From Psychroflexus lacisalsi (GTDB lineage: Bacteria; Bacteroidota; Bacteroidia; Flavobacteriales; Flavobacteriaceae), in assembly GCF_020164495.1 (NCBI RefSeq), contig NZ_JAIQYZ010000001.1, forward strand, positions 1,178,001-1,242,000: a stretch of DNA of 64,000 nucleotides. The letters are read 5' to 3'. Under the pieces are notes generated by a model. It was not told the DNA's origin. It made no database searches and saw nothing but the letters and a program-made list of their open reading frames with translations. The translations under genes were made by a program, and so were the position numbers. Below, piece by piece: positions 1 through 64,000 of this stretch (the stretch's first letter is position 1; the number at the start of each line of letters is the position of its first letter).

Positions 1-1137
1 TGCGCTTTGAGTTTATCTAAAGCTGGATACGATGTTCATGCTGTAAGTGTCAATACAGGTGGATTTTCTTCAGCAGAAATCAAAGAAATCGAAGAAAAAG
101 CGCTTAAAATGGGAGTTTCATCCTATCATAATATCGATGCCGTGGCTTCATATTATGACAAAGTCATAAAGTATCTGATATTCGGTAATGTCTTAAAAAA
201 CAATTCCTATCCTTTGTCAGTTAGCGCAGAACGAATTATCCAGGCGGTAGAAATTATTAAATATGCCAAAAAAGTAGGCGCTCAATATATTGCTCATGGC
301 AGTACAGGTGCAGGTAATGATCAGGTAAGATTCGATATGATTTTTCAAACCTTAGCGCCAGAAATCGAAATCATCACCCCTATCAGAGATCAAAAATTAT
401 CAAGACAAGAAGAAATTGATTATTTAAAATCTCATCAGGTGAACATGTCGTGGGATAAAGCAAAATACTCCATCAATAAGGGATTATGGGGAACCAGTGT
501 TGGAGGTGAGGAAACCTTGACGTCTCATGAAGCTTTACCGGAGGCTGCTTATCCTTCTCAACTTCAAAATAATGAAATTGAAAAACTGGAACTCACTTTT
601 GTAAAAGGTGAATTGGTTGCAGTGAATGGTGAAAAAAATAGCAAAGTCTTTCTTATTCAACAAGTGGAAAAGCTTGCTTCTGCATTTGCTATTGGTCGCG
701 ATATTCACGTTGGAGATACGATTGTTGGCATTAAAGGGCGTGTGGGTTTTGAAGCTGCTGCAGCCCTGACTATAATCAAAGCACATCATTTGCTAGAAAA
801 ACATACGCTCACCAAATGGCAACTTCAGCATAAAGATTTTCTATCCAGTTATTATGGCATGCATTTGCACGAAGGTTTGTATCTGGAACCCGTGATGAGA
901 GATATTGAGGCCTTTTTAGAAAGCAGTCAAAAGAACGTATCGGGGACAGTTATTCTTTCACTCAAACCTTATCATTTTACACTAGAAGGCGTAACGTCAG
1001 ATCACGACCTTATGAATGCTAAATTCGGAAGTTATGGCGAAATGAATTCGGGATGGACGGCAGATGAAGCTAAGGGATTTATCAAGCTTTTTGCCAATTC
1101 AACTAAAATTTTTCATCAGGTCAATTCAGAAGTATGA
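1..1137 (+). CDS. argG: argininosuccinate synthase, 5' truncated by window edge
   Basis: Argininosuccinate synthase condenses citrulline with aspartate using ATP, the penultimate step of arginine synthesis. The frame is open from base 1, reading C-A-L-S-L-S-K-A-G-Y-D-V, which in this family directly follows the ATP-binding SGGLDTS loop, so about 15-20 N-terminal residues lie outside the window; 378 residues remain. The motif HGSTGAGNDQVRFD and the later SINKGLWG segment are the conserved citrulline/aspartate and ATP site regions. The TTG at base 7 is an internal Leu, not a start. The stop overlaps the argC start (ATGA), so the gene heads, or sits inside, a long arginine operon. Identification is secure; the start is unseen. 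Confidence 0.95.
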   Translation, partial: CALSLSKAGYDVHAVSVNTGGFSSAEIKEIEEKALKMGVSSYHNIDAVASYYDKVIKYLIFGNVLKNNSYPLSVSAERIIQAVEIIKYAKKVGAQYIAHGSTGAGNDQVRFDMIFQTLAPEIEIITPIRDQKLSRQEEIDYLKSHQVNMSWDKAKYSINKGLWGTSVGGEETLTSHEALPEAAYPSQLQNNEIEKLELTFVKGELVAVNGEKNSKVFLIQQVEKLASAFAIGRDIHVGDTIVGIKGRVGFEAAAALTIIKAHHLLEKHTLTKWQLQHKDFLSSYYGMHLHEGLYLEPVMRDIEAFLESSQKNVSGTVILSLKPYHFTLEGVTSDHDLMNAKFGSYGEMNSGWTADEAKGFIKLFANSTKIFHQVNSEV

Positions 1138-2111
1138 TACACGTAGGAATAATAGGAGGTGCAGGATATACCGCCGGAGAGTTGATTCGATTGTTATTAA
1201 ATCATCCACAGGCTCATTTGGATTTCATTTTCAGCACATCCAATGCAGGGAACTTTATTAATCAAGTTCATCAGGATTTAGTTGGAACTACAAACTTGAA
1301 ATTTTCTTCTGAAATAAATTCAGAAGTAGATGTTGTGTTTTTGTGTTTAGGTCACGGAAATTCTAAAGCTTTTTTAGAGGAAAACTATTTTTCTGATCAA
1401 ACTAAAATCATCGATTTAAGTAATGACTTTAGACTTAAAGCTTCTACCAAATTTCAAGATAAAACCTTTGTGTATGGCCTTCCAGAACTGAATAAAATGG
1501 TTATCAAATCAGCTAATTGTATTGCTAATCCAGGATGTTTTGCAACGGCCATCCAGCTCGCACTTTTGCCTCTCGCTAAAGAACATCTTTTGCAAAACGA
1601 TGTGCATGTGAATGCGGTAACGGGAGCTACAGGAGCCGGAACTTCACCATCTGTCACAACCCATTTTGCCTGGCGAGATAACAATTTTTCGTCGTATAAA
1701 GTATTTTCACATCAACATCTGGATGAAATCTCTGAAAGCCTTATAGGACTTCAAAATGAATTCAATCACGGCATCAATTTCATTCCAAACAGAGGTAATT
1801 TTTCTCGAGGAATTTTTGCGTCTAGTTACACACATTTTGAAGGAACTCTGGAAGAAGCAAAGACGATTTATGAACAATTTTATGATGAAGCATGTTTTAC
1901 AATTGTATCAGAACAGGAACTTCATCTAAAACAGGTTATAAACACAAACAAATGTTTACTTCATCTTCAAAAGCATAAGAACAAACTGCTTATCACTTCT
2001 GTGTTAGATAATCTACTTAAAGGGGCTTCTGGTCAAGCTGTTCAGAATATGAATTTGATGTTTGGCCTTGATGAAGCTATGGGATTGGAACTAAAAGCAA
2101 ATTATTTTTAA
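1134..2111 (+). CDS. argC: N-acyl-gamma-glutamyl-phosphate reductase
   Basis: Reduces N-acylglutamyl phosphate to the semialdehyde with NADPH, the third step of arginine synthesis. The N-terminus GIIGGAGYTAGELIRLL is the Rossmann nucleotide-binding loop plus the ArgC signature; the catalytic cysteine is Cys135 in ANPGCFATA; NAVTGATGAG follows. At 325 aa it has the usual family length. The ATG overlaps the argG stop by the ATGA arrangement, pointing to translational coupling. In Bacteroidetes using ArgF' the acyl group is thought to be succinyl or acetyl; the sequence of ArgC does not tell which. Confidence 0.96.
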   Translation: MIHVGIIGGAGYTAGELIRLLLNHPQAHLDFIFSTSNAGNFINQVHQDLVGTTNLKFSSEINSEVDVVFLCLGHGNSKAFLEENYFSDQTKIIDLSNDFRLKASTKFQDKTFVYGLPELNKMVIKSANCIANPGCFATAIQLALLPLAKEHLLQNDVHVNAVTGATGAGTSPSVTTHFAWRDNNFSSYKVFSHQHLDEISESLIGLQNEFNHGINFIPNRGNFSRGIFASSYTHFEGTLEEAKTIYEQFYDEACFTIVSEQELHLKQVINTNKCLLHLQKHKNKLLITSVLDNLLKGASGQAVQNMNLMFGLDEAMGLELKANYF

Positions 2112-2122
2112 AAAATTATCTC

Positions 2123-2923
2123 ATGAAAATAGCCATTATAGGAACTGGAAACCTCGGAAAGTCTATTGCTATGGGCCTAGTTGAAGAAAATGCTTATACT
2201 TCGTTATATTTAACCAAACGGAATTTAAGCAGCATCCAAGAATTTAAAAGCACTGAAAATGTGATATTAACTTCAAGTAATGTTGAAGCAGTCCAAGCTT
2301 CGGAGATCTTAATTTTTGCAGTTCAACCTTCTCACTTTGAATCTGTTTTATCTGAAATCACGCCTCATTTAAATAAAATGCACCTTCTTATTTCCACGGT
2401 TAAAGGAGTTGATATAGCCAAAATAGAAGCGATTTGTGGAACAAAGCAGAGCATTATAAGGGCTATGCCTAACACAGCAATTGCAGTAGGAAAGTCAATG
2501 ACCTGTCTTTGCAGTAATTCCAAAGATGAGAAGGTTATCCAAACGGCACAAGGTGTTTTTGATAAACTTGGACACTCCATGATGATTTCAGAATCACAGA
2601 TGCAAGCCGCTACTGTGGTTTGCGCCAGTGGGATTGCGTTTTGGATGCGACTGATAAGAGCTTCAACTCAAGCCGCTATACAGCTTGGTTTTGATTCAGT
2701 AGTAGCTCAACAACTGGCGATGTACACTTGTGAAGGAGCAGCAAATCTTCTTATTACCAATGGTAAACATCCAGAAGAAGAAATCGATCAGGTTACTACT
2801 CCAAGAGGTTGCACGATTGAAGGCTTGAACGAGATGGAACATAAGGGATTAAGTTCATCACTTATTCAAGGAATGGTAGCTTCATTTCAAAAAATAAGTC
2901 AGATTAAAAAGGAACAGTTATGA
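2123..2923 (+). CDS. proC: pyrroline-5-carboxylate reductase
   Basis: Reduces pyrroline-5-carboxylate to proline. An N-terminal Rossmann loop (IAIIGTGNLGKSIAMGL), the central RAMPNTAIAVGKS segment and the C-terminal VTTPRGCTIEGLNEME signature, close to the family consensus VTSPGGTT, support the call; 266 aa is normal. It is embedded between argC and argD with an 11-bp gap before it and an ATGA overlap after it, so it must be co-transcribed with arginine genes. Proline and arginine both branch from glutamate semialdehydes, which makes co-regulation reasonable, but a role in arginine synthesis itself is not implied. Confidence 0.93.
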   Translation: MKIAIIGTGNLGKSIAMGLVEENAYTSLYLTKRNLSSIQEFKSTENVILTSSNVEAVQASEILIFAVQPSHFESVLSEITPHLNKMHLLISTVKGVDIAKIEAICGTKQSIIRAMPNTAIAVGKSMTCLCSNSKDEKVIQTAQGVFDKLGHSMMISESQMQAATVVCASGIAFWMRLIRASTQAAIQLGFDSVVAQQLAMYTCEGAANLLITNGKHPEEEIDQVTTPRGCTIEGLNEMEHKGLSSSLIQGMVASFQKISQIKKEQL

Positions 2924-4062
2924 GTTTATTCGACGTTTATCCATTGTACGATGTCACGCCTGTAAAAGCTAAAGACGTTTATGTTTATGATGACCAAGGC
3001 TTAGAGTATTTGGATTTATATGGCGGGCATGCAGTTATTTCTATTGGTCATTCTCATCCGGAATACGTAAAAGCTCTTTCGGATCAGTTGCAAAATATTG
3101 GATTTTATAGTAATGCTGTTCAAAATCCTTTACAAAATGAACTTGCAGAGAAACTAGAGCAAGTTTCAAAATGCAAGGAATATCAATTGTTTTTATGTAG
3201 TTCTGGAGCCGAAGCCAACGAGAATGCTTTAAAACTGGCTTCGTTTCACAATCAAAAACACAGAGTATTGGCTTTCAAAAATTCGTTTCATGGGAGGACA
3301 TCAGCAGCGGTTGCCGCTACCGATAATCAAAAAATTATTTCTCCATTAAATGCTCAACAGCAAGTTAATTTTGTTGAATTAGGTGACCTAGAAACTGTAG
3401 AATCTATTTTGAAACAGGATGAAACCTGTGCTGTTATTCTGGAAACCATCCAGGGGGTTGGAGGTTTGGATGAAGCTTGTCTTGGATTTCATAAGGGTTT
3501 GGAACTATTATGTGAAAAGTATAATACATGCCTTATTGCCGATGAAGTGCAGTCGGGTTTTGGCAGGTCTGGAGATTTTTTTGCGTTTCAGAAGTATGGG
3601 ATTCAGCCAGATATTATTTCTATGGCTAAAGGGATGGGTAATGGTTTTCCGGTTGGTGGCATTTTGATTCATCCCAAGATCAAAGCCTCTTTCGGGTTGC
3701 TGGGAACAACTTTTGGTGGAAATCATTTGGCTTGTCAAGCGGCATTATCTGTTTTGAAAGTTATTCAAAATGAAACCCTAATGTCTAATGCTACAGAAAT
3801 GTCAGCTTATTTTAAGGCTAAAGCAAAATCAGTTTCTGGTTTAAAAGCATTTAAAGGAAGAGGACTGATGCTAGGTTTGGAGTTTGATGTTCCAGTTTCT
3901 GGGTTGAGAAAAAACTTACTCTTCAATCAACGTATGTTCACTGGAAGTTCTAAAAACCCCAATCTCATCAGAATACTGCCGCCCTTAACTATTCAAAAAT
4001 CACATTTGGATCGCTTTTTTGAGGCTCTTCAAGTTGAATTAAATCATCTCAATATCAATTAA
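2920..4062 (+). CDS. argD: acyl-ornithine aminotransferase
   Basis: PLP-dependent class III aminotransferase that converts N-acyl-glutamate semialdehyde to N-acyl-ornithine. Features: CSSGAEANENALKLA (PLP phosphate contact, about residues 93-107), FHGRTSAA, the Asp in LIADEVQSGFGR (about 205-216) and the Schiff-base lysine Lys237 in SMAKGMGNGFPVGG. Length 380 aa fits the family. It overlaps proC by ATGA and is followed by a 123-bp gap, the largest inside the operon, where an internal promoter could sit. The substrate acyl group cannot be read from the sequence. Confidence 0.94.
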   Translation: MSLFDVYPLYDVTPVKAKDVYVYDDQGLEYLDLYGGHAVISIGHSHPEYVKALSDQLQNIGFYSNAVQNPLQNELAEKLEQVSKCKEYQLFLCSSGAEANENALKLASFHNQKHRVLAFKNSFHGRTSAAVAATDNQKIISPLNAQQQVNFVELGDLETVESILKQDETCAVILETIQGVGGLDEACLGFHKGLELLCEKYNTCLIADEVQSGFGRSGDFFAFQKYGIQPDIISMAKGMGNGFPVGGILIHPKIKASFGLLGTTFGGNHLACQAALSVLKVIQNETLMSNATEMSAYFKAKAKSVSGLKAFKGRGLMLGLEFDVPVSGLRKNLLFNQRMFTGSSKNPNLIRILPPLTIQKSHLDRFFEALQVELNHLNIN

Positions 4063-4185
4063 TTGCGTATTAAATTCCGCTTTGCTAAAAAAATGTAATG
4101 AAATGGGCCACTACAAACAAATTGATATACCGAAATGAATATTAGCGAATTGCATATAATCTTTATTAAACAATAAAAAATACAG

Positions 4186-5121
4186 ATGAAAAAATATACA
4201 AGCATACACGACATTAAAAATCTAAATAAAGCTATTGAATCTGCTAAGCGATTGAAGCAAAATCCATTTCAATATGAAGCATTAGGACGTCATAAAACTT
4301 TGGTGATGTTGTTTTTCAACTCGAGTTTGAGAACGCGACTAAGTACCGAAAAGGCGGCGAAAAATTTAGGAATGGAAGTTATGGTTTTGAATGTAAATGA
4401 TGCCTGGCAACTTGAGTTTGAAGATGGGTCGGTGATGGATGCCAAAACTTCTGAACATGTGAAAGATGCGGCAGAAGTGATTTCTCAGTATGCTGATATT
4501 ATTGCTGTGAGAGCATTTCCTGGCTTGAAAAATAAGGAAGAGGATGAAGCAGAATTGGTTTTAAACAGTATTGCAAAGTATGCTACAGTACCAGTTATCA
4601 ATATGGAAAGTTCTACGGCGCATCCTTTGCAAGCTTTGACAGATGCGATAACTATTTCAGAATTTAAAGAAAAGGAAAAGCCAAAAGTGGTTTTATCCTG
4701 GGCTCCCCATCCCAAAGCATTGCCTCAGGCTGTGCCAAACTCATTTGCGGAAATGATGCAGCTGATGGAAGCAGATTTCAGGATCACTCATCCAGAAGGC
4801 TATGAACTTAACCCTGAGATTACTAAAAACACACCGATTTATTACGATCAGGAGGAAGCAATTAAAGATGCTGATTTCGCTTACGTAAAAAACTGGAGTA
4901 GTTATAAAGACTACGGTAAGATCTTGAGTCAGGATAAAAAATGGATGATGACCAAAGCCAAATTGGATAAGGCAAAATTCATGCATTGCTTGCCCATTAG
5001 ACGAAATGTTGTAGCTCAAGATGCCGTTTTGGATAGTGAGAATTCATTGATCATTCCTCAGGCTAACAATAGAACTTTTGCTGCTCAATTGGTGTTAAAG
5101 CAAATTTTAGAGCAGATTTAA
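4186..5121 (+). CDS. argF': N-acyl-L-ornithine carbamoyltransferase (ArgF')
   Basis: Transfers carbamoyl from carbamoyl phosphate to N-succinyl- or N-acetyl-ornithine; this is the Bacteroidetes/Xanthomonas variant of the arginine route. The carbamoyl-phosphate motif reads FFNSSLRTRLSTEKAA (residues 43-58) instead of the STRTR of ordinary OTCase, followed by the MHCLPIRRN motif and a proline-rich loop PKALPQAVPNSF, both typical of ArgF'. The segment MDAKTSEH (84-91) aligns with the loop that in Bacteroides fragilis SOTCase carries Pro90 and in Xanthomonas AOTCase Glu92 (numbers from memory); here it is Ser89. Length 311 aa is usual. Preceded by a 123-bp gap without a clear promoter. Confidence 0.93.
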   Translation: MKKYTSIHDIKNLNKAIESAKRLKQNPFQYEALGRHKTLVMLFFNSSLRTRLSTEKAAKNLGMEVMVLNVNDAWQLEFEDGSVMDAKTSEHVKDAAEVISQYADIIAVRAFPGLKNKEEDEAELVLNSIAKYATVPVINMESSTAHPLQALTDAITISEFKEKEKPKVVLSWAPHPKALPQAVPNSFAEMMQLMEADFRITHPEGYELNPEITKNTPIYYDQEEAIKDADFAYVKNWSSYKDYGKILSQDKKWMMTKAKLDKAKFMHCLPIRRNVVAQDAVLDSENSLIIPQANNRTFAAQLVLKQILEQI

Positions 5122-5159
5122 ATCAGGAACCGGATAGATATCAATAAGGACAATACAAA

Positions 5160-5936
5160 ATGGAAACGCTAAAAATTATCAAAATAGGAGGGAAAATCAT
5201 TAATGATACTGTTGCTCTTCAGCAGTTTATTGAAGATTTATCTAAACTGAAAGGTTTGAAAATTTTGGTTCATGGAGGTGGGAATCTGGCTTCAGAAACT
5301 TCAAAGCAACTTGGAATTAAAATTGAAAAAGTAGACGGGCGTCGGCTTACAGACCAAAAAACTCTGGACGTGGTTACTATGGTTTATGCAGGCAAACTTA
5401 ATAAAACTATAGTAGCTGCTTTGCAAGCTAAGGGATGCAATTCACTTGGCTTGACTGGAGCAGACGGAAATCTCATTCAGTCTTATAAACGTCCAGTAAC
5501 TTCTATAGATTACGGTTTTGTGGGCGATATTATTCAAGTTAATACCTCATTGATAGAAATTTTACTCAAGGAAGAAATTGTCCCCGTGTTTTGCGCATTA
5601 ACTCACGACAAGCAGGGGCAATTACTTAATACCAATGCCGATACGATTGCTTCAGAATTAGCTGTAGCTTTAGCTTCATCATTTTCAGTAGAACTCTATT
5701 ATTGTTTTGAAAAAAAAGGAGTTTTAAGTGATATGACCAATGACAATTCTGTTATAGAAACTTTAGATTTAGAGGCTTATCATACACTTTTTCAGCAAGG
5801 TAAAATCGCTGATGGAATGCTTCCGAAACTCGATAATTGTTTCAATGCTTTAAACAATAAGGTTTTTAAAGTTTGTATTGGAAATCCTAAAATGATTGTT
5901 GATTCTAATTCAATTTATACAACACTTCAACTATGA
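5160..5936 (+). CDS. argB: N-acylglutamate kinase
   Basis: Phosphorylates the N-acylated glutamate with ATP, second step of arginine synthesis. The amino-acid-kinase fold is evident: IIKIGGKII at the N-terminus, the HGGGNLASETSKQLG loop (about residues 38-52), the DGRRLTD segment, LGLTGADGNLI, and LNTNADTIASELA (about 158-170) with the substrate-binding Asn-Ala-Asp. 258 aa matches the short ArgB form, which lacks the N-terminal helix associated with arginine-regulated hexamers. It lies 38 bp after argF' and overlaps argE by ATGA. Confidence 0.94.
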   Translation: METLKIIKIGGKIINDTVALQQFIEDLSKLKGLKILVHGGGNLASETSKQLGIKIEKVDGRRLTDQKTLDVVTMVYAGKLNKTIVAALQAKGCNSLGLTGADGNLIQSYKRPVTSIDYGFVGDIIQVNTSLIEILLKEEIVPVFCALTHDKQGQLLNTNADTIASELAVALASSFSVELYYCFEKKGVLSDMTNDNSVIETLDLEAYHTLFQQGKIADGMLPKLDNCFNALNNKVFKVCIGNPKMIVDSNSIYTTLQL

Positions 5937-7000
5937 TCAAAAAACTAACTCAAGACGCAATAGAACTTTTAAAGAGTCTTATTGAAACGCCTTCTTTTTC
6001 TACTGAAGAAGACCAAACTGCAGCATTGATTGAACACTGGATGACTTCTCATAATATTGAATTTAAACGCCGAAAAAATAATGTCTGGTCGGTCAATAAA
6101 TTTTTTGACAAGAACAAGCCCACGTTACTATTGAACTCACATCACGATACTGTTCAGCCTAATAAAGGCTACACCAAAGACCCTTTTACAGCAAGTGTAG
6201 ATAACGGAAAACTCTACGGTCTTGGAAGTAATGATGCTGGCGGTTGTTTGGTTTCTCTGCTTGCTACCTTTACCTATTTTTATGCTAAAGAAAATCTTAC
6301 TTATAACCTTGTGTTTGTAGCCTCTGCCGAAGAAGAAAACAGCGGAAAGAATGGATTAAATTTCATGCTTGAGCATATTCCAAAAATCGATGTGGCCATC
6401 GTTGGAGAGCCCACCTTAATGAATCTAGCAATTGCCGAAAAAGGACTTTTAGTTTTTGATGCTACAGTAAAGGGTACGCCTGGACATGCTGCCCATCCGA
6501 ACGTTGACAACCCTATTTATAAGGCAATTCCGGTTCTGCAGTGGTTCAAAGATTTCAAATTTGAAAAGTCTTCGCCAAGTCTTGGCGATGTGAAAATGAC
6601 GGTAACACAAATTAATGCCGGCGTTCAGCATAATGCAATCCCTTCAGAAGTGAATATAGTAGTTGATGTTCGTGTGACCGATGCTTATGACAATGAGGAG
6701 ATTGTAGAACTTCTTCAGGAAAAATCACCTTGTGATCAGATTATTCCACGAAGTACCCGGTTAAATTCTTCGGGAATTTCAAAAGATCACGCTCTGGTTC
6801 TAGCGGGATTGAGTTTAGGAATGAGCACTTACGGATCGCCGACGCTTTCAGATCAGGCGTGTTTATCGTGTCCATCGGTCAAATTAGGTCCTGGAGACAG
6901 CAACCGCTCACATTCTGCAGATGAATTTATTTATATTGAAGAATTGGAACAAGGAATTGAACAATACATTAAGTTGTTAGATAAGGTTTTGAAACCATAA
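5933..7000 (+). CDS. argE: N-acyl-ornithine/citrulline deacylase, M20 family
   Basis: M20 metallohydrolase that removes the acyl group, here most likely from N-acylcitrulline because the preceding carbamoylation acts on acyl-ornithine. Metal and active-site elements: NSHHDTVQPNKGYT (His and catalytic Asp, near residues 68-81), LGSNDAGGCLVSL (bridging Asp), ASAEEENSGKNG (catalytic and ligand Glu pair) and GEPT. The dimerisation domain begins near EKGLLVFDATVKGTPGHAAHP. 355 aa is normal. Start overlaps the argB stop (ATGA), and the next gene argH follows after 75 bp. Confidence 0.92.
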   Translation: MIKKLTQDAIELLKSLIETPSFSTEEDQTAALIEHWMTSHNIEFKRRKNNVWSVNKFFDKNKPTLLLNSHHDTVQPNKGYTKDPFTASVDNGKLYGLGSNDAGGCLVSLLATFTYFYAKENLTYNLVFVASAEEENSGKNGLNFMLEHIPKIDVAIVGEPTLMNLAIAEKGLLVFDATVKGTPGHAAHPNVDNPIYKAIPVLQWFKDFKFEKSSPSLGDVKMTVTQINAGVQHNAIPSEVNIVVDVRVTDAYDNEEIVELLQEKSPCDQIIPRSTRLNSSGISKDHALVLAGLSLGMSTYGSPTLSDQACLSCPSVKLGPGDSNRSHSADEFIYIEELEQGIEQYIKLLDKVLKP

Positions 7001-7075
7001 AGAAATAAACTTTTTAAAATTCGCATCAAAATTAATAATGAAGACAGAAACTTCTTTCTTCGAAGAAATAATAGT

Positions 7076-8350
7076 ATGAAACTCTGGGACAAAGGAATAG
7101 ATATTGACAAAAAAATTGAAAAATTTACGGTTGGAAATGATCGTGAAATTGATATTCACATTGCCAAATATGACATTCAAGCTTCTGCGGCTCACGCCAA
7201 AATGCTGGAAAGTGTGGGATTAATTTCAGCAGATGAACTTCAACTTTTACAACATCAATTTAAAATCATGTCAAAGCAGGTTGAAAATGGCGAGTTTAAA
7301 ATTGAGTCTCAATTTGAAGATGTGCATTCCAAAATTGAATTTGAACTGATTCAAAAGTTAGGAGATGTGGGTCGAAAAATTCACACCGCAAGATCTCGAA
7401 ACGACCAGGTGTTAGTGGCTTTGCATTTGTATTATCGGGAACAACTTCAGCAGATTAAAATATTAAGTCATGAGTTTTTTGAAACTTTACTCAGTTTGGC
7501 TGAAAAACACAAAAATAAAGTGCTTCCAGGTTACACACACCTTCAAGTGGCTATGCCTTCTTCTTTTGGCTTATGGTTTTCGGCTTACGCAGAACAGCTT
7601 ATCGATGATGTTTACGTGCTGGATGCTGCTATAAAAACGGTTGATCAAAATCCGCTGGGTTCCGCAGCAGGTTATGGAAGTTCGTTTCCAATAGATCGAA
7701 CCATAACCACACAAGAGTTGGGTTTTTCTACTTTAAAATACAATGTAGTGGCGGCTCAAATGAGTCGAGGTAAAAGTGAGCGAACTATAGCCTCTGCCTT
7801 AGGAAGCATTTGCAATACCCTCTCACGATTTGCTATGGATATTTGTTTGTATACCAGTCAAAACTTTGATTTTATAAGTTTTCCAGACCAGTTAACCACA
7901 GGCAGCAGCATTATGCCTCACAAAAAGAATCCGGATGTGTTTGAGTTGATAAGAGGTAAGTCCAATAAAATACAGGCCTTGCATTCAGAAATGTTGCTTA
8001 TTACCAATAACTTACCGAGTGGTTATCATCGAGATTATCAACTTTTGAAGGAAAATATGATTTCAGGTATAGAGGAATGCTCTTCTATTTTAGAAATTTT
8101 CAAATATTCAATTCAGCAAATTCAAGTTAAAACTATTGATATTAAGGATCCAAAATATTTGTACATGTATTCTGTAGACCAGATTAATGCTTTGGTCGAA
8201 CAGGGGATGAGCTTTAGAGAAGCATATCAAAAAATTGGAGAGCAAGTGCAATCAGGAACTTATAAAGCAGGACAATCTAAGCCTCACACGCACATCGGAA
8301 GTATAGGGAATTTATGTTTGGAAAACATCAGAAAAAAGTTTCCAAACTAA
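7076..8350 (+). CDS. argH: argininosuccinate lyase
   Basis: Cleaves argininosuccinate to arginine and fumarate, the last step. Fumarase/aspartase superfamily motifs: FEDVHSKIEFEL (about residues 81-92), TARSRNDQV, PGYTHLQVAMPSSFG and the signature GSSIMPHKKNPDVFELIRG (about 277-295) with the flexible serine loop. At 424 aa it is slightly shorter than the approximately 460 aa of many ArgH. It is the last gene of the operon and is followed immediately by an imperfect hairpin. The start MKLWDKGIDIDKKIEKFTVG matches the family N-terminus, so the ATG at 7076 is well supported. Confidence 0.95.
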   Translation: MKLWDKGIDIDKKIEKFTVGNDREIDIHIAKYDIQASAAHAKMLESVGLISADELQLLQHQFKIMSKQVENGEFKIESQFEDVHSKIEFELIQKLGDVGRKIHTARSRNDQVLVALHLYYREQLQQIKILSHEFFETLLSLAEKHKNKVLPGYTHLQVAMPSSFGLWFSAYAEQLIDDVYVLDAAIKTVDQNPLGSAAGYGSSFPIDRTITTQELGFSTLKYNVVAAQMSRGKSERTIASALGSICNTLSRFAMDICLYTSQNFDFISFPDQLTTGSSIMPHKKNPDVFELIRGKSNKIQALHSEMLLITNNLPSGYHRDYQLLKENMISGIEECSSILEIFKYSIQQIQVKTIDIKDPKYLYMYSVDQINALVEQGMSFREAYQKIGEQVQSGTYKAGQSKPHTHIGSIGNLCLENIRKKFPN

Positions 8351-8386
8351 AACAGAGCATTTCCTAAGAAATACTCCGTTTTATGT
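8349..8386 (+). terminator. terminator of the arginine operon
   Basis: Imperfect hairpin starting in the argH stop codon: AAAAC-A-GAG-C-ATTTC pairs with GAAAT-A-CTC-C-GTTTT around a CTAA loop, with two opposed mismatches, followed by TTTTATG. It is A/U rich and nearly symmetric, so it may also stop the convergent leu transcript. A second hairpin (8430-8436 with 8449-8455, CACCTCT/AGAGGTG) lies between the operons but lacks a clear T-run. Confidence 0.6.
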
Positions 8387-8499
8387 GTTAATAAAATACT
8401 TTAATCCCTCATTCAGGGTTTTATTCTTCCACCTCTAGGTTGAAATTCAGAGGTGATTCACTTATACCATATTGGCTTGTTCTGAGGTAATTAATTTCT

Positions 8500-9615
8500 T
8501 TAAATAATGGTCGATTGGCCAATGTGGATGTTGGAAAAATTACGATTAGAATCTTCAGGATTACTGATGAAATCTGCTATAAAATCTCCAACTTTGGAAG
8601 TCGTAATGCGTTCATGTTTGACGCCAAGATCTGGAGTGGTAATCCCAAGTTTTAGAGATCTTTCTACAGCTTCTTTTATAGTTTCTGATTCTTCATACAA
8701 GCCGAAATGTTCTAAAAGCATTGCAGCAGACAAAATAGCAGCAATAGGATTGGCAATACCTTTGCCTTTAGCTTGAGGATATGAGCCATGTATGGGCTCA
8801 AATAAAGCATATTTTTTACCAATGGAAACTGAAGGCAACAAACCAATAGATCCACCAATTACGCTCGCTTCATCACTTATGATATCTCCAAACATATTTT
8901 CTGTCAAGATGACATCAAACTGTCTAGGATTTAAGATCATTTGCATCGCTGCATTGTCAACATATAGAAATTCTAGCGTAACTTCAGGATAAGATTTTGC
9001 CAACTCAGTCACTTTTTTTCTCCAAAGCCGCGACGTATCCAGCACGTTTGCCTTATCTACCAAAGTGACTTTTTTTCGTCTTCCCATCGCTGCCTTAAAG
9101 GCAAGATGCGCAATTCGCTCTATTTCTTCTGCAGAATATTCGCAAAGATCTGAAGCATAACTTCCATCTTCTTTAGTTTCTTTTTTGCCAAAATAAATAC
9201 CACCAGTGAGTTCCCTGTAGATGCTAATGTCCACACCTTTTATAAGGTGTCTTTTCAAAGGAGATTGATCTATTAGAGCTTCAAATGCTTTGACAGGCCT
9301 TACGTTCGCAAACAATTCCAGTTCCTTCCTTATCTTCAGTAAACCTTGTTCAGGTCTTACATTTCCCTGCGCATTATCATACTTGGGATCACCAATGGCG
9401 CCAAATAAAATCGCATCACTTGCTTTGCAGAGTTCCAAAGTTTCATCGGGTAGGGGGTTCCCTGTCTTATCGATGGCTATTGCACCAATATCAGCCTGTT
9501 TATAAGTAAATTTATGATCAAATTCCAGCGCAACAGCATTCATAGCCTTTATGGCTTGAGCCGTCACTTCTGGTCCAATTCCATCCCCTGGTAATACTGC
9601 AATCTTTAGTTCCAT
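8500..9615 (-). CDS. leuB: 3-isopropylmalate dehydrogenase
   Basis: NAD-dependent oxidative decarboxylation of 3-isopropylmalate in leucine synthesis. N-terminus IAVLPGDGIGPEVTAQA; substrate residues in RELTGGIYFG; metal-binding aspartates in the LTENMFGDIISDEA segment; FEPIHGSYPQAKGKGIANP near the C-terminus is the NAD-binding region. Length 371 aa is about 10-15 aa longer than most because of a polar C-terminal extension rich in Asn and Ser. Last gene of the leuACDB order, separated from leuD by a 125-bp gap holding a repeat element. Confidence 0.95.
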   Translation of the reverse strand: MELKIAVLPGDGIGPEVTAQAIKAMNAVALEFDHKFTYKQADIGAIAIDKTGNPLPDETLELCKASDAILFGAIGDPKYDNAQGNVRPEQGLLKIRKELELFANVRPVKAFEALIDQSPLKRHLIKGVDISIYRELTGGIYFGKKETKEDGSYASDLCEYSAEEIERIAHLAFKAAMGRRKKVTLVDKANVLDTSRLWRKKVTELAKSYPEVTLEFLYVDNAAMQMILNPRQFDVILTENMFGDIISDEASVIGGSIGLLPSVSIGKKYALFEPIHGSYPQAKGKGIANPIAAILSAAMLLEHFGLYEESETIKEAVERSLKLGITTPDLGVKHERITTSKVGDFIADFISNPEDSNRNFSNIHIGQSTII

Positions 9616-9650
9616 TTCATTAAGAGTTATAATGTATATAATTATTTCTT

Positions 9651-9727
9651 GGGCGTTACCCCCAATGCTTTGGGGGTCGCGCTTTCACTGCTCGCTTTTT
9701 TTCTTCAGAAATAGAAGAAAAAAGAGC
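9651..9727. repeat. REP-like double-hairpin repeat between leuD and leuB
   Basis: Two adjacent perfect hairpins. The first pairs ACCCCCAA (9658-9665) with TTGGGGGT (9670-9677) around TGCT, inside the frame GGGCGTT...TCGCGCTTTC. The second pairs 9697-9706 (TTTTTTCTTC) with 9714-9723 (GAAGAAAAAA) over a 7-nt loop. The GGGCGTT-hairpin-GTCG(C/G)GCTTTC layout resembles palindromic intergenic repeats that I recall as frequent in flavobacterial genomes; only one copy is present here. It is much more GC-rich than its surroundings. It could act as a processing or attenuating element between leuD and leuB on the minus strand. Confidence 0.6.
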
Positions 9728-9740
9728 TCAAACAAACCGT

Positions 9741-10346
9741 TCAATCGCTAACGCGTGCTAATTCTTTTCTTTTTTCGAACAGTTCAATTTCAGCCCTTTT
9801 ACTCACTAGAAAATCTATATCATCGTAGCCATTCATAAGGCAGGTTTTTTTGTAACTATCAATTTCAAAAGACTCATGTCCTCCGAATGTAGACGAGGCT
9901 ATGTATTGATCTTCCAAATTAACTTCTATTTGAGTTTCTGGGTTTTCTTCAATTGTTTTCAATAGTTTTTCTAAAAAATTCGGGCTCACCTGCACGGGTA
10001 AAACACCATTATTGAGAGCGTTTCCTTTGAAAATGTCTGCAAAAAAACTGGATACAATCACCTTAAAACCATAATCACTCAGGGCCCAAGCGGCATGCTC
10101 TCGACTTGAGCCACAACCAAAATTGTGACCAGCGATTAATATTTCACCACTATAGGTAGAGTCATTTAATACAAAATCATTGTTCTCACTTCCATCCTTA
10201 TGATATCTCCAATCTTTAAAAAGATGTTCGCCAAAACCTTCTCTATCTGTAGCTTTTAGAAATCGTGCAGGTATAATTTGATCTGTATCTACATTTTCAA
10301 CCGCCAAAGGAACAGCTCGAGACGTTATGCTTATGAATTTTTCCAT
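9741..10346 (-). CDS. leuD: 3-isopropylmalate dehydratase, small subunit
   Basis: Small (swivel-domain) subunit of isopropylmalate isomerase, partner of LeuC. Motifs: [16 protein letters not shown] (residues about 15-30), [22 protein letters not shown] (glycine-rich substrate loop, about 72-93) and [17 protein letters not shown]. 201 aa is the usual size. It starts one base after leuC ends, so the two subunits are translationally linked. Confidence 0.95.
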
Positions 10347-10347
10347 A

Positions 10348-11730
10348 CTAATTTAAATGTGTTGTAATATCAATTATTTTTCCTTCTATGGCTGTAGCAG
10401 CAGCAAGTAGCGGACTAGCTAAAAGCGTTCTGGATCCTTGACCTTGTCGTCCTTCAAAATTTCTGTTGGAGGTAGAAACACAATACTCGCCAGCTGGAAT
10501 TTTGTCATCATTCATGGCTAAGCAAGCGCTGCAACCAGGTTGACGTAATTCAAATCCAGCTTCAGTAAAAATAGTCTTTAAGCCTTCAGCCTCAATTTGT
10601 TGCTCTACTTGTTTGCTTCCTGGCACTAGCCATGCAGTAATATTTTCAGCTTTTTTCTTACCTTTTATGTATTCAGCAGCGACCCTGAAATCTTCTATTC
10701 TTGAATTGGTACAACTCCCGATAAATACATAATTGATGGGCTTATGAATCAAAGATTCTCCTTTCTTGAAATCCATATATTTCAATGACTTTTCAAAAGA
10801 AGCATCGTTTTTTTCAGGAATAAGTCCATTGATTTTGATTCCCATGCCAGGATTAGTTCCGAACGTAATCATGGGTTCAATATCCTCAGCATTGAAAGTA
10901 TATTCTTTGTCAAATTCAGCATCTGTATTGGTCGGCAAACTTTTCCAGTAGTCAAGTTGGTGTTTCCATTCTTGTCCTTCAGGAGCAAATTTTCTGCCTT
11001 TCACATAGTCAAAAGTCGTCTGATCTGGAGCGATGATTCCACCACGTGCCCCCATCTCAATACTCATATTGCAAACGGTCATCCTTCCTTCCATGGACAT
11101 GTTTTCAAAAACATCTCCTGCATATTCACAGAAGTAACCGGTTCCCGCATTTGTGCCGATTTGAGATATAATATATAGAATCACATCCTTAGGAAGCACC
11201 CCTTTTTTGAGTTTACCATTCACATTTATTCGCATACTTTTTGGCTTGGTCAATAACAAACATTGACTTGCAAAAACCTGAGCCACCTGACTAGTACCAA
11301 TTCCAAAAGCTATGCTTCCGAATGCCCCATGGGTAGAGGTGTGAGAATCTCCACAAACAATCGACATACCGGGGTGTGTAATACCCAGTTCTGGAGCCAT
11401 AACATGAACGATTCCATTGTATTTATGCCCTAATTCGTATAACTGAATTCCATTTTTTTTACAATTTTCAGATAATTGGGATAACTGCTTTCTGGACAGT
11501 TTATCTTTTATAGGCAGATGTTGATCCTTTGTAGGGGTATTGTGATCTGCTGTTGCTACGACTTGCTGTGGTCTGAAAATCGGTAACTCTCTTTTTTCAA
11601 GCTCATTGAAAGCTTGAGGACTTGTGACCTCATGTATTAAATGTTTGTCGATGTATAAGATTTGCGGACCATCTTTAATCTTATGAACCACGTGAGCATC
11701 CCATACTTTATCAAATAATGTTTTACTCAT
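10348..11730 (-). CDS. leuC: 3-isopropylmalate dehydratase, large subunit
   Basis: Aconitase-family large subunit that carries the [4Fe-4S] cluster and isomerises 2- to 3-isopropylmalate. Cluster cysteines are visible in GSCTNSR and in [25 protein letters not shown] is the conserved substrate segment. Length 460 aa is typical. It lies 10 bp after leuA and directly before leuD in a tight cluster. Confidence 0.96.
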
Positions 11731-11740
11731 AAATTTTTGC

Positions 11741-12916
11741 TTAAGCTGATTTTATTTCTCTACACACCTTACTTGTCTCAACGATTTGATGAATATCACT
11801 ATCATTAACCTCTTTGCATTTGTCAGCAAAATTCAAGAAATTAAGATATACTTCATCCAATTGCAACTTTGTTAGATCATAACCTGCGTTTTTTGCTTTG
11901 TAAGCCAAAGCAGCTCTACCACTTCTTGCAGTAAGTACGATGGCAGACTCTGTTACACCAACATCAGCTGGATCTATAATTTCGTAGGTGTCTCTTCTTT
12001 TGATGACGCCATCCTGATGAATTCCAGAACTGTGCGCAAAAGCATTAGCTCCAACAATAGCCTTGTTGGGTTGAGGAGAAATCCCCATATGCTTTGTAAT
12101 CAACTGGCTCATATGGAACAAACGTCTTGTATTGATATTAGTGTCACAATTTAGATAAGGATGTTGTTTCAAAATCATGACAACTTCTTCTAAGGCTGTG
12201 TTTCCTGCGCGCTCACCAATTCCATTAATAGTGCATTCTACTTGTCCAGCTCCATTGATAATGGCTTCTATAGAATTGGCTGTTGCCAAACCAAGATCGT
12301 TATGACAATGACAGGAGATAATTGCTTTGTCTATGTCTTTTACATTTTCCTTTAAATACTTAATCTTTGCTCCATATTCACTTGGCAAACAATAGCCTGT
12401 AGTATCAGGAATATTTAAAACTGTAGCTCCAGCTTTTATCGCAAATTCACAAACTTTTGCCAGGTATTCGTTATCGGTTCGACCGGCATCTTCAGCATAA
12501 AATTCAACATCTTCCACAAACGATTTGGCATATGAAACTGCGTCAAAAGCACGTACCAAGATTTCTTCCCTATTCGATTTGAATTTATATTTGATGTGAG
12601 AATCTGAAGTACCAATACCAGTATGAATTCTCGGCCTATTAGCGTAAGTAAGTGCTTCTGCTGCAGTCTTGATATCGTTTTTAACCGCTCTGCTTAGACC
12701 ACACACAGTTGCGTTTTTCACAATTTTCGAAATTCCTACAACCGAATCGAAATCTCCCGGACTGGAGACAGGAAATCCTGCTTCGATGACATCTACTCCC
12801 AATTCATCAAGCTCTCTGGCGATAATGAGCTTCTGCTCAGTATTCAATTTACAGCCTGGAACTTGTTCTCCATCTCTTAAAGATGTATCGAAAATATCAA
12901 TTTTTTGATGTGACAT
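11741..12916 (-). CDS. leuA: 2-isopropylmalate synthase, short form without regulatory domain
   Basis: Condenses acetyl-CoA with 2-oxoisovalerate at the entry to leucine synthesis. The DRE-TIM catalytic barrel begins at [16 protein letters not shown]; metal histidines are in [30 protein letters not shown] and [10 protein letters not shown] follow. I chose the ATG at 12916 (MSHQKIDIF, 391 aa) over an upstream in-frame start at 12946 because homologous enzymes begin there. The protein ends after the helical subdomain and lacks the approximately 120-aa LeuA dimer/allosteric domain, so feedback inhibition by leucine through that domain is not possible. No ilv genes are adjacent. Confidence 0.93.
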
Positions 12917-12943
12917 ATTGAATTTATTTATATGTTTCCATTT

Positions 12944-12988
12944 CAAAACTAAGTATAGTTGAGAGTGGCAAATAACCAGTAATGGTTA
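12944..12988 (-). promoter_or_regulatory. leu operon promoter with adjacent palindrome
   Basis: On the minus strand a TAGTTTTG (-7 type, TAnnTTTG consensus of Bacteroidetes) occupies 12951-12944 and a TTTG (-33 type) 12972-12969, 17 bp apart, slightly short of the usual 19-21. Directly upstream lies a perfect inverted repeat TAACCA-GTAA-TGGTTA (12973-12988) that could be an operator. The predicted transcript would start about 20 bases before the leuA ATG. Inferred from motif only. Confidence 0.5.
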
Positions 12989-13062
12989 CTTTTACGATGT
13001 TCAATTTTTATTTATTTAAAATAACTTACTGAAAATTAGATAGATACATATAAATTTCATTG

Positions 13063-14613
13063 ATGATAAAGGATCAAAAAGACAATTTATTCCTATTAAT
13101 CAAGACTTTAACCAAGTCTGAAAAACGCCAATTCAAACTTTATGTAGGTAGATTGGGAGGGAATACTGATTCTAAATTTTTGAACTTATTCAACTTTCTT
13201 GATAAAGCTTCGAAATACAATGAAAAAGAAATTTTGAATACAGGTTTCGTTAAGAAACAACAATTAGCTAATGTAAAAGCACATCTATACAAACAGATTT
13301 TAATCAGTCTTAAGCTTAATCCATTTCATCAGAATGTGCGTTCCCAAATTAGAGAACAAACGGAGTTTGCCACCATTTTATATCATAAAGGTCTATATAA
13401 GCAGAGTTTAAAGATTTTGGATAAAGCCAAAGAAATTGCAGTTAGCCACGAAGAAAAAAATTTAGTATATGAGATTGTTGAATTAGAAAAACTCATAGAG
13501 GCTCAATACATTACTCGGAGTATAGCAAGTAGAGCTGACGATTTAATTGAGCAATCTAGTAAATTTAGTCATCTCAATGTATTGGCTAGTACTTTATCTA
13601 ACTTATCCCTTAAGCTTTACAGTATTATTTTAAAATCTGGTTATGTAAAAAGTGACAGCGAAAAAAAAGAAATTTTAGACTATTTTAATGCTCATTTGCC
13701 CGAATTCGATATCAAAGATTTAGGATTTAGGGAAAAGTTATGGCTTTATAATTCTTATCTATGGTTGAGTTTCTTGATTCAGGATTTTACAGCCTGTTAT
13801 AAGTATTCAAAAAAGTGGGTGGAGTTGTTTCAGGAGCATCCGAAGATGATTTCATTGAATCCTGTTTGGTTTTTGAAGGGCAATCAATACCTCTTGGAAT
13901 CCTTATTTTTTATTCAAGATCACAAGCGCTTTGAAGCTGTTATGGATGACATGAAACACCAAATTTCAAAAAGTACTTTTCCCAAAGACGATAACATAGA
14001 AGGACTTGTCTTTTTGTATCTCAATACAGATAGATTGAATCTTTGCTTTATGAAGGGTTTGTTTGATGAGGGCCTTAATTTAGTTGATGATATTTTGAAA
14101 GGAATAAAGCGTTTCAAAGACAGGATTGATGAACATCATATCATGGTGTTTTATTATAAAATTGCGAGTCTGCATTTTTGTGTCGGAAATAATAAAGAGT
14201 GTATTAGATACTTAAACAAAATTATTTCCAACAAGTCTTTAACTATGAGAGAGGACTTGATGTGCTTCTCCAGAATACTGAATCTTTTTGCGCATTATGA
14301 TGCAGGAATGGATTATCATTTGGATACTCATCTTAGGAGTACCTACAAGTTTCTTTTGAAAATGAATGAATTGAATGAAGTACAGACTGAAATCATCAAT
14401 TTTATGAAGGCTTTGCCAGATATTTTCCCTCATGATGTTAAGTCGGCTTTTAAAGAAATTTTAGAAAAACTCAAAAAGTATGAAAAGGATCCTTACGAAC
14501 GCAGAGCTTTTTTATACTTGGATATCATTTCCTGGTTAGAAAGTAAAATCACCAATGTTTCAGTAGACCAAATTATCAGAAACAAATTTTTAGAAAAAAA
14601 TGTGAAGTCCTAA
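13063..14613 (+). CDS. unrecognised helical (TPR-like) cytoplasmic protein
   Basis: I do not recognise a named family. The ATG at 13063 gives 516 aa; the TTG just before it is less likely. No signal peptide or membrane segment is visible. The sequence is Lys/Leu/Phe-rich and looks almost wholly alpha-helical, with a regular spacing of Tyr/Leu-rich helices (for example ILYHKGLYKQSLKILDKAKE and KIASLHFCVGNNKECIRYLN) that resembles degenerate tetratricopeptide repeats. It sits alone between the leu promoter region and the lrp/asnB pair and has its own 5' region of about 110 bp. A TPR-type scaffold or regulator is a guess; similar approximately 500-aa proteins are, as I recall, common hypotheticals in Flavobacteriaceae. 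Confidence 0.75.
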   Translation: MIKDQKDNLFLLIKTLTKSEKRQFKLYVGRLGGNTDSKFLNLFNFLDKASKYNEKEILNTGFVKKQQLANVKAHLYKQILISLKLNPFHQNVRSQIREQTEFATILYHKGLYKQSLKILDKAKEIAVSHEEKNLVYEIVELEKLIEAQYITRSIASRADDLIEQSSKFSHLNVLASTLSNLSLKLYSIILKSGYVKSDSEKKEILDYFNAHLPEFDIKDLGFREKLWLYNSYLWLSFLIQDFTACYKYSKKWVELFQEHPKMISLNPVWFLKGNQYLLESLFFIQDHKRFEAVMDDMKHQISKSTFPKDDNIEGLVFLYLNTDRLNLCFMKGLFDEGLNLVDDILKGIKRFKDRIDEHHIMVFYYKIASLHFCVGNNKECIRYLNKIISNKSLTMREDLMCFSRILNLFAHYDAGMDYHLDTHLRSTYKFLLKMNELNEVQTEIINFMKALPDIFPHDVKSAFKEILEKLKKYEKDPYERRAFLYLDIISWLESKITNVSVDQIIRNKFLEKNVKS

Positions 14614-14627
14614 TCTGCATTTGGTCT

Positions 14628-15074
14628 TTAAAATTCTATTTCTCTGGTAAAGGTTTGCTCAAGGCAGATAAAAGTCTCCGTTCTGGCTACACCATCTATA
14701 GTTTGGATTTTATTACTAAGTACTTCAGTAAGATGTTTGTTATCACGGCAAATTACTTTCACTAGCAAGGAAAAGTTTCCTGTTGTATAATTGCACTCTA
14801 CCACTTCTTCGATTTCAAGTAAGGATTTACTTACAGTTTTGTAAATATTGGCTTTGTTGAAGTAAATCCCTATAAAGCTTTGGGTTTGATACCCTAATTG
14901 ATAGGTGTCGATTACACTTTTAGAGCCGGTTATAATCTTCTGTTCTTCGAGCTTTTTTAAGCGTAAATGAACTGCCGTTGGACTCATGTTACATTCGTTT
15001 CCAATCCATTTTAAGGAGGCTTTAGCGTCCTTACTTAAAATGTTTAAGATTTTTCTGTCGGTTTGGTCTATCAT
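14628..15074 (-). CDS. Lrp/AsnC family transcriptional regulator
   Basis: Small amino-acid-responsive DNA-binding protein. Residues 3-60 form the winged-helix domain (DQTDRKILNILSKDAKASLK then a recognition helix around MSPTAVHLRLKKLEEQKII); residues about 68-145 form the RAM/AsnC ligand-binding domain, with VVECNYTTGNFSLLVKVICRD. 148 aa matches the family. It is divergent from asnB across a 118-bp region containing a 25-bp palindrome, so control of asnB and of itself, as in the E. coli asnC-asnA pair, is likely by inference. Confidence 0.92.
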   Translation of the reverse strand: MIDQTDRKILNILSKDAKASLKWIGNECNMSPTAVHLRLKKLEEQKIITGSKSVIDTYQLGYQTQSFIGIYFNKANIYKTVSKSLLEIEEVVECNYTTGNFSLLVKVICRDNKHLTEVLSNKIQTIDGVARTETFICLEQTFTREIEF

Positions 15075-15097
15075 CTTTATAATTTTTAGTAATACGC

Positions 15098-15122
15098 AAT
15101 ATTAAAATTTATTTTTAATATT
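15098..15122. promoter_or_regulatory. palindromic operator in the lrp-asnB divergent region
   Basis: Perfect 10-bp inverted repeat AATATTAAAA (15098-15107) and TTTTAATATT (15113-15122) with a 5-bp TTTAT spacer, 24 bp upstream of the regulator start and 70 bp upstream of asnB. An A/T-rich imperfect 15-25-bp palindrome is what Lrp/AsnC proteins typically bind, so this is a good candidate binding site. Chance A/T symmetry is possible. Confidence 0.5.
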
Positions 15123-15192
15123 TTAAAGCTTTATGTTGATTTACATTAAGTAATATCCCTTATTTGCTTTAAATAATTCAAATTAAATTATC

Positions 15193-16767
15193 ATGTGTGG
15201 AATATTTGTAGCCATCGAAAGTGCAAAGTCTAGTCAATTTTTAATTGATGAGTTCATGAAAATCAAACATCGTGGACCAGATTCATCAGACTTTAAAGTG
15301 ATTAAGGAAAACACCTATTTTGGGTTTCATCGTTTAGCCATTAATGGCTTAACACCAATGGGTAATCAGCCAATGTACAAAAATGGAGTATGGCTAGTGG
15401 CCAACGCAGAGATTTTTAATTATTTAGAATTAGCTAATAAATACAGCATCGAATTAGAAACAGGATCCGATTGTGAGATACTTATTGATCTCTATCAAAA
15501 AGTGGGTGAGGAAAAAATGCTGGAAGAGATTGATGGAGAATTTGCTTTCGTTTTATACGATGAAACAAAAGACCTTTTTATTGCCGCAAGAGATCACCTT
15601 GGCGTGAGAGGTATGTATATTGGTCAGGATGATGCTGAAGTTTATTTTGCTTCAGAAAGTAAAGCTATTGCATTCACTAAACATTTAGATCAATTTCCTC
15701 CTGGTCACTACTGGAATTCAAAGACAGATAAGATCGCACCTTATTTTATCCATGAATATTCAACTTCGGCTTTAACTGAAGATGAATATTGCCAAAAGAT
15801 AAATGAGTTGTTGACCTATTCAGTTGAAAAGCGAATGATGAGCGAAAGACCACTTGGATGTCTATTGAGTGGAGGTTTAGACAGTAGTTTGGTAGCTGGC
15901 ATTTTAGCTCGAAAATTAAAAGAAAAGGGAAAACAGCTAGAAACGTTTTCTATTGGTTTGGAAGGAAGTCCAGATATCACCGCTGCTCAAAAGGTAGCTG
16001 ATCATATCGGTAGCAAACACCATAGCATTACTTGTACAGAGCAGGATTTTCTAGATGAACTAGAACACACCGTGTATATGTTGGGAAGTTATGATGTCAC
16101 TACGATTCGTGCTTCGGTTGGACACCAATTGGTCGCTAAATACGTGAAAGATCATTCTGATGTGAAAGTTCTATTCTCCGGAGAAACTGCCGACGAATTT
16201 GGATCTTACCTATATTTCCAAAATGCGCCAGATTCTGAAAGTTTTCAACAAGAATCAATCAGATTGCTTAAAGATATTCAGTTTTTTGATATGAAACGTG
16301 GAGATCGATCTATCTCCAATGCAGGATTGGAAGCAAGAGTTCCTTTTGCTGATAAAGCCTTCGTCAGATTTTTTATGTCGATTCCCCCAGAACTCAGAAT
16401 GTTTTCTGATGAAAAAATTGAAAAATATTTAATCAGAAAAGCTTTTGAAGGAGAAGATTTAATTCCAAGTGAAGTGTTATGGAGACGGAAAAACGGATTT
16501 TCTGATAGTGTGAGTAGCAAGAAAAAATCCTGGAGTGAAGTCATAAAAGATCATGTTGAAACTTTGGTTTCTGATGAAGAATTTAAAGCTAAAAAATTCG
16601 ACTTTACACCAGAACCACCTTCAAAAGAGGCTTACTTTTATCTTAAAACTTTTGAAAAAACCTACGGATCTCACTTTCAGTTGACGCCTTATCAATGGTT
16701 ACCAAAATGGTGTGGCGACGTCAAAGATCCATCCGCAAGAGTACTTGAAATTTATCAAGCCGATTAG
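15193..16767 (+). CDS. asnB: asparagine synthase (glutamine-hydrolysing)
   Basis: Makes asparagine from aspartate, glutamine and ATP. The mature N-terminal Cys2 nucleophile is in MCGIFVAIE; the class II glutaminase domain covers about residues 2-185 with KHRGPDS and GSDCE; the synthetase domain has the PP-loop LLSGGLDSSLVAG (residues 224-236) and GETADEFGSYLYF. Length 524 aa is slightly shorter than E. coli AsnB. Divergent from the Lrp-type regulator and followed by a strong hairpin terminator. Confidence 0.95.
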   Translation: MCGIFVAIESAKSSQFLIDEFMKIKHRGPDSSDFKVIKENTYFGFHRLAINGLTPMGNQPMYKNGVWLVANAEIFNYLELANKYSIELETGSDCEILIDLYQKVGEEKMLEEIDGEFAFVLYDETKDLFIAARDHLGVRGMYIGQDDAEVYFASESKAIAFTKHLDQFPPGHYWNSKTDKIAPYFIHEYSTSALTEDEYCQKINELLTYSVEKRMMSERPLGCLLSGGLDSSLVAGILARKLKEKGKQLETFSIGLEGSPDITAAQKVADHIGSKHHSITCTEQDFLDELEHTVYMLGSYDVTTIRASVGHQLVAKYVKDHSDVKVLFSGETADEFGSYLYFQNAPDSESFQQESIRLLKDIQFFDMKRGDRSISNAGLEARVPFADKAFVRFFMSIPPELRMFSDEKIEKYLIRKAFEGEDLIPSEVLWRRKNGFSDSVSSKKKSWSEVIKDHVETLVSDEEFKAKKFDFTPEPPSKEAYFYLKTFEKTYGSHFQLTPYQWLPKWCGDVKDPSARVLEIYQAD

Positions 16768-16791
16768 CCCCCTTAATAATTTCATCTTTTG

Positions 16792-16826
16792 AAAACAGTC
16801 TGTTGATATAGCAGGCTGTTTTTTTC
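16792..16826 (+). terminator. terminator of asnB, bidirectional
   Basis: AAAACAGTCTG (16792-16802) pairs with CAGGCTGTTTT (16812-16822) with one G-U, loop of 9 nt, followed by a T-run to 16825. A-run upstream means it can also serve the convergent FAD oxidoreductase gene, whose stop codon it touches. Confidence 0.8.
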
Positions 16827-18420
16827 ATGTAGATGGGTTCCTCACCTGATTGACCAAGACTTTAGCTATTGCTTCCGCGCAACGTTCGCCATCTATAGCA
16901 GCAGAAACAATACCTCCCGCATAACCAGCACCTTCGCCACAAGGATACAAACCTGATAATTCTGGATGTTCCAGAGTTTCCTCATCTCTAGGAATTCTTA
17001 TTGGTGAAGACGTTCTAGATTCTGGTGCTAGAATCACTGCATCAGGATGATCAAAACCTTTCATCTTCTGAGTGAATTTTTTGAAGCCTTCCCTTAAGCG
17101 TTTTGTCATGGCTTTTGGAAAAATGGCATCCATCTCTACTGAAGTTGTCCCTGGCTGATAGGAGTTTTTTGGAATGGAAACCGATTTGCGTCTGCCGATA
17201 AAATCATGAAGACGTTGAGCAGGCACATTTTGAGTTTCGCCAGCCAATTCCCAGCATTTTTTTTCAATAGCTTCTTGAAATTTTAAACCGCGTAAAGCAC
17301 CAAATTGTTGATAATCCTGAAGTTCTTCATCATCAATAGTCACGACAATTCCAGAATTGGCATAAGGATTATTACGTTTGGAAGGTGACCAGCCATTGGT
17401 CACCACTTCTCCAGGAGTTGTAGCGCAGGGCGCTATGATGCCACCCGGACACATGCAAAAGGAATATACGCCTTTGTTATCGACTTGTTCCACCAAACTG
17501 TATGCAGAAGGGGGTAAGTATTCGCCTCGCTCTGATTTTTTATACTGAATTTCATCAATTAAAGATTGAGGATGTTCCACCCGAACGCCCATGGCAAAGG
17601 TTTTAAACTCTAATTTGATTTTTCTTTTATCAAGCAGATAAAAAATATCTCTTGCTGAATGGCCTGTTGCCAAAATACAAGCTTCAGCTAAAATTTCTTT
17701 TTCATCGTTCACCTGAATTCCTTTGAGCTGATTTTCTTTGATAAGAAAGTCAGTTAACTTGGATTCAAAATGAATTTCACCTCCACATTCGATGATTTTA
17801 TCTCGCATTTTGGTGATGATGTCTGGTAATTTATTGGTGCCAATATGAGGATGGGCATCGACCAAAATATCTTCACTTGCCCCATGTTCAACAAAAGTGT
17901 GAAGTATTTCCTTGATGGTTTTCTTATTTCCTGAACGCGTGTATAATTTGCCGTCAGAGTAAGTACCAGCTCCACCTTCACCAAAACAATAATTAGACTC
18001 TGGATTTACCAGATGTTCCTTGTTGATTTTAGCCAGATCTCTTCGTCTGGCTCTTACATTTTTTCCACGTTCGATGACGATAGGTTTTAAGCCCTTCTCA
18101 AGAAGCTTTAGAGCAGCAAAAAGGCCTGCTGGGCCACTGCCCACAACTAAAACCCTTGGACTTTCATAAGATACTGAATGATATTTTTTTTCAGTATGAG
18201 CTGGCCAAATCACTGACTCATCTTTAAGAACATAAGCGATTCTCAACTGGTATTTAATTTGTCTTGCTCTCGCATCAATTGATCGTTTTAGGATTTTGAA
18301 TTCCGATAGCTGATTTTCAGTAATACCAACGTGTTTTGCTAGAGATTTTTTTAAATCTTCAGAATGATGAGCCACTTCTGGGGTAACTCTTATATCGATA
18401 TAATGAGGTGCTGATGACAT
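16825..18420 (-). CDS. FAD-dependent oxidoreductase, COG2509 type
   Basis: Uncharacterised FAD-dependent dehydrogenase family. An approximately 90-residue N-terminal alpha/beta region precedes the dinucleotide loop VVGSGPAGLFAALKLLEKG (near residues 92-110); GEGGAGTYSDGKLYTRSG, the central ILATGHSARDIF and the C-terminal PCGEGAGYAGGIVSAAIDG (second FAD contact) are characteristic. 531 aa fits the family. Substrate is unknown. It stands alone between the asnB terminator and the DJ-1-like gene; no signal peptide. Confidence 0.88.
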   Translation of the reverse strand: MSSAPHYIDIRVTPEVAHHSEDLKKSLAKHVGITENQLSEFKILKRSIDARARQIKYQLRIAYVLKDESVIWPAHTEKKYHSVSYESPRVLVVGSGPAGLFAALKLLEKGLKPIVIERGKNVRARRRDLAKINKEHLVNPESNYCFGEGGAGTYSDGKLYTRSGNKKTIKEILHTFVEHGASEDILVDAHPHIGTNKLPDIITKMRDKIIECGGEIHFESKLTDFLIKENQLKGIQVNDEKEILAEACILATGHSARDIFYLLDKRKIKLEFKTFAMGVRVEHPQSLIDEIQYKKSERGEYLPPSAYSLVEQVDNKGVYSFCMCPGGIIAPCATTPGEVVTNGWSPSKRNNPYANSGIVVTIDDEELQDYQQFGALRGLKFQEAIEKKCWELAGETQNVPAQRLHDFIGRRKSVSIPKNSYQPGTTSVEMDAIFPKAMTKRLREGFKKFTQKMKGFDHPDAVILAPESRTSSPIRIPRDEETLEHPELSGLYPCGEGAGYAGGIVSAAIDGERCAEAIAKVLVNQVRNPST

Positions 18421-18488
18421 GATTTGAAATATGTTGCAAATGTAGCTAATTCCTTACTGAAATGATATTTTCAAATAAGGTGTTAAAC

Positions 18489-18518
18489 TAAAAATGCCCT
18501 CTTTAAGTAGAGGGCATT
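18489..18518 (-). terminator. terminator of the DJ-1/PfpI-like gene
   Basis: Perfect 10-bp stem AATGCCCTCT (18493-18502) / AGAGGGCATT (18509-18518) with a TTAAGT loop. On the minus strand the stem is followed by TTTTTAGTTT, so it terminates the gene ending at 18547. Confidence 0.85.
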
Positions 18519-18546
18519 AATAATATTATCAAAATTAATATGGAGA

Positions 18547-19227
18547 TTAATTGAGATGCTTAGCAAGTAATTCTGCTACTTTTTCTGAAGATCCAGGATT
18601 TTGACCTGTAATCAAATTTCCATCTTCTACAGCGTAAGCTTGCCAATCTTCAATTTTAGAATAGACACCACCTTTTTCTATTAACATGTCTTCAAGTAGA
18701 AAAGGAACAATCTCAGTTAATTGAACAGCTTCTTCTTCCTGATTGGTAAATCCTGTTACTTTTTTCCCTTTCACAAGTGGTTCACCATCTGTGTTTTTAG
18801 GATGCTTAAGCACTGCTGGGGCGTGGCATACAAAAGCAACGGGCTTTTTACTAGCATTAAATTCTTCAATTAATTTTATAGACGTTTGATCTTCGACGAG
18901 ATCCCAAAGGACGCCGTGACCACCTGGGTAAAAGACAGCATCATAATCAGATGCTTTAACCTCAACCAATTTATGTGTATTAGCTAATAGGGTTTTAGCC
19001 TCTTTGTCCATATCAAAACGTTCGGTTGCTTTAGTTTGAGCATCCTCAGTTTCTGAGTTGGGATCAATTGGAGGCTGTCCACCTTGAGGGGAAGCCAATG
19101 TAATGTCAAATCCCGCATCCTTCAAAATGTAATAGGGAGCAGCGAATTCTTCAATCCAGAATCCTGTTTTATTTCCTGTATCTCCCATTTTATCGTTACT
19201 TGTAATAACAAAAAGTATCTTTTTCAT
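18547..19227 (-). CDS. DJ-1/PfpI family protein, Hsp31-like
   Basis: Class I glutamine-amidotransferase-like fold, Hsp31/glyoxalase III-like subgroup. The nucleophile elbow is FVCHAPAVLKH with Cys134-His135; Glu26/27 in KTGFWIEEFAAPYY is the expected third active-site residue; PGGHGVLWDL supplies the glycine-rich oxyanion loop. Members act as chaperones or remove methylglyoxal damage; which one applies here cannot be read. 226 aa is normal. It lies downstream of a Crp-like regulator on the same strand with a 126-bp gap, and has its own terminator. Confidence 0.88.
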   Translation of the reverse strand: MKKILFVITSNDKMGDTGNKTGFWIEEFAAPYYILKDAGFDITLASPQGGQPPIDPNSETEDAQTKATERFDMDKEAKTLLANTHKLVEVKASDYDAVFYPGGHGVLWDLVEDQTSIKLIEEFNASKKPVAFVCHAPAVLKHPKNTDGEPLVKGKKVTGFTNQEEEAVQLTEIVPFLLEDMLIEKGGVYSKIEDWQAYAVEDGNLITGQNPGSSEKVAELLAKHLN

Positions 19228-19353
19228 AGCAATTTATATTTTTGACAAAGATAAGTTCTGAGTTGTATTTAAAAATTGATTTAAGTCAATGCGATGCGTT
19301 AAGAGGTGTTAATCTTAGTTCATCAGACCAATGGAGTTTCAATCGATAAAAGG

Positions 19354-19923
19354 CTATATCTTCTTTTTCAATCGGCTTAAACTTTCTGGGGTTATACCTA
19401 AGTAATTGGCGATATGATAATTAGCGATTCTGGATTCTAAACTCGGATAATCCTTACAAAATTCCAGATACCTGGACTTACTATCGTTTTGAAGAGAGGA
19501 TAAAATTCTGTTCCTCAGACTTACAAAGGCTTTGGTGACCTTGATCCTAAAAAAGCGTTCAAATTTTGGAAGTCTAAGGTATAGATGTTCCAAGGCCGAT
19601 TTTTCAAGACCCAAAACTTCGCTATCCTCTAGACATTCAACAAATAATTGAGCGGGTTGTGCATTGAAAAAAGCTTCAAAATCACTTATCCACCAATCTT
19701 CGATCGCAAATTGAAGAATGTGCTTCTGTCCGTTTTTATCCAAATAGTATGCAGATAAACAGCCTTTTAGAATATAGTATTCCTTGTTGACGTTTTGTTC
19801 AGGGCTTATCAATATTTCTTTTTTCTCAAGTGCTTGGTAACTCAAAATACTCATGAATTCCTCCGCCTCAACTTGGGTGAGATCGATATCTCGATGTAAA
19901 TGCTGAAGAAGTTGTGGATACAT
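19354..19923 (-). CDS. Crp/Fnr family transcriptional regulator
   Basis: Cyclic-nucleotide-binding-like beta-roll domain (about residues 20-115; EKKEILISPEQNVNKEYYIL, then FAIEDWWISDFEAFF) followed by a long connector helix and a C-terminal helix-turn-helix ending IANYLGITPESLSRLKKKI. The canonical cAMP-contact residues are not obvious, as in most Bacteroidetes members of this family. 189 aa is typical. The upstream position relative to the DJ-1-like gene suggests, without proof, a common stress context. Confidence 0.9.
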   Translation of the reverse strand: MYPQLLQHLHRDIDLTQVEAEEFMSILSYQALEKKEILISPEQNVNKEYYILKGCLSAYYLDKNGQKHILQFAIEDWWISDFEAFFNAQPAQLFVECLEDSEVLGLEKSALEHLYLRLPKFERFFRIKVTKAFVSLRNRILSSLQNDSKSRYLEFCKDYPSLESRIANYHIANYLGITPESLSRLKKKI

Positions 19924-20035
19924 AAACTTAGGATAAGTTTACAAGTTTACATTTATTTCTGAAAACAGGAAGGACTTCTGCTCAGCTTCTTTATTTTTGA
20001 ACTCTATTAGCTTTAGGCTTTTTAAAATTCACATT

Positions 20036-20491
20036 ATGACTAATAACGATGTTCTGCGAAGATTGCGATATACTTTTGGATACACCGATTCCAAGATGAT
20101 TTCTTTTTTCAAATCAGCTGGAGTTGAGGTGACCAGGGCAGAGGTAAGCGATTGGCTAAAAGCAGACGAAGATGAGAGTTTTGTGGAACTTGAAGATAAA
20201 ATGCTGGCAGTTTTTCTAAATGGACTTATTGTAGATAAGCGTGGCAAAAAAGAGGGCTCTCAGCCAGAGCCAGAAACCTTTTTGAATAATAACGACGTGT
20301 TGAAAAAACTCAAAATTGCTTTTGAGTTAAAGTCTGAAGACATCATAGAACTCTACCAAATCGCTGGTAAACAAGTGAGTAAACACGAATTAAGCGCTTT
20401 CCTGAGACGGCCTACACAGCCTCAGTACAGAGAATTGATGGATCAATATTTAAGAAATTTTCTATACGGACTTCAGTTGAAGTACAAATAA
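20036..20491 (+). CDS. DUF1456 (YehS-like) protein
   Basis: Small cytoplasmic protein made of two copies of an approximately 65-residue helical module: NNDVLRRLRYTFGYTDSKMI near the start and NNDVLKKLKIAFELKSEDII at about residue 83, each followed by a second half (EVSDWLKADE and ELSAFLRRPT). This duplication is the hallmark of DUF1456. I chose the ATG at 20036 (151 aa) over an in-frame TTG at 19997 because MTNNDVL is the family start. Function unknown; possibly nucleic-acid binding. Confidence 0.88.
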   Translation: MTNNDVLRRLRYTFGYTDSKMISFFKSAGVEVTRAEVSDWLKADEDESFVELEDKMLAVFLNGLIVDKRGKKEGSQPEPETFLNNNDVLKKLKIAFELKSEDIIELYQIAGKQVSKHELSAFLRRPTQPQYRELMDQYLRNFLYGLQLKYK

Positions 20492-20600
20492 TAGCTAAGC
20501 CCAAAGGAGGAATTTTAATACACTTTCCTTGCATTGTATATAAACTGCTGGAACTAAAGTTCAACGTAAATATGCTGATTATTTCATAAAGTAATCCAAT

Positions 20601-21107
20601 TCATTTACTTAAAGCACTTACCGTCACCAATAATTGACCGATATGCCGCTGACTGTGTTCTGCGGTGTGGAATAAAACACCGAGCAGGGTAGAGGGCAGC
20701 TTTTTTCTGCCAACACTTCTGTAATCTGTCAGATTTTGAATGTTGATGTTTCTAAAATAAATTAATGCTTCATTAATTTTAGTTTCCAGATGAAGCAATA
20801 AATCTTCCAGATGGATATCCTGATTTGGTTTTCCTTCGCTTTTTAAATACTCAAATTGATTTTCAGAAAGTGATTTCTGGTCGGCGTAAGCTAACATTCT
20901 GTCGATCACACCAGCGATATGCTGAAGATGAAATCCAACGTTTGCTCGTCCATGAGGCATTTCCCAAAGCAAACTTTCATCAAAATCTTTTGTGTAAGTT
21001 CTAGCTTCAAGTCGAGTTTGAAGTAAAGCGTGCGCTGCAGGTTGTAATAAGGCAGGAATGCCGTCAACAGGACCTCTGAGCCAATATTCTGGTGCAGATT
21101 TAGCCAT
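20601..21107 (-). CDS. DinB-like protein
   Basis: Four-helix bundle of the DinB/YfiT superfamily. The metal-type histidines are spaced as expected: [12 protein letters not shown] near residue 60 and [15 protein letters not shown] near 145. Most members are uncharacterised, some are metal-dependent thiol transferases. 168 aa is normal. Its start overlaps the stop of the VF530 gene by 8 nt, making a three-gene unit with the DEAD-box helicase. Confidence 0.8.
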
Positions 21108-21327
21108 TGATCTTTTTCTGAAATTTTAAATACAAAACTTCCACTTTTGTTCTGGCCCAAGGCGTTTTTCTGAGAAATTTCAAACTGGATTTTATGGAGG
21201 GGTTATCTTTAAAACAGCGAATGTTGATCTGTTTCGACAGTTTTTCCCATCCATAAAAGGCTTCCAAATCAATTAAGATTTGCTCCAAAGTCATCCCGTG
21301 TAAGGGGTTGTTCTTTTGAGTTTCCAC
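21100..21327 (-). CDS. VF530 (DUF2132) DNA-binding-like protein
   Basis: 75-aa protein closely matching the VF530 family: [20 protein letters not shown], then [20 protein letters not shown] and [14 protein letters not shown] Vibrio homologue has a structure interpreted as double-stranded DNA binding. It lies 12 bp downstream of the helicase gene and overlaps the DinB-like gene, so all three are probably one transcript. Confidence 0.9.
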
Positions 21328-21339
21328 AGACCGTTATTT

Positions 21340-22623
21340 TTAGCGTCTTGGTTTATTTGAGTTTTGTCTGGAGTTACCAGTTCTAGCACCTGAAGACTTT
21401 TGGCTTGAAGATCTTGAGTTACCTGAACGTGAGTTGGATTGTGGTTTTCTACCACGTTGTTGAGGATTGAATGGTTTTGTAGAGGCATTAGGATCTGGTT
21501 CGAATCCTTCAAGAATATCCATTGGGATTTTATCACCAATCAATTTTTCAATATCTCTTAAAAATACAGTTTCATCGGCACTTACCAAAGAAACGGCAAG
21601 TCCGCTTGCCCCAGCTCTTCCGGTTCGTCCAATTCTATGGACATAATCTTCAGAAACGTTAGGCAATTCGAAGTTAACTACATAAGGTAATAAAGGAATA
21701 TCAAGGCCACGGGAGGCAATGTCGGTAGCGACAAGTACTTTTACGCTTCCATTTTTAAACCCGGCTAAAGCTTTGGTTCTGGCGCCCTGGCTTTTATTAC
21801 CGTGGATAGCTGCCGCTCCAATTTTGGCAGACTCTAGTTTTTTAGCCAGTTTGTTGGCGCCGTGTTTGGTTCTTGAAAAGACCAGCACCTGCTCCCAGTT
21901 TCCTTCAGAAATCAGTTTAATCAACAAATCTGTTTTTTTCTCTTTGGCGACTCGATACACCTGCTGCTCAATTGCTTCAACAGTCGTATTTTCTGGAGTA
22001 GATTCAACAGAAACAGGATCTTTTAGAAATTCACTAGAAAGCCTTCTGATGTCTTTGGAAAATGTAGCTGAAAACAAAAGGGTTTGTCTTTTCTTCGGAA
22101 TCAATCCCATGATTTTTTTAATGTCTCTCAAGAATCCCATATCAAGCATGCGGTCGGCTTCATCGAGTACGAGAATTTCAACTTTGGAGAGCGATAAAAG
22201 CCCTTGGTTGTTCAGGTCGATAAGACGTCCAGGAGTAGCGATCAACACATCAACTCCATTTCTTAGAGTCGATACCTGTGATTTTTGATTGACACCACCA
22301 AAAATAACAGTAGATCGTAAATCTACAAATCGACTATAATCCTTAACGTTTTGATGGACTTGAGCGGCCAATTCACGCGTTGGCGTCAAAATTAAAGCTC
22401 TTATAGGTCTGTTTCTTAATGGTGGAGTTTGAGACAATAGTTGAAGTAACGGCAAAGTAAAACCAGCTGTTTTACCGGTTCCGGTTTGTGCCGAAGCTAA
22501 AACATCTTTTCCTTCCAAAACAGGAGGAATCGATTTTGATTGTATAGGTGTTGGGGTATCGTAACCTTGCGCGCTTACAGCTTTCACAAGGTCTTCAGAG
22601 AGTCCTAATGACTTAAATGACAT
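21340..22623 (-). CDS. rhlE: DEAD-box RNA helicase, RhlE type
   Basis: ATP-dependent RNA helicase. Q motif [19 protein letters not shown] with PTPIQ (1-28), motif I AQTGTGKT (45-52), motif Ia [12 protein letters not shown] at 154-157, motif III SAT, and [10 protein letters not shown] (motif VI). The C-terminal approximately 40 residues are Ser/Arg/Asn-rich and basic, an RNA-binding tail typical of RhlE. A stable-looking 5' hairpin lies just upstream of the start codon. First gene of a likely three-gene operon with VF530 and DinB-like proteins. RhlE is the subgroup best fitting the length; other subgroup names are possible. Confidence 0.93.
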
Positions 22624-22636
22624 AGAGTGTTTTTTT

Positions 22637-22669
22637 GAAATGACAGTCTATGGTATCAGAGGTCATTTC
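22637..22669 (-). promoter_or_regulatory. 5'-leader hairpin in front of the helicase gene
   Basis: On the transcript, GAAATGAC (22669-22662) pairs perfectly with GTCATTTC (22644-22637) over a 17-nt loop, ending 13 nt before the rhlE start codon. It could mask ribosome entry in the cold and be opened by the helicase itself. Seen directly; the regulatory role is inference. It could alternatively be a protein operator. Confidence 0.4.
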
Positions 22670-22790
22670 TTTATTAAGCTGCAAAGGTAAGCTTTATTCT
22701 TTCAATATATTTTTAATTGATGAAAGAGACTTTTTTAGGAGGTTTTTAAACTATTACCTTCTGAATTTCATCTAGTTAACTTAAAGATCT

Positions 22791-23678
22791 TTACCAGTCT
22801 ATAAATGATACACCAATGCCAAGGGTCGTTTGCTTGTGGTTATAATCAATTAAAGTTTCTCCATATCCAGTAAACGCTTGAAAATGTAACCTAAGATTGG
22901 ATTTAACAGAATAAAAATAATTCAACTCAAGGCTTCCTCTGTTTTTATCAAAGTCCAATGAGTTTTTTCCGATTAAATTGACACTGTGTTTGTTTAAATT
23001 ATAAATGAAATTAGCCTCCATTCGTCCTATAAAGTCACTTATGGCCGGATTATCATCTTTGTCGGGACTTTCAATTCTAATCCAGGGTTTAAGGTACAAT
23101 TGAAAATTATCTTTTTCAAAAGCAGCATGAAACATCAATCGGTTCCAACTTCTGGATCGAGGCAAATCCCTACCATTAGACTGATGATTAAAACCAAAAC
23201 CTGCCATTCTTAAATCAATGCCAAGCAAATTAATTTTCATAGGAAAGTTGACGATAACTTCTGGTTCGTAATTAAGCTCCCGAAATGGTCTGGATACAGG
23301 ATCGTTATACACCTGCCAATTGGCCAATTGAGTATAACCAAGCCATAAATCACCATGTCCAAAAAGAAAAGATTGTAATAGTTTTGTCTTTAAACTCAAT
23401 TGAAATTTTGCCTCAACCTGATCATAATTTTGAGCTTCGGTAAAGCTATTATCTGGGTTTTCACTCTGTGGTAGTTCATTCGGATTGCTCGACCAGCGCG
23501 CTGGTAAGACATAAATTGGTTTATAAAACGTCAATTTAAAAGTTCCATTTTTATCTTCATCGTCGAGCTCCCAACGTTCCGAGAGTGATTTTTCAATGAT
23601 CGCATCTTTTCCAAAAATTGATTGTGCAAATGAAAATTGACTTATAAAGGTGAAAATGACAATGCTAATGAATTTCAT
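22791..23678 (-). CDS. pldA: outer membrane phospholipase A (PldA/OMPLA family)
   Basis: Calcium-dependent outer-membrane phospholipase beta-barrel. The family block GFNHQSNGRDLPRSRSWNR contains the catalytic triad His165, Ser167 and Asn179; SRPFRELNYEPE (129-140) and YGETLIDYNHKQTTLGIG near the C-terminus are further signatures. An N-terminal signal peptide (MKFISIVIFTFISQFSFAQ) fixes the start at 23678, giving 295 aa; an upstream in-frame start would bury it. Ends in Trp after a typical final beta-strand. Monocistronic, divergent from the DASS transporter. Confidence 0.92.
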   Translation of the reverse strand: MKFISIVIFTFISQFSFAQSIFGKDAIIEKSLSERWELDDEDKNGTFKLTFYKPIYVLPARWSSNPNELPQSENPDNSFTEAQNYDQVEAKFQLSLKTKLLQSFLFGHGDLWLGYTQLANWQVYNDPVSRPFRELNYEPEVIVNFPMKINLLGIDLRMAGFGFNHQSNGRDLPRSRSWNRLMFHAAFEKDNFQLYLKPWIRIESPDKDDNPAISDFIGRMEANFIYNLNKHSVNLIGKNSLDFDKNRGSLELNYFYSVKSNLRLHFQAFTGYGETLIDYNHKQTTLGIGVSFIDW

Positions 23679-23842
23679 ATGTACTTTGGTTAGCCACAAA
23701 AGTAGACGAAGCCCATTTAACCAAAATGCTTTTAACATTTAAAGTCAAATAATTTCAGAGCTTATAGTAAATTCCAAAATCTAAAAAGTTCAATTTTGAA
23801 TCACAAAAATCTTTAGTTTTAGATTTTAAAAACAATTGACAT

Positions 23843-25309
23843 TTGAATTGGTTTAAAACGTACTTCTATAAAGTCCTGGGGCCTTTGGTTTTCATTGCAT
23901 TCCAATTCATGGATCCCCTCAATGATCTTTCTCAAAGTGGTTTTAATCTTCTGGCAATAACACTTTGGATGGCGATATGGTGGGTGACAGAAACTGTTCC
24001 TATTTCAGTTACAGCATTATTGCCCATTGTTCTTTTTCCTTTACTTGAGGTGCTTTCTATCGGAGAAACGACTCAGCAATACGGGCACAAATATGTATTC
24101 CTTTACATTGGTGGTTTTATTTTGGCAATTGGGATTGAACGCTGGAATCTTCATAAAAGAATTGCATTACAAATTATCAAATTAATTGGTTCTAAAGCCT
24201 CGTACCTTATTTTAGGATTCATGGTCGCTACCGCTTTTTTGTCGATGTGGATTTCCAATACAGCTACCACGGTGATGATGTTGCCCATCGCTATTGCTAT
24301 TGCCAACCAAATTCAGAATCATAATCTTGAAGATTCTATTCAAAGTTCCTTGTTTTCTAAAGCACTGATGCTTTCCATTGCTTATAGCGCCTCTATCGGC
24401 GGTATTGCTACACTCATTGGGACGCCTCCAAATCTTGTGTTTGCTGGAGTTTTGGAAAACACCTATGGTATTAAAATCAGTTTTTTTGAATGGATGAAAT
24501 TCGGGCTTCCTGTTTCTTTAGTCTTATTATTTATATGTTGGAAGTATTTGACTTCATTCGCATTTAAATTAAATCGAGTGAAATTTAGTGGTGGAAAAAA
24601 AGAAGTGCAAACCATGCTATCAAAACTTGGAAAGCTTTCGTATGAAGAAAAAAGGGTGGGGATAGTTTTTATGATTGCTGCTTTAGGCTGGATATTTAGA
24701 GGTTTACTGGAAACGATTTTAGTTGGAATCGATGACACAATCATCGCTATAAGCGCGGCAATTCTTTTGTTTTTGATTCCGACAAAAAAAGGAAACCGAA
24801 AGCTATTAACCTGGGACGAAGCCGTAAAAATTCCATGGGGAATTATTATTCTGTTTGGTGGAGGAATGGCTTTAGCCAAAGGTTTTGTAGAAACGGGTTT
24901 GGCCAATTGGATTGCTAGTCAGGTCAATCTTTTTCAAGGGGTTAGCATTATTGTCTTAGTGCTGATTATAACCGCGCTGGTCAATTTCCTGACCGAGGTA
25001 ACTTCCAATCTAGCCACCACCGCCATGCTTTTGCCTATTTTGGCTCCCGTTGCCTTAAGCTTTGATGTACATCCGTATATATTGATGATAGCCGTGACAC
25101 TCTCTGCTTCCTGTGCCTTTATGTTGCCTGTGGCTACGCCGCCAAATGCAATTGTATTTGGTGCTAACTATTTAAAAGTATCAGACATGGCCACAAAAGG
25201 TTTTCTTCTGAATGTGATCTCCATTTCAATTATTGCCTTGGTGGTTTATTTCTATATGCCTTATGTTTTTCAACTGGAAAGCCTGGTATTTCCTGATGTT
25301 TTGAAATAA
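23843..25309 (+). CDS. DASS family sodium/dicarboxylate (anion) symporter
   Basis: SLC13/DASS membrane transporter with about 11-12 hydrophobic segments. The two sodium-site motifs are visible: SMWISNTATTVMMLPIA and TEVTSNLATTAMLLPIL. The IWWVTETVPISVTALLPIVLFPL block after the first helix is typical. The only start in front of the first helix is the TTG at 23843, preceded two codons earlier by an in-frame TGA; starting at the next ATG (Met23) would remove the conserved Gly-Pro of helix one, so TTG is chosen. 488 aa is normal. Substrate (succinate, sulfate or similar) is not decidable. Confidence 0.9.
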   Translation: MNWFKTYFYKVLGPLVFIAFQFMDPLNDLSQSGFNLLAITLWMAIWWVTETVPISVTALLPIVLFPLLEVLSIGETTQQYGHKYVFLYIGGFILAIGIERWNLHKRIALQIIKLIGSKASYLILGFMVATAFLSMWISNTATTVMMLPIAIAIANQIQNHNLEDSIQSSLFSKALMLSIAYSASIGGIATLIGTPPNLVFAGVLENTYGIKISFFEWMKFGLPVSLVLLFICWKYLTSFAFKLNRVKFSGGKKEVQTMLSKLGKLSYEEKRVGIVFMIAALGWIFRGLLETILVGIDDTIIAISAAILLFLIPTKKGNRKLLTWDEAVKIPWGIIILFGGGMALAKGFVETGLANWIASQVNLFQGVSIIVLVLIITALVNFLTEVTSNLATTAMLLPILAPVALSFDVHPYILMIAVTLSASCAFMLPVATPPNAIVFGANYLKVSDMATKGFLLNVISISIIALVVYFYMPYVFQLESLVFPDVLK

Positions 25310-25323
25310 ATTGTCATTTTTGA

Positions 25324-25427
25324 ATTCGATTTAAGAGTCGAATCTTTAAGTATTCGATATATAGATCGAATTATCTAGTATTCGATTTAAGAGTCGAATT
25401 TGTAATAATTTGATACATTAGTCGAAT
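25324..25427. promoter_or_regulatory. phased array of four palindromic sites upstream of satD
   Basis: Four 20-bp palindromes of the form ATTCGA-N8-TCGAAT start at 25324, 25352, 25380 and 25408, exactly 28 bp apart. Units 1 and 3 are identical including the spacer (TTTAAGAG); unit 2 has spacer TATATAGA; unit 4 has one mismatch (ATTTGA) and spacer TACATTAG. The last site ends 23 bp before the satD ATG. No other copy of the full palindrome was noticed in the window. The arrangement is that of a multi-site operator; SatD, whose C-terminus is a helix-turn-helix, is the obvious candidate ligand. Confidence 0.85.
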
Positions 25428-25450
25428 ATTTGATATATTTAAGCTGATTT

Positions 25451-26050
25451 ATGGTAGCAATTATAACAGGGGATATCGTCAATTCCAGAGAAGGAGAAGC
25501 GGCTGAATGGTTAGAAACATTAAAAGAAGCCTTAAACGCTTACGGAAAAAATGCTATAGACTGGGAGATCTTCAGGGGAGATAGTTTTCAATTGAAAACA
25601 AAGGTCAACAAGGCACTGGAGGCCTCATTGTTTATAAAGGCCTGCATCAAAGAACACAGTGCTATTGATGTGAGAATGGCAATTGGGATCGGTCAGGTCA
25701 ATGGGTCTAATGGAAAGATCATAGAGGATCAGGGCGAAGCCTTTTACAGGTCGGGGCATCGTTTTGAAAACCTGAAATCGACTCGTCTTGCTGTAGAGAC
25801 AGGTGATCAGGAGCTGGATTCAAGTCTGAATTTAATGCTAGACCTTGGTTTATTAACCTTTGATAACTGGACTAAAATTGATGCTTTAACTTTGAAAACT
25901 GCTTTAAAATTTCCTGAATATACCCAGAAGCAAATTGCCAAAACACTTGATAAATCTCCGAGCACGGTAAGTTTTACGCTCCAAAAAACCGGCTTTAAAG
26001 AAATTTTAAAATTACTAGAATTCTATAACCATTCAGTTTCAAAATTATGA
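25451..26050 (+). CDS. SatD family protein with C-terminal helix-turn-helix
   Basis: Resembles the SatD family, found with DUF3307 in many Bacteroidetes. N-terminal alpha/beta domain contains ITGDIVNSREGE (residues 5-16) and FRGDSFQLK (41-49), giving a cyclase/polymerase-palm look with conserved Asp residues; residues about 157-182 (TQKQIAKTLDKSPSTVSFTL) are a clear helix-turn-helix. 199 aa. Its stop overlaps the DUF3307 start (ATGA). Four phased palindromes sit just upstream, making autoregulation likely. Molecular function is not established; 'transcriptional regulator with an enzymatic or sensory N-domain' is inference. Confidence 0.8.
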   Translation: MVAIITGDIVNSREGEAAEWLETLKEALNAYGKNAIDWEIFRGDSFQLKTKVNKALEASLFIKACIKEHSAIDVRMAIGIGQVNGSNGKIIEDQGEAFYRSGHRFENLKSTRLAVETGDQELDSSLNLMLDLGLLTFDNWTKIDALTLKTALKFPEYTQKQIAKTLDKSPSTVSFTLQKTGFKEILKLLEFYNHSVSKL

Positions 26051-26760
26051 TCACGATTGCTCTAAAGTTTTTGTTAGCTCATGTTATAGGTGACTTTGTC
26101 TTACAACCTCATAGCTGGGTAGTCCAAAAAGAGAAGAAGGGCTTAAGATCAAAATACTTCTGGTTTCATATCGCTATACATCTAGTGCTTTTGTTATTAT
26201 TTACAGGCTTAAAACTAGATTTACTTCCTTATGTTATAGGTATAAGCTTCAGCCATTTGCTCATCGATATAGTGAAGATAAAACTAACACCTAAGCTGTC
26301 GTCAATTCCCTTATTTATAGGTGATCAAATTTTACACTTGCTAGCCATTCTTTTGACTATAGGGGTTTATTTCAATGTTGATTTTACTTTTTTTACTAAG
26401 TATCAGGATATGCTCCTGGTTATTGTTTTAGCTCTTATACTTACCACTTATGTCTCTGCTGTGGTTATGAAGGTGCTGCTCTCCAAATGGGATGTCGATA
26501 CTCTTGAAGGAGAAGCTCTCCACAAAGCAGGATGGTACATCGGTGTTTTGGAGCGTTTATTTATCTTAGGCTTTGTGATAATGAATTACTGGGCGGGAAT
26601 AGGATTTTTGATAGCAGCAAAATCCATTTTTAGATTTAGTGATCTATCCAGGTCCAAGGACAGACAGCTCACAGAATACGTATTGATTGGAACACTCATG
26701 AGCTATGGATTAGCGATTTTAATTGCTCTAGGAAGTATAACCATGTTTAGTTATATTTAG
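26047..26760 (+). CDS. DUF3307 integral membrane protein
   Basis: Polytopic membrane protein of the DUF3307 family, 237 aa, about seven hydrophobic segments. Family marks: LAHVIGDFVLQPHSWVVQK (residues 10-28) and the SHLLIDIVKIKL motif near 77-88 with charged residues inside helices. Translationally coupled to satD by ATGA overlap, so the two proteins probably act together, with SatD as the cytosolic partner. Function unknown. Confidence 0.88.
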   Translation: MITIALKFLLAHVIGDFVLQPHSWVVQKEKKGLRSKYFWFHIAIHLVLLLLFTGLKLDLLPYVIGISFSHLLIDIVKIKLTPKLSSIPLFIGDQILHLLAILLTIGVYFNVDFTFFTKYQDMLLVIVLALILTTYVSAVVMKVLLSKWDVDTLEGEALHKAGWYIGVLERLFILGFVIMNYWAGIGFLIAAKSIFRFSDLSRSKDRQLTEYVLIGTLMSYGLAILIALGSITMFSYI

Positions 26761-26815
26761 TCTCACCTAAATCATAAAGTAAATAACTTTCATTTTACGT
26801 TAAAACTTAGAAATT

Positions 26816-27604
26816 ATGAATATCAGAACAACTACTATTGCATTTTTATTAATGAGTTTTACTCTTTTAGCTCAAACTGATTTGGAAGTCTTAGAACAGT
26901 CGCCAAGACATCATGAATGGGTAGAACTTGAAAATGAAGGCAAGACGCTTTATAATTTTGTGGTTTATCCTGAAGTGTCTGAAAAAGCAAAAGTATTTAT
27001 CGTGATACACGAAAATCGAGGTCTCAACGACTGGGCGAGACGCTTCGCTGATGAATTGGCAGAAAAGGGGTATATAGCAGTTGCGCCAGATTTATTGTCG
27101 AGTACTTCAGAAAAGATTTCTAAAACCAGTGATTTTGAAAATTCTGATGCCGCCAGAACGGCACTTTATGATTTGGATCTGAAACATGTCACCTCAGATT
27201 TGAATGCTGCTTTTGACTATGCTAAATCAATAGCTGCGGGTAATGGCGAAGTTTCGGTCATTGGGTTTTGTTGGGGCGGTTCGCAAAGTTTCAGGTATGC
27301 GACTCATAACTCTGATTTGGAGGAAGCTTTTGTGTTTTATGGTACTGCTTCTACAGATATGGAAGATCTTGCAAAGATTGAAATCCCTGTGTATGGATTT
27401 TATGGAGGAAATGATGCCAGAGTTAATTCCACAATTCCAAAAACAGAGGAACAAATGAACACATTAGGTAAATTTTATTCCTATAATATTTACGAAGGTG
27501 GAGGTCATGGTTTTATGAGAAGTGGAGCACAGCCGGAAGCTTCAGAAGAAAATAAACAGGCTAGGGAGCAAGCATGGAAAGACCTACTAGAGATTTTGAA
27601 TTAA
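26816..27604 (+). CDS. secreted dienelactone hydrolase family protein
   Basis: Alpha/beta hydrolase of the dienelactone hydrolase type. Signal peptide MNIRTTTIAFLLMSFTLLAQ, then the fold with VIHENRGLNDW (about 64-74), nucleophile Cys152 in IGFCWGGSQS, the Asp in YGGNDARVN and the His in GGGHGFMRSG. A Cys nucleophile is characteristic of this family. Export suggests action on an environmental or periplasmic ester; the substrate is unknown. Followed closely by a secreted NTF2-like protein. Confidence 0.9.
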   Translation: MNIRTTTIAFLLMSFTLLAQTDLEVLEQSPRHHEWVELENEGKTLYNFVVYPEVSEKAKVFIVIHENRGLNDWARRFADELAEKGYIAVAPDLLSSTSEKISKTSDFENSDAARTALYDLDLKHVTSDLNAAFDYAKSIAAGNGEVSVIGFCWGGSQSFRYATHNSDLEEAFVFYGTASTDMEDLAKIEIPVYGFYGGNDARVNSTIPKTEEQMNTLGKFYSYNIYEGGGHGFMRSGAQPEASEENKQAREQAWKDLLEILN

Positions 27605-27651
27605 ATGAAATCTGTTTTAAAAACAGAATATTATCTACTTAAACTCACATC

Positions 27652-28077
27652 ATGAAGAAAATAACCTTTTCACTTATTTTAAGCTTAGCCTTTTTCACAA
27701 CTCAAGCGCAAACCCCTTTAGAAGTTATAGATTCCTTTTTTGAAGCTTTGAATTCTAAAGATCATGTTAGTTTGGAAAAACTATGTTTGGACAATCTGCA
27801 ACTTCATAGCATAAAACTAGGTGAAGAAAATAGTGTGACAACTCAAACGCTCAGCGATTTTATCGGGGGAATTAAATCCATGCCAGTAGAGACTAAAATT
27901 TTTGAAAAAATATCATCCAAAGAATCTTTACTTACTGAGCACCTAGCTCAATTTTCTTTGCCCTATTCCTTTTACGTTAACGACAAATTATCACATTCTG
28001 GAACGAATGTGATCACTCTTTTAAAAACAAACGAAGGCTGGAAAATCAGTTATATAGCGGATACAAGAAAAAAGTAA
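27652..28077 (+). CDS. secreted NTF2/SnoaL-like protein
   Basis: 141 aa with signal peptide ending TTQAQ, followed by a cone-shaped NTF2-like domain: PLEVIDSFFEALNSKDHVSLEKL at the start, then beta-strands, ending LLKTNEGWKISYIADTRKK. Such domains bind small ligands or act as isomerases; no active-site residues can be assigned. It follows the dienelactone hydrolase by 47 bp on the same strand and may be co-transcribed. Confidence 0.78.
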   Translation: MKKITFSLILSLAFFTTQAQTPLEVIDSFFEALNSKDHVSLEKLCLDNLQLHSIKLGEENSVTTQTLSDFIGGIKSMPVETKIFEKISSKESLLTEHLAQFSLPYSFYVNDKLSHSGTNVITLLKTNEGWKISYIADTRKK

Positions 28078-28086
28078 ATATAAATT

Positions 28087-29051
28087 TCAAAATAACTGCT
28101 TTGTCTTTTTGAAGTATTTTTTCATCACGAGAAGAGATAATAAGTCTTCATTAAATTTATTTTGAAACTGTGCAACATAAGCCTTTGCATTTTCATTGAT
28201 TTGTAAAGCTTCCTCTGGATTCTGAATATAATAGTTAAGACATTCCTCAAGATCAGAATAATCGTCTTTAATTAAGATGTAATGAAAATTCGGAATCAAT
28301 TTACCTTCTATAAACCAGGTTTCAAATTTTGGCTTGGGCATTACTGCTAAGGAATTTGAGGACATGACCCATTTCAGGTTACTAGCGACATCATTACCTT
28401 CAAGAGAAAGGATAAATTTGTAGTTGAGTTGTTCCTCGATGGTCATTCTGGAAACAATCCACTCATCCGGCAATTCATTTGCATTCACCTTTCCAATATT
28501 TCAAATGGAATGTGTTTTGTACATTTCCATGAACTTAATTCGATGTGGCTGTGTAGGATGCACTTTGCCTCTAAAGACAAGTTGATTTTTTTTATTAGAA
28601 AACTTTTTACTGTCTTTCTTTACAAACGTAAAATGCCGCACTTTATCCCATTTTAATAAAATTGAGTTGGAATTATTTATAGGCCTGCTCTTGACAAAAG
28701 TTGGAAAATCTTGAACCTCTGTAATATCACCGAAAGTATATTTTACCCTTAATTTCTGATTAAAATAGCGATGGTATTCTCTAAAATCAAAAAAATAAGT
28801 TTTGCTATCTTCATTAATATTTATTTCAGAAAGTTTTTTAGACTCCTTGGGTAAATTCTGAACTTCTTCGAGTTTGTTGTAATAATTTAGTCTATCTAGT
28901 ATTTGATTTTTATTGTTTTCAGTAAGTAGATTCAACTTTGTTTCTAATCGGTTTTGGTAAAAAAAGTAGGAAATAGAAAACGAAAATAATTTCTCAAATA
29001 ATAAAGAAGCTTATTGTTTATATGTTTTGGAGATAAGCGTTTAAATTCCAT
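28087..29051 (-). pseudogene. GT90 (CAP10/LpsA-like) glycosyltransferase, broken twice
   Basis: Reading from an ATG at 29051, the N-terminus MEFKRLSPKHINNKLLYY... runs to PTFF and then hits a run of seven T (28959-28965) after which the frame closes; one extra T would continue as YQNRLETKLNLLTENNK, the next coding block. Further on, an in-frame TGA (28503-28501) falls between YKTHSI and NIGKVN, where relatives usually have Cys. Repairing both gives about 321 aa, the usual length, with VKSRPI, DKVRHFTFV and the signature LEGNDVASNLKWVMSSNS of LPS O-glucosyl/xylosyl-type GT90 enzymes. Two independent lesions favour a true pseudogene; sequence error at the homopolymer cannot be excluded. Confidence 0.82.
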
Positions 29052-29142
29052 ATTACTTTTTAATCCAAAAAATCAAACTTATTTAGTAAGATTACATTTT
29101 GATTTCATACCCATCTTATAAAATAGATCTTGTAGTAGTGAT

Positions 29143-30777
29143 TTAGAGCTTTATGATTTTGTAGGTTTGATTGTTAGTTGAACCTTTAATTTTAAAGAGA
29201 TAAACACCAGCAGACCAACCAGACATATCGATTCTAGTTCGTTTATCGTTTATGCTATACGTATCCTTTAAACGGCCTTGTATGGTATAAACCTCAAGAG
29301 TTTGATTGTTAATAAATCCTTCATTAATCAACGTAGTAAATTGATTCACCGGATTTGGTGAAATAGTCAATTTTGATTCATTTGCAACAACATCTGTACT
29401 TAAGCTACTTTCTTGGTAAACTCTGACATAATCTATTTCCATTGCACTTTCTGTAAAGCCAGATTCAATACTCGGCTCAATAGCAGTATTCAAAAGAATG
29501 TACTGGTCTTTGTCAAACGGCCAGGTTTGATCATTTTTAACAGTTGGATTGTAGGTGTAGTGTACATCTCCGTCGACGGAGAACACCATCCTGTCTTCAT
29601 ACCATTCTAGTGTGTAAATATGAAATTCAGTTGAAGCGGTTGGTACGATCTGTCCAGCGGTATTAATCGTTCCACCAAAACTTGAAGGGGTATGCATTGC
29701 ACTCGATACATAATTCTGATTGTCTCCCCAGTGTTCCATGATATCAATTTCACCGCAAGCTGGCCAAGGCGTTGTTCCAAAACCTTCATTACTCCAATAT
29801 CCACCGGTTTCTGTAATATTTTTACCAAGCATCCAGATCGCTGGCCAGGTTCCTACACCTGTAGGTAACTTTGCTCTCACTTGCACTTTTCCATACGTAA
29901 AGGCAAACTTAGAATTTAATCTGGCAGAAGTGTATTGCTTGGTGACGCCTTGATTGGTAAAGGTTTCTTTTTTTGCCACAAGGTGCATTTTTCCATTCTC
30001 AACATATGAATTTTCTGTACGGTCTGTGTAATGTTGTATTTCACCGTTAAACCATGAACCTCCTTGAGGTAACTTGGTTTGATGGAACCAATTTTCAGAA
30101 TTTAAAGGTTGATTGGTTCCATTGGTGTTGAATTCATCAGACCAGACCAATTGATCATAACCTGGATCATTTGGGTTGCCTGGTGTAGTTGGATCCTCAC
30201 CACCTTCAAAATAAAAGTTATCTATATAAGCTGTAACAGCATCGGTATTATTTTCACCATTAACCTGCAAGACTACACGGTTAAAATCAATTCTGCTTAG
30301 TGGATCTGGTGAGTTTTCATTATAATTTATAAAATCATCTGTAGCAAAATCAAACGTAATGGTTTGCCAGTTATTGGGTGTAACTGATTTTATAATTTCG
30401 GTCTGAGTTGTCCAAGGCTCACTTCGATTCTTATTCTGAAGTTTTAACGAAATCTGATTGGGTTGATTTCCTGTGATGCTTGATCCAGGAATATATATCA
30501 TTAAGTCAAAAGGGGTATTTTCCTCTAAAATAATAGGTCTAGATGAATCAAAATAGATGTTGGCATAATTACCAGTGCCATTATCTACATATTTTAATGC
30601 AGTGCCGGATGTATTACTTGAATTAGTACTGAATGGATTGTCAGCATCTAACGTCATAATTATATCTTCTTCATTCCAGGTTATAGTGGAATTGCCTTCA
30701 AAATCGTCTTGTAAAATTTGAGAAAATGAACTAGTGCTAGATATTATAAGTAACGAAATAAGTAATAATCTGATCAT
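29143..30777 (-). CDS. secreted GH16 glucanase with type IX sorting domain
   Basis: Family 16 endo-acting beta-glucanase (laminarinase-like). The start at 30777 gives signal peptide MIRLLLISLLIISSTSSFSQ; an upstream extension is rejected. Residues about 22-192 form a beta-sandwich, likely carbohydrate-binding, followed by a Pro/Gly/Asn linker (194-206) and the GH16 domain (about 207-455) with catalytic E343-x-D345-xx-E348 in CGEIDIMEHWGDN and WPAIWMLG. The C-terminal approximately 80 residues are a Por-type sorting domain (SPNPVNQFTTL... SAGVYLFKI). 544 aa. It faces away from the S9 peptidase gene. Confidence 0.93.
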   Translation of the reverse strand: MIRLLLISLLIISSTSSFSQILQDDFEGNSTITWNEEDIIMTLDADNPFSTNSSNTSGTALKYVDNGTGNYANIYFDSSRPIILEENTPFDLMIYIPGSSITGNQPNQISLKLQNKNRSEPWTTQTEIIKSVTPNNWQTITFDFATDDFINYNENSPDPLSRIDFNRVVLQVNGENNTDAVTAYIDNFYFEGGEDPTTPGNPNDPGYDQLVWSDEFNTNGTNQPLNSENWFHQTKLPQGGSWFNGEIQHYTDRTENSYVENGKMHLVAKKETFTNQGVTKQYTSARLNSKFAFTYGKVQVRAKLPTGVGTWPAIWMLGKNITETGGYWSNEGFGTTPWPACGEIDIMEHWGDNQNYVSSAMHTPSSFGGTINTAGQIVPTASTEFHIYTLEWYEDRMVFSVDGDVHYTYNPTVKNDQTWPFDKDQYILLNTAIEPSIESGFTESAMEIDYVRVYQESSLSTDVVANESKLTISPNPVNQFTTLINEGFINNQTLEVYTIQGRLKDTYSINDKRTRIDMSGWSAGVYLFKIKGSTNNQTYKIIKL

Positions 30778-30919
30778 AAAAAATAATTTCTGCAATATAG
30801 CCTTACTAAAATTATTAAAATTAAAGAAACTTGTTAAAAGATAGAAGATGAAAGGTTTATAAAATTTTGAAATTGAAAGGGTTTCACTACATTTAGATTC
30901 AAATAAAAATTTAAACACC

Positions 30920-33337
30920 ATGAAAAAAATAATTATTTTTTTAGGACTTGTCATGCCACTCTTTGGATGGAGTCAGGTAGACTTAACTTATCAACAACCC
31001 CATGAAGATATTATGGAGTTGGCCAATGTCCCAATGACGCCTTCTATGAGCATTACCCCAGAGGGAGATAAAGCGGTTCTGATTTATCGAAATCAATACA
31101 AAACCATCGAAGAATTATCTGAAGACGAATTGAGACTTGCCGGATTAAGAATAAATCCTAAAACTAACATTTCAAGTCGTACCCGATTTTATACCGACCT
31201 AAAACTTTTTGACCCACAACAAAAGGAAGAACACGTTATTAAAGGTTTACCTAGTAATCCTAAAATCTCAAACATAAGCTGGTCACCAAAATATAACTAT
31301 ATCGCCTTTACACATACCACAGATACCGGAAATGAATTATGGGTTATCGACTACAAAAAAAAGTCGGGAAGTAAACTAACTTCTGCAATTGTCAATGGAA
31401 ACATGGGTACTACTTTGAGTTGGTTTCCAGATGAGTCAGCTCTTTTGGTAAAAACCTTACCAAGTAATAGACCAGATTTAATAAACACGGGGCTTAAAGT
31501 ACCTACAGGACCAACGGTTTCAGTTAATGAAGCGGGTGTTGAGGCTCAAAATAGAACGTATCAGGATCTTTTAACCAACAAAGACGATGAGTTCAATTTT
31601 GAAGTATTGGCCACTTCCGCAATTCATAAAGTTAACTTGAAAGGCAATAAAGAACTTTGGAAGCCAGCAGCTATGTTCGGGAGTATGTCTTTTTCTCCTG
31701 ATGGAAACTATGTCATGTTATCTGAAATCAAAAAGCCTTTCTCTTATATTGTGACTTATGGAAGATTCCCTACTTCTTACAACATTTACACATCAAGTGG
31801 TGATTTAGCTCATTTTGTAGCAGATATTCCGTTGATTGAAGAACAACCTAAAGGTTTTATGTCCACAAGAACTGGCCCCCGGAATATGTCCTGGAGAAAC
31901 GACCATCCAGCTACATTGGTTTGGGTCGAAGCTTTGGATGAAGGCGATGCCAATAAAGAAGTAGACTACAGAGACGAGGTTTATCAACTTGAAGCTCCCT
32001 ATAACGGAGATAAGAATGTTTTAGCTAAAACTAAATTACGCTATTCCGGAATTACCTGGGGTGATGATAAAACTGCGATTTTAAGAGAATACTGGTGGAA
32101 TACAAGAACCTCCAAAACCAGTGTTTTTAATCCTTCACAGCCAGATCAGGAGCATGTAGTGTTCAATGAACGCAACTATCAAAACACTTATGACGATCCA
32201 GGAGATTTCGTAACTACCAAAAATAAATTTAATGAATCAGTGCTTCAGATTTTGAAAGGAAAACTGATTCTTACTGGAGCTGGATATTCTGAAGAAGGAA
32301 AATTTCCTTTTGTTGATGAATATGACCTAAAGTCCAAAAAGACCAAGCGTATTTTTCAGGTGGAAGAATCTGAGTATTTAGAGTCTTTTGTAGATATGAT
32401 TGATGCTAAAAAAGGACTCATTCTTACTCGATTAGAAAGCAGTAATCAGTATCCAAATTATTATTTCAGAAATTATAAAAAAGGAAGTTTAGAGCAAATC
32501 ACAGACTTTAAAAATCCTTTTGAAGCGCTACAAAATGTGCATAAAGAAATAATTACTTACAAAAGAGAGGATGGTCTAGAGCTTTCAGCTACTTTGTATC
32601 TTCCAGTGGATTATGAAGAAGGCAAGAAATATCCAATGATCATGTGGGCGTATCCACGTGAATACAAAGACAAGAACTCTGCTTCTCAAGTGACTTCCAG
32701 CAGTAAAGAATTTACTTATCCTTATTATGGCTCGCCAATTTACTGGGTCAATAGAGGCTACGTCGTTTTAGATGATACTGCCTTCCCAATTATTGGAGCT
32801 GGTGATGATCAACCCAACGACACTTTTGTAGAACAGTTGGTAGGTAATGCAAAAGCAGCTATTGATGCTGTGGATGAAATGGGATATATCGATAGAAATA
32901 AAGTGGCTGTTGGCGGACATAGCTACGGAGCCTTTATGACTGCCAATTTGTTATCACATTCCGATTTGTTTGCAGCAGGAATTGCTCGTAGCGGTGCTTA
33001 CAACAGAACCTTAACGCCGTTTGGATTTCAGTCCGAAGAGCGTAACTATTGGGAAGCTCCAAGTTTATACAACACCATGTCGCCATTTATGAATGCACAC
33101 AAAATGAAGACGCCCTTGTTATTGATTCACGGTCAAGCCGATAATAATTCTGGAACTTATCCTATGCAAAGCGAGCGTTATTTCAATGCCCTCAAGGGTC
33201 TTGGAGCTCCTGCGAGATTGGTGATGTTGCCAAAAGAAAGCCATGGCTATGCCGCCAAGGAAAGCATCATGCACATGTTGTGGGAACAAGATCAATGGCT
33301 AGAGAAATACGTTAAAAACAGAGATCTGGAGGAGTAG
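30920..33337 (+). CDS. secreted S9 family serine peptidase
   Basis: Prolyl-oligopeptidase superfamily enzyme, 805 aa, with signal peptide MKKIIIFLGLVMPLFGWSQ. Residues about 25-540 are a beta-propeller-like region with WSPKYNYIAFTH and FSPDGNYVMLSE repeats; the C-terminal alpha/beta hydrolase carries Ser668 in VGGHSYGAFM, Asp741 in HGQADNNSGT and His775 in ESHGYAAKE. The arrangement resembles exported acylaminoacyl- or glutamyl-type peptidases of Bacteroidetes. Ends at a strong terminator. Confidence 0.92.
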   Translation: MKKIIIFLGLVMPLFGWSQVDLTYQQPHEDIMELANVPMTPSMSITPEGDKAVLIYRNQYKTIEELSEDELRLAGLRINPKTNISSRTRFYTDLKLFDPQQKEEHVIKGLPSNPKISNISWSPKYNYIAFTHTTDTGNELWVIDYKKKSGSKLTSAIVNGNMGTTLSWFPDESALLVKTLPSNRPDLINTGLKVPTGPTVSVNEAGVEAQNRTYQDLLTNKDDEFNFEVLATSAIHKVNLKGNKELWKPAAMFGSMSFSPDGNYVMLSEIKKPFSYIVTYGRFPTSYNIYTSSGDLAHFVADIPLIEEQPKGFMSTRTGPRNMSWRNDHPATLVWVEALDEGDANKEVDYRDEVYQLEAPYNGDKNVLAKTKLRYSGITWGDDKTAILREYWWNTRTSKTSVFNPSQPDQEHVVFNERNYQNTYDDPGDFVTTKNKFNESVLQILKGKLILTGAGYSEEGKFPFVDEYDLKSKKTKRIFQVEESEYLESFVDMIDAKKGLILTRLESSNQYPNYYFRNYKKGSLEQITDFKNPFEALQNVHKEIITYKREDGLELSATLYLPVDYEEGKKYPMIMWAYPREYKDKNSASQVTSSSKEFTYPYYGSPIYWVNRGYVVLDDTAFPIIGAGDDQPNDTFVEQLVGNAKAAIDAVDEMGYIDRNKVAVGGHSYGAFMTANLLSHSDLFAAGIARSGAYNRTLTPFGFQSEERNYWEAPSLYNTMSPFMNAHKMKTPLLLIHGQADNNSGTYPMQSERYFNALKGLGAPARLVMLPKESHGYAAKESIMHMLWEQDQWLEKYVKNRDLEE

Positions 33338-33361
33338 AATTTCTTCTGATTTTGATTTTAG

Positions 33362-33397
33362 AAAAGACTAGGAGTTTATACTTCTGGTCTTTTTTGT
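33362..33397 (+). terminator. terminator of the S9 peptidase gene
   Basis: Fourteen-bp stem AAAAGACTAGGAGT (33362-33375) / ACTTCTGGTCTTTT (33380-33393) with two G-U pairs and a TTAT loop, followed by TTG and TTTT. Downstream, CCTTCAGA is repeated twice in tandem. Confidence 0.82.
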
Positions 33398-33450
33398 TTT
33401 AGTTCGCTTTAGACCTTCAGACCTTCAGATTTAGTAATATTTGTTTTACT

Positions 33451-33495
33451 AAATGTAAAGTTTATTTGTCTAATAGTTTTATTTGCTTTACATTT
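33451..33495. promoter_or_regulatory. inverted repeat before the membrane protein/HTH pair
   Basis: AAATGTAAAG (33451-33460) and CTTTACATTT (33486-33495) are perfect 10-bp complements separated by 25 bp, ending 23 bp before the next start codon. A TTTG (33465-33468) lies between the arms. Two half-sites flanking a promoter are what a dimeric Xre-type repressor encoded two genes on could use. Role is inferred. Confidence 0.45.
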
Positions 33496-33518
33496 ATTAA
33501 AAATTAAATCTGTTTATT

Positions 33519-34001
33519 ATGAAACTAAATTTTTTATTTCCCAATGAGTTTAAAAAAATCGGTTGGATTATACTTATTCCATCCGCAATAATTGGTTTAG
33601 TTACACTTATTTATAATTATGAGCCAACCTTTTTAGATTTCAATGTTCCTGCCATTTTTATCGACAAATTCTCACTTTCTGACGAGAAACAACTTTTTGG
33701 AACGGTCAGTAATAATATCCTTAACGAGATTCTTGGAATTTTAATTATTATCAGTTCTTTACTGGTCGCTTTTTCTAAAGAAAATGTAGAAGATGAATAT
33801 ATTTCCAAAATTAGATTAGAGTCCTTGGTTTGGGCAGTTTATTTTAATTACGGAATTCTTATATTTTCGTTTTTACTTATTTATGATTTTTCGTTTTTAT
33901 GGGTCATGATATTCAATATGTTTACTGTCTTATTATTTTTCATAATTAGATTTAACTGGCAAATTTCCAAGCTAAAAATATCAGCTTATCATGAAGAATA
34001 G
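33519..34001 (+). CDS. small four-helix membrane protein, unknown
   Basis: 160 aa, four hydrophobic segments (about residues 13-31, 67-88, 104-126 and 127-148), no recognised family. It overlaps the following Xre-type regulator by 11 nt. Pairs of a small membrane protein and a short HTH protein of about 65-70 aa are common in bacteria and usually autoregulated; the membrane protein often resembles DUF2178-like proteins, but I cannot confirm that here. Confidence 0.72.
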   Translation: MKLNFLFPNEFKKIGWIILIPSAIIGLVTLIYNYEPTFLDFNVPAIFIDKFSLSDEKQLFGTVSNNILNEILGILIIISSLLVAFSKENVEDEYISKIRLESLVWAVYFNYGILIFSFLLIYDFSFLWVMIFNMFTVLLFFIIRFNWQISKLKISAYHEE

Positions 34002-34197
34002 TATAAAAGTCGAAAGAGCCAAAAAGAATATTACTCAAGCTGAATTAGCAAAATTGGCAAAAGTTAGTAGGCAAACAATTAATGCAATGGAATTAGGGAA
34101 ATATGTTCCTTCCACTGTTTTAACTTTAAAATTAGCTCAAATTTTTGAAGTCGAAATTAGCGAAATCTTTACTTTGGAAGATTCAGATTGGGTTTAG
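33991..34197 (+). CDS. Xre-family helix-turn-helix regulator
   Basis: 68 aa Cro/CI-type DNA-binding protein: IKVERAKKNITQAELAKLAK then VSRQTINAMELGKYVPST (recognition helix) and LKLAQIFEVEISEIFTLED. This is the YozG/CopG-sized minimal HTH class. Starts inside the 3' end of the membrane protein gene, so translation is coupled; the inverted repeat at 33451-33495 is a plausible operator. Confidence 0.92.
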   Translation: MKNSIKVERAKKNITQAELAKLAKVSRQTINAMELGKYVPSTVLTLKLAQIFEVEISEIFTLEDSDWV

Positions 34198-34210
34198 GCG
34201 ATACTACTAC

Positions 34211-34252
34211 CGCCAACTAGATAATTAAGTGAACGCGTGATAAATTCAGCAG
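34211..34252 (-). repeat. short copy of the recurring 3'-end element
   Basis: Read on the minus strand this begins CTGCTGAATTT and ends in a CTAGTTGGCG block, matching the two ends of the longer copy at 40846-40946 but with the middle deleted. As with the other copies, it lies about 20 bases after the stop of a minus-strand gene (here a frameshifted one). Similarity judged by eye. Confidence 0.4.
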
Positions 34253-34270
34253 AGAAAAGAAGAAAAACTA

Positions 34271-34583
34271 TTATTCAACCTGCTTCAGCTGATCTTTTGC
34301 TAATGCTTTCATGTCTTGAGGAACTCTTGGATTCATGAGTGCGACCCAAAGCGGTAGAAAAATGCAATCAGGATGCTTGTGGGATATCCATAAGGCAGTT
34401 CCGGAGTGGTAGAATAATAATCCTGATAATTCTTGTTGACTCTATAATGGTGATCGCTGTTTCTGGTGTATTCAAATCATCAAATAAATAATTAATTACA
34501 AACCATATTATGGCGAAAATGATCGCGAATATAACCTTTGATAAAATCTGTAATTGAGTTTTAGAAATGTGTACAATAATCAA
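34271..34583 (-). pseudogene. small membrane protein gene with +1 frameshift
   Basis: From a TTG at 34583 the frame encodes a membrane helix (LSKVIFAIIFAIIWFVINYLF) and continues to ITIIES; from there a different frame continues QQELSGLLFYHSG, then FLPLWVALMNPRVPQDMKAL and ends DQLKQVE at a TAA (34271). Removing one T in GAGTCAACAAG joins them into about 103 aa, and 313 nt equals 104 codons plus one base. Both halves look protein-like, with a second hydrophobic segment in the downstream half. I do not recognise the family. An ATG start is absent, which also suggests decay. Confidence 0.6.
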
Positions 34584-34894
34584 TTTAATATTTAAATATA
34601 AGCGTTTAATTCAAAGTCTGAAGTATCTATTTGGAAATTTCAATGTAGCGGTTTGGGGTATGTTGCTGCGTAATTCATCTTAAGGGTTTTATTTATTAAT
34701 CATGAACTTTTACGTTGATTGTTGAAAGGGCTCTTAAATTGATTTTAATCAAAGTTTATATTCTAAATATCCAATGAGTTGAAATTATTATAAATGAGGT
34801 TGAATCAAAGCATCCGCATAATTATAGAATAAATACTAAGCTTTACTCACCAGCTTAAAGTTAACTTTATCAAATTCAGAATAGACAAGTTTTA
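34584..34894. other. gene-free stretch, possible remnant of the 3'-end element
   Basis: No ORF or RNA gene seen in these 311 bases. Close to the nhaA stop, at 34845-34881, the minus strand shows TTCTGAATTTG and later GCTGGTGAG, resembling the ends of the recurring 3' element (compare 44776-44874), but the match is short and may be chance. Confidence 0.3.
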
Positions 34895-36211
34895 TCAAGC
34901 TACCTTTTCTTTTCCAATATGTTTGAGGTAGAAATAACCTATGATTCCAGCTATAATTGAAGCTGTGAGTATTCCTATTTTGGCTTGAGTTTTATAAAGT
35001 TCATTTTCGAAGGCTAACTCTGTTATAAAAATTGACATTGTAAACCCGATAGATGCTAAAATCCCGATGCCAAAAACATGTTTGAATGTTACTCCTTCAG
35101 GGAGAAAACTTATTTTGAAAAACACCATCAGTTTGGTCAGCAACATTATTCCAATTACTTTTCCTGCAAGCAGTCCACATATCACTCCCAGAGTTACCGG
35201 ATTAAAAAAGTTAGTGAACGCCTCCTGATTTATTGTTACTCCTGCGTTTGCAAAAGCAAAAAGAGGCAGAACAATAAAGTTGACAAAAGGACTCAAGGTT
35301 TTCTCAAGCCTGTGTAGAGGTGCAGTGGCATCATCTGATAGCATGGAGAACTTTTCAATGTTTTCTGCAATATCCACTTCGTGTTCTTTTTCTTTGAAAA
35401 CCGTTTTGATTTTGTAAGACAATTGACTGGCTTTCCTTAAAAAAAGTTTGGAACTTATCCTTTCATTTGAGGGAATTGTGAAGGCTGCTAAAACAGCTGC
35501 AATTGTAGCATGTACCCCAGAGAGTAAAAAGGCAAGCCATAGACCACCAATTCCAAATATGGCATAGAAAATTGTATTTCGGACGCCCAACTTGTTTGCT
35601 AAAAAAAGGATTAATAGAAATCCACCACCTAATGCAAGGTTAAGCATGGATATGTCTGACGTGTAGAAAAAAGCAATGACTAAAACTGCTCCAAGATCAT
35701 CGACGATGGCAATAGCAGTCAAAAATATTTTAAGTGAAATAGGTACTTTATCTCCCAAAAGGTAGATCACTCCGAGTGCAAAAGCTATATCTGTGGCCAT
35801 AGGAATTCCCCACCCTGCCACAGCATCTGTATTTTGTGCGAAGCTAAAATATATCAAGGCAGGTACAAGCATCCCACCAATGGCCGCAGAGACAGGTAAA
35901 ATTGCTTTTTTGAAGCTTGTGAGCTGACCGTGCAAAAACTCTCGTTTTAGCTCTAGGCCTATCAGAAAAAAGAAAATTGACATTAACCCATCATTTATCC
36001 AATGCAGAAGGTTCTTCTTAATGACGAAATCGTCAAATCCTATGTATAGATAATTTTTCCAGAAATTATGATAGTGATCCGACAATGGTGAGTTGGCAAT
36101 GATTAATGCTAAAAAAGCAGAAGCGATAAGCAGAAACCCAACTGAAGTTTTTTTCTGTATGAAGTTCTTGATAGGAAGAACTAGATGAGTATCCAGGTTT
36201 GATTTTTTCAT
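34895..36211 (-). CDS. nhaA: Na+/H+ antiporter NhaA
   Basis: Electrogenic sodium/proton antiporter with about 12 membrane helices. The ion-binding aspartate pair is Asp171-Asp172 in AIAIVDDLGAVLVIAFFYTS and the preceding MATDIAFALGVIYLLG carries the conserved Asp141. The N-terminal FFFLIGLELKREFLHGQL is typical. 438 aa is normal; an approximately 40-aa polar insert around residues 245-285 lies in the central loop. Monocistronic. Fits a saline habitat. Confidence 0.95.
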   Translation of the reverse strand: MKKSNLDTHLVLPIKNFIQKKTSVGFLLIASAFLALIIANSPLSDHYHNFWKNYLYIGFDDFVIKKNLLHWINDGLMSIFFFLIGLELKREFLHGQLTSFKKAILPVSAAIGGMLVPALIYFSFAQNTDAVAGWGIPMATDIAFALGVIYLLGDKVPISLKIFLTAIAIVDDLGAVLVIAFFYTSDISMLNLALGGGFLLILFLANKLGVRNTIFYAIFGIGGLWLAFLLSGVHATIAAVLAAFTIPSNERISSKLFLRKASQLSYKIKTVFKEKEHEVDIAENIEKFSMLSDDATAPLHRLEKTLSPFVNFIVLPLFAFANAGVTINQEAFTNFFNPVTLGVICGLLAGKVIGIMLLTKLMVFFKISFLPEGVTFKHVFGIGILASIGFTMSIFITELAFENELYKTQAKIGILTASIIAGIIGYFYLKHIGKEKVA

Positions 36212-36386
36212 AAAGAATTTCCTTTGACAAGATTTGAAATTGAAAAAACTCTAAGTTAGACACTAAAACTTTAATGAAATATGATAAAAATTGGTTTTTT
36301 AGAAGTATTAATAACATTTTAATTCTGCCTTAAACAGTAATAAAACTATACTTTTTAAAGTTTTATGATAACAACCAGTTGAACGT

Positions 36387-37031
36387 TTAGAATTGAATTC
36401 CCAAACTAAATCCATATGAGCGATAAACAATACTCATAGGATCATCATTGACGCCTTCCAAAATGCTTTCATTAAAAATGAAATCGTTAAAATCTCCAAA
36501 GACATTCAAATTTATAACGAAACCGTCTATAGTTGTAATCGGGAATTGAAGTCCAAGGCGAAGGTTGGCAAAATTGCTATCTATTTTTTCATTCAAGGCA
36601 ATATTTCCAGCAAGCATAAAATTGAGATTTACACTTTCATAATCTACAAAATGATATCTCATGATGGCTCCAGCTTTAAGGGCTGTAATACTTTGCTGAA
36701 CCTGGTGCTGAAGACCCCCAATTCCTCCTAAAGTAAACTTCTTGAAAATAGGATAGCTGTAACTATACAGGATATCATATCCAACTTTATTTTCCAATTC
36801 TTCCTGACTTCCACTTACGATTCTATTATTTTCATCAAGTCGTTTGTAACTATATTCAATTGAATTTGCAATTGCAAAGCTCATATCAATATGTGAAAAC
36901 CAGCGTTTTTCTAATGGAATAGGATCTGTATCCTTTGCAATGGCGTTTCCTGCGTTGATGAGGTCCAACGGATTTTGAGATTGAGCGGGAAAAGCTACAG
37001 CAAGTATAAGAACAAGGAGTATGTTTTTCAT
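36387..37031 (-). CDS. exported beta-rich protein, probable outer-membrane barrel
   Basis: 214 aa with signal peptide ending FPAQSQ, then alternating polar/hydrophobic strands (for example FSLGIQF at the C-terminus and AGAIMRYHFVDYESVNLNFMLAG), ending in an aromatic residue as expected for a beta-barrel insertion signal. No specific family recognised. It lies 13 bp downstream of the cupin gene and may share a transcript with it. Confidence 0.7.
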   Translation of the reverse strand: MKNILLVLILAVAFPAQSQNPLDLINAGNAIAKDTDPIPLEKRWFSHIDMSFAIANSIEYSYKRLDENNRIVSGSQEELENKVGYDILYSYSYPIFKKFTLGGIGGLQHQVQQSITALKAGAIMRYHFVDYESVNLNFMLAGNIALNEKIDSNFANLRLGLQFPITTIDGFVINLNVFGDFNDFIFNESILEGVNDDPMSIVYRSYGFSLGIQF

Positions 37032-37044
37032 AACTTAAGGATGT

Positions 37045-37410
37045 TTAAATTTTATCTAGTTTTTTGACTGTTAACTCATTTTCAGTATTACCAGTATTCA
37101 AGGTAGATTTAGGCTCAAACATTAAGACTTTGGCTTCACCTACAGCCGATGGTTTATGTGGAGTTCCTTTGGGAACAATAATAAACTCTCCAGCGTTAAT
37201 TTCGTGAGCTTCATTCTCGATTTCTATCGTGATTTGCCCTTCTATGACTAGAAATAATTCATCTTCATGATCGTGTTGATGACTGATGAACTCATCTTTG
37301 AATTTGGCAATTTTGACCTGTTGCCCATTGAGTTCTCCTACGATTTTGGGATTCCAAAAATCCGAAAAGGAATTAAATTTTTCTTGAAGGCTTACGGGTT
37401 TAATTTTCAC
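37045..37410 (-). CDS. cupin-domain protein
   Basis: 121 aa single cupin barrel. Metal-site motif one SHQHDHEDELFLVIEGQITI (His and Glu ligands around residues 43-62) and motif two FIIVPKGTPHKPSA (about 78-92). Start is GTG at 37410, overlapping the last 11 nt of the interrupted AI-2E transporter gene. Function cannot be assigned beyond small-molecule binding or a cupin enzyme. Confidence 0.88.
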   Translation of the reverse strand: MKIKPVSLQEKFNSFSDFWNPKIVGELNGQQVKIAKFKDEFISHQHDHEDELFLVIEGQITIEIENEAHEINAGEFIIVPKGTPHKPSAVGEAKVLMFEPKSTLNTGNTENELTVKKLDKI

Positions 37411-38521
37411 AGGAATTGTTATTGATTAATTTTTCTTTTAATCGTTTAAAAATATTTTTCTTATTCTTTTTCTTTTCTACAAAATTGTCGTTTCCAATTA
37501 ATAAGCCAAGTGCTTGTAACTGTTCATATTCTTTGCATACCACTTTTAGCATGGCTGCAAAAGGTAAGAACAATACCATGCCAGCTACTCCCCAAACGCT
37601 TGCTCCAATGATCAGACTTAGAATGGCAGCAAAGGCATTTACATTGACACTACTTCCCACAATTTTAGGATTCAAAAAGTTACCTTCTAGTAATTGAACA
37701 AACCAGAACAAAATAGCTACTGCTATAGGAACCTATAATTGATCATTTGACATGAAAGCATACATTACGGGGATTGTTGCACCCAGAGTTGTACCTATGT
37801 AAGGAATGATAGATAAAGATGCTGCCAAAAAACCAAATAAAAAAGGGCTGTCTATTCCAATAATCCAAAGGCCAATACTGTTGAGTGTTCCCAAAATTAA
37901 AATCAAGATTAGCATGCCAGATAAATATTTTTGACCAACCTGCTGTACACCTTTTAACATGTTGAAAAACTGATTTTTTTTATCTGCTGGAGAGAATTTC
38001 ATAAATGCTTTTACTAAACCTTTGTTATAGATCAGGAACAAAAACAGGTAAATAAACATGGTAATCAATCCGGTTAAGAAATTGGCGGTGCTACTAAAAG
38101 TTCCTCCCAGAACTGCTCCTGCAGAATTTTTTAACCAGGTTGTTAAATCATTAAGTAGATCATCTTCATTGAGTTGATCTACTAGAGTTACATTTTTATT
38201 GATGTAAATAATGATGTCGGTGTAAAGGTTGGAAAGTTTAGAACCAAAATTATTAATCTCATCGGATAATGCTATGATTTCTGCTGAGAAAAAAGTGAGT
38301 CCGCCACCAATTACCAATGCTAATACTAAAATTGATATAAATCCAGATAAGATATTTCCAAATCCCCAACCTATCAATTTTTTATGCACTGGATATAAAA
38401 TAAAGGCTAAAATCAATGCTATACCGAGAGGAACTAAAATTGATTTAGCTATCACTAGGAAAGCAATAAAAGTGGCGATGAAAGCCATGGTAAAAAATGA
38501 CTTTTGAAAGGATAATTTCAT
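37400..38521 (-). pseudogene. AI-2E family transporter interrupted by an in-frame amber codon
   Basis: Membrane protein of the AI-2E/PerM exporter family. The first 262 residues run from FIATFIAFLVIAKSILVPLG to PYIGTTLGATIPVMYAFMSNDQL, then a TAG (37735-37733), and the same frame continues VPIAVAILFWFVQLLEGNF and KIVGSSVNVNAFAAILSLI, the family's C-terminal signature. Together 373 codons, a normal family length. Relatives usually have Trp at the stop position, so a TGG to TAG change explains it. Only read-through would give a full protein; the upstream product lacks the last two helices. Confidence 0.85.
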
Positions 38522-38748
38522 GAAATTATTTGTTTTAAGGACTTTCTATTAATTTAAATCCTATTTCAGTATTTATTTTAGCGAGTAAAATTAGTGATTC
38601 TAAATTTATACTTTTCTAATTTCGGATCTAAAATCCTTAAGCAGTCAACATAAAATTTAATTTCCGGGAAAGGATCTTATGGTTAATTGATTTAATGTTT
38701 AGTTGACTTGTAATACTCAATAGTTCTTAAACTTTGATTATCCACTTT

Positions 38749-39042
38749 TTATAGGATTCCTTGCTTATTTAATGAGTAGTGCTTTGGATAAATTTGAGCT
38801 TGAAATGTATGATTAATAAAGTTAGTCAGATTTGGAATGACTTTGTATTTAAAGTCTGTGTCTTGAAGAAACTTTTTAAGCTGAGCCTTTGTGTCTAAGG
38901 CCAAGCTATTAAATAAGATGTCTTTGCCTTTACATTGATTTATAAAATCATTTAGTTTTGGAAATTCTTCGGTATATATTTTAGAGTCGATTAACCAGAT
39001 TTTATGAAAATGTGTTTTTCTTTGATGCTGACATTTTCTTAC
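38749..39042 (-). pseudogene. relic of a thioredoxin-like (TlpA/redoxin) protein
   Basis: No start codon, but one minus-strand frame is open to a TAA at 38749 and reads TEEFPKLNDFINQCKGKDIL, NSLALDTKAQLKKFLQDTDF, then KYKVIPN and QIYPKHYSLNKQGIL. This is the C-terminal half of a thioredoxin-like fold: helix after the CxxC position, the DILF strand, and a YPxHY cis-proline-like segment before a beta-hairpin. The CxxC half is not recognisable upstream. Sits just downstream of the lipoprotein gene in a 580-bp region otherwise without genes; 38522-38748 shows nothing. Confidence 0.6.
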
Positions 39043-39104
39043 CGATTGGCTTCCAGATCAAAAAATCAAATTCTGGAAACTACTGGCTTTCCATTGAATA
39101 ATGC

Positions 39105-39560
39105 TCAATCTAGTACGATTTGTACATCGATAAGGGCATTCCCTCTTAATTTTGGCACCAGTTGATGATAAGTTAAATTCGGAGCTATAAAGGTTTCGTT
39201 TTGAATAAAAGTAATTTTTAATACAAATGTATTGGCTTTGCAATTATCAATGTATTGATAATCAATGGAATCATTACCGCTTGGCAGCTCTGCTTTGCCG
39301 ATGACTAAGTCGTAAGTTTCAAAATCAATTTCAGGTTGACAATCTCCGGAAACTTGCTGGTCAAAATCAGATTGATTGGTGATGACTTTGAATTCGTTTG
39401 ACAAATCAATGTCCATATTAAATTTGGTGTTTGAGCACCTATATTGTTCTTCTAAGCTTATGGTGTCTATCAAGTTGTACTTACAGACCTTATCGTCATC
39501 ACTGCAGGAAACTATCAAAAAAAATAGAATAGAATAAAATATTGATTTGTGATAGATCAT
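39105..39560 (-). CDS. lipoprotein of unknown function
   Basis: 151 aa with a lipoprotein signal peptide: hydrophobic SIFYSILFFLIVS then Cys19 followed by SDDD, the Bacteroidetes export-type context. Four to five further cysteines could form disulfides. Beta-rich remainder; no family recognised. Alone on its strand, about 230 bp downstream of the small membrane protein operon. Confidence 0.75.
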   Translation of the reverse strand: MIYHKSIFYSILFFLIVSCSDDDKVCKYNLIDTISLEEQYRCSNTKFNMDIDLSNEFKVITNQSDFDQQVSGDCQPEIDFETYDLVIGKAELPSGNDSIDYQYIDNCKANTFVLKITFIQNETFIAPNLTYHQLVPKLRGNALIDVQIVLD

Positions 39561-39789
39561 GCTATGAGATTATGTCTATAAAATTAATCAAATTAAAAAT
39601 TTATTTAATGAAACAGTTTGATAAAATCTTTAGAATTTTCAAAAGAATTGTAATAATAGAGGTTTTCAAAGAATTGAATAAAACAAATTCAATTACTATC
39701 AGTTAAGTCGAAAGAGTCTGGTAGTAGCTTCAAATAGATTAGCTATAAATTGCGAAAAGTCCTGCAAGAGCTAAGATTCATGATAATTA

Positions 39790-39963
39790 TTAACTGGGTC
39801 TATTTTTTGATCTTTTTTCTGAATATTTTCCAAGTTGATAGGCTACTAAAAGAGGAATAAATGAAAATACTAAATAGGTCTCCGCTTCGCCATACTCTGC
39901 CCAAAGTATGAGAAATCCAGCAGCTAGTATTATGAAAACGATATCGAATATTGTTTTGTTCAT
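39790..39963 (-). CDS. 57-aa single- or double-helix membrane protein
   Basis: Short gene starting MNKTIFDIVFIILAAGFLIL, with a second hydrophobic stretch LVFSFIPLLVAYQLG and a basic tail ending RPS. Its ATG shares one base with the stop of the upstream gene (TAATG), strong evidence that it is translated by coupling. Last of four small membrane-protein genes. Unknown function. Confidence 0.7.
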   Translation of the reverse strand: MNKTIFDIVFIILAAGFLILWAEYGEAETYLVFSFIPLLVAYQLGKYSEKRSKNRPS

Positions 39964-40418
39964 TATTTTATTAGTTTAGAATTTTCAAGCATTTGCGCAT
40001 TGGAACACTCGTCTATATACTTTGCATTTGAATTTTCAACCAAAATTCTGATCAGCCGATTTTTATCGTCATCGTGGATCTCCTTAAGATTTATCTTTTT
40101 ATCTGTTTTATGGAGTAACTCGATAATGATGGACTCTTGCTGAGCAATAATGGTTTCTATATCCTCAAAACTGATGTTTTTGCTTTTTATTAGATTGGTT
40201 TTAACAACAATTCCTTTTTGGTTCCATTGCACAAAATTTTTGTACCAAAAGATTTTGCTGAATAAAACAATTTGTATCAAGAACCCCAAGGCGGATATAA
40301 GCCCATTTTCGTAGTTGAAAATCATCCCGTAGCCTATTAAAATGCATAAAGCTGAAGCTATCAACAATGCTATTCTAACCCAATCTCCAGATATTTTATC
40401 AAAGTGTATCCTATGCAT
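39963..40418 (-). CDS. two-helix membrane protein with a PH-like cytosolic domain
   Basis: 151 aa. Residues about 15-34 and 40-56 are two adjacent hydrophobic segments, followed by a beta-rich domain (WNQKGIVVKTNLIKSKNISF, ESIIIELLHKTDKKINLKEI) similar in layout to bacterial PH-like domains, and a helix. Overlaps the upstream 57-aa gene by 8 nt and the downstream one by 1 nt. Family not certain. Confidence 0.75.
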   Translation of the reverse strand: MHRIHFDKISGDWVRIALLIASALCILIGYGMIFNYENGLISALGFLIQIVLFSKIFWYKNFVQWNQKGIVVKTNLIKSKNISFEDIETIIAQQESIIIELLHKTDKKINLKEIHDDDKNRLIRILVENSNAKYIDECSNAQMLENSKLIK

Positions 40419-40584
40419 TTTTTCTGATAGATTTTACTAATTTGATTGCATAAAGTGTCGCAATTATTACCATAAGTCCAGCAATCCAATACTCCTGTTT
40501 TGGGTAATAAATTAAAACACCCATAGTTCCAAACACCATCCATAGGAGGTTTGAAAGAACTTTACTATTGAGCAGTCTTTTCAT
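40411..40584 (-). CDS. 57-aa membrane protein
   Basis: MKRLLNSKVLSNLLWMVFG then VLIYYPKQEYWIAGLMVII: two hydrophobic segments and a basic C-terminus. I use the ATG at 40584; an upstream in-frame start at 40608 overlaps the previous gene more deeply. Overlaps both neighbours, so it belongs to the same four-gene operon. Function unknown. Confidence 0.65.
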   Translation of the reverse strand: MKRLLNSKVLSNLLWMVFGTMGVLIYYPKQEYWIAGLMVIIATLYAIKLVKSIRKNA

Positions 40585-40777
40585 TTTTGGTCTTTTTATG
40601 TTTAACACTATTATTCATTATAAACCCTAAGACACCTCCTATGAAAAAGAAGTTGAAAAAGAATCTTTGAGTTCTAAACTCTAATCCATCAAAATAATCA
40701 AAGCCCGCCATAATTCCAGCAGAGACAGTTCCTCCTATAAAAAATGCGATGAGTAGTCTTTTTGTTTTTGTATTCAT
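40565..40777 (-). CDS. 70-aa membrane protein, first of a four-gene operon
   Basis: MNTKTKRLLIAFFIGGTVSAG is the first hydrophobic segment and FFFNFFFIGGVLGFIMNN the second, ending in a Lys-rich tail. Start ATG at 40777; an in-frame start at 40789 is possible. Overlaps the next gene by 20 nt. Unknown function; together with the three following genes it suggests a small membrane complex or a decaying set of paralogues. Confidence 0.7.
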   Translation of the reverse strand: MNTKTKRLLIAFFIGGTVSAGIMAGFDYFDGLEFRTQRFFFNFFFIGGVLGFIMNNSVKHKKTKNEKTAQ

Positions 40778-40845
40778 TCTTAAAATCAAGTAGTAAATTA
40801 AATAAGTAAGTTTAAAATTAAAAATTTATTTCAATTTTCCTCAAA

Positions 40846-40946
40846 ACCTTCAGTAATTCATCTTAGCCAACTGGGTCTTTTAAGTTGACGTTTTGCATAA
40901 AGCAATGCATCTTATATCCTGAAATTCAGCAGTGGCAAATTCAGAA
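40846..40946 (-). repeat. recurring 3'-end element, copy A
   Basis: On the minus strand it begins TTCTGAATTTGCC 17 bases after the ldhA stop and ends CTGAAGGT. Blocks shared with copy B (44776-44874): CTGAATTTGCC, CATTGCTT, ACTTAAAAGA, CCAGTT(T)GG and TACTGAAGGT in the same order, with indels between. Contains a GCAT/ATGC hairpin and a CTGAAATTCAG palindrome. No coding capacity. Confidence 0.55.
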
Positions 40947-40962
40947 TAAAAATTGAGATATA

Positions 40963-41955
40963 TTATTGCTTCACTTCATTGGTAAGCGATTGGTTATTCA
41001 CAAATTCATAGATGTTTGAGAATACGGTTTTTGAAATCTCAGTAAGTGCTTCACTGGTCAAAAAAGCCTGATGTGAAGTGATTAAGACGTTTGGAAAGCT
41101 TATTAACTTCAATAAGGTGTCGTCCTCTATAATTTGCTCGGACTTGTCTTCAAAAAATACATTTTCTTCTTGTTCATAGACATCGATGCCAAGATAGCCA
41201 ACTTTCCTGTCTTTTAGATTTTTGACCACGTCCTCTGTGTTGATCAATCCACCGCGGCTGGTATTGATAATCATCACCTGAGTTTTCATCTGAGCGATAC
41301 TTTTATCGTTGATCAAATGCTGAGTAGCCGGCAATAAAGGGCAGTGCAGTGAGATAATGTCTGAGCCTTTGTAAAGTTCTTCCAGAGTGACGTAAGTGAC
41401 TCCAGCCTCTTCCAATGCGCCTTGTGGAGTAACATCATAGGCCAAAACTTTACAACCTAGTCCAAGCATAATTTTGCAAAAGGCTTGTCCAATTTTTCCT
41501 GTTCCTATAACACCAACGGTTTTGTTGTAGACATTAAAACCAATAAGGTTATCCAGTGAAAAATTACCTTCTTTGACGCGGTTATAGGCTTTATGGGTTT
41601 TGCGATTGAGTGTTAATATAAGTGCCAGGGCGTGTTCTGCAACCGCTTGCGGAGAGTAAGCAGGAACTCGTGTGACTTTTATCCCGTATTGCTCTGCTGC
41701 CTCCAGATCTACATTATTAAACCCGGCACAACGCAGGGCAATTAATTTTACACCATTGTTAGCCAATGCCTTTATGACTTCCTTACCGAGTTGATCGTTG
41801 ACGAATACGCAGACCACATCAAAGTCCTGTGTAAGATTGGAGGTTTGCGCATTGAGATTAGTGTCAAAAAACGATAGTTCGTAGTTGTAATCTTTATTAT
41901 AGGTTTCGAAGTAGCGGCGATCGTAAGGTTTTGAACTAAAAACGGCAATTTTCAT
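40963..41955 (-). CDS. ldhA: D-2-hydroxyacid dehydrogenase, probably D-lactate dehydrogenase
   Basis: NAD-dependent D-isomer-specific 2-hydroxyacid dehydrogenase. Rossmann motif VGVIGTGKIGQAFCKI (about residues 145-160), catalytic Arg in IALRCAGFNNVD and NTSRGGLINTED regions, Glu in the DVYEQEENVFFED segment and catalytic His in ITSHQAFLTSEAL. The EENVFFED insertion is characteristic of the fermentative LdhA subgroup reducing pyruvate to D-lactate. 330 aa. Monocistronic. Confidence 0.88.
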   Translation of the reverse strand: MKIAVFSSKPYDRRYFETYNKDYNYELSFFDTNLNAQTSNLTQDFDVVCVFVNDQLGKEVIKALANNGVKLIALRCAGFNNVDLEAAEQYGIKVTRVPAYSPQAVAEHALALILTLNRKTHKAYNRVKEGNFSLDNLIGFNVYNKTVGVIGTGKIGQAFCKIMLGLGCKVLAYDVTPQGALEEAGVTYVTLEELYKGSDIISLHCPLLPATQHLINDKSIAQMKTQVMIINTSRGGLINTEDVVKNLKDRKVGYLGIDVYEQEENVFFEDKSEQIIEDDTLLKLISFPNVLITSHQAFLTSEALTEISKTVFSNIYEFVNNQSLTNEVKQ

Positions 41956-42058
41956 AGGTTTTATTATAAGAGGAAATAATTTTACTTGAGGTAAAGTTCT
42001 TTAAAATATTTAAAAGAATTACTCATGTGATTGATTTTCCAGATGTCTTTTTCTTGAA

Positions 42059-42230
42059 TTATATTTTTTCTGCAAGGCGTTTATCGTCAACGTAAGGTCT
42101 AAAGATAAAAGCATACACAACTAAGAGCACAACAAAAACTAAAGAACTTATTATGTTTATTTTAATTAACCAGATAATGAATATAAGTGGTGCCAAAATG
42201 GATAAATAATAGAGTTAAGTATTTTTCATT
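42059..42230 (-). pseudogene. small membrane protein gene with frameshift near the start
   Basis: From the ATG at 42230 the frame stops at codon 5, but with one A fewer in the AAAAA run (ATGAAAAATAC to ATGAAAATAC) it reads MKILNSIIYPFWHHLYFIIW, then INIISSLVFVVLLVVYAFIF and ends DDKRLAEKI at 42059. 172 nt is 57 codons plus one base. The result is a plausible two-helix membrane protein of 56 aa. Either a decayed gene, a sequence error, or chance; the rest of the 41956-42335 gap shows nothing. Confidence 0.45.
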
Positions 42231-42335
42231 GTTAGGTATTAATTTAACAGGTCTGTTGATTTTAAAATTACGCGTTTATGCTAATTCATTTTTTTTTCAA
42301 GACGTTTTTCTTTGCATTAGATGTGGGTTTATGCA

Positions 42336-43319
42336 TTAATCTAGTTCGTTTTTGAGTAGATATAAAACTCCTACTTCCTCTCTGGAGAGGCTTTCCACAG
42401 AATCCAGCAACTTATCGATTTCATTTTTGAAATAATTCAAGGTTTTGCCCTCGATATATTCATCGATTATCCTGGGGTCTATATAAGAATCTCTCGCAAC
42501 AGCCGGCGTATTCCCCAATTTTTCCGACACACGAATGACTGCTTTGCGTATGTTCTCATCCAGTAATTTTTGATCGTTTTTACTTACTGCTCCAAGTTCG
42601 TTTAAAGCGATAGCCGCAATCATACTGCCAGACCAGGTTCTAAAGTCTTTGGCAGAAAAATCTTCACCCATATGCTCTCTTATGTAGGCATTGAGGTCAT
42701 CACTCTTCACGTTTACCTTTTGGCCGCTTTCATCGTAATATTTAAAAATTTCGTAGCCTGGAATATTGTCCAGTTCTGTGATGACCCTAACCAGTTTCTC
42801 ATTTTCAATTTCCTTTTGCTGCCGTTTACCAGATTTTCCGTTATACGAGAAGATCACTTTATCTTGGTCGGCAGTTAGGTGTTTACTGCGAAGAGTAGTA
42901 AGGCCATAGCTATGGTTTTCATTTGAGTAGGCTTCACTTCCAGGTCGGAAAAAAGCGGTTTCGAGAAGTCTTACCAGTGTCGCCATTACACGGTTTCTGG
43001 TATTTTCCTCATGACGAAGATGCTGGCCAGTTACACGTCTCATATGTTCCAGCTGATCCGCAAAAGCGACGATCCTGTTAAACTTCCGGGCTTCTCTTCT
43101 AGCTCTGTAATTAGGATGATAAATGTATTGTTTGCGTTCCTTAGCATCGCGACCAGTCGCAAGTAAGTCTGCGCTTTTATTTTCAGAAATCTGTACTTCG
43201 GTCCAGGCTGGAGGAATAACAAGGGATTCAAACCACTTTCGTAATTTCTTATCACCAACAGTTTTTCCTTTCTCATCCTGATAAGTAAAGCCTCTTCCCT
43301 TTTTATATCTGTAAAACAT
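42336..43319 (-). CDS. DNA topoisomerase IB (poxvirus-like)
   Basis: Type IB topoisomerase that relaxes supercoils through a 3'-phosphotyrosine. N-terminal beta domain with RKWFESLVIPPAWTEVQIS (about 27-45), then GRDAKERKQYIYHPNYR; catalytic domain with YGLTTLRSKHL (Arg about 144), AKDFRTWSGSMIAA (Arg227) and the nucleophile Tyr279 in TPAVARDSYIDPRII. 327 aa is the size of bacterial TopIB. Monocistronic. Confidence 0.94.
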   Translation of the reverse strand: MFYRYKKGRGFTYQDEKGKTVGDKKLRKWFESLVIPPAWTEVQISENKSADLLATGRDAKERKQYIYHPNYRARREARKFNRIVAFADQLEHMRRVTGQHLRHEENTRNRVMATLVRLLETAFFRPGSEAYSNENHSYGLTTLRSKHLTADQDKVIFSYNGKSGKRQQKEIENEKLVRVITELDNIPGYEIFKYYDESGQKVNVKSDDLNAYIREHMGEDFSAKDFRTWSGSMIAAIALNELGAVSKNDQKLLDENIRKAVIRVSEKLGNTPAVARDSYIDPRIIDEYIEGKTLNYFKNEIDKLLDSVESLSREEVGVLYLLKNELD

Positions 43320-43581
43320 GCTGTGAATTGATGATAATTTCTTCTGACTTTATTACTGAAATCATTTATAAAAATAGCCTTTTAAATTATTTCTGAGTTG
43401 ATCCTTCCAAAAATGATATGATGGCTTACAGACAACTAGATCATATCTGAATATTTCTTCCAATAGTTAAAGTTTCTGAATCCTAAAATCGCTAATTATT
43501 GAGAGCTAATAGGTTATAAAAATGGATAAGAAATTTTGAATATCTAGCTTTTTCTTTAGTTCTGAGGCTGAACAAAAAACC

Positions 43582-43589
43582 TATTTTTG
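43582..43589 (+). promoter_or_regulatory. candidate -7 element for the DUF4494 gene
   Basis: TATTTTTG matches the Bacteroidetes TAnnTTTG consensus, 22 bp before the start codon at 43612. No good TTTG -33 element lies 19-21 bp upstream, so the assignment is tentative. Confidence 0.3.
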
Positions 43590-43611
43590 ACGCTCTTAAT
43601 AAAACAATGAT

Positions 43612-44109
43612 ATGAGCGTAATTTGGTTTGAATGTAAGGTGAAATACAGAAAAACACAGGACACTGGAGAAAAGAAAATAAGCACGGATACCTATCTGCT
43701 AGACGCGGTATCTTTCACTGAAGCTGAAGCTAGAATCAATGAAGAGATGAAAACTCTTACTGAAGAGGAATTCCGAATCATGAACATAAAAGTGGCTAAT
43801 TTTTCTGAAGTGCATCCGTTTGAAAATTCAGATCGCTGGTTCAAATCCAAAGTTTCCCTTATCGCCCTGGATGAAGAAAGCGGAAAAGAGAGAAAAACAA
43901 ATATCTATTTGCTGGTTCAGGCCAATGATGTTAAAGAAGCCTTCGAAAATACCAATCAGGCACTGGAAGGAACTACTGGCGATTATTCGATTCCTTCGAT
44001 TACAGAATCCCCAATTTTGGATGTCTTCCCATACTTTACTGGAGAAGAAGAACAACTAGAAAAATTCAATGTGATAGCATCTGCTGAAACTGAAAAACAG
44101 GAGAGTTAA
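43612..44109 (+). CDS. DUF4494 protein
   Basis: 165 aa, Bacteroidetes-specific DUF4494. The core has WFECKVKYRKTQDTGEKKIS, DTYLLDAVSFTEAEARINEE, then a second, parallel half WFKSKVSLIALDEESGKERK with TNIYLLVQANDVKEAFENTN. The two halves look like an internal duplication of one alpha/beta unit. No signal peptide. Function unknown. Followed directly by a terminator. Confidence 0.88.
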   Translation: MSVIWFECKVKYRKTQDTGEKKISTDTYLLDAVSFTEAEARINEEMKTLTEEEFRIMNIKVANFSEVHPFENSDRWFKSKVSLIALDEESGKERKTNIYLLVQANDVKEAFENTNQALEGTTGDYSIPSITESPILDVFPYFTGEEEQLEKFNVIASAETEKQES

Positions 44110-44136
44110 TCTTAATAGAGTAGAGGATTAATACTA

Positions 44137-44170
44137 AAAAAGCAACAGGATTAATTCTGTTGCTTTTCTT
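44137..44170 (+). terminator. terminator of the DUF4494 gene
   Basis: AAAAGCAACAG (44138-44148) pairs with CTGTTGCTTTT (44157-44167) over an 8-nt loop, followed by CTTA. An A-run in front allows use by the convergent gene as well. Confidence 0.8.
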
Positions 44171-44274
44171 ATATCAAGAGCTTTTATTTTGACAATTTGA
44201 AAGACTAAAAGTAAGGTTTACGCTATTTTTAAAATCGAGCGAGGATTATTTAAGTCAGAAAAAATCCAGATTAC

Positions 44275-44685
44275 TTAAGAGGGCTTAAAGTGCAATTCAA
44301 GATTGGATAATCCTAGAGGTGCATCTTCCCCTAAGTCCAGGTTGATGATAAGCTTATCTTTCGAAATCGATTTGATCGTAAATTTTACATTTCCCGCAGC
44401 TTCGAGCTCTACAGTTCCTTTGTCTTTATCATAAGCCCAGGTTCCGCTGCTGTTGTCATCGTTTGAGGATTTGACTTCATAGGTGCCATTTGAGTTGAAT
44501 TTCAGGTTGAAATCTAGTGTGTCAGGGACTTCTGTAAGTTCTATGTCACCCATTTTAGCAAATTCAATGGTCCATTGCTTGCATAATATGGATTCTAATT
44601 TGGAAGGTTTAAGATCAATACTTTGTGCTGAAATCGAAAATGGAAGGCAAATCAGTACTAAAAATAGTATGATGATTTTTTTCAT
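44275..44685 (-). CDS. exported lipocalin-like protein
   Basis: 136 aa with signal peptide MKKIIILFLVLICLPFSISAQ. The remainder is a small beta-barrel: CKQWTIEFAKMGDIEL, FNSNGTYEVKSSNDD, GTWAYDKDKGTVELEA and FTIKSISKDKLIINLDL, the pattern of Bacteroidetes lipocalin-like (DUF4923/5004-type) domains. Function unknown. Confidence 0.72.
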   Translation of the reverse strand: MKKIIILFLVLICLPFSISAQSIDLKPSKLESILCKQWTIEFAKMGDIELTEVPDTLDFNLKFNSNGTYEVKSSNDDNSSGTWAYDKDKGTVELEAAGNVKFTIKSISKDKLIINLDLGEDAPLGLSNLELHFKPS

Positions 44686-44775
44686 GACTTAAGTTTAGTC
44701 ATAAACTCATTATTTTAGATTTTATTTTTCTGAATCCTAATTTTGATTTACTCGTGATTTAAAATCTTTCTTTCC

Positions 44776-44874
44776 ACCTTCAGTAGTTTTCCTCACCAAA
44801 CTGGATGATTAAGAGATCTTTTAAGTTTTAAGCAATGTATTGTAAAATCTTAAAGCCATCTAGGGCAAATTCAG
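44776..44874 (-). repeat. recurring 3'-end element, copy B
   Basis: On the minus strand it starts CTGAATTTGCC 20 bases after the metalloprotease stop and ends CTGAAGGTGG, sharing ordered blocks with copy A at 40846-40946. Located in the 209-bp gap between the metalloprotease and the lipocalin-like gene. Alignment made by eye. Confidence 0.55.
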
Positions 44875-44894
44875 TTTAAAAAAAACTCCTGCAT

Positions 44895-47303
44895 TCATTC
44901 GTTTAAACATTGGAAATTCCCAATCGGACTACCATCGGGAATGGAAGGAGAGGGGATGACTTCAAATTTTTCTGGCTCTTCCATAAATTGCTCTATGCGG
45001 TAATACATTTCTCTGGATAAGGAGGTGTTATCCTTAATAAAGCGAATTTTTAATTGATTTAAAGTAGCGTTTGCCAGTGCTTTGGTTTGTGGGATGCTTT
45101 GTTGACTGGCGGATAAGTTCATCAGATGTTTTAAGACATTGAAGTTGATGGTATTTTGGACTTCAGTTTGATAACTGGATTTTTGCTGTTTTTCAAAGGT
45201 GTTTTTTACCAATTCCTCTAACACTTTTTCTAAACTCAAATTGGACTTATCTAAAGATTTTTGTTGAATCAACCGGTTAGCGCGTTCTGGGTGCAGCAAC
45301 AAACCTAAGCTCATGTCACTGGCAGTAGCAGCTGCGCCTAAAGCATCGAAACTCACGCCCGTATTGCTTTTGAAAGATTCGCGACTTCTGGAAAATCCAA
45401 AGGCCCGTGGAGGAAATAAGGATAAAATTTGCTCTGGGATGGCCAAAGTCTGAGCATCCAGCGTTTTTAAGATGGCTTCGAGCGCCTTTTTCTGATCTGA
45501 TGTTGAAAGGACTTCTACAGGTTTTAAATTGCTTCCTTTGGTAGCATAATTATAATCTAAACCGCCTATTAGTTTTGCTGTAGCCTCAGTTTGATAGCGA
45601 TGAAAGAAATACAAAGGGACAAACACATCTTCTAAAACTGAATAAGCCTCACCGGTTTGTATATTATCCAATGAAAAATATGAGATAGCAGAATTCCTAA
45701 GTTCCAAAACCCGATTTAGTTCTTCTGTGGCATTTTCACCATTATCCCATAAATGCGCATAGGCATGCGCTCCGCCTTGAGGACGTGCATCTGAATCGCT
45801 AATGAATTGAAAACCATCGGTTTCAGCTTGTTTTAAAACAGCATCTAAATATTGTTTTTCTGTTTGAGAATTATCGCCTTCCCCATAAGTATAAGCTACA
45901 GTGACTTTATCCCATTCACCTATGTTGGTGTCATAAGCTTCGGAGAAATCGATTTGATTATTTTTTAGTTTTAAGTTAGGGTGAGGATAATCCATTACGC
46001 TTGTCATCCCATTTGCACTAGCCGCAAAGTTATGGGCAAACCCAAGGGTGTGTCCTACTTCGTGGGCCGATAATTGTCGGATTCGTGCCAAAGCCATTTC
46101 TAACATAGGCTCGTAATTATCATCTGAAGTTTTAAAAGGTTGATTCATTAAAGCCTGAGCAATCATAAAATCCTGGCGAATCCTTAAGCTGCCTAAACTC
46201 ACGTGACCTTTTAAAATTTCGCCTGTTCTCGGGTCTCTTACGCTGGCGCCATAACTCCACCCACGAGTAGAGCGGTGTACCCATTGGATCATGTTGTAGC
46301 GCAAGTCCATAGGATCTGCTTCTTCGGGAAGCATCTCAACCTGAAAAGCATTTTTGTATCCAATGGCTTCAAAAGCTTGGTTCCACCATCTGGCTCCATC
46401 TAGCAAAGCTGACTTTACTGGTTCTGGAGCTCCTGGGTCCAGATAATAGATAATAGGTTCTTTGGCTTCGCTAACTTCAGCATCGGGATTCTTTTTTTCT
46501 AAGCGATGACGCGTGATGAAACGTTTGGTTAACGGCTCGTAAATGGGTGTTGAATAATCCTGATACGAAATAAAGTTAGCACCACTTCTAGGGTCAAATT
46601 CTCTTTTATCATAATCCTCATCTGGCAATTCTACAAAACTATGATGCTGAATTACACTCAGGTTGGAAGCGTCCGGAGCTACAGAGCGAATATTTCTGCC
46701 CTCAGGTTCACCTGTAAAGGTTAATAAAGCTTCAAATTCTGAATTTTTAGGAAATGCTTTGGTGCGCTGCATAGCCAGGGCACTTTTGGTTTTATCTAAT
46801 TTATAAGTCCCTTGTCTTTGTTGTTTCAATCGTCTGGCGACACCATGAGCATCCTGCATTAAAAAAGGCGTGAAATCGATAAGAAAAGCACCTTCGCTTT
46901 CGTCTTTAATCTCAAAGCCAAATAAAACCGATTTGGCAAAAGCCTGCTCTACACTTCGGCGTTCTGATTCATTATCTGTGATAGCTCTGTAATCCTGATT
47001 GGGTTGCAGGAGTAGGAGTTTGTTTCCGGCGCGTTGAAACTTGACAATGGCTGTACCGCCCAATTGACCTCTATCCAATCCAATATCGTTGGAGCCCAAA
47101 CCACTGGTTAACGAATGCACATAAATAAACTCTTGGTCGAGTTGATCCACTTTTAAATAAATCTTATCTTCTTTTTCAGAATACCAAAAGTTGAAGTAAC
47201 CTTCCTGTTTAGTGAGTTCTTCTTTATCCTTTAAGGTTTCAAAGTCTTGAGCTGTAGATGAAATGCTTACAAATAGAATGAGGAGAGCAAAAAGGGTTTT
47301 CAT
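44895..47303 (-). CDS. exported zinc-dependent metalloprotease (DUF5117/DUF5118 type)
   Basis: 802 aa with signal peptide MKTLFALLILFVSISSTAQ. The zinc motif is H414-E-V-G-H418-TLGF-AH424 in SAHEVGHTLGFAHNFAAS, metzincin-like, with a Met-turn candidate SVMDYPHP nearby. Long N-terminal beta-rich region (DUF5118/5117, with SLTSGLGSNDIGLDRGQLGG) and a C-terminal helical part complete a family widespread in Bacteroidetes. Likely a periplasmic or extracellular protease. No sorting domain at the C-terminus. Confidence 0.9.
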   Translation of the reverse strand: MKTLFALLILFVSISSTAQDFETLKDKEELTKQEGYFNFWYSEKEDKIYLKVDQLDQEFIYVHSLTSGLGSNDIGLDRGQLGGTAIVKFQRAGNKLLLLQPNQDYRAITDNESERRSVEQAFAKSVLFGFEIKDESEGAFLIDFTPFLMQDAHGVARRLKQQRQGTYKLDKTKSALAMQRTKAFPKNSEFEALLTFTGEPEGRNIRSVAPDASNLSVIQHHSFVELPDEDYDKREFDPRSGANFISYQDYSTPIYEPLTKRFITRHRLEKKNPDAEVSEAKEPIIYYLDPGAPEPVKSALLDGARWWNQAFEAIGYKNAFQVEMLPEEADPMDLRYNMIQWVHRSTRGWSYGASVRDPRTGEILKGHVSLGSLRIRQDFMIAQALMNQPFKTSDDNYEPMLEMALARIRQLSAHEVGHTLGFAHNFAASANGMTSVMDYPHPNLKLKNNQIDFSEAYDTNIGEWDKVTVAYTYGEGDNSQTEKQYLDAVLKQAETDGFQFISDSDARPQGGAHAYAHLWDNGENATEELNRVLELRNSAISYFSLDNIQTGEAYSVLEDVFVPLYFFHRYQTEATAKLIGGLDYNYATKGSNLKPVEVLSTSDQKKALEAILKTLDAQTLAIPEQILSLFPPRAFGFSRSRESFKSNTGVSFDALGAAATASDMSLGLLLHPERANRLIQQKSLDKSNLSLEKVLEELVKNTFEKQQKSSYQTEVQNTINFNVLKHLMNLSASQQSIPQTKALANATLNQLKIRFIKDNTSLSREMYYRIEQFMEEPEKFEVIPSPSIPDGSPIGNFQCLNE

Positions 47304-47614
47304 GGTTTTTATTTTTAGAAGTCGAATCTTTTATGAATAACAACTCCGAATATAAGATTTAGTTGAAATAACATTTGGTGATTGTCTTAAAAAGTTGAAT
47401 GTTTCTTTATACGATTCATTTTGATTTAAAAATAAGAGTCGATTATCTACAATTTTATAGTATTTAGTTTTGAAAATACTTGAAACTAATAAATTGAAAT
47501 TCATACAAGCCTTTGCAATAAAATTTAATAGGTTAAATCGAAAACTTAAGATTGATAATATGCTGTGATCAATTTTATCACTTCAAAGTATTAATCACAT
47601 GATTTTCAGAAAGT
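47304..47614. other. gene-free stretch before the ATP-cone nuclease
   Basis: No ORF or RNA gene is visible in these 311 bases between two divergent genes. Two isolated half-sites AGTCGAAT and AGTCGAT (47318 and 47429 regions) recall the satD half-site TCGAAT but do not form palindromes. Confidence 0.3.
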
Positions 47615-47626
47615 TGACAATTGTCA
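47615..47626. promoter_or_regulatory. 12-bp perfect palindrome upstream of the nuclease/beta-CASP pair
   Basis: TGACAATTGTCA, 35 bp before the start codon at 47662, within a region that should contain the promoter. A candidate repressor site for the two-gene unit; no regulator gene is adjacent. Could be chance. Confidence 0.35.
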
Positions 47627-47661
47627 TACTTTTTGAAATAGGGTTTTAATACATTTATAGT

Positions 47662-48504
47662 ATGTCAAAGAAAAACTTTCAAGTCGTTAAGTCCTCTGGG
47701 GAGAAAGCTGATTTTTCGCTTTCAAAATTGCGAAATAGCTTATTCCGTAGTGGTGCCGATAAATCTACAGTAGATCGCGTGCTCAATAGTGTAAGAGATG
47801 AGCTGTATCAGGGTATTTCTACCAAGGAAATTTACAATAGAGCCTTTGCCTTATTAAAAAAAAGCAAGCCCATTTATGCTTCTAAATACAAGCTCAAAAA
47901 AGCGATATATGAATTGGGACCCACTGGTTTTCCTTTTGAAAAATTTATTGGAGAATTAATGAAGTATAGTGGTTATGAAGTGAAAGTAGGACAAATATTA
48001 AAGGGGAAATGTGTATCTCATGAGGTAGATGTAATTGCTCGTAAAGACGAGCATCGAATACTGGCAGAGTGTAAATTTCATAATGACAAGGCTTCCACTT
48101 GTAATGTAAAAATCCCATTATATATCCATTCCAGGTATCGAGATATCATTGCTAGAGATGTTGATAGTGAGGAAAGACCTAATGAAGCCTGGGTAGTGAC
48201 CAATACACGTTTTACACTAGATGCTATCACTTATGGCAATTGTGTGGGACTTTATCTACTAAGTTGGGATTACCCTAAAGAGAACGCATTAAAGGATCGA
48301 ATTGATAGATTAGGATTATACCCCATAACTGTCTCGACTTTATTATCCAGCAGAGAAAAACAGTTCTTACTTAGCAGAGATATTGTGCTTTGTCGCCAAC
48401 TCTTGAATGATAGCTTCTATTTGGATCATTTAGGGATTTCAGAAGTTAGGAAAGCCAAAATACTCAACGAAATTTCAAGCCTTTGTAAAAATAAATCAAA
48501 ATGA
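47662..48504 (+). CDS. ATP-cone fused to a PD-(D/E)xK endonuclease-like domain
   Basis: 280 aa. Residues about 5-85 match the ATP-cone of NrdR and ribonucleotide reductases (FQVVKSSGEKADFSLSKLRN, then ISTKEIYNRAFALLKKSKP), a nucleotide sensor. Residues about 90-200 form a restriction-endonuclease-like fold: FEKFIGELMKYSGYEV, then Asp123 in HEVDVIARKDEH and Glu136-x-Lys138 in ILAECKFHND, a PD-(D/E)xK active site. The last 80 residues are helical. Overlaps the beta-CASP gene (ATGA). Function unknown; a nucleotide-gated nuclease is inference. Not part of a recognisable restriction-modification system: no methyltransferase nearby. Confidence 0.85.
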   Translation: MSKKNFQVVKSSGEKADFSLSKLRNSLFRSGADKSTVDRVLNSVRDELYQGISTKEIYNRAFALLKKSKPIYASKYKLKKAIYELGPTGFPFEKFIGELMKYSGYEVKVGQILKGKCVSHEVDVIARKDEHRILAECKFHNDKASTCNVKIPLYIHSRYRDIIARDVDSEERPNEAWVVTNTRFTLDAITYGNCVGLYLLSWDYPKENALKDRIDRLGLYPITVSTLLSSREKQFLLSRDIVLCRQLLNDSFYLDHLGISEVRKAKILNEISSLCKNKSK

Positions 48505-49871
48505 AATCTGTAAAACTACATTTCCTCGGTGGTGCCGAAACTGTCACAGGATCCAAGTTTCTAATTGAGACCTCAAGTCTTAATATTTTAGTCGATTGTG
48601 GAATGTTTCAAGGGATGAAGTCCTTAAGAGAACAAAACTGGAAGGACCTGGCATTTCCAAGTTCAAAAATTGATTTTGTCTTACTCACCCATGGACATTT
48701 AGACCATACTGGATACTTACCTCGTTTGGTGAAACAAGGCTTCCAAGGTAAAATTATAGGAACACTTCCAACTTTAGAGATTGCCAAAATAATTCTTTTG
48801 GATAGTGCTAAAATTAGCGAGGAAGAGGCAGAGCTTGCTAATACTGAAAATTATAGTAAACATTCTCCAGCTTTACCATTTTATACGATACAAGATGTGG
48901 AAAAAACACTTAAGATGTTTAGTCCAGCTGAAGAGGATGAATGGCGAAAACTCTCAAAAGATATTTTTTATCGATTTAAATATAATGGTCATATCATAGG
49001 CGCCACTTTTATAGAGATTAAAGTTTTTGAAAAGATTTTTGTCTTTTCCGGAGATGTTGGAAGACAGAAGGACCTATTGCTAAGGTCTCCGGAACGTCCA
49101 CAATATGCAGACTATTTGTTTCTGGAAAGCACCTATGGTAATAAACTTCATCCAAAAGATAGTGTTTCTGAAAAACTTATCGAACTCATCAATAAGACGA
49201 TTTATAATAGAGGAACTTTAATCATTCCCTCTTTTGCAGTAGAACGACTGCAAACCCTTATGTTTCTTTTATCCAAACTTTACAATAGGCACAAGATTCC
49301 AAATATCCCAATTTTTATAGATAGTCCAATGGGAAATAATGTGCTAGGCGTATTTGAACGATTTCCGGAATGGCATAAAATTTCACTTGAAGAATTTTCA
49401 GCAATGACAGATCGCATGAAGATTATTACTTCTTACAAAGAGACCTGGGAGACTATTGATGATCCAAGACCGAAAATAGTGATTGCTGGAAGTGGTATGG
49501 TAACGGGTGGAAGAGTTTTAACGTATCTCAAGCAACTTGTTGATAAGTCCAACACCAATATACTGCTGGTAGGTTACCAAGCTGAGGGAACAAGGGGCAG
49601 ACAATTATTAGAAGGGGCACATGAATTAAAATTCTATGGAAAATATTATGCGGTCAAGGCTGAAGTTCACCATATAGAAACCTTATCTGCTCATGCCGAT
49701 CAAAAAGGGATTTTGGAGTGGATCAGCGAAATTAAAGAACGGCCTCGACACACATTTTTAGTTCACGGAGAGCCTACGGCCTTACAAACGCTTAAAGTAA
49801 AAATTCAAGATACGTATTCCTGGGAGGTCAGTATTCCAAAACTAAATGAGGTAGTAGAACTTTCAATCTGA
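48501..49871 (+). CDS. beta-CASP metallo-beta-lactamase fold nuclease
   Basis: 456 aa, CPSF73/YSH1-like family of RNA-processing or RNA-degrading enzymes. Zinc motif THGHLDHTGYLPRL (HxHxDH, about residues 67-80), GHIIGATFIEI, FSGDVGR (Asp ligand), beta-CASP domain with LESTYGN, IPSFAVERLQTL and DSPMG, then SGMVTGGR, VHHIETLSAHADQKGI and LVHGEPTALQTL. Probably exo/endoribonuclease activity, by family. Start overlaps the ATP-cone nuclease stop, so both are made together. Confidence 0.92.
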   Translation: MKSVKLHFLGGAETVTGSKFLIETSSLNILVDCGMFQGMKSLREQNWKDLAFPSSKIDFVLLTHGHLDHTGYLPRLVKQGFQGKIIGTLPTLEIAKIILLDSAKISEEEAELANTENYSKHSPALPFYTIQDVEKTLKMFSPAEEDEWRKLSKDIFYRFKYNGHIIGATFIEIKVFEKIFVFSGDVGRQKDLLLRSPERPQYADYLFLESTYGNKLHPKDSVSEKLIELINKTIYNRGTLIIPSFAVERLQTLMFLLSKLYNRHKIPNIPIFIDSPMGNNVLGVFERFPEWHKISLEEFSAMTDRMKIITSYKETWETIDDPRPKIVIAGSGMVTGGRVLTYLKQLVDKSNTNILLVGYQAEGTRGRQLLEGAHELKFYGKYYAVKAEVHHIETLSAHADQKGILEWISEIKERPRHTFLVHGEPTALQTLKVKIQDTYSWEVSIPKLNEVVELSI

Positions 49872-49905
49872 ATTTAAAATTTAAATTCGATAGCTTATTT
49901 CTTTC

Positions 49906-52161
49906 TTATTCAAGCTGTAAAATTGTCTGATCATATTTTTTTGTGGAGCGTTTCAAGTTATCTGATAATGACACCAACCACCCCAGATGATTTGAAATCA
50001 AATAGGCTTCCTGCAAGGCATGTAAGGTTTCAGTATCCAGCTTTTCATTCCCTTGCTTAATGTTTTCGTCTCTTAAATGCGCTAAACGTTTATACTCATT
50101 CAGTAATTTTTCCTGAGCTTCGTCAGCTTTGGCTTTGGCAATAGGGTCTTGGGATGAGGTTTGCTCCAGGATGTCCAGCGCCCCTTGAAGTGTATTGGAA
50201 ATCCTTTTGATCAGTACATTAAACTCAACTGAAGCAGGTGTGGTTTGATGCTGAGCGATAAAGTTACCGATAGAAGCTATCGCAGAAAGCAATGTCTGGT
50301 GAAGTGTCACCATTTCATAAATCAATTGAAATTCTTTTTGCTTTGATTTGGGATCTTGGGTGAGTCTTTGAAAAGCAGCATTGAGTTGACTGATAGCCAA
50401 AAAGGCTTCTTTTCTTGATAGATTGTAAGCTAGTGTATGACTACTTGGGTCTTGATACAAATCCTGTGTTGCATGAAGATATGCCTTATTAGCCTTTAAG
50501 GCTTTGATAAGGACCTGTTTCAGATTAAAAACTTCCCAGCTTGGCAGTAGGCTATAATTGGCTACAACAGCAATCACAGCACCTATAAGTGTATCTAAAA
50601 CTCTAAATTGAATCACCTCTAAAGCTTCAGGATTTATAAAAGAATACACAAAGACAATGCTAATCGTTATAAGCGCAGCAGCTGACTTATAGTTTTGTTG
50701 AATTAACGCAAAAGCAAAAACTAGTGATATTAAAGCTAAAACCGCATATAAAATTTGATTTTGAGTTAGCAAAACAATTCCTACAGCAATCACGGCTCCT
50801 ATTACGGTGCCTATAATTCGATCTTTAGAGCGTTCTTTGGTCAACCCATAACTTGGACGCATGATGACTATGATAGTAAGTAAAATCCAATAGGTATTTT
50901 GAATTTCAAAAAATAGACCCAGGCTGTAGGCAAATAACATGGCAATGCTGAGCCTCAAAGAATGTCTGAATAACGTAGAATCAAGACTTAAGTTTTGCAA
51001 AATCATATTCAATCTATACTCATGTAGTGTCAGAAATTGACTGGCATCTTGTCTTTTTAAAGAAACTTTTGAAGCCTCTTTCACATTTGCCATAGTCCTC
51101 CTGATGGCCATTATTTCTTCAAGCAATTGTTCCTGATAATCGTAAAGATTTTTTAAAATCAATGCACCTTCTCTGGCCTGTGGTAACTTAAATTCATCAA
51201 TGTAATCTCTTATAGAGTCGTTTGTCTTATCAAGGGCAGTTAGCAACTCATCTTTCCTTGGCAGAGGATCGTTTTGCATCAATACTTCCGAGAGGCGAAT
51301 AAGATGGTCCCCCATAACATTATTAAGCTGCTTAGCTGGTTTAAGAAATTCCTTCCTTCCCTTAAATGTCTTATCGATGGTCTCATAATTCATTTGCTCA
51401 GCTTCGATGAGCTCAAAAATCTTGATGGACGATAGGAAAATCAACAATTGCTTCTCTTCGTATCTTGAGCGACCAGAACGCTTTCTCACGTTTAGCAATA
51501 CCTCGCGAAGGGTCTCATGTTTATCGTTGATTTGATTTTGAAAGACGAAACTTTGCCTAAGATACTGATCTCGTTTTTTTGTTGTGGAGAGAAGCTTAGC
51601 ACGAAGTTTTAAATAATCACCTGTTAAGTGAAGCGTATCAGATAATAATTGATTTTGGTCTTTCTTTGGAAAAATAATCTGGAAAGACAATGATACTGCC
51701 AGATACCATAAGCCTCCAACACCCAAAAATACTACTTGAATCAGAATTGCTGTAAGGCTTGTTTTATCTACTGCAAAGGCGATAACCATGGCTAGTAAGC
51801 CCGAAAATGAGACCAAAGAAGCTCTAAATCCATAAACTGAAAGCAGAGATACAAAAAAGGCAATTACTCCCATTGCAATCAATAAAACTGGCAGATAAGG
51901 CTTTGCAAATAAAATAATTGCAGTAATCAGCATAGTTAAACCAGTGCTGATTAAAATAGCATTAATCTTCCGCTTTCTACTACCCGGCATATCCCCTGGA
52001 GCATTTAAGAAAGCACCCAGAACAATGGGTATAGCGAATTCAAAATAACCTAAAGCGTAGAGAATAGCAAACGGAAGAGCAAGTGCAATACCAACACGAA
52101 TTCCACGATCAAAATTTGAACTTTTGAAGAACAACTCGAGTTGCTTGATGGTTTCTTTCAA
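49906..52161 (-). CDS. FUSC family (YccS-like) inner membrane protein
   Basis: 751 aa with two blocks of membrane helices (about residues 20-160 and 400-540) separated by a long helical cytosolic region, then a C-terminal helical tail. The pattern FALPFAILYALGYFEFAIPI and, later, SLRLSIAMLFAYSLGLFFEI with YWILLTIIVIMRPSYGLTKE is typical of FUSC/aromatic acid exporter proteins. Substrate unknown. Converges with the beta-CASP gene; only 34 bp separate the stops, with a weak A/T hairpin (49870-49888). Confidence 0.88.
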   Translation of the reverse strand: MKETIKQLELFFKSSNFDRGIRVGIALALPFAILYALGYFEFAIPIVLGAFLNAPGDMPGSRKRKINAILISTGLTMLITAIILFAKPYLPVLLIAMGVIAFFVSLLSVYGFRASLVSFSGLLAMVIAFAVDKTSLTAILIQVVFLGVGGLWYLAVSLSFQIIFPKKDQNQLLSDTLHLTGDYLKLRAKLLSTTKKRDQYLRQSFVFQNQINDKHETLREVLLNVRKRSGRSRYEEKQLLIFLSSIKIFELIEAEQMNYETIDKTFKGRKEFLKPAKQLNNVMGDHLIRLSEVLMQNDPLPRKDELLTALDKTNDSIRDYIDEFKLPQAREGALILKNLYDYQEQLLEEIMAIRRTMANVKEASKVSLKRQDASQFLTLHEYRLNMILQNLSLDSTLFRHSLRLSIAMLFAYSLGLFFEIQNTYWILLTIIVIMRPSYGLTKERSKDRIIGTVIGAVIAVGIVLLTQNQILYAVLALISLVFAFALIQQNYKSAAALITISIVFVYSFINPEALEVIQFRVLDTLIGAVIAVVANYSLLPSWEVFNLKQVLIKALKANKAYLHATQDLYQDPSSHTLAYNLSRKEAFLAISQLNAAFQRLTQDPKSKQKEFQLIYEMVTLHQTLLSAIASIGNFIAQHQTTPASVEFNVLIKRISNTLQGALDILEQTSSQDPIAKAKADEAQEKLLNEYKRLAHLRDENIKQGNEKLDTETLHALQEAYLISNHLGWLVSLSDNLKRSTKKYDQTILQLE

Positions 52162-52421
52162 CTTCTTTTTACCGTAAAGTTAATTTAATCTATAGCAATA
52201 ACTACGGCTTATGATATCTTTAATAGATATGATTTTTAGATAAAAGCTTGAGGTATTTTCAAAACAGACTTTTCTTCAAATTAAATTTTATAAGTACTAA
52301 AATGAAAACTTATAAGCATAGTCATCTGCAAATCAATGTGAATTCAGTTGTAAATTAAACGCTTTCAATAAGAAGATAATACGTTTGAATAAATTTCACT
52401 GGTAATGCTTTGATGTTTTTC

Positions 52422-52835
52422 TCATTTATTTTCTAAATATTCTCGAGGTAAAGATTTGTAATCTTTTAATTTTCTAACCTTAGAAACCTTCCTTGCTAAG
52501 ACATAAGATAGAGTTCCAAATGCATAGGCAGGAATGTCCCAATAGTCTGCCGTAAATGTATTGCTGATAACTGGAAAGAGGACTTCTCCAATCAGCACCA
52601 TAATTAAAAAGTAGCCAAGTATATCGGTGTAAGACAATACTGAATTTCTATTGCGTAAAATAAGTCTGCGTTCCCAAAGCAGGGCATATAATATGAGGGG
52701 CATAAGGACTACAGGATCTAAATAGTTATCTAGAAAAGCTATGTTAAGTTGAATCACCAATTGAACGTATTGATGGATCAAAAAAAGCAATCCTGAAACC
52801 ACCACTAGGATGATGATTGGTCTTTCCTGTCTCAT
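52422..52835 (-). CDS. membrane protein of unknown function
   Basis: 137 aa from the ATG at 52835 (MRQERPIIILVVVSG); a longer reading frame upstream is rejected because it overlaps the preceding gene entirely. Four hydrophobic segments and a Lys/Arg-rich C-terminus. Its start overlaps the stop of the 76-aa gene (ATGA). No family recognised. The 260-bp stretch between this gene and the FUSC gene shows nothing. Confidence 0.7.
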   Translation of the reverse strand: MRQERPIIILVVVSGLLFLIHQYVQLVIQLNIAFLDNYLDPVVLMPLILYALLWERRLILRNRNSVLSYTDILGYFLIMVLIGEVLFPVISNTFTADYWDIPAYAFGTLSYVLARKVSKVRKLKDYKSLPREYLENK

Positions 52836-53062
52836 AACCCGATAACTAGAGTTATGAACATGAATATAAAAATGACCGGGGATAAGGTCAGAAACAAGAT
52901 CAAAACGGGTAATTTTAAAATAAAAAGAAGAATCTGTTGTATAACAGAATGTTTTGGCGACGGACGCATCCAATCCTTAGCAAAATAATATATCAGAGAT
53001 AGCAACGACTCTGTAGTTTTCTTTCCTTTTTTGGGTATTTTATCAGATGCTGGCTTGTTCAT
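52832..53062 (-). CDS. 76-aa membrane-anchored protein
   Basis: Basic N-terminal half (MNKPASDKIPKKGKKTTESL) and a strongly hydrophobic C-terminal half (ILKLPVLILFLTLSPVIFIF) with one or two helices. Coupled to the following 137-aa membrane protein gene. Unknown function; the pair may form a small membrane unit. Confidence 0.6.
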   Translation of the reverse strand: MNKPASDKIPKKGKKTTESLLSLIYYFAKDWMRPSPKHSVIQQILLFILKLPVLILFLTLSPVIFIFMFITLVIGL

Positions 53063-53469
53063 CTTTAAATTATTTTACAAGTCTACTTTTCAATACAGAA
53101 ACAAGAAACATCAGTATAGATATAGCTTCAAAATATGGAGGTACAACTTTTTGCATATTTCCGAGAAGAAATTAAAATTTAAGCATTGACGGGGGCTGCA
53201 TGAGCACAAAAAGAACCAAATGATGAAATTCTACATTCATTTTGATGAAACCATAGTTGTACTTTTTTTAATAAGCTATTAATCAGTTTATCAATTAAAA
53301 TAAAATTTATAATTCACTCAATTTTCTAGTAACTTGTCCCTTTTGAGATACAAAGTTGAACTAAATCATCCAATTTTTAGCTTAATTAAGGTGATTTTAT
53401 TCTGAGGTTAGGTTTTGCTTTTTGTTATTAGAAAATCATAAGCCAGAATGTGATATATGAAAGTATATT
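53063..53469. other. 407-bp stretch without a gene
   Basis: No convincing ORF, terminator or RNA gene. GTACAAC (53141-53147) and GTTGTAC (53256-53262) are inverted copies 108 bp apart, too far and too short to interpret. An unusually G-rich patch GACGGGGGCTGC occurs near 53188. Confidence 0.35.
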
Positions 53470-54243
53470 TTAAATAAATAACCTTTTAAGAACCACTCTT
53501 AGGTTGGGATCCGTTATTTTTTCACTGATGCTACGTCTCTCTTCGGTCAGCTTTTTTGCTAAGTAGTCGTATTGTGTTTTTCTAGTTTTCTTAATGTAAT
53601 CGATTATCTCATTTTGATAATCACTCCATCTGATCGTTGCTTTTATGAGCAAATCTAAAGTCTTATAATTTCCGATATTGATGTCGTTTTTTAAACAGGC
53701 CAGGCAGGTAATTAAATCCATATGGTTCCTTAACGCATAGATTAATTTTAGGTTATTAAGTTTTAAGGCATAACTCGCAAAAAGCAGGTGCTTTAAATGT
53801 CTTGGATCAGAAATGTGTTTTTGTGCTATGATGAAGTCTTTATCTTCATTTTTGATGGCATAGCCTCTGCGAAATAGGAGTAAAATTCTATCCTCAAAAT
53901 CGAGGTAATTTTCTTTAAAATCTTCTGGAGGTTGTGATAAATAATAACCGACAAAACTGATAAATAAGGTCTTGTCTTGATCAGTTTCATTTATATCAAA
54001 CTTTAGATAATTCGAGTGTAGTATATAAACAACAAAATCTATTCGACCAGATTCTAAGAGATAGAGTAGAGGCTTATCAGTTTCCAGTATAGATTCAAGC
54101 TTAACCTCAGAATTTATGAGTTTAAGCTCTTCCTCAGTAAAATCAAACAGTTTGATGTAATTGTAATCGTGTTGCTTATCAAGACAGCACAACTTTAAGT
54201 TTTTGATGTAATTATCAATCATGTATTTTTTCCACTTTTTCAA
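53470..54243 (-). CDS. unrecognised helical protein, possibly ankyrin-like
   Basis: 257 aa, no signal peptide or membrane segment. The central part alternates short helices (PLLYLLESGRIDFVVYILHS, LKHLLFASYALKLNNLKLIY) in a way reminiscent of degenerate ankyrin or HEAT repeats. C-terminus rich in Lys, Arg and Glu. No neighbours on the same transcript. Start could also be the Met at residue 8. Confidence 0.6.
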   Translation of the reverse strand: MKKWKKYMIDNYIKNLKLCCLDKQHDYNYIKLFDFTEEELKLINSEVKLESILETDKPLLYLLESGRIDFVVYILHSNYLKFDINETDQDKTLFISFVGYYLSQPPEDFKENYLDFEDRILLLFRRGYAIKNEDKDFIIAQKHISDPRHLKHLLFASYALKLNNLKLIYALRNHMDLITCLACLKNDINIGNYKTLDLLIKATIRWSDYQNEIIDYIKKTRKTQYDYLAKKLTEERRSISEKITDPNLRVVLKRLFI

Positions 54244-54449
54244 TGGTTTTATCTTTTATAATTCCAGATTTAAATTAACTGAAATCATTTTTTATTTTTT
54301 TTTCTACTTATAAAAGTACATTTTCATTGTGCATAGCCAAATAGAATTACAAAAAGTATCACAAAGCTTTCCTAAAACATAGAAATCAACCTTAATTTAA
54401 GGATGATCCTTTTATATTAATGTCATAATTAAATATAATACTATCAATC

Positions 54450-54656
54450 ATGGAATTTACCAATAAGATTAAAGAAGAATTAGAAGGAAAAATTACAGCC
54501 TTGGAGGATTACATTGCGGAAAATGGCATAGGCTCTAAACAGCTGAATAAAGCTAAAAAAGTACAGCGCGATGGTAATTTAGCTTTAGTTGTAGGAAGCT
54601 TAATCACTATTGCAGGAATCGCTATTTGGGCTAAAAGCCGAAACAGCGATGATTAA
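54450..54656 (+). CDS. 68-aa single-helix membrane protein
   Basis: Amphipathic helix MEFTNKIKEELEGKITALED, then a hydrophobic segment LALVVGSLITIAGIAIWA and a polar tail. Preceded by a 13-bp palindrome CCTTAA-T-TTAAGG (54390-54402) and followed by a very strong terminator, which supports a real transcription unit. Family not recognised; small stress-related membrane peptides look alike. Confidence 0.68.
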   Translation: MEFTNKIKEELEGKITALEDYIAENGIGSKQLNKAKKVQRDGNLALVVGSLITIAGIAIWAKSRNSDD

Positions 54657-54679
54657 TATAGGATAACAAACTATCCCAT

Positions 54680-54724
54680 TTCAAACTCCCATTGCAATAT
54701 TTGCAATGGGAGTTTGAATTTTAA
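54680..54724 (+). terminator. 18-bp perfect hairpin terminator
   Basis: TTCAAACTCCCATTGCAA (54680-54697) is perfectly complementary to 54701-54718 with a TAT loop, followed by TTTTAAT. Terminates the 68-aa protein gene and separates it from the SRAP gene. Confidence 0.88.
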
Positions 54725-54772
54725 TAGACCACTATTGAAATTCTTATAACGTAAACTGTAAATCTAAAGTCT

Positions 54773-55498
54773 ATGTGTGCCCACACTTCTCAAATTCAAA
54801 AGGTTGAAAAACTGGAAGAACAGTATAACGTAAAGCTCAGCGATGAGAACCAACGCGAAACTTTTGATGAACCACATTATCATATCATTGGTTTTACTCA
54901 TTCCCAAATGTTGATCATTCCGCAAGAAAAGCCAAGCATACTTGCTGCGGCCACATGGGGCATAGCCCCTGAGCATAAGAAAGTTGAAGAGTTAAAAGAC
55001 TATTACAAAGAAGCGGCTAAGTTTGGAGGAGGCATCAATGCGAGATCTGAAAGAGCCTTCGATCATTTTCTGTATAAACAGTCTATTTTTTCAAAACGCT
55101 GTATCATTCCAGTTTCCGCTTTTTTTGAGCCCCACGATCATAAAGGGAGTAAGTATCCGTTTGTATTTAAACCAAAAGACAAATATTTTTTATCTCTGGC
55201 TGGGATCTACACTCGAATAGAAAATAAAGTCACTTTTGCCATCCTTACTCAGGAAGCGTCACCATTATTCGCCAGGATCCACAACAAAAAGAATCGGCAG
55301 CCTGTTATTTTTAATGAGGAGCAGGTGAGTCAGTGGCTGAATGATGTTCTAGATCAGAATGACATTGAAGATCTTTTAAAAATGAAGTATGATGAAGATC
55401 AACTTGACTACTATCCCGTCAGCACCGATTTGTTTAGTCCCAAAGTCAATTCGGATGTGATAGAGATTTTGGATTGGGTGGAGTATGAGGAATTATAG
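54773..55498 (+). CDS. SOS-response-associated peptidase (SRAP/YedK/HMCES)
   Basis: Protects abasic sites in single-stranded DNA by forming a thiazolidine crosslink through its N-terminal cysteine. Cys2 is present (MCAHTSQ); further active-site marks are GGINARSERAFD (Asn and Arg), CIIPVSAFFEP (Glu) and the His in RIHNKKNRQPVI. 241 aa is normal. Monocistronic. Its last 17 codons recur in degenerate form at 59402-59464, on the far side of the lectin and AraC genes. Confidence 0.93.
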   Translation: MCAHTSQIQKVEKLEEQYNVKLSDENQRETFDEPHYHIIGFTHSQMLIIPQEKPSILAAATWGIAPEHKKVEELKDYYKEAAKFGGGINARSERAFDHFLYKQSIFSKRCIIPVSAFFEPHDHKGSKYPFVFKPKDKYFLSLAGIYTRIENKVTFAILTQEASPLFARIHNKKNRQPVIFNEEQVSQWLNDVLDQNDIEDLLKMKYDEDQLDYYPVSTDLFSPKVNSDVIEILDWVEYEEL

Positions 55499-55573
55499 GT
55501 TTACGAAGAAAAAATATACTTTACGGAAATATCTTTTTTTTGATATCCTAAAATAGTTACTGATGAAATATAA

Positions 55574-55607
55574 TAAAAAAAGCCTCTCCAACGGAGAAGC
55601 CTTTTTC
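55574..55607. terminator. bidirectional terminator between SRAP and the lectin-like gene
   Basis: AAAAAGCCTCTCC and GGAGAAGCCTTTTT form an imperfect hairpin (one bulge) around AAC, with an A-run on the left and a T-run on the right, so it can end transcripts from both convergent genes. Confidence 0.75.
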
Positions 55608-55624
55608 AAATCAAGGATGAAATC

Positions 55625-58432
55625 TTATTTCTTTATAAACCTTAACACTTTAAATGTTTTCATTCTTTCACCCTCTACTTTAGCAAAATAAATACCACTA
55701 GAGAGTTCACTTACATTTATCGAAATGTTATCACTGGTTTTTATCAGTCTACCATTGATATCGTAAATACTGATACTTTGAATTTTAGCATTGGAGATTT
55801 CAAAGTAAATATTATCAGAGGCTGGGTTTGGGTAAAGCTTGATTTCCACGTTCAAATCAATATCATCAACACTAAGAGTGTTATCAACGGTTACTTCCGC
55901 AGCAGCTGTTATACTATTTCCAGACGCATCTGTAGACGTAAGGTTAACAACATACACACCTATAGCAGTAAAAGTATCTTGGTCTAAAGATAAAGTAATG
56001 TCCTGGCTAATAGTGCAATTGTCCTCAACACTACTCAACACATCACTAGGTAGTATGGTCACACTTCCATTTTCGTCTAAATTGACGGTTATATCTTGAG
56101 TAACTAAAACAGGTCCACTTACATCAACCACAGTTACAATAGCTGTAGCAGAAGCTTCATTTCCAGAAGCATCAGTCACCGTTAAGGTTACTGTATTTTC
56201 ACCAAGATCAGAACAATCAAATGTAGTGACATCTAATACTAAACTGTCTACACCACAGTTGTCTGAAGACCCATTCTCGACTTGAGCAGCAGTGATTGTA
56301 GCCGCACCGTTAACGTCCAGTTCTACAGTTATGTCCTGAGTGACTACAGCAGGAGATAAATTATCCTCAACAGTTAATATCGCTGTGTTTTGAGATTGAT
56401 TGCCTGAAGCATCTGTAGCAGTAACGGTAACCTCGATTAGTCCTAAACTACCACAGCTCAAGGTCTCAACTAAATTTGTGCTAAAAGTGATCTCTCCACA
56501 GTTATCAAAACTTCCATTATCAAATGCTGAAGCGTCTACACTAACCGTGCCCTCTGCACTAAGCTCCACAGTAACATCTTGTAAGACTAATGTAGGAGCT
56601 ATATTATCTATTACGGTTACTATAGCTGTTCCTGTTGCGGTTTCACCAGAATTACTGGTTACAGTTAAAGTCACTGTATTTTCACCAAGATTAGAACATT
56701 CGAACGTAGAGACATCAATACTTAAGTCTGATATACCAGATACAGCAGAACTTCCATCATTAATGCTTGCTGCAGTGATAGTTGCATTTCCGGAGCTATC
56801 TAAATCAACATCTATATTTTGGGTACTTACCGTTGGAATGTCAGTTATAGTTACATCGAAACTACAACTCGAATTATTACCAGCAGCATCGTGAGCTTCA
56901 AAAGTGTTTGTAGTGACTCCTATTGGGAAGCTGCTACCAGAAGCAAGACCATTGGTTTGGATAAGAAAACCATCATTTTGATCGAGTTGAAATATATACC
57001 TGACGTTACCAGTACCTCTGGCGCCAACATCATTCCATCTGCCTCCTGAAGAAATAGTGACATAATCTTCGCCACCGTCAGTATTATTGGGTTCACCAGG
57101 TAGCCAGTTTTCGTAGGTTGAAGTACTTCCATCCTGCCATTCAAAATTTCCTTCTGAAGCAGCATCAGAATAACCGATGTGAGCTTCAGTAATACCATTC
57201 GCTTGTAAGGCATTTGCTATGAATGCATTTTGAGTGGCATCATTTATTGTAGCTACAAAACCGCCTCTAGCCACTGCATCAGCAAAGGCATTAGCCCCGC
57301 TAAAACTTTGATCACTGATAAAAAAGTTTTTACCACCATTTCTGCCGATGTAAGTCATGCCTGGAGAGACATATTGAAAAGAACTGCTTACATTGTCTGT
57401 TACCGTTGGATTATCAAAATTAACAACGGCGTTTGTTGCTGTTGTCGTGATATCTTCTGGGCAAGTGATAGTTGGAGCTTCATTATCCTCCACAGTAATA
57501 TTGAAGGAACAAGTAGATGTATTTCCATCCTTGTCTTCTGCTATCCATGAGACTTGTGTAGTACCAGGACTAAACTCAACACCGTCTAGGCTTGTACCTG
57601 TTCCAGTTGTAGCTCCTGTAAGTGTGTAATTTCTGGATATAAAGTTATAAATTTCAAACCTTCCATTTAAGAGATTAGTGCCGTCAAAATGATCGCCTGT
57701 GACAATTATACCCCACTGCTGTCCGGCTGTGAGGCTTAAGGTTGAGTTGCCTGAATTACTGAAAGAACATCCTCCACCAGTATATAAGTTTTCTACAATA
57801 TTTCCTGTATTACCCACCCAAAGTCTAAAGTTAGCATTAGATAAAAAGAAAGAATGACATCCGTTTAGAAACCAATCAAAAGAAATGGTTCCTGAAGCAT
57901 CAGCTGTCGTTGAGAAAGTATAAGTTCCATTTCTTGGCACACCATTACCATTGTAAGCGAGACGAAGGCGTTGTTCTCCAAAAACTCGAACCTCATCCGT
58001 AGATGTAGAACCTCTCGATGCAGTTGAGGACCAGTTTGCTGTATTTAAATATGCTGGTGTAGGAACATTAATCACCTCTGGATCCCAACTTCTATCGCTA
58101 TGCGTATAAGTAGCAGCTCCTGCATCTGTACTAGCGGTTTGGTCACTAATACAATTTATGACAGGATCTGCCATACTGTTTTTAATCTCAGATTGAGCTT
58201 TGTCTAGCTTTCTGTAAGCAATATCACTCTTGACAGATACGGACGAATGTTGGTCCTGATAATTTGTTTTAGAATTTGATAATTTGATTTTCTTGTTCTT
58301 GCCATTATAGGTATTAATAATATTATTATCAGAATAGGAATGGAATCCTGAAGACGGAATTAAATGATGAGTTCCTTTTCCATGGGAAAGTGAAAAACTC
58401 AATAAAATGATTAGTAGATAGATTTGTTTCAT
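55625..58432 (-). CDS. large type-IX-secreted protein with C-type lectin-like and HYR repeats
   Basis: 935 aa. Signal peptide MKQIYLLIILLSFSLSHG. An HYR-like unit starts at PVINCISDQTA (90) and resumes at DKDGNTSTCSFNITVED (301-317), with an extra beta-domain between; a second HYR unit (319-531, from APTITCPEDITT to AAGNNSSCSFDVTITD) contains an inserted C-type-lectin-like domain (about 356-484; YENWLPGEPNNTDGGEDYV, GGRWNDVGARG). Four approximately 80-aa Ig-like repeats follow (535-850), each ending TVxD, then a Por sorting domain (LYPNPASDNIYFE to the end). Probably a cell-surface adhesin binding carbohydrate or calcium-dependent ligands. Its upstream neighbour on the same strand is an AraC-type regulator. 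Confidence 0.88.
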   Translation of the reverse strand: MKQIYLLIILLSFSLSHGKGTHHLIPSSGFHSYSDNNIINTYNGKNKKIKLSNSKTNYQDQHSSVSVKSDIAYRKLDKAQSEIKNSMADPVINCISDQTASTDAGAATYTHSDRSWDPEVINVPTPAYLNTANWSSTASRGSTSTDEVRVFGEQRLRLAYNGNGVPRNGTYTFSTTADASGTISFDWFLNGCHSFFLSNANFRLWVGNTGNIVENLYTGGGCSFSNSGNSTLSLTAGQQWGIIVTGDHFDGTNLLNGRFEIYNFISRNYTLTGATTGTGTSLDGVEFSPGTTQVSWIAEDKDGNTSTCSFNITVEDNEAPTITCPEDITTTATNAVVNFDNPTVTDNVSSSFQYVSPGMTYIGRNGGKNFFISDQSFSGANAFADAVARGGFVATINDATQNAFIANALQANGITEAHIGYSDAASEGNFEWQDGSTSTYENWLPGEPNNTDGGEDYVTISSGGRWNDVGARGTGNVRYIFQLDQNDGFLIQTNGLASGSSFPIGVTTNTFEAHDAAGNNSSCSFDVTITDIPTVSTQNIDVDLDSSGNATITAASINDGSSAVSGISDLSIDVSTFECSNLGENTVTLTVTSNSGETATGTAIVTVIDNIAPTLVLQDVTVELSAEGTVSVDASAFDNGSFDNCGEITFSTNLVETLSCGSLGLIEVTVTATDASGNQSQNTAILTVEDNLSPAVVTQDITVELDVNGAATITAAQVENGSSDNCGVDSLVLDVTTFDCSDLGENTVTLTVTDASGNEASATAIVTVVDVSGPVLVTQDITVNLDENGSVTILPSDVLSSVEDNCTISQDITLSLDQDTFTAIGVYVVNLTSTDASGNSITAAAEVTVDNTLSVDDIDLNVEIKLYPNPASDNIYFEISNAKIQSISIYDINGRLIKTSDNISINVSELSSGIYFAKVEGERMKTFKVLRFIKK

Positions 58433-58512
58433 AAAAAAAATAATTAAGTGAATAAAGGGTTATTTAAAAATTAAGTCATTAAAGTCTATTGTATGTTATT
58501 TCATATAAGCAT

Positions 58513-59322
58513 CTACATCTTATTATATTCTCTGCTTAATGCCGAAGACAACAAAGGATTGAAATCATTCTTGTAGATATGGATACTTTGCCCCAGAAAT
58601 TTTTTAAAATCCTTGACAAAATGTGAGTGGTCGTAATAATTGTATTTACTGATTAATTCATCTAAGCTGCTGTAGTTCTGTTGTTCCAATTCTCGTATAA
58701 TAAAATTGAATCTCACTAAGCAAATAAAGCGATAAGGTGAAGAGCCGACTTCCCTGTAAAACATACGTTCTATGCTCCGTTCTGAAAAGGGAAATCTGTC
58801 ACTTAATTCTGATACAGCTAGTAAGCCTTTACGCTTGTAAATGTAATTTACAAGTAGAGTAGAGTCTAGATTCTTGTTCCATTCACCGTAAAATTGATGT
58901 AGATGTTTATCGAGTGTCTGAGTAATAGACGAAATGTCTGTAAGATCAAAAATTTCATAATAAAGTTGATCTAAGATAGAAGGATCAATATAATCATATA
59001 AATCGATCAGTTGATTTCTACATTTTTTCGCAATTCGATTTGTGATGTTATGCAAACAGTGGTTCGGTAATTCAACAGAAAGCCAGGTACTGTTTTTATA
59101 GGCTTTAACTTTGAAAAAGTCTCCGGTTCCTTTTACAAATACTTTAGGAATTTCAATTGGAGCATTTTGATAATCGTAGGCTTCAAATTTACCAAAACGG
59201 AACATAATATAGCTGTAACCGTAGTCATTTATGCATTGCAAAGGCACCTCAGTTCTGTAGTCAATTCTAACCACATCTTTAATAAATGAGTGTTTGAAAT
59301 TTGGATCGTTAATAAAATTCAT
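58513..59322 (-). CDS. AraC-family transcriptional regulator
   Basis: 269 aa. N-terminal beta-rich ligand domain (about 1-120) and a C-terminal AraC/XylS double helix-turn-helix (about 165-255) with LAVSELSDRFPFSERSIERM and the second-helix signature SSPYRFICLVRFNFIIRELE followed by YNYYDHSHFVKDFKKFLGQS. Same strand and 80 bp upstream of the secreted lectin-like gene, so it may control it; ligand unknown. Confidence 0.88.
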   Translation of the reverse strand: MNFINDPNFKHSFIKDVVRIDYRTEVPLQCINDYGYSYIMFRFGKFEAYDYQNAPIEIPKVFVKGTGDFFKVKAYKNSTWLSVELPNHCLHNITNRIAKKCRNQLIDLYDYIDPSILDQLYYEIFDLTDISSITQTLDKHLHQFYGEWNKNLDSTLLVNYIYKRKGLLAVSELSDRFPFSERSIERMFYREVGSSPYRFICLVRFNFIIRELEQQNYSSLDELISKYNYYDHSHFVKDFKKFLGQSIHIYKNDFNPLLSSALSREYNKM

Positions 59323-59401
59323 AAAGTAGACTTAAAAAGACTAAAATAATCTTAAAGCCACAATCGGCGTTGTAAAATACCGACAAAAAAAATTAAAAGT
59401 T

Positions 59402-59464
59402 AAATCGGATGTGATGGAGATTTTGGATAGGGTAGAATATGAGGGGTTGGAAGTTGCGTATTGA
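59402..59464 (+). pseudogene. relic of a second SRAP gene 3' end
   Basis: KSDVMEILDRVEYEGLE in this frame parallels NSDVIEILDWVEYEEL at the end of the intact SRAP gene (55443-55498), with about 85 percent nucleotide identity over roughly 50 bases by eye, same strand. Frame stays open upstream (VVKYRQKKLKV) but no further SRAP similarity is seen. Either the remains of a paralogue or a duplication scar. Confidence 0.6.
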
Positions 59465-59465
59465 T

Positions 59466-59487
59466 TTGAAAAGCATCGGCTTTTCAA
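59466..59487. terminator. hairpin after the SRAP relic
   Basis: TTGAAAAGC / GCTTTTCAA, 9-bp perfect stem with ATCG loop, directly after the relic stop. No T-run, so a weak terminator at best. Confidence 0.35.
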
Positions 59488-59576
59488 CACCAACTTCAAA
59501 AACCAATAGTTACCAAACTTGAACATACTTTAATGATTTTCTACTACCTACACCCTCGTTATTCATTGGTAGGTAT

Positions 59577-60323
59577 CTATAAAACAATCAGATCAACATG
59601 CAATAGGGGTTCTACTTGTTTGGAACGTTTGCGGGTGTAATCGTAATCAGGAACCGCAAAAACGGAGTAAACTAGAAAGTGTAATTTTGGTGTTTCTGGT
59701 GTTTTAAACTGGGGATGAAAAGTAAACCCCTCCAGGTCATGAATAGCTAACGACCGCTGTATAAAATTGGTTGTAAATGAATGCGTTTTAAAATCGAAAA
59801 TAACTTCACCAATCACAAAATCTATACGTATATACTCAAAAAGAAAGTCATAATTAACCTGTTTAGGCAGTAATTCCAAACAGCCATGAGAAGGATTCAA
59901 ACGAAGTCCAGATTGTAATGCTTCAATCCACGAGCCCACGTTAGGACTAAAGTTAAACTCTCGAAAAAACTTATAAAATTCAGGATGCTTCAAAGCTTCA
60001 TCTAGGCGTTTATGTCCCAGATCATGCTTAAGATCAAATTGATTTAGCTTTACAAATAACTGTTGGATATAGCTGTGAAAGTAAGGAATAGATATCCTGA
60101 ATAAATGAGCTAGCGCAAGCCTGAAATCCTTGCTAATTTCTACAATATAAGTAAACTCTGTATTGCTTTTTCGCACATTGGCAAAGGCCTTGTTATATTT
60201 TAAATCATCCCTGCTTGGCCGTTGGAATTCGCGTCTAAAGCACACCTTACCATCGGCTTTATAAAATTCGTAACCTTGGTAAGTAAACGGAAGTTGATAC
60301 GGTTTAAAATGATGAAAACTCAT
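59577..60323 (-). CDS. conserved-looking protein of unknown function
   Basis: 248 aa, no signal peptide or membrane segment, rich in Phe, Tyr and His. N-terminus MSFHHFKPYQLPFTYQGYEF. Last two thirds look beta-rich (DFVIGEVIFDFKTHSFTTNF). No family recognised. Alone between the SRAP relic and mnmE; 164-bp gap to mnmE. Confidence 0.6.
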   Translation of the reverse strand: MSFHHFKPYQLPFTYQGYEFYKADGKVCFRREFQRPSRDDLKYNKAFANVRKSNTEFTYIVEISKDFRLALAHLFRISIPYFHSYIQQLFVKLNQFDLKHDLGHKRLDEALKHPEFYKFFREFNFSPNVGSWIEALQSGLRLNPSHGCLELLPKQVNYDFLFEYIRIDFVIGEVIFDFKTHSFTTNFIQRSLAIHDLEGFTFHPQFKTPETPKLHFLVYSVFAVPDYDYTRKRSKQVEPLLHVDLIVL

Positions 60324-60487
60324 GTTTAAAGTTTGAAATAGGAGTGGAGCATCAGTCTAGCTACCTCATAGCTCAAGTAGGGTATAGGCCGTACTTTGTT
60401 AAAAAAAATGCAACTTTTAAAACAGAGACCTACTTAATTTCTACAGCTATTAAATGAAGATTTATCACCTACTTCAAGTTTTTTAAA

Positions 60488-61900
60488 TTATTTCCCGATA
60501 CAGAAATTGGCGAATATATTACCCAAAAGCTCATCATTAGTCACTTCGCCCGTAATCTCACCAAAGTGATAAAGCGCCTGACGTATGTCAATAGCCAGCA
60601 AGTCTGTCGTTAAACCCTGATTGAGTCCTTCCTGGACTTTATTGATCTCTTCTAAGGCAAGAAGTAAAGCGTTATAATGCCTGGAGTTGGTGACAATACT
60701 GTCATTATTGCGTAAAGCGCCGTCATCGACGTAGCTTAATAATTGATCCTGAATAGCTTCAATACCGGTTTTGTCTTTGGCGGAAATGAAGAGTAAGGTT
60801 TTAAAGTCTTTTCTTAATTCTTCTTTATTATCTTCGGTGAGCAGGTCTGCCTTGTTGGCTAGTAGGAGGAAGGGACGTTCCGGAAAAGCCTCTTTAAGCT
60901 GATGAATGTCTTCTTTTATGCGGTTCCATTCTTCAGTCATCAACTTATGCTGTTCGTCAAAGACTCTGGGTGTGTCGATGAGTTTGATGATGACTTGTGA
61001 CTGTTTGATTTTCTCGAAGGTGCGTTCTATTCCTAAACCTTCAATAGTGTCTTTGGTTTCTCTTATCCCTGCGGTGTCAATAAATCTGAAACCAATACCA
61101 CCAATAGAGATTTCATCTTCAATGGTGTCTCTGGTCGTACCGGCAATCTCACTCACAATGGCGCGTTCTTCATTCAGAAGAGCATTGAGTAAAGTTGATT
61201 TCCCAACATTAGGCTCTCCGACGATTGCTACTGGAATTCCATTTTTGATCACATTACCTACGGCAAATGAATCGATCAATCTGGATAAGACTTTTTGAAT
61301 TTTTAGAACTAAGTTTTGAAACTCTTCCCTGTTTGCAAATTCAACGTCTTCTTCAGAAAAATCGAGTTCGAGTTCCATCAATGAGGCAAAATCTAAAAGC
61401 TCTTGTCGCAGTTCCTGAAGTTGATTGGTGAAGCCACCTCGCATTTGCTGCATGGCCAATTGATGACTGGCAGCATTATCACTGGAAATAAGATCGGCTA
61501 CTGCCTCAGCCTGACTCAGATCCATTTTACCATTTAAGAATGCTCTCAAGGTAAATTCTCCTGGTTGAGCGGAGCGACAGCCTTTTTGAATTAACAATTG
61601 AATGATTTCTTTTTGGATAAATGAACTCCCATGGCAGGATATTTCAACTGTTGGTTCACCAGTATAAGAGCGTTGGCCTCGAAATACGCTCAGCAAAACT
61701 TCATCTAAAATACGCTCACCATCGCGTATTGTTCCTAACTGCAAGGTGTGACTTTTTTGATCTAAAACTGAAATACCATTTTTTGCATAAAATAAGGGAG
61801 CGCAAAGTTCTAAAGCCTTAGATCCACTTACTCGTATTATAGCAATGGCACCACTCCCAGTGGCAGTGGCTAGCGCGACAATAGTATCTTTATTTATCAT
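60488..61900 (-). CDS. mnmE: tRNA uridine-5-carboxymethylaminomethyl modification GTPase MnmE
   Basis: With MnmG it modifies the wobble uridine of several tRNAs. N-terminal tetrahydrofolate-binding domain (TGSGAIAIIRVSGSKAL), helical domain, inserted GTPase domain with G1 GEPNVGKST (228-236), G3 DTAGIRET and G4 NKAD, and the C-terminal essential FCIGK with its invariant Cys. 470 aa is typical. Confidence 0.97.
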   Translation of the reverse strand: MINKDTIVALATATGSGAIAIIRVSGSKALELCAPLFYAKNGISVLDQKSHTLQLGTIRDGERILDEVLLSVFRGQRSYTGEPTVEISCHGSSFIQKEIIQLLIQKGCRSAQPGEFTLRAFLNGKMDLSQAEAVADLISSDNAASHQLAMQQMRGGFTNQLQELRQELLDFASLMELELDFSEEDVEFANREEFQNLVLKIQKVLSRLIDSFAVGNVIKNGIPVAIVGEPNVGKSTLLNALLNEERAIVSEIAGTTRDTIEDEISIGGIGFRFIDTAGIRETKDTIEGLGIERTFEKIKQSQVIIKLIDTPRVFDEQHKLMTEEWNRIKEDIHQLKEAFPERPFLLLANKADLLTEDNKEELRKDFKTLLFISAKDKTGIEAIQDQLLSYVDDGALRNNDSIVTNSRHYNALLLALEEINKVQEGLNQGLTTDLLAIDIRQALYHFGEITGEVTNDELLGNIFANFCIGK

Positions 61901-62037
61901 GCCGCAAATTTACAGTCTGTTTTTTAATTTGAATTACTTTTCTATTAGAATTGAGACTTAAGTTGCTTTTTTAAGATTTAATTGTTAATTTATGTAACAT
62001 AAAACAAAAAATAAAGTCTAATTGTAAAAAAGAAATC

Positions 62038-62397
62038 ATGGAAGTATATCAAGATCCCATATTGAGAGAAGATCGTCAAATGTTGCTTTTTGCTCACCTT
62101 TCACAGTTAATCAATCTTTTTACAGGTTTTGGTGGATTCATCGTTCCTTTAGTGATTTGGTTAACTCAAAAAGATAAAATTGAGCACATGGATGAGCAAG
62201 GAAAACAAATTCTCAATTTCCAATTAACGATGTTTCTGGCTGCTTTGGTAGCTGTGCCTCTAATGTTGATTTTAGTTGGTTTTGTAATTCTTGCTGGAGT
62301 AGCATTACTCACTTTAATTTTTCCAATCATCAATGCTATAAAAGCTAATGATGGAAATCCAACTCATTATCCTCTTAGCATTAAATTCTTCAGTTAA
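62038..62397 (+). CDS. DUF4870 membrane protein
   Basis: 119 aa with three to four hydrophobic segments; FAHLSQLINLFTGFGGFIVP and VIWLTQKDKIEHMDEQGKQI with LNFQLTMFL are the DUF4870 core. Function unknown. Divergent from mnmE and convergent with dnaN; followed by a terminator. Confidence 0.88.
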   Translation: MEVYQDPILREDRQMLLFAHLSQLINLFTGFGGFIVPLVIWLTQKDKIEHMDEQGKQILNFQLTMFLAALVAVPLMLILVGFVILAGVALLTLIFPIINAIKANDGNPTHYPLSIKFFS

Positions 62398-62451
62398 TTA
62401 AATGTCCTCTGACTAATGTTAAGGTGATAAAATTATAGGATTTAGTTTGTT

Positions 62452-62488
62452 CACAAAAAAACAGCCTCCAATCGGAAGCTGTTTTTGT
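62452..62488. terminator. bidirectional terminator between DUF4870 and dnaN
   Basis: ACAAAAACAGC-C-TCC pairs with GGA-A-GCTGTTTTTGT over an AATC loop with one mismatch; A-run and T-run flank it, so it serves both convergent genes. Confidence 0.85.
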
Positions 62489-62509
62489 ATTTGATATTAT
62501 AGACGTAAC

Positions 62510-63631
62510 CTATTGATTACCAAGCATCACTGGCATGACCAACATAGTGATGTGTTCTCCATTTTCTAAACCGTCTACTGGTGTAAGAATTCCGGCTCTG
62601 TTTGGTAAACTCATTTTGATTTTGATTTCGTCAGAATTTAAGTTGTTCAACATTTCAGTTAAAAACTTCGAGTTGAAACCTATCGTTAAATCATCTCCTT
62701 GGTAATCGCAAGTGAGACGTTCTTCAGCTTTATTGGAATAGTCAAGATCTTCTGCAGAAATGTTCAATTCTGCTCCAGCTATTTTCAATCTGATCTGGTG
62801 TGTTGTTTTATTCGAGAAAATGGACACACGTCTTACTGAGCTCAAAAATGAAGAGCGATCAATTGTCAAAACGTTTGGATTTTCCTTTGGGATTACAGCC
62901 TCATAATTAGGGTATTTCCCATCTACCAAACGACAAGTCAATTCAACATTATCGAAGCTAAATTTAGCATTAGATTCATTAAATTCAATCTGTACATCTT
63001 CTTCACTGCCAAGAAGTACACCTTTCAATAAATTGAGAGGCTTTTTGGGCATAATGAATTCTGCCGGCTTATCAGTTTTGATATCTGTTCTGGAATACTT
63101 TACCAACTTATGCGCATCTGTACCTACAAAAATTAATGCGTCCTCAGTAAATCTGAAAAACACACCATTCATCACCGGTCTTAAATCATCATTACCAGTG
63201 GCGAAAATCGTTTTGTTGATTGCTGTTGCTAATACATCTCCAACTAAAACAGTTTGACTTGCATCTTCAATGCTGACTGGAGTAGGAAAATCCTCAGCGT
63301 TCGCGTAAGCTAATGCATACTTGCCTTGCTCAGAACTTATCTCTATAGTGTGATTGTCTAGCTTATGGAAAGTCAATGGCTGTTCAGGGAATGATTTTAG
63401 AGTGTCAAGAAGCAACCTGGCAGGAACTGCGATTTCTCCTTCATCGCTAGATTCAACATCAAGCTTTGCACTCATAGTCGTTTCCAAGTCTGATGCAGAA
63501 ATCTTAAGTGAGTTATGATTCAATTCGAATAAAAAATTATCCAAAATCGGCATCGTATTATTATTGTTGATAACGCCTCCAAGAGTTTGGAGATTTTTCA
63601 ACATATATGTACTGGAAATTATAAACTTCAT
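62510..63631 (-). CDS. dnaN: DNA polymerase III beta sliding clamp
   Basis: Processivity clamp loaded on DNA by the clamp loader. Three repeated clamp folds over 373 aa; MKFIISSTYMLKNLQTLGGV at the start, LPILDNFLF near residue 29, FATGNDDLRPVMNGVFF in domain two and the C-terminal HITMLVMPVMLGNQ forming the partner-binding pocket. Alone on its strand next to a rhodanese gene, without dnaA nearby. Confidence 0.97.
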   Translation of the reverse strand: MKFIISSTYMLKNLQTLGGVINNNNTMPILDNFLFELNHNSLKISASDLETTMSAKLDVESSDEGEIAVPARLLLDTLKSFPEQPLTFHKLDNHTIEISSEQGKYALAYANAEDFPTPVSIEDASQTVLVGDVLATAINKTIFATGNDDLRPVMNGVFFRFTEDALIFVGTDAHKLVKYSRTDIKTDKPAEFIMPKKPLNLLKGVLLGSEEDVQIEFNESNAKFSFDNVELTCRLVDGKYPNYEAVIPKENPNVLTIDRSSFLSSVRRVSIFSNKTTHQIRLKIAGAELNISAEDLDYSNKAEERLTCDYQGDDLTIGFNSKFLTEMLNNLNSDEIKIKMSLPNRAGILTPVDGLENGEHITMLVMPVMLGNQ

Positions 63632-63708
63632 AGTGTAAGAATATTTGATCTATGCAAATATATTTTTTTCTGATGAATAATAAGGCATTCTGAAGCTTGT
63701 AAGCTATA

Positions 63709-64000
63709 TTATTGGTTCAATGTATCTTTCACAAGCTCATCTTCAAACTCCCATTGAGATAAACCCCCTTTGAGTTGGTATATTTTTTTAAATCCAGCTT
63801 TTTCTAAAATTTTAGAACATTCTTCAGACCGTCTTCCTGTTCTGCAATAAACTGCTACTGGTTTATTTTTGTCCAAATTTTTAATTTTTTGAATAAACTC
63901 ATTATCATAAACCAAGTTTTGAGCACCTTCTAGATGTCCCTCACGAAAAGCTTCAAGAGATCTTACATCAATCAATTGAACAGAGTCTAAAGTGATAAGC
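63709..64000 (-). CDS. rhodanese-like domain protein, 5' truncated by window edge
   Basis: Rhodanese fold ending at 63709. The active-site loop is VYCRTGRRS with the persulfide-forming Cys; SVQLIDVRSLEAFREGHLEGA precedes it. The frame remains open to the window edge (LITLDSVQLIDVRS), so the start lies beyond base 64000 and a signal peptide or extra domain could be missing. Single-domain size is expected. 77 bp upstream of the dnaN start region on the same strand. Confidence 0.9.
   Translation of the reverse strand, partial: LITLDSVQLIDVRSLEAFREGHLEGAQNLVYDNEFIQKIKNLDKNKPVAVYCRTGRRSEECSKILEKAGFKKIYQLKGGLSQWEFEDELVKDTLNQ

Follow-up and report, generated by a model that had tools for sequence, protein, structure and literature searches.

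The region upstream of the satD-DUF3307 gene pair of Psychroflexus lacisalsi carries an array of four evenly spaced palindromes, found in a stretch of 64,000 nucleotides analyzed in this work (hereafter, the window). Judged from sequence comparison, what relatives conserve is the 28/29-bp register together with the span of the sites, and not the letters ATTCGA of the window's own palindromes, and such an array is a hallmark of satD genes. SatD very probably binds it, because the letters of the half-site follow SatD residues 172 and 175 and the code formed by these two residues predicts the operators of further loci. We consider it likely, with good confidence, that SatD acts as a dedicated autorepressor of the satD-DUF3307 operon.

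The palindrome array in the window

The array follows a sodium:sulfate symporter-type gene, whose stop codon is at 25309, and precedes the satD start codon (ATG at 25451) (Table 1). The original prediction had described four palindromes with an exact 28-bp period in front of satD-DUF3307, units 1 and 3 being identical over 20 bp, unit 4 alone carrying a mismatch and the last palindrome ending 23 bp before the satD ATG. The coordinates and the start-to-start distances of the four ATTCGA-N8-TCGAAT sites (28, 28 and 28) bear out this period, and the identity, the mismatch and the gap were all recovered from the sequence: units 1 to 3 are exact and unit 4 has a single mismatch (ATTTGA). Across the whole array, a 6-bp half-site begins every 14 bp, with alternating orientation.

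Three exact ATTCGA-N8-TCGAAT sites occur in the window vs none in 200 dinucleotide shuffles of it; at up to two mismatches the window gives 5 matches vs 4.2 expected, which alone is not significant. All three exact forward sites of the organism's own 3.04-Mb genome are those of this array. Allowing up to one mismatch, five forward sites were found in that genome, four of them in the array, and a reversed control pattern gave 18, which marks the motif as uncommon in the rest of this genome.

Table 1. Predicted operator elements, genes and key codons at the satD-DUF3307 locus (positions are those of the window).
Feature	Position	Strand	Sequence or remark
Operator palindrome 1 (predicted)	25324..25343	.	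ATTCGATTTAAGAGTCGAAT
Operator palindrome 2 (predicted)	25352..25371	.	ATTCGATATATAGATCGAAT
Operator palindrome 3 (predicted)	25380..25399	.	same sequence as palindrome 1
Operator palindrome 4 (predicted)	25408..25427	.	ATTTGATACATTAGTCGAAT; C-to-T in left arm (ATTTGA)
Weak candidate -7 element	25434..25441	+	TATATTTA; putative
satD, 199 aa, N-terminal palm-like domain and C-terminal HTH	25451..26050	+	Pfam SatD
Codon of invariant D8, strand 1 of palm-like domain	25472..25474	+	candidate metal ligand, putative role
Codons of invariant G43-D44, strand 2/3 hairpin (RGDSF)	25577..25582	+	candidate metal ligand, putative role
Recognition helix, residues 170-179	25958..25987	+	residues 172 and 175 co-vary with half-site core
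DUF3307 membrane protein, 237 aa	26047..26760	+	putative regulated partner; 4-nt overlap with satD

Conservation of the 28/29-bp register

In the 300 nt upstream of satD at 97 Flavobacteriaceae loci, we searched for sets of three palindromic units with a common half-site, at every period from 21 to 40 bp; unit counts begin at three, since the scan requires three. Dropped from the 97-locus scans were L001-L005, L036 and L037, which were either duplicates or no satD genes, L051, whose gene is partial, and L097, which tblastn had missed and which was recovered later. Of the 20 periods, 28 scored best in 78 loci and 29 in a further 15, the other 4 loci having a different best period, and the mean scan score reached 53.2 at 28 bp and 35.4 at 29 bp vs 29.9-32.2 at the other periods. 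A period of 28 or 29 was best in 93/97 true upstream regions vs 7/97 and 4/95 in two other stretches of these loci and 14/97 in shuffled sequences, and a score of at least 48 was obtained in 86/97 vs 0/97, 0/95 and 0/97, respectively. A cruder scan of the 97 loci using the dyad only returned 28 as the sole best period in 48 loci, 29 in 12 and 21 in 6, its mean at 28 being 15.85 vs 12.3 in dinucleotide shuffles. An array of this kind had been regarded as unusual for a two-gene unit; with 28/29 best in 93 of the 97 family loci, it is instead the rule.

The register was also examined in 50 further loci from the phylum (four of them from the same family, and many from closely related genomes), using a variable arm distance and periods of 22-37 and without a shuffle control. 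A period of 28 or 29 was best in 43 of these loci, 37 of which scored at least 50; another period was best in the other 7, and several far loci score weakly. On the tree, the register switches between 28 and 29 bp only four times. The retention of the register over such a distance suggests, at the level of sequence, a conserved protein assembly on the DNA.

Arrays were also present on plasmids and viral contigs. The satD pair of a Vibrio lentus plasmid has a clear 28-bp array (score 74, shuffles at most 42), that of a Segatella copri plasmid a weaker one with the same period (score 55, shuffles at most 41), and the viral contigs L172, L173 and L174 carry 29-bp arrays with scores of 69-83 (shuffles at most 45). 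The Enterobacter kobei locus has two units, the array is weak at two Salinivibrio loci, and the scan was not convincing at two Pseudoalteromonas loci and in Pseudomonas fragi; a clear three-unit array was thus seen in one of the seven named Gammaproteobacteria loci.

Some side observations concern these loci. SatD-DUF3307 pairs lie on Segatella and Gammaproteobacteria plasmids at L171, L176 and L178-L181, where SatD is annotated as a hypothetical protein, and genes for a transposase, an integrase or a recombination-promoting nuclease are found near the pairs of L171, L176, L178 and L181. L053 is a natural spacing variant, of use for a comparison of SatD contacts: its register is 29 bp, where the similar SatD proteins of L054-L064 go with 28 bp. 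At L106 (G051 C65), satD is split over two frames and the array scores poorly, pointing to possible decay or an assembly error.

Operator letters among close relatives

SatD was found in 85 of 149 genomes of the family and in 15 of 27 of the genus. Five relatives (L038, L039, L041, L042 and L043) carry an ATTCGA array of three to four units and share with the window the C-to-T change in the last unit, which reads ATTTGA in the first four and ATTTGG in L043; the upstream regions of L039 and L042 are identical to those in records of Psychroflexus montanilacus and P. tropicus. Modified Psychroflexus arrays occur at L040 and L044: their half-sites are ATTCGTT and ATCCGAT and their last unit is ATTTTTA...TCAAAAT, which sets them apart from the ATTCGA arrays of close relatives. 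The six remaining full-length loci of the genus (L045-L050) have other half-sites. At least two exact ATTCGA sites were present in 6/27 genus genomes, and in every one of these two or more lie in front of satD. G151 has an additional exact site elsewhere, G158, G160 and G169 have a single exact site each, and among the 12 genus genomes that lack a SatD match none exceeds one site.

ATTCGA was also considered as a family-wide motif and rejected, as more distant satD genes mostly lack these letters and yet have the array. The expectation that the same palindrome and spacing would precede other satD-DUF3307 units therefore stood for the spacing and failed for the letters outside the close Psychroflexus relatives. 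Taking a lack of palindrome conservation as refutation, as had been proposed earlier, would have been misleading on this comparative evidence, in which the letters change while the architecture is conserved.

Co-variation of the half-site with the recognition helix

The half-sites vary by lineage; most begin with TAT and continue with a core that differs, as in TATCTGC, TATCGGC, TATTAGC, TATTACC, TATTCCT and TATCACA, among others. In a set of 93 loci, from which L065, L076, L092 and L106 had been dropped (score below 41 at 28/29), the summed mutual information with the half-site ranked SatD residues 175, 172 and 176 first to third. A tree of 108 loci was then built from SatD residues 1-150, that is, free of the HTH, to remove the effect of shared ancestry; it included 15 of 21 added loci (L097 and L140-L159). 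On this tree, 33 branches carry a change at residue 175, and on 24 of them the operator core changes as well, vs 7.6 expected (p=2e-11), the next best of the 198 columns reaching 2e-4. Changes in the operator core were inferred on 49 of the 214 branches, some of which may be noise in the consensus calls. With a tree of full-length proteins, the top column for the core was again residue 175 (1.7e-7), and for position 5 of the half-site it was residue 172 (1.4e-10); column 169, at the start of the helix, ranked above 175 for position 4, and position 6 went best with 163 or 178.

The correspondence can be read residue by residue. All 24 loci with E175 have C at half-site position 4 and, within them, position 5 is T with N172 (10/10) and G with T172 (5/5) or S172 (8/9). 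F175, the type of the window, goes with CGA in 8/8 loci, all of them from the window's genus, and Q175 with TAG, AAG or TAT in 31/33; K175 is looser, with TCC in 7 of 14 loci.

The code of residues 172 and 175, trained on the 93 loci, was applied to 22 further loci, after 9 of 31 candidates had been dropped (five with another best period, two with a low score and two without the TAT register). Among these 22 loci, of which L160 and L161 have nearly the same sequence and L146, L150 and L153 belong to the window's family, the code predicted 51 of 66 core bases vs 30 for the nearest neighbour by N-terminal domain and 32 for the majority call; full triplets were predicted in 12, 2 and 0 loci, respectively. 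The far loci L110-L139, which have other half-site letters or lengths, were left out of the code. In leave-one-out predictions, the code outperformed the nearest neighbour when relatives were restricted to less than 60% identity (66% vs 45%) and to less than 45% (55% vs 38%), and gave no gain with relatives below 36% N-domain identity (38% vs 34%, majority 39%).

Eight genomes have two satD matches. Both copies could be read in six of them, two of these six being near relatives, and the half-sites of the two copies differ in 6/6, which suggests, so far as operator letters can tell, insulation between paralogues within one genome. In five genomes picked for a TATCGG-type SatD, 9 of the 10 exact sites lie in the satD array; G154 has none. 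A single exact TATCGG-N8-CCGATA site away from satD, at G251 C1:418038-418057, could be a second target or due to chance. Taken together, a period conserved over 97 loci and half-site letters that vary in step with residues 172 and 175 support the original prediction of an operator array read by the HTH of SatD.

The SatD and DUF3307 proteins

The window proteins score above the curated cut-offs of their Pfam families, with 32.9 bits for SatD (PF16264, cut-off 29) and 77.2 bits for DUF3307 (PF11750, cut-off 23). The SatD family is named after streptococcal satD ("secretion and acid tolerance"). The C-terminal helix-turn-helix foreseen for SatD is present in its structure model as helices 159-166 and 170-179, in blocks at pLDDT 97-98, and Pfam HTH profiles match the protein weakly (E of at least 0.01).

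Residues ~1-120 of the modeled SatD moderately resemble the palms of class III nucleotidyl cyclases, GGDEF proteins and Cas10/Cmr2, with which they may share the order of strands and helices and the fold. D8 and D44 are invariant in 50 SatD sequences, and we take D8 and G43-D44 to occupy the positions where the cyclase, GGDEF and Cas10 families bear metal ligands; the RGDSF hairpin motif reads RGDEF in some relatives. With this modeled likeness, a nucleotide signal for SatD is plausible. A sequence search of the PDB with SatD gave three chance-level matches (E 0.44-0.7), and the best matches in NCBIfam (E 0.0084), PADLOC (0.01) and PHROGs (0.038) are weak; no SatD match was found in phage records. 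Among the PADLOC defence models, SatD has four weak matches (E 0.01-0.03) and DUF3307 none.

DUF3307 matches phrog_2470, a moron-class membrane protein of phages, at 1e-10; its model has a pLDDT of 91.4, and its best fold match in the PDB an E of 0.65. H12, D16, H41, H70, D74, D93 and H97 are strongly conserved in its first half, and G162, G166, E169, R170, K192, R196, E210 and Y211 are invariant in the second. A DUF3307 homologue lies downstream of satD in 96/97 loci of the family and in 50/50 further loci with at least 500 nt downstream (five also of the family), and the 4-nt overlap is the commonest arrangement among the 153 loci, out of 159, whose partner could be read.

Mode of regulation and alternative explanations

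The -7 box of Bacteroidota promoters has the consensus TAnnTTTG. Such a box lies within 120 nt of the start codon in 51 of the 93 loci and was absent there in 42. In 32 of the 51, the last box starts within the operator, at phase +8 from a palindrome centre and on the terminal TA of the arm; in 28 of the 93 loci a gap of 0-10 nt separates the last detected unit from the start codon. This placement of the -7 box at an operator arm and of the last unit near the start codon favours repression by occlusion. As the window has no perfect TAnnTTTG box between 25301 and 25451, the sign of its regulation is taken from its relatives.

The same observations bear on the possibility that SatD acts on the array as an activator or as a dual regulator switched by a ligand. 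Arrays of three to six units reach upstream of the likely promoter, and regulators with a sensor domain often switch with their ligand; however, -7 boxes that sit at the operator arm in one phase in 32/51 loci, and last units within 0-10 nt of the start in 28/93, point to occlusion, and we give this possibility only a small chance. It is considerably less probable that the array arose by tandem duplication of a promoter element, its spacing being inherited without functional constraint. Units do often contain a -7-like element, and some arrays (L019, L173) look recently duplicated, but the 28/29 spacing is held across the phylum while arms and linkers diverge, and the arms retain their two-fold symmetry with lineage-specific letters. 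Even less credit is due to an unlinked regulator that binds the array, with SatD merely a regulated gene: although the sequence of one locus cannot by itself tell which protein binds, the half-site letters track residues 172 and 175 of SatD from lineage to lineage, whether or not the tree includes the HTH, and where a genome has a second satD copy, that copy is preceded by an array of its own that differs from the first. Finally, a replication iteron, recombination site or CRISPR-like repeat, to which regular short repeats of ~28 bp might point, is most improbable for symmetric palindromes, usually of three to four detected units, that lie directly before satD in 93/97 loci and co-vary with its HTH.

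Autorepression by SatD is thus the reading developed here. Strong titration is less likely than autorepression as the purpose of the array, because the sites lie on the operon's own upstream region and exact sites are mostly at satD in the genomes searched. Cooperative binding and DNA wrapping, also raised in the original prediction, are what we infer from the fixed spacing. One SatD dimer would bind each palindrome and adjacent dimers would contact each other; we propose that it is this contact that holds the spacing while the sequence drifts. With half-sites every 14 bp, as in the window, the HTHs would wind around the DNA helix. The occupied array would shut out RNA polymerase and keep satD-DUF3307 expression low, until a ligand, probably a nucleotide, acting on the N-terminal cyclase-like domain altered the assembly and released the expression of DUF3307.

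A broader reading is tempting but, in our estimate, rather unlikely to hold as a whole: satD-DUF3307 might be a widespread mobile two-gene signaling module, in which a palm protein that binds or makes a nucleotide is also the cooperative, DNA-winding repressor of a membrane effector, with operators re-coded in each lineage so that co-resident copies, as in phage immunity, do not cross-regulate. If this were true, DUF3307 would do harm when left unchecked, and that would account for streptococcal satD being reported as essential where tested and yet missing from many genomes. In Streptococcus pyogenes, satD is reported to be essential across emm1, emm28 and emm49 strains and yet to occur in 178 of 249 genomes (PMC11323703).

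Relation to known systems

A second report annotates a SatD family member (PMC10326533), and in the open-licence literature on SatD and DUF3307 we found no paper that presents SatD as a DNA-binding regulator of its own gene. Two kinds of known systems offer a comparison. Phage immunity repressors of the lambda CI type bind as dimers to several palindromes over their own promoter, and the recognition helix sets the differences in specificity between relatives. SatD is like them in its predicted dimers on multiple palindromes over its own promoter and in a specificity that differs through the recognition helix. In contrast to lambda CI, the satD array serves one operon, usually through three or four detected units set in a single 28/29-bp register, and SatD bears a cyclase-palm-like domain in place of a self-cleaving domain. 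Regulators of the CdaR/PucR type join a degenerate GGDEF-like palm domain to an HTH. SatD likewise combines a palm-like domain with an HTH, but retains two invariant aspartates. At an rmsd near 16 A, its structural match to 3onq, which we take to be the CdaR/PucR-type protein BAD_0249, does not count as evidence of kinship.

Two protein families of no known function can thereby be treated as one regulatory unit open to testing, consisting of a likely repressor, its operator and the membrane protein under regulation. In addition, residues 172 and 175 against half-site positions 4-6 make up a natural recognition-helix code on a constant scaffold, a useful system for work on joint changes in a repressor and its operator.
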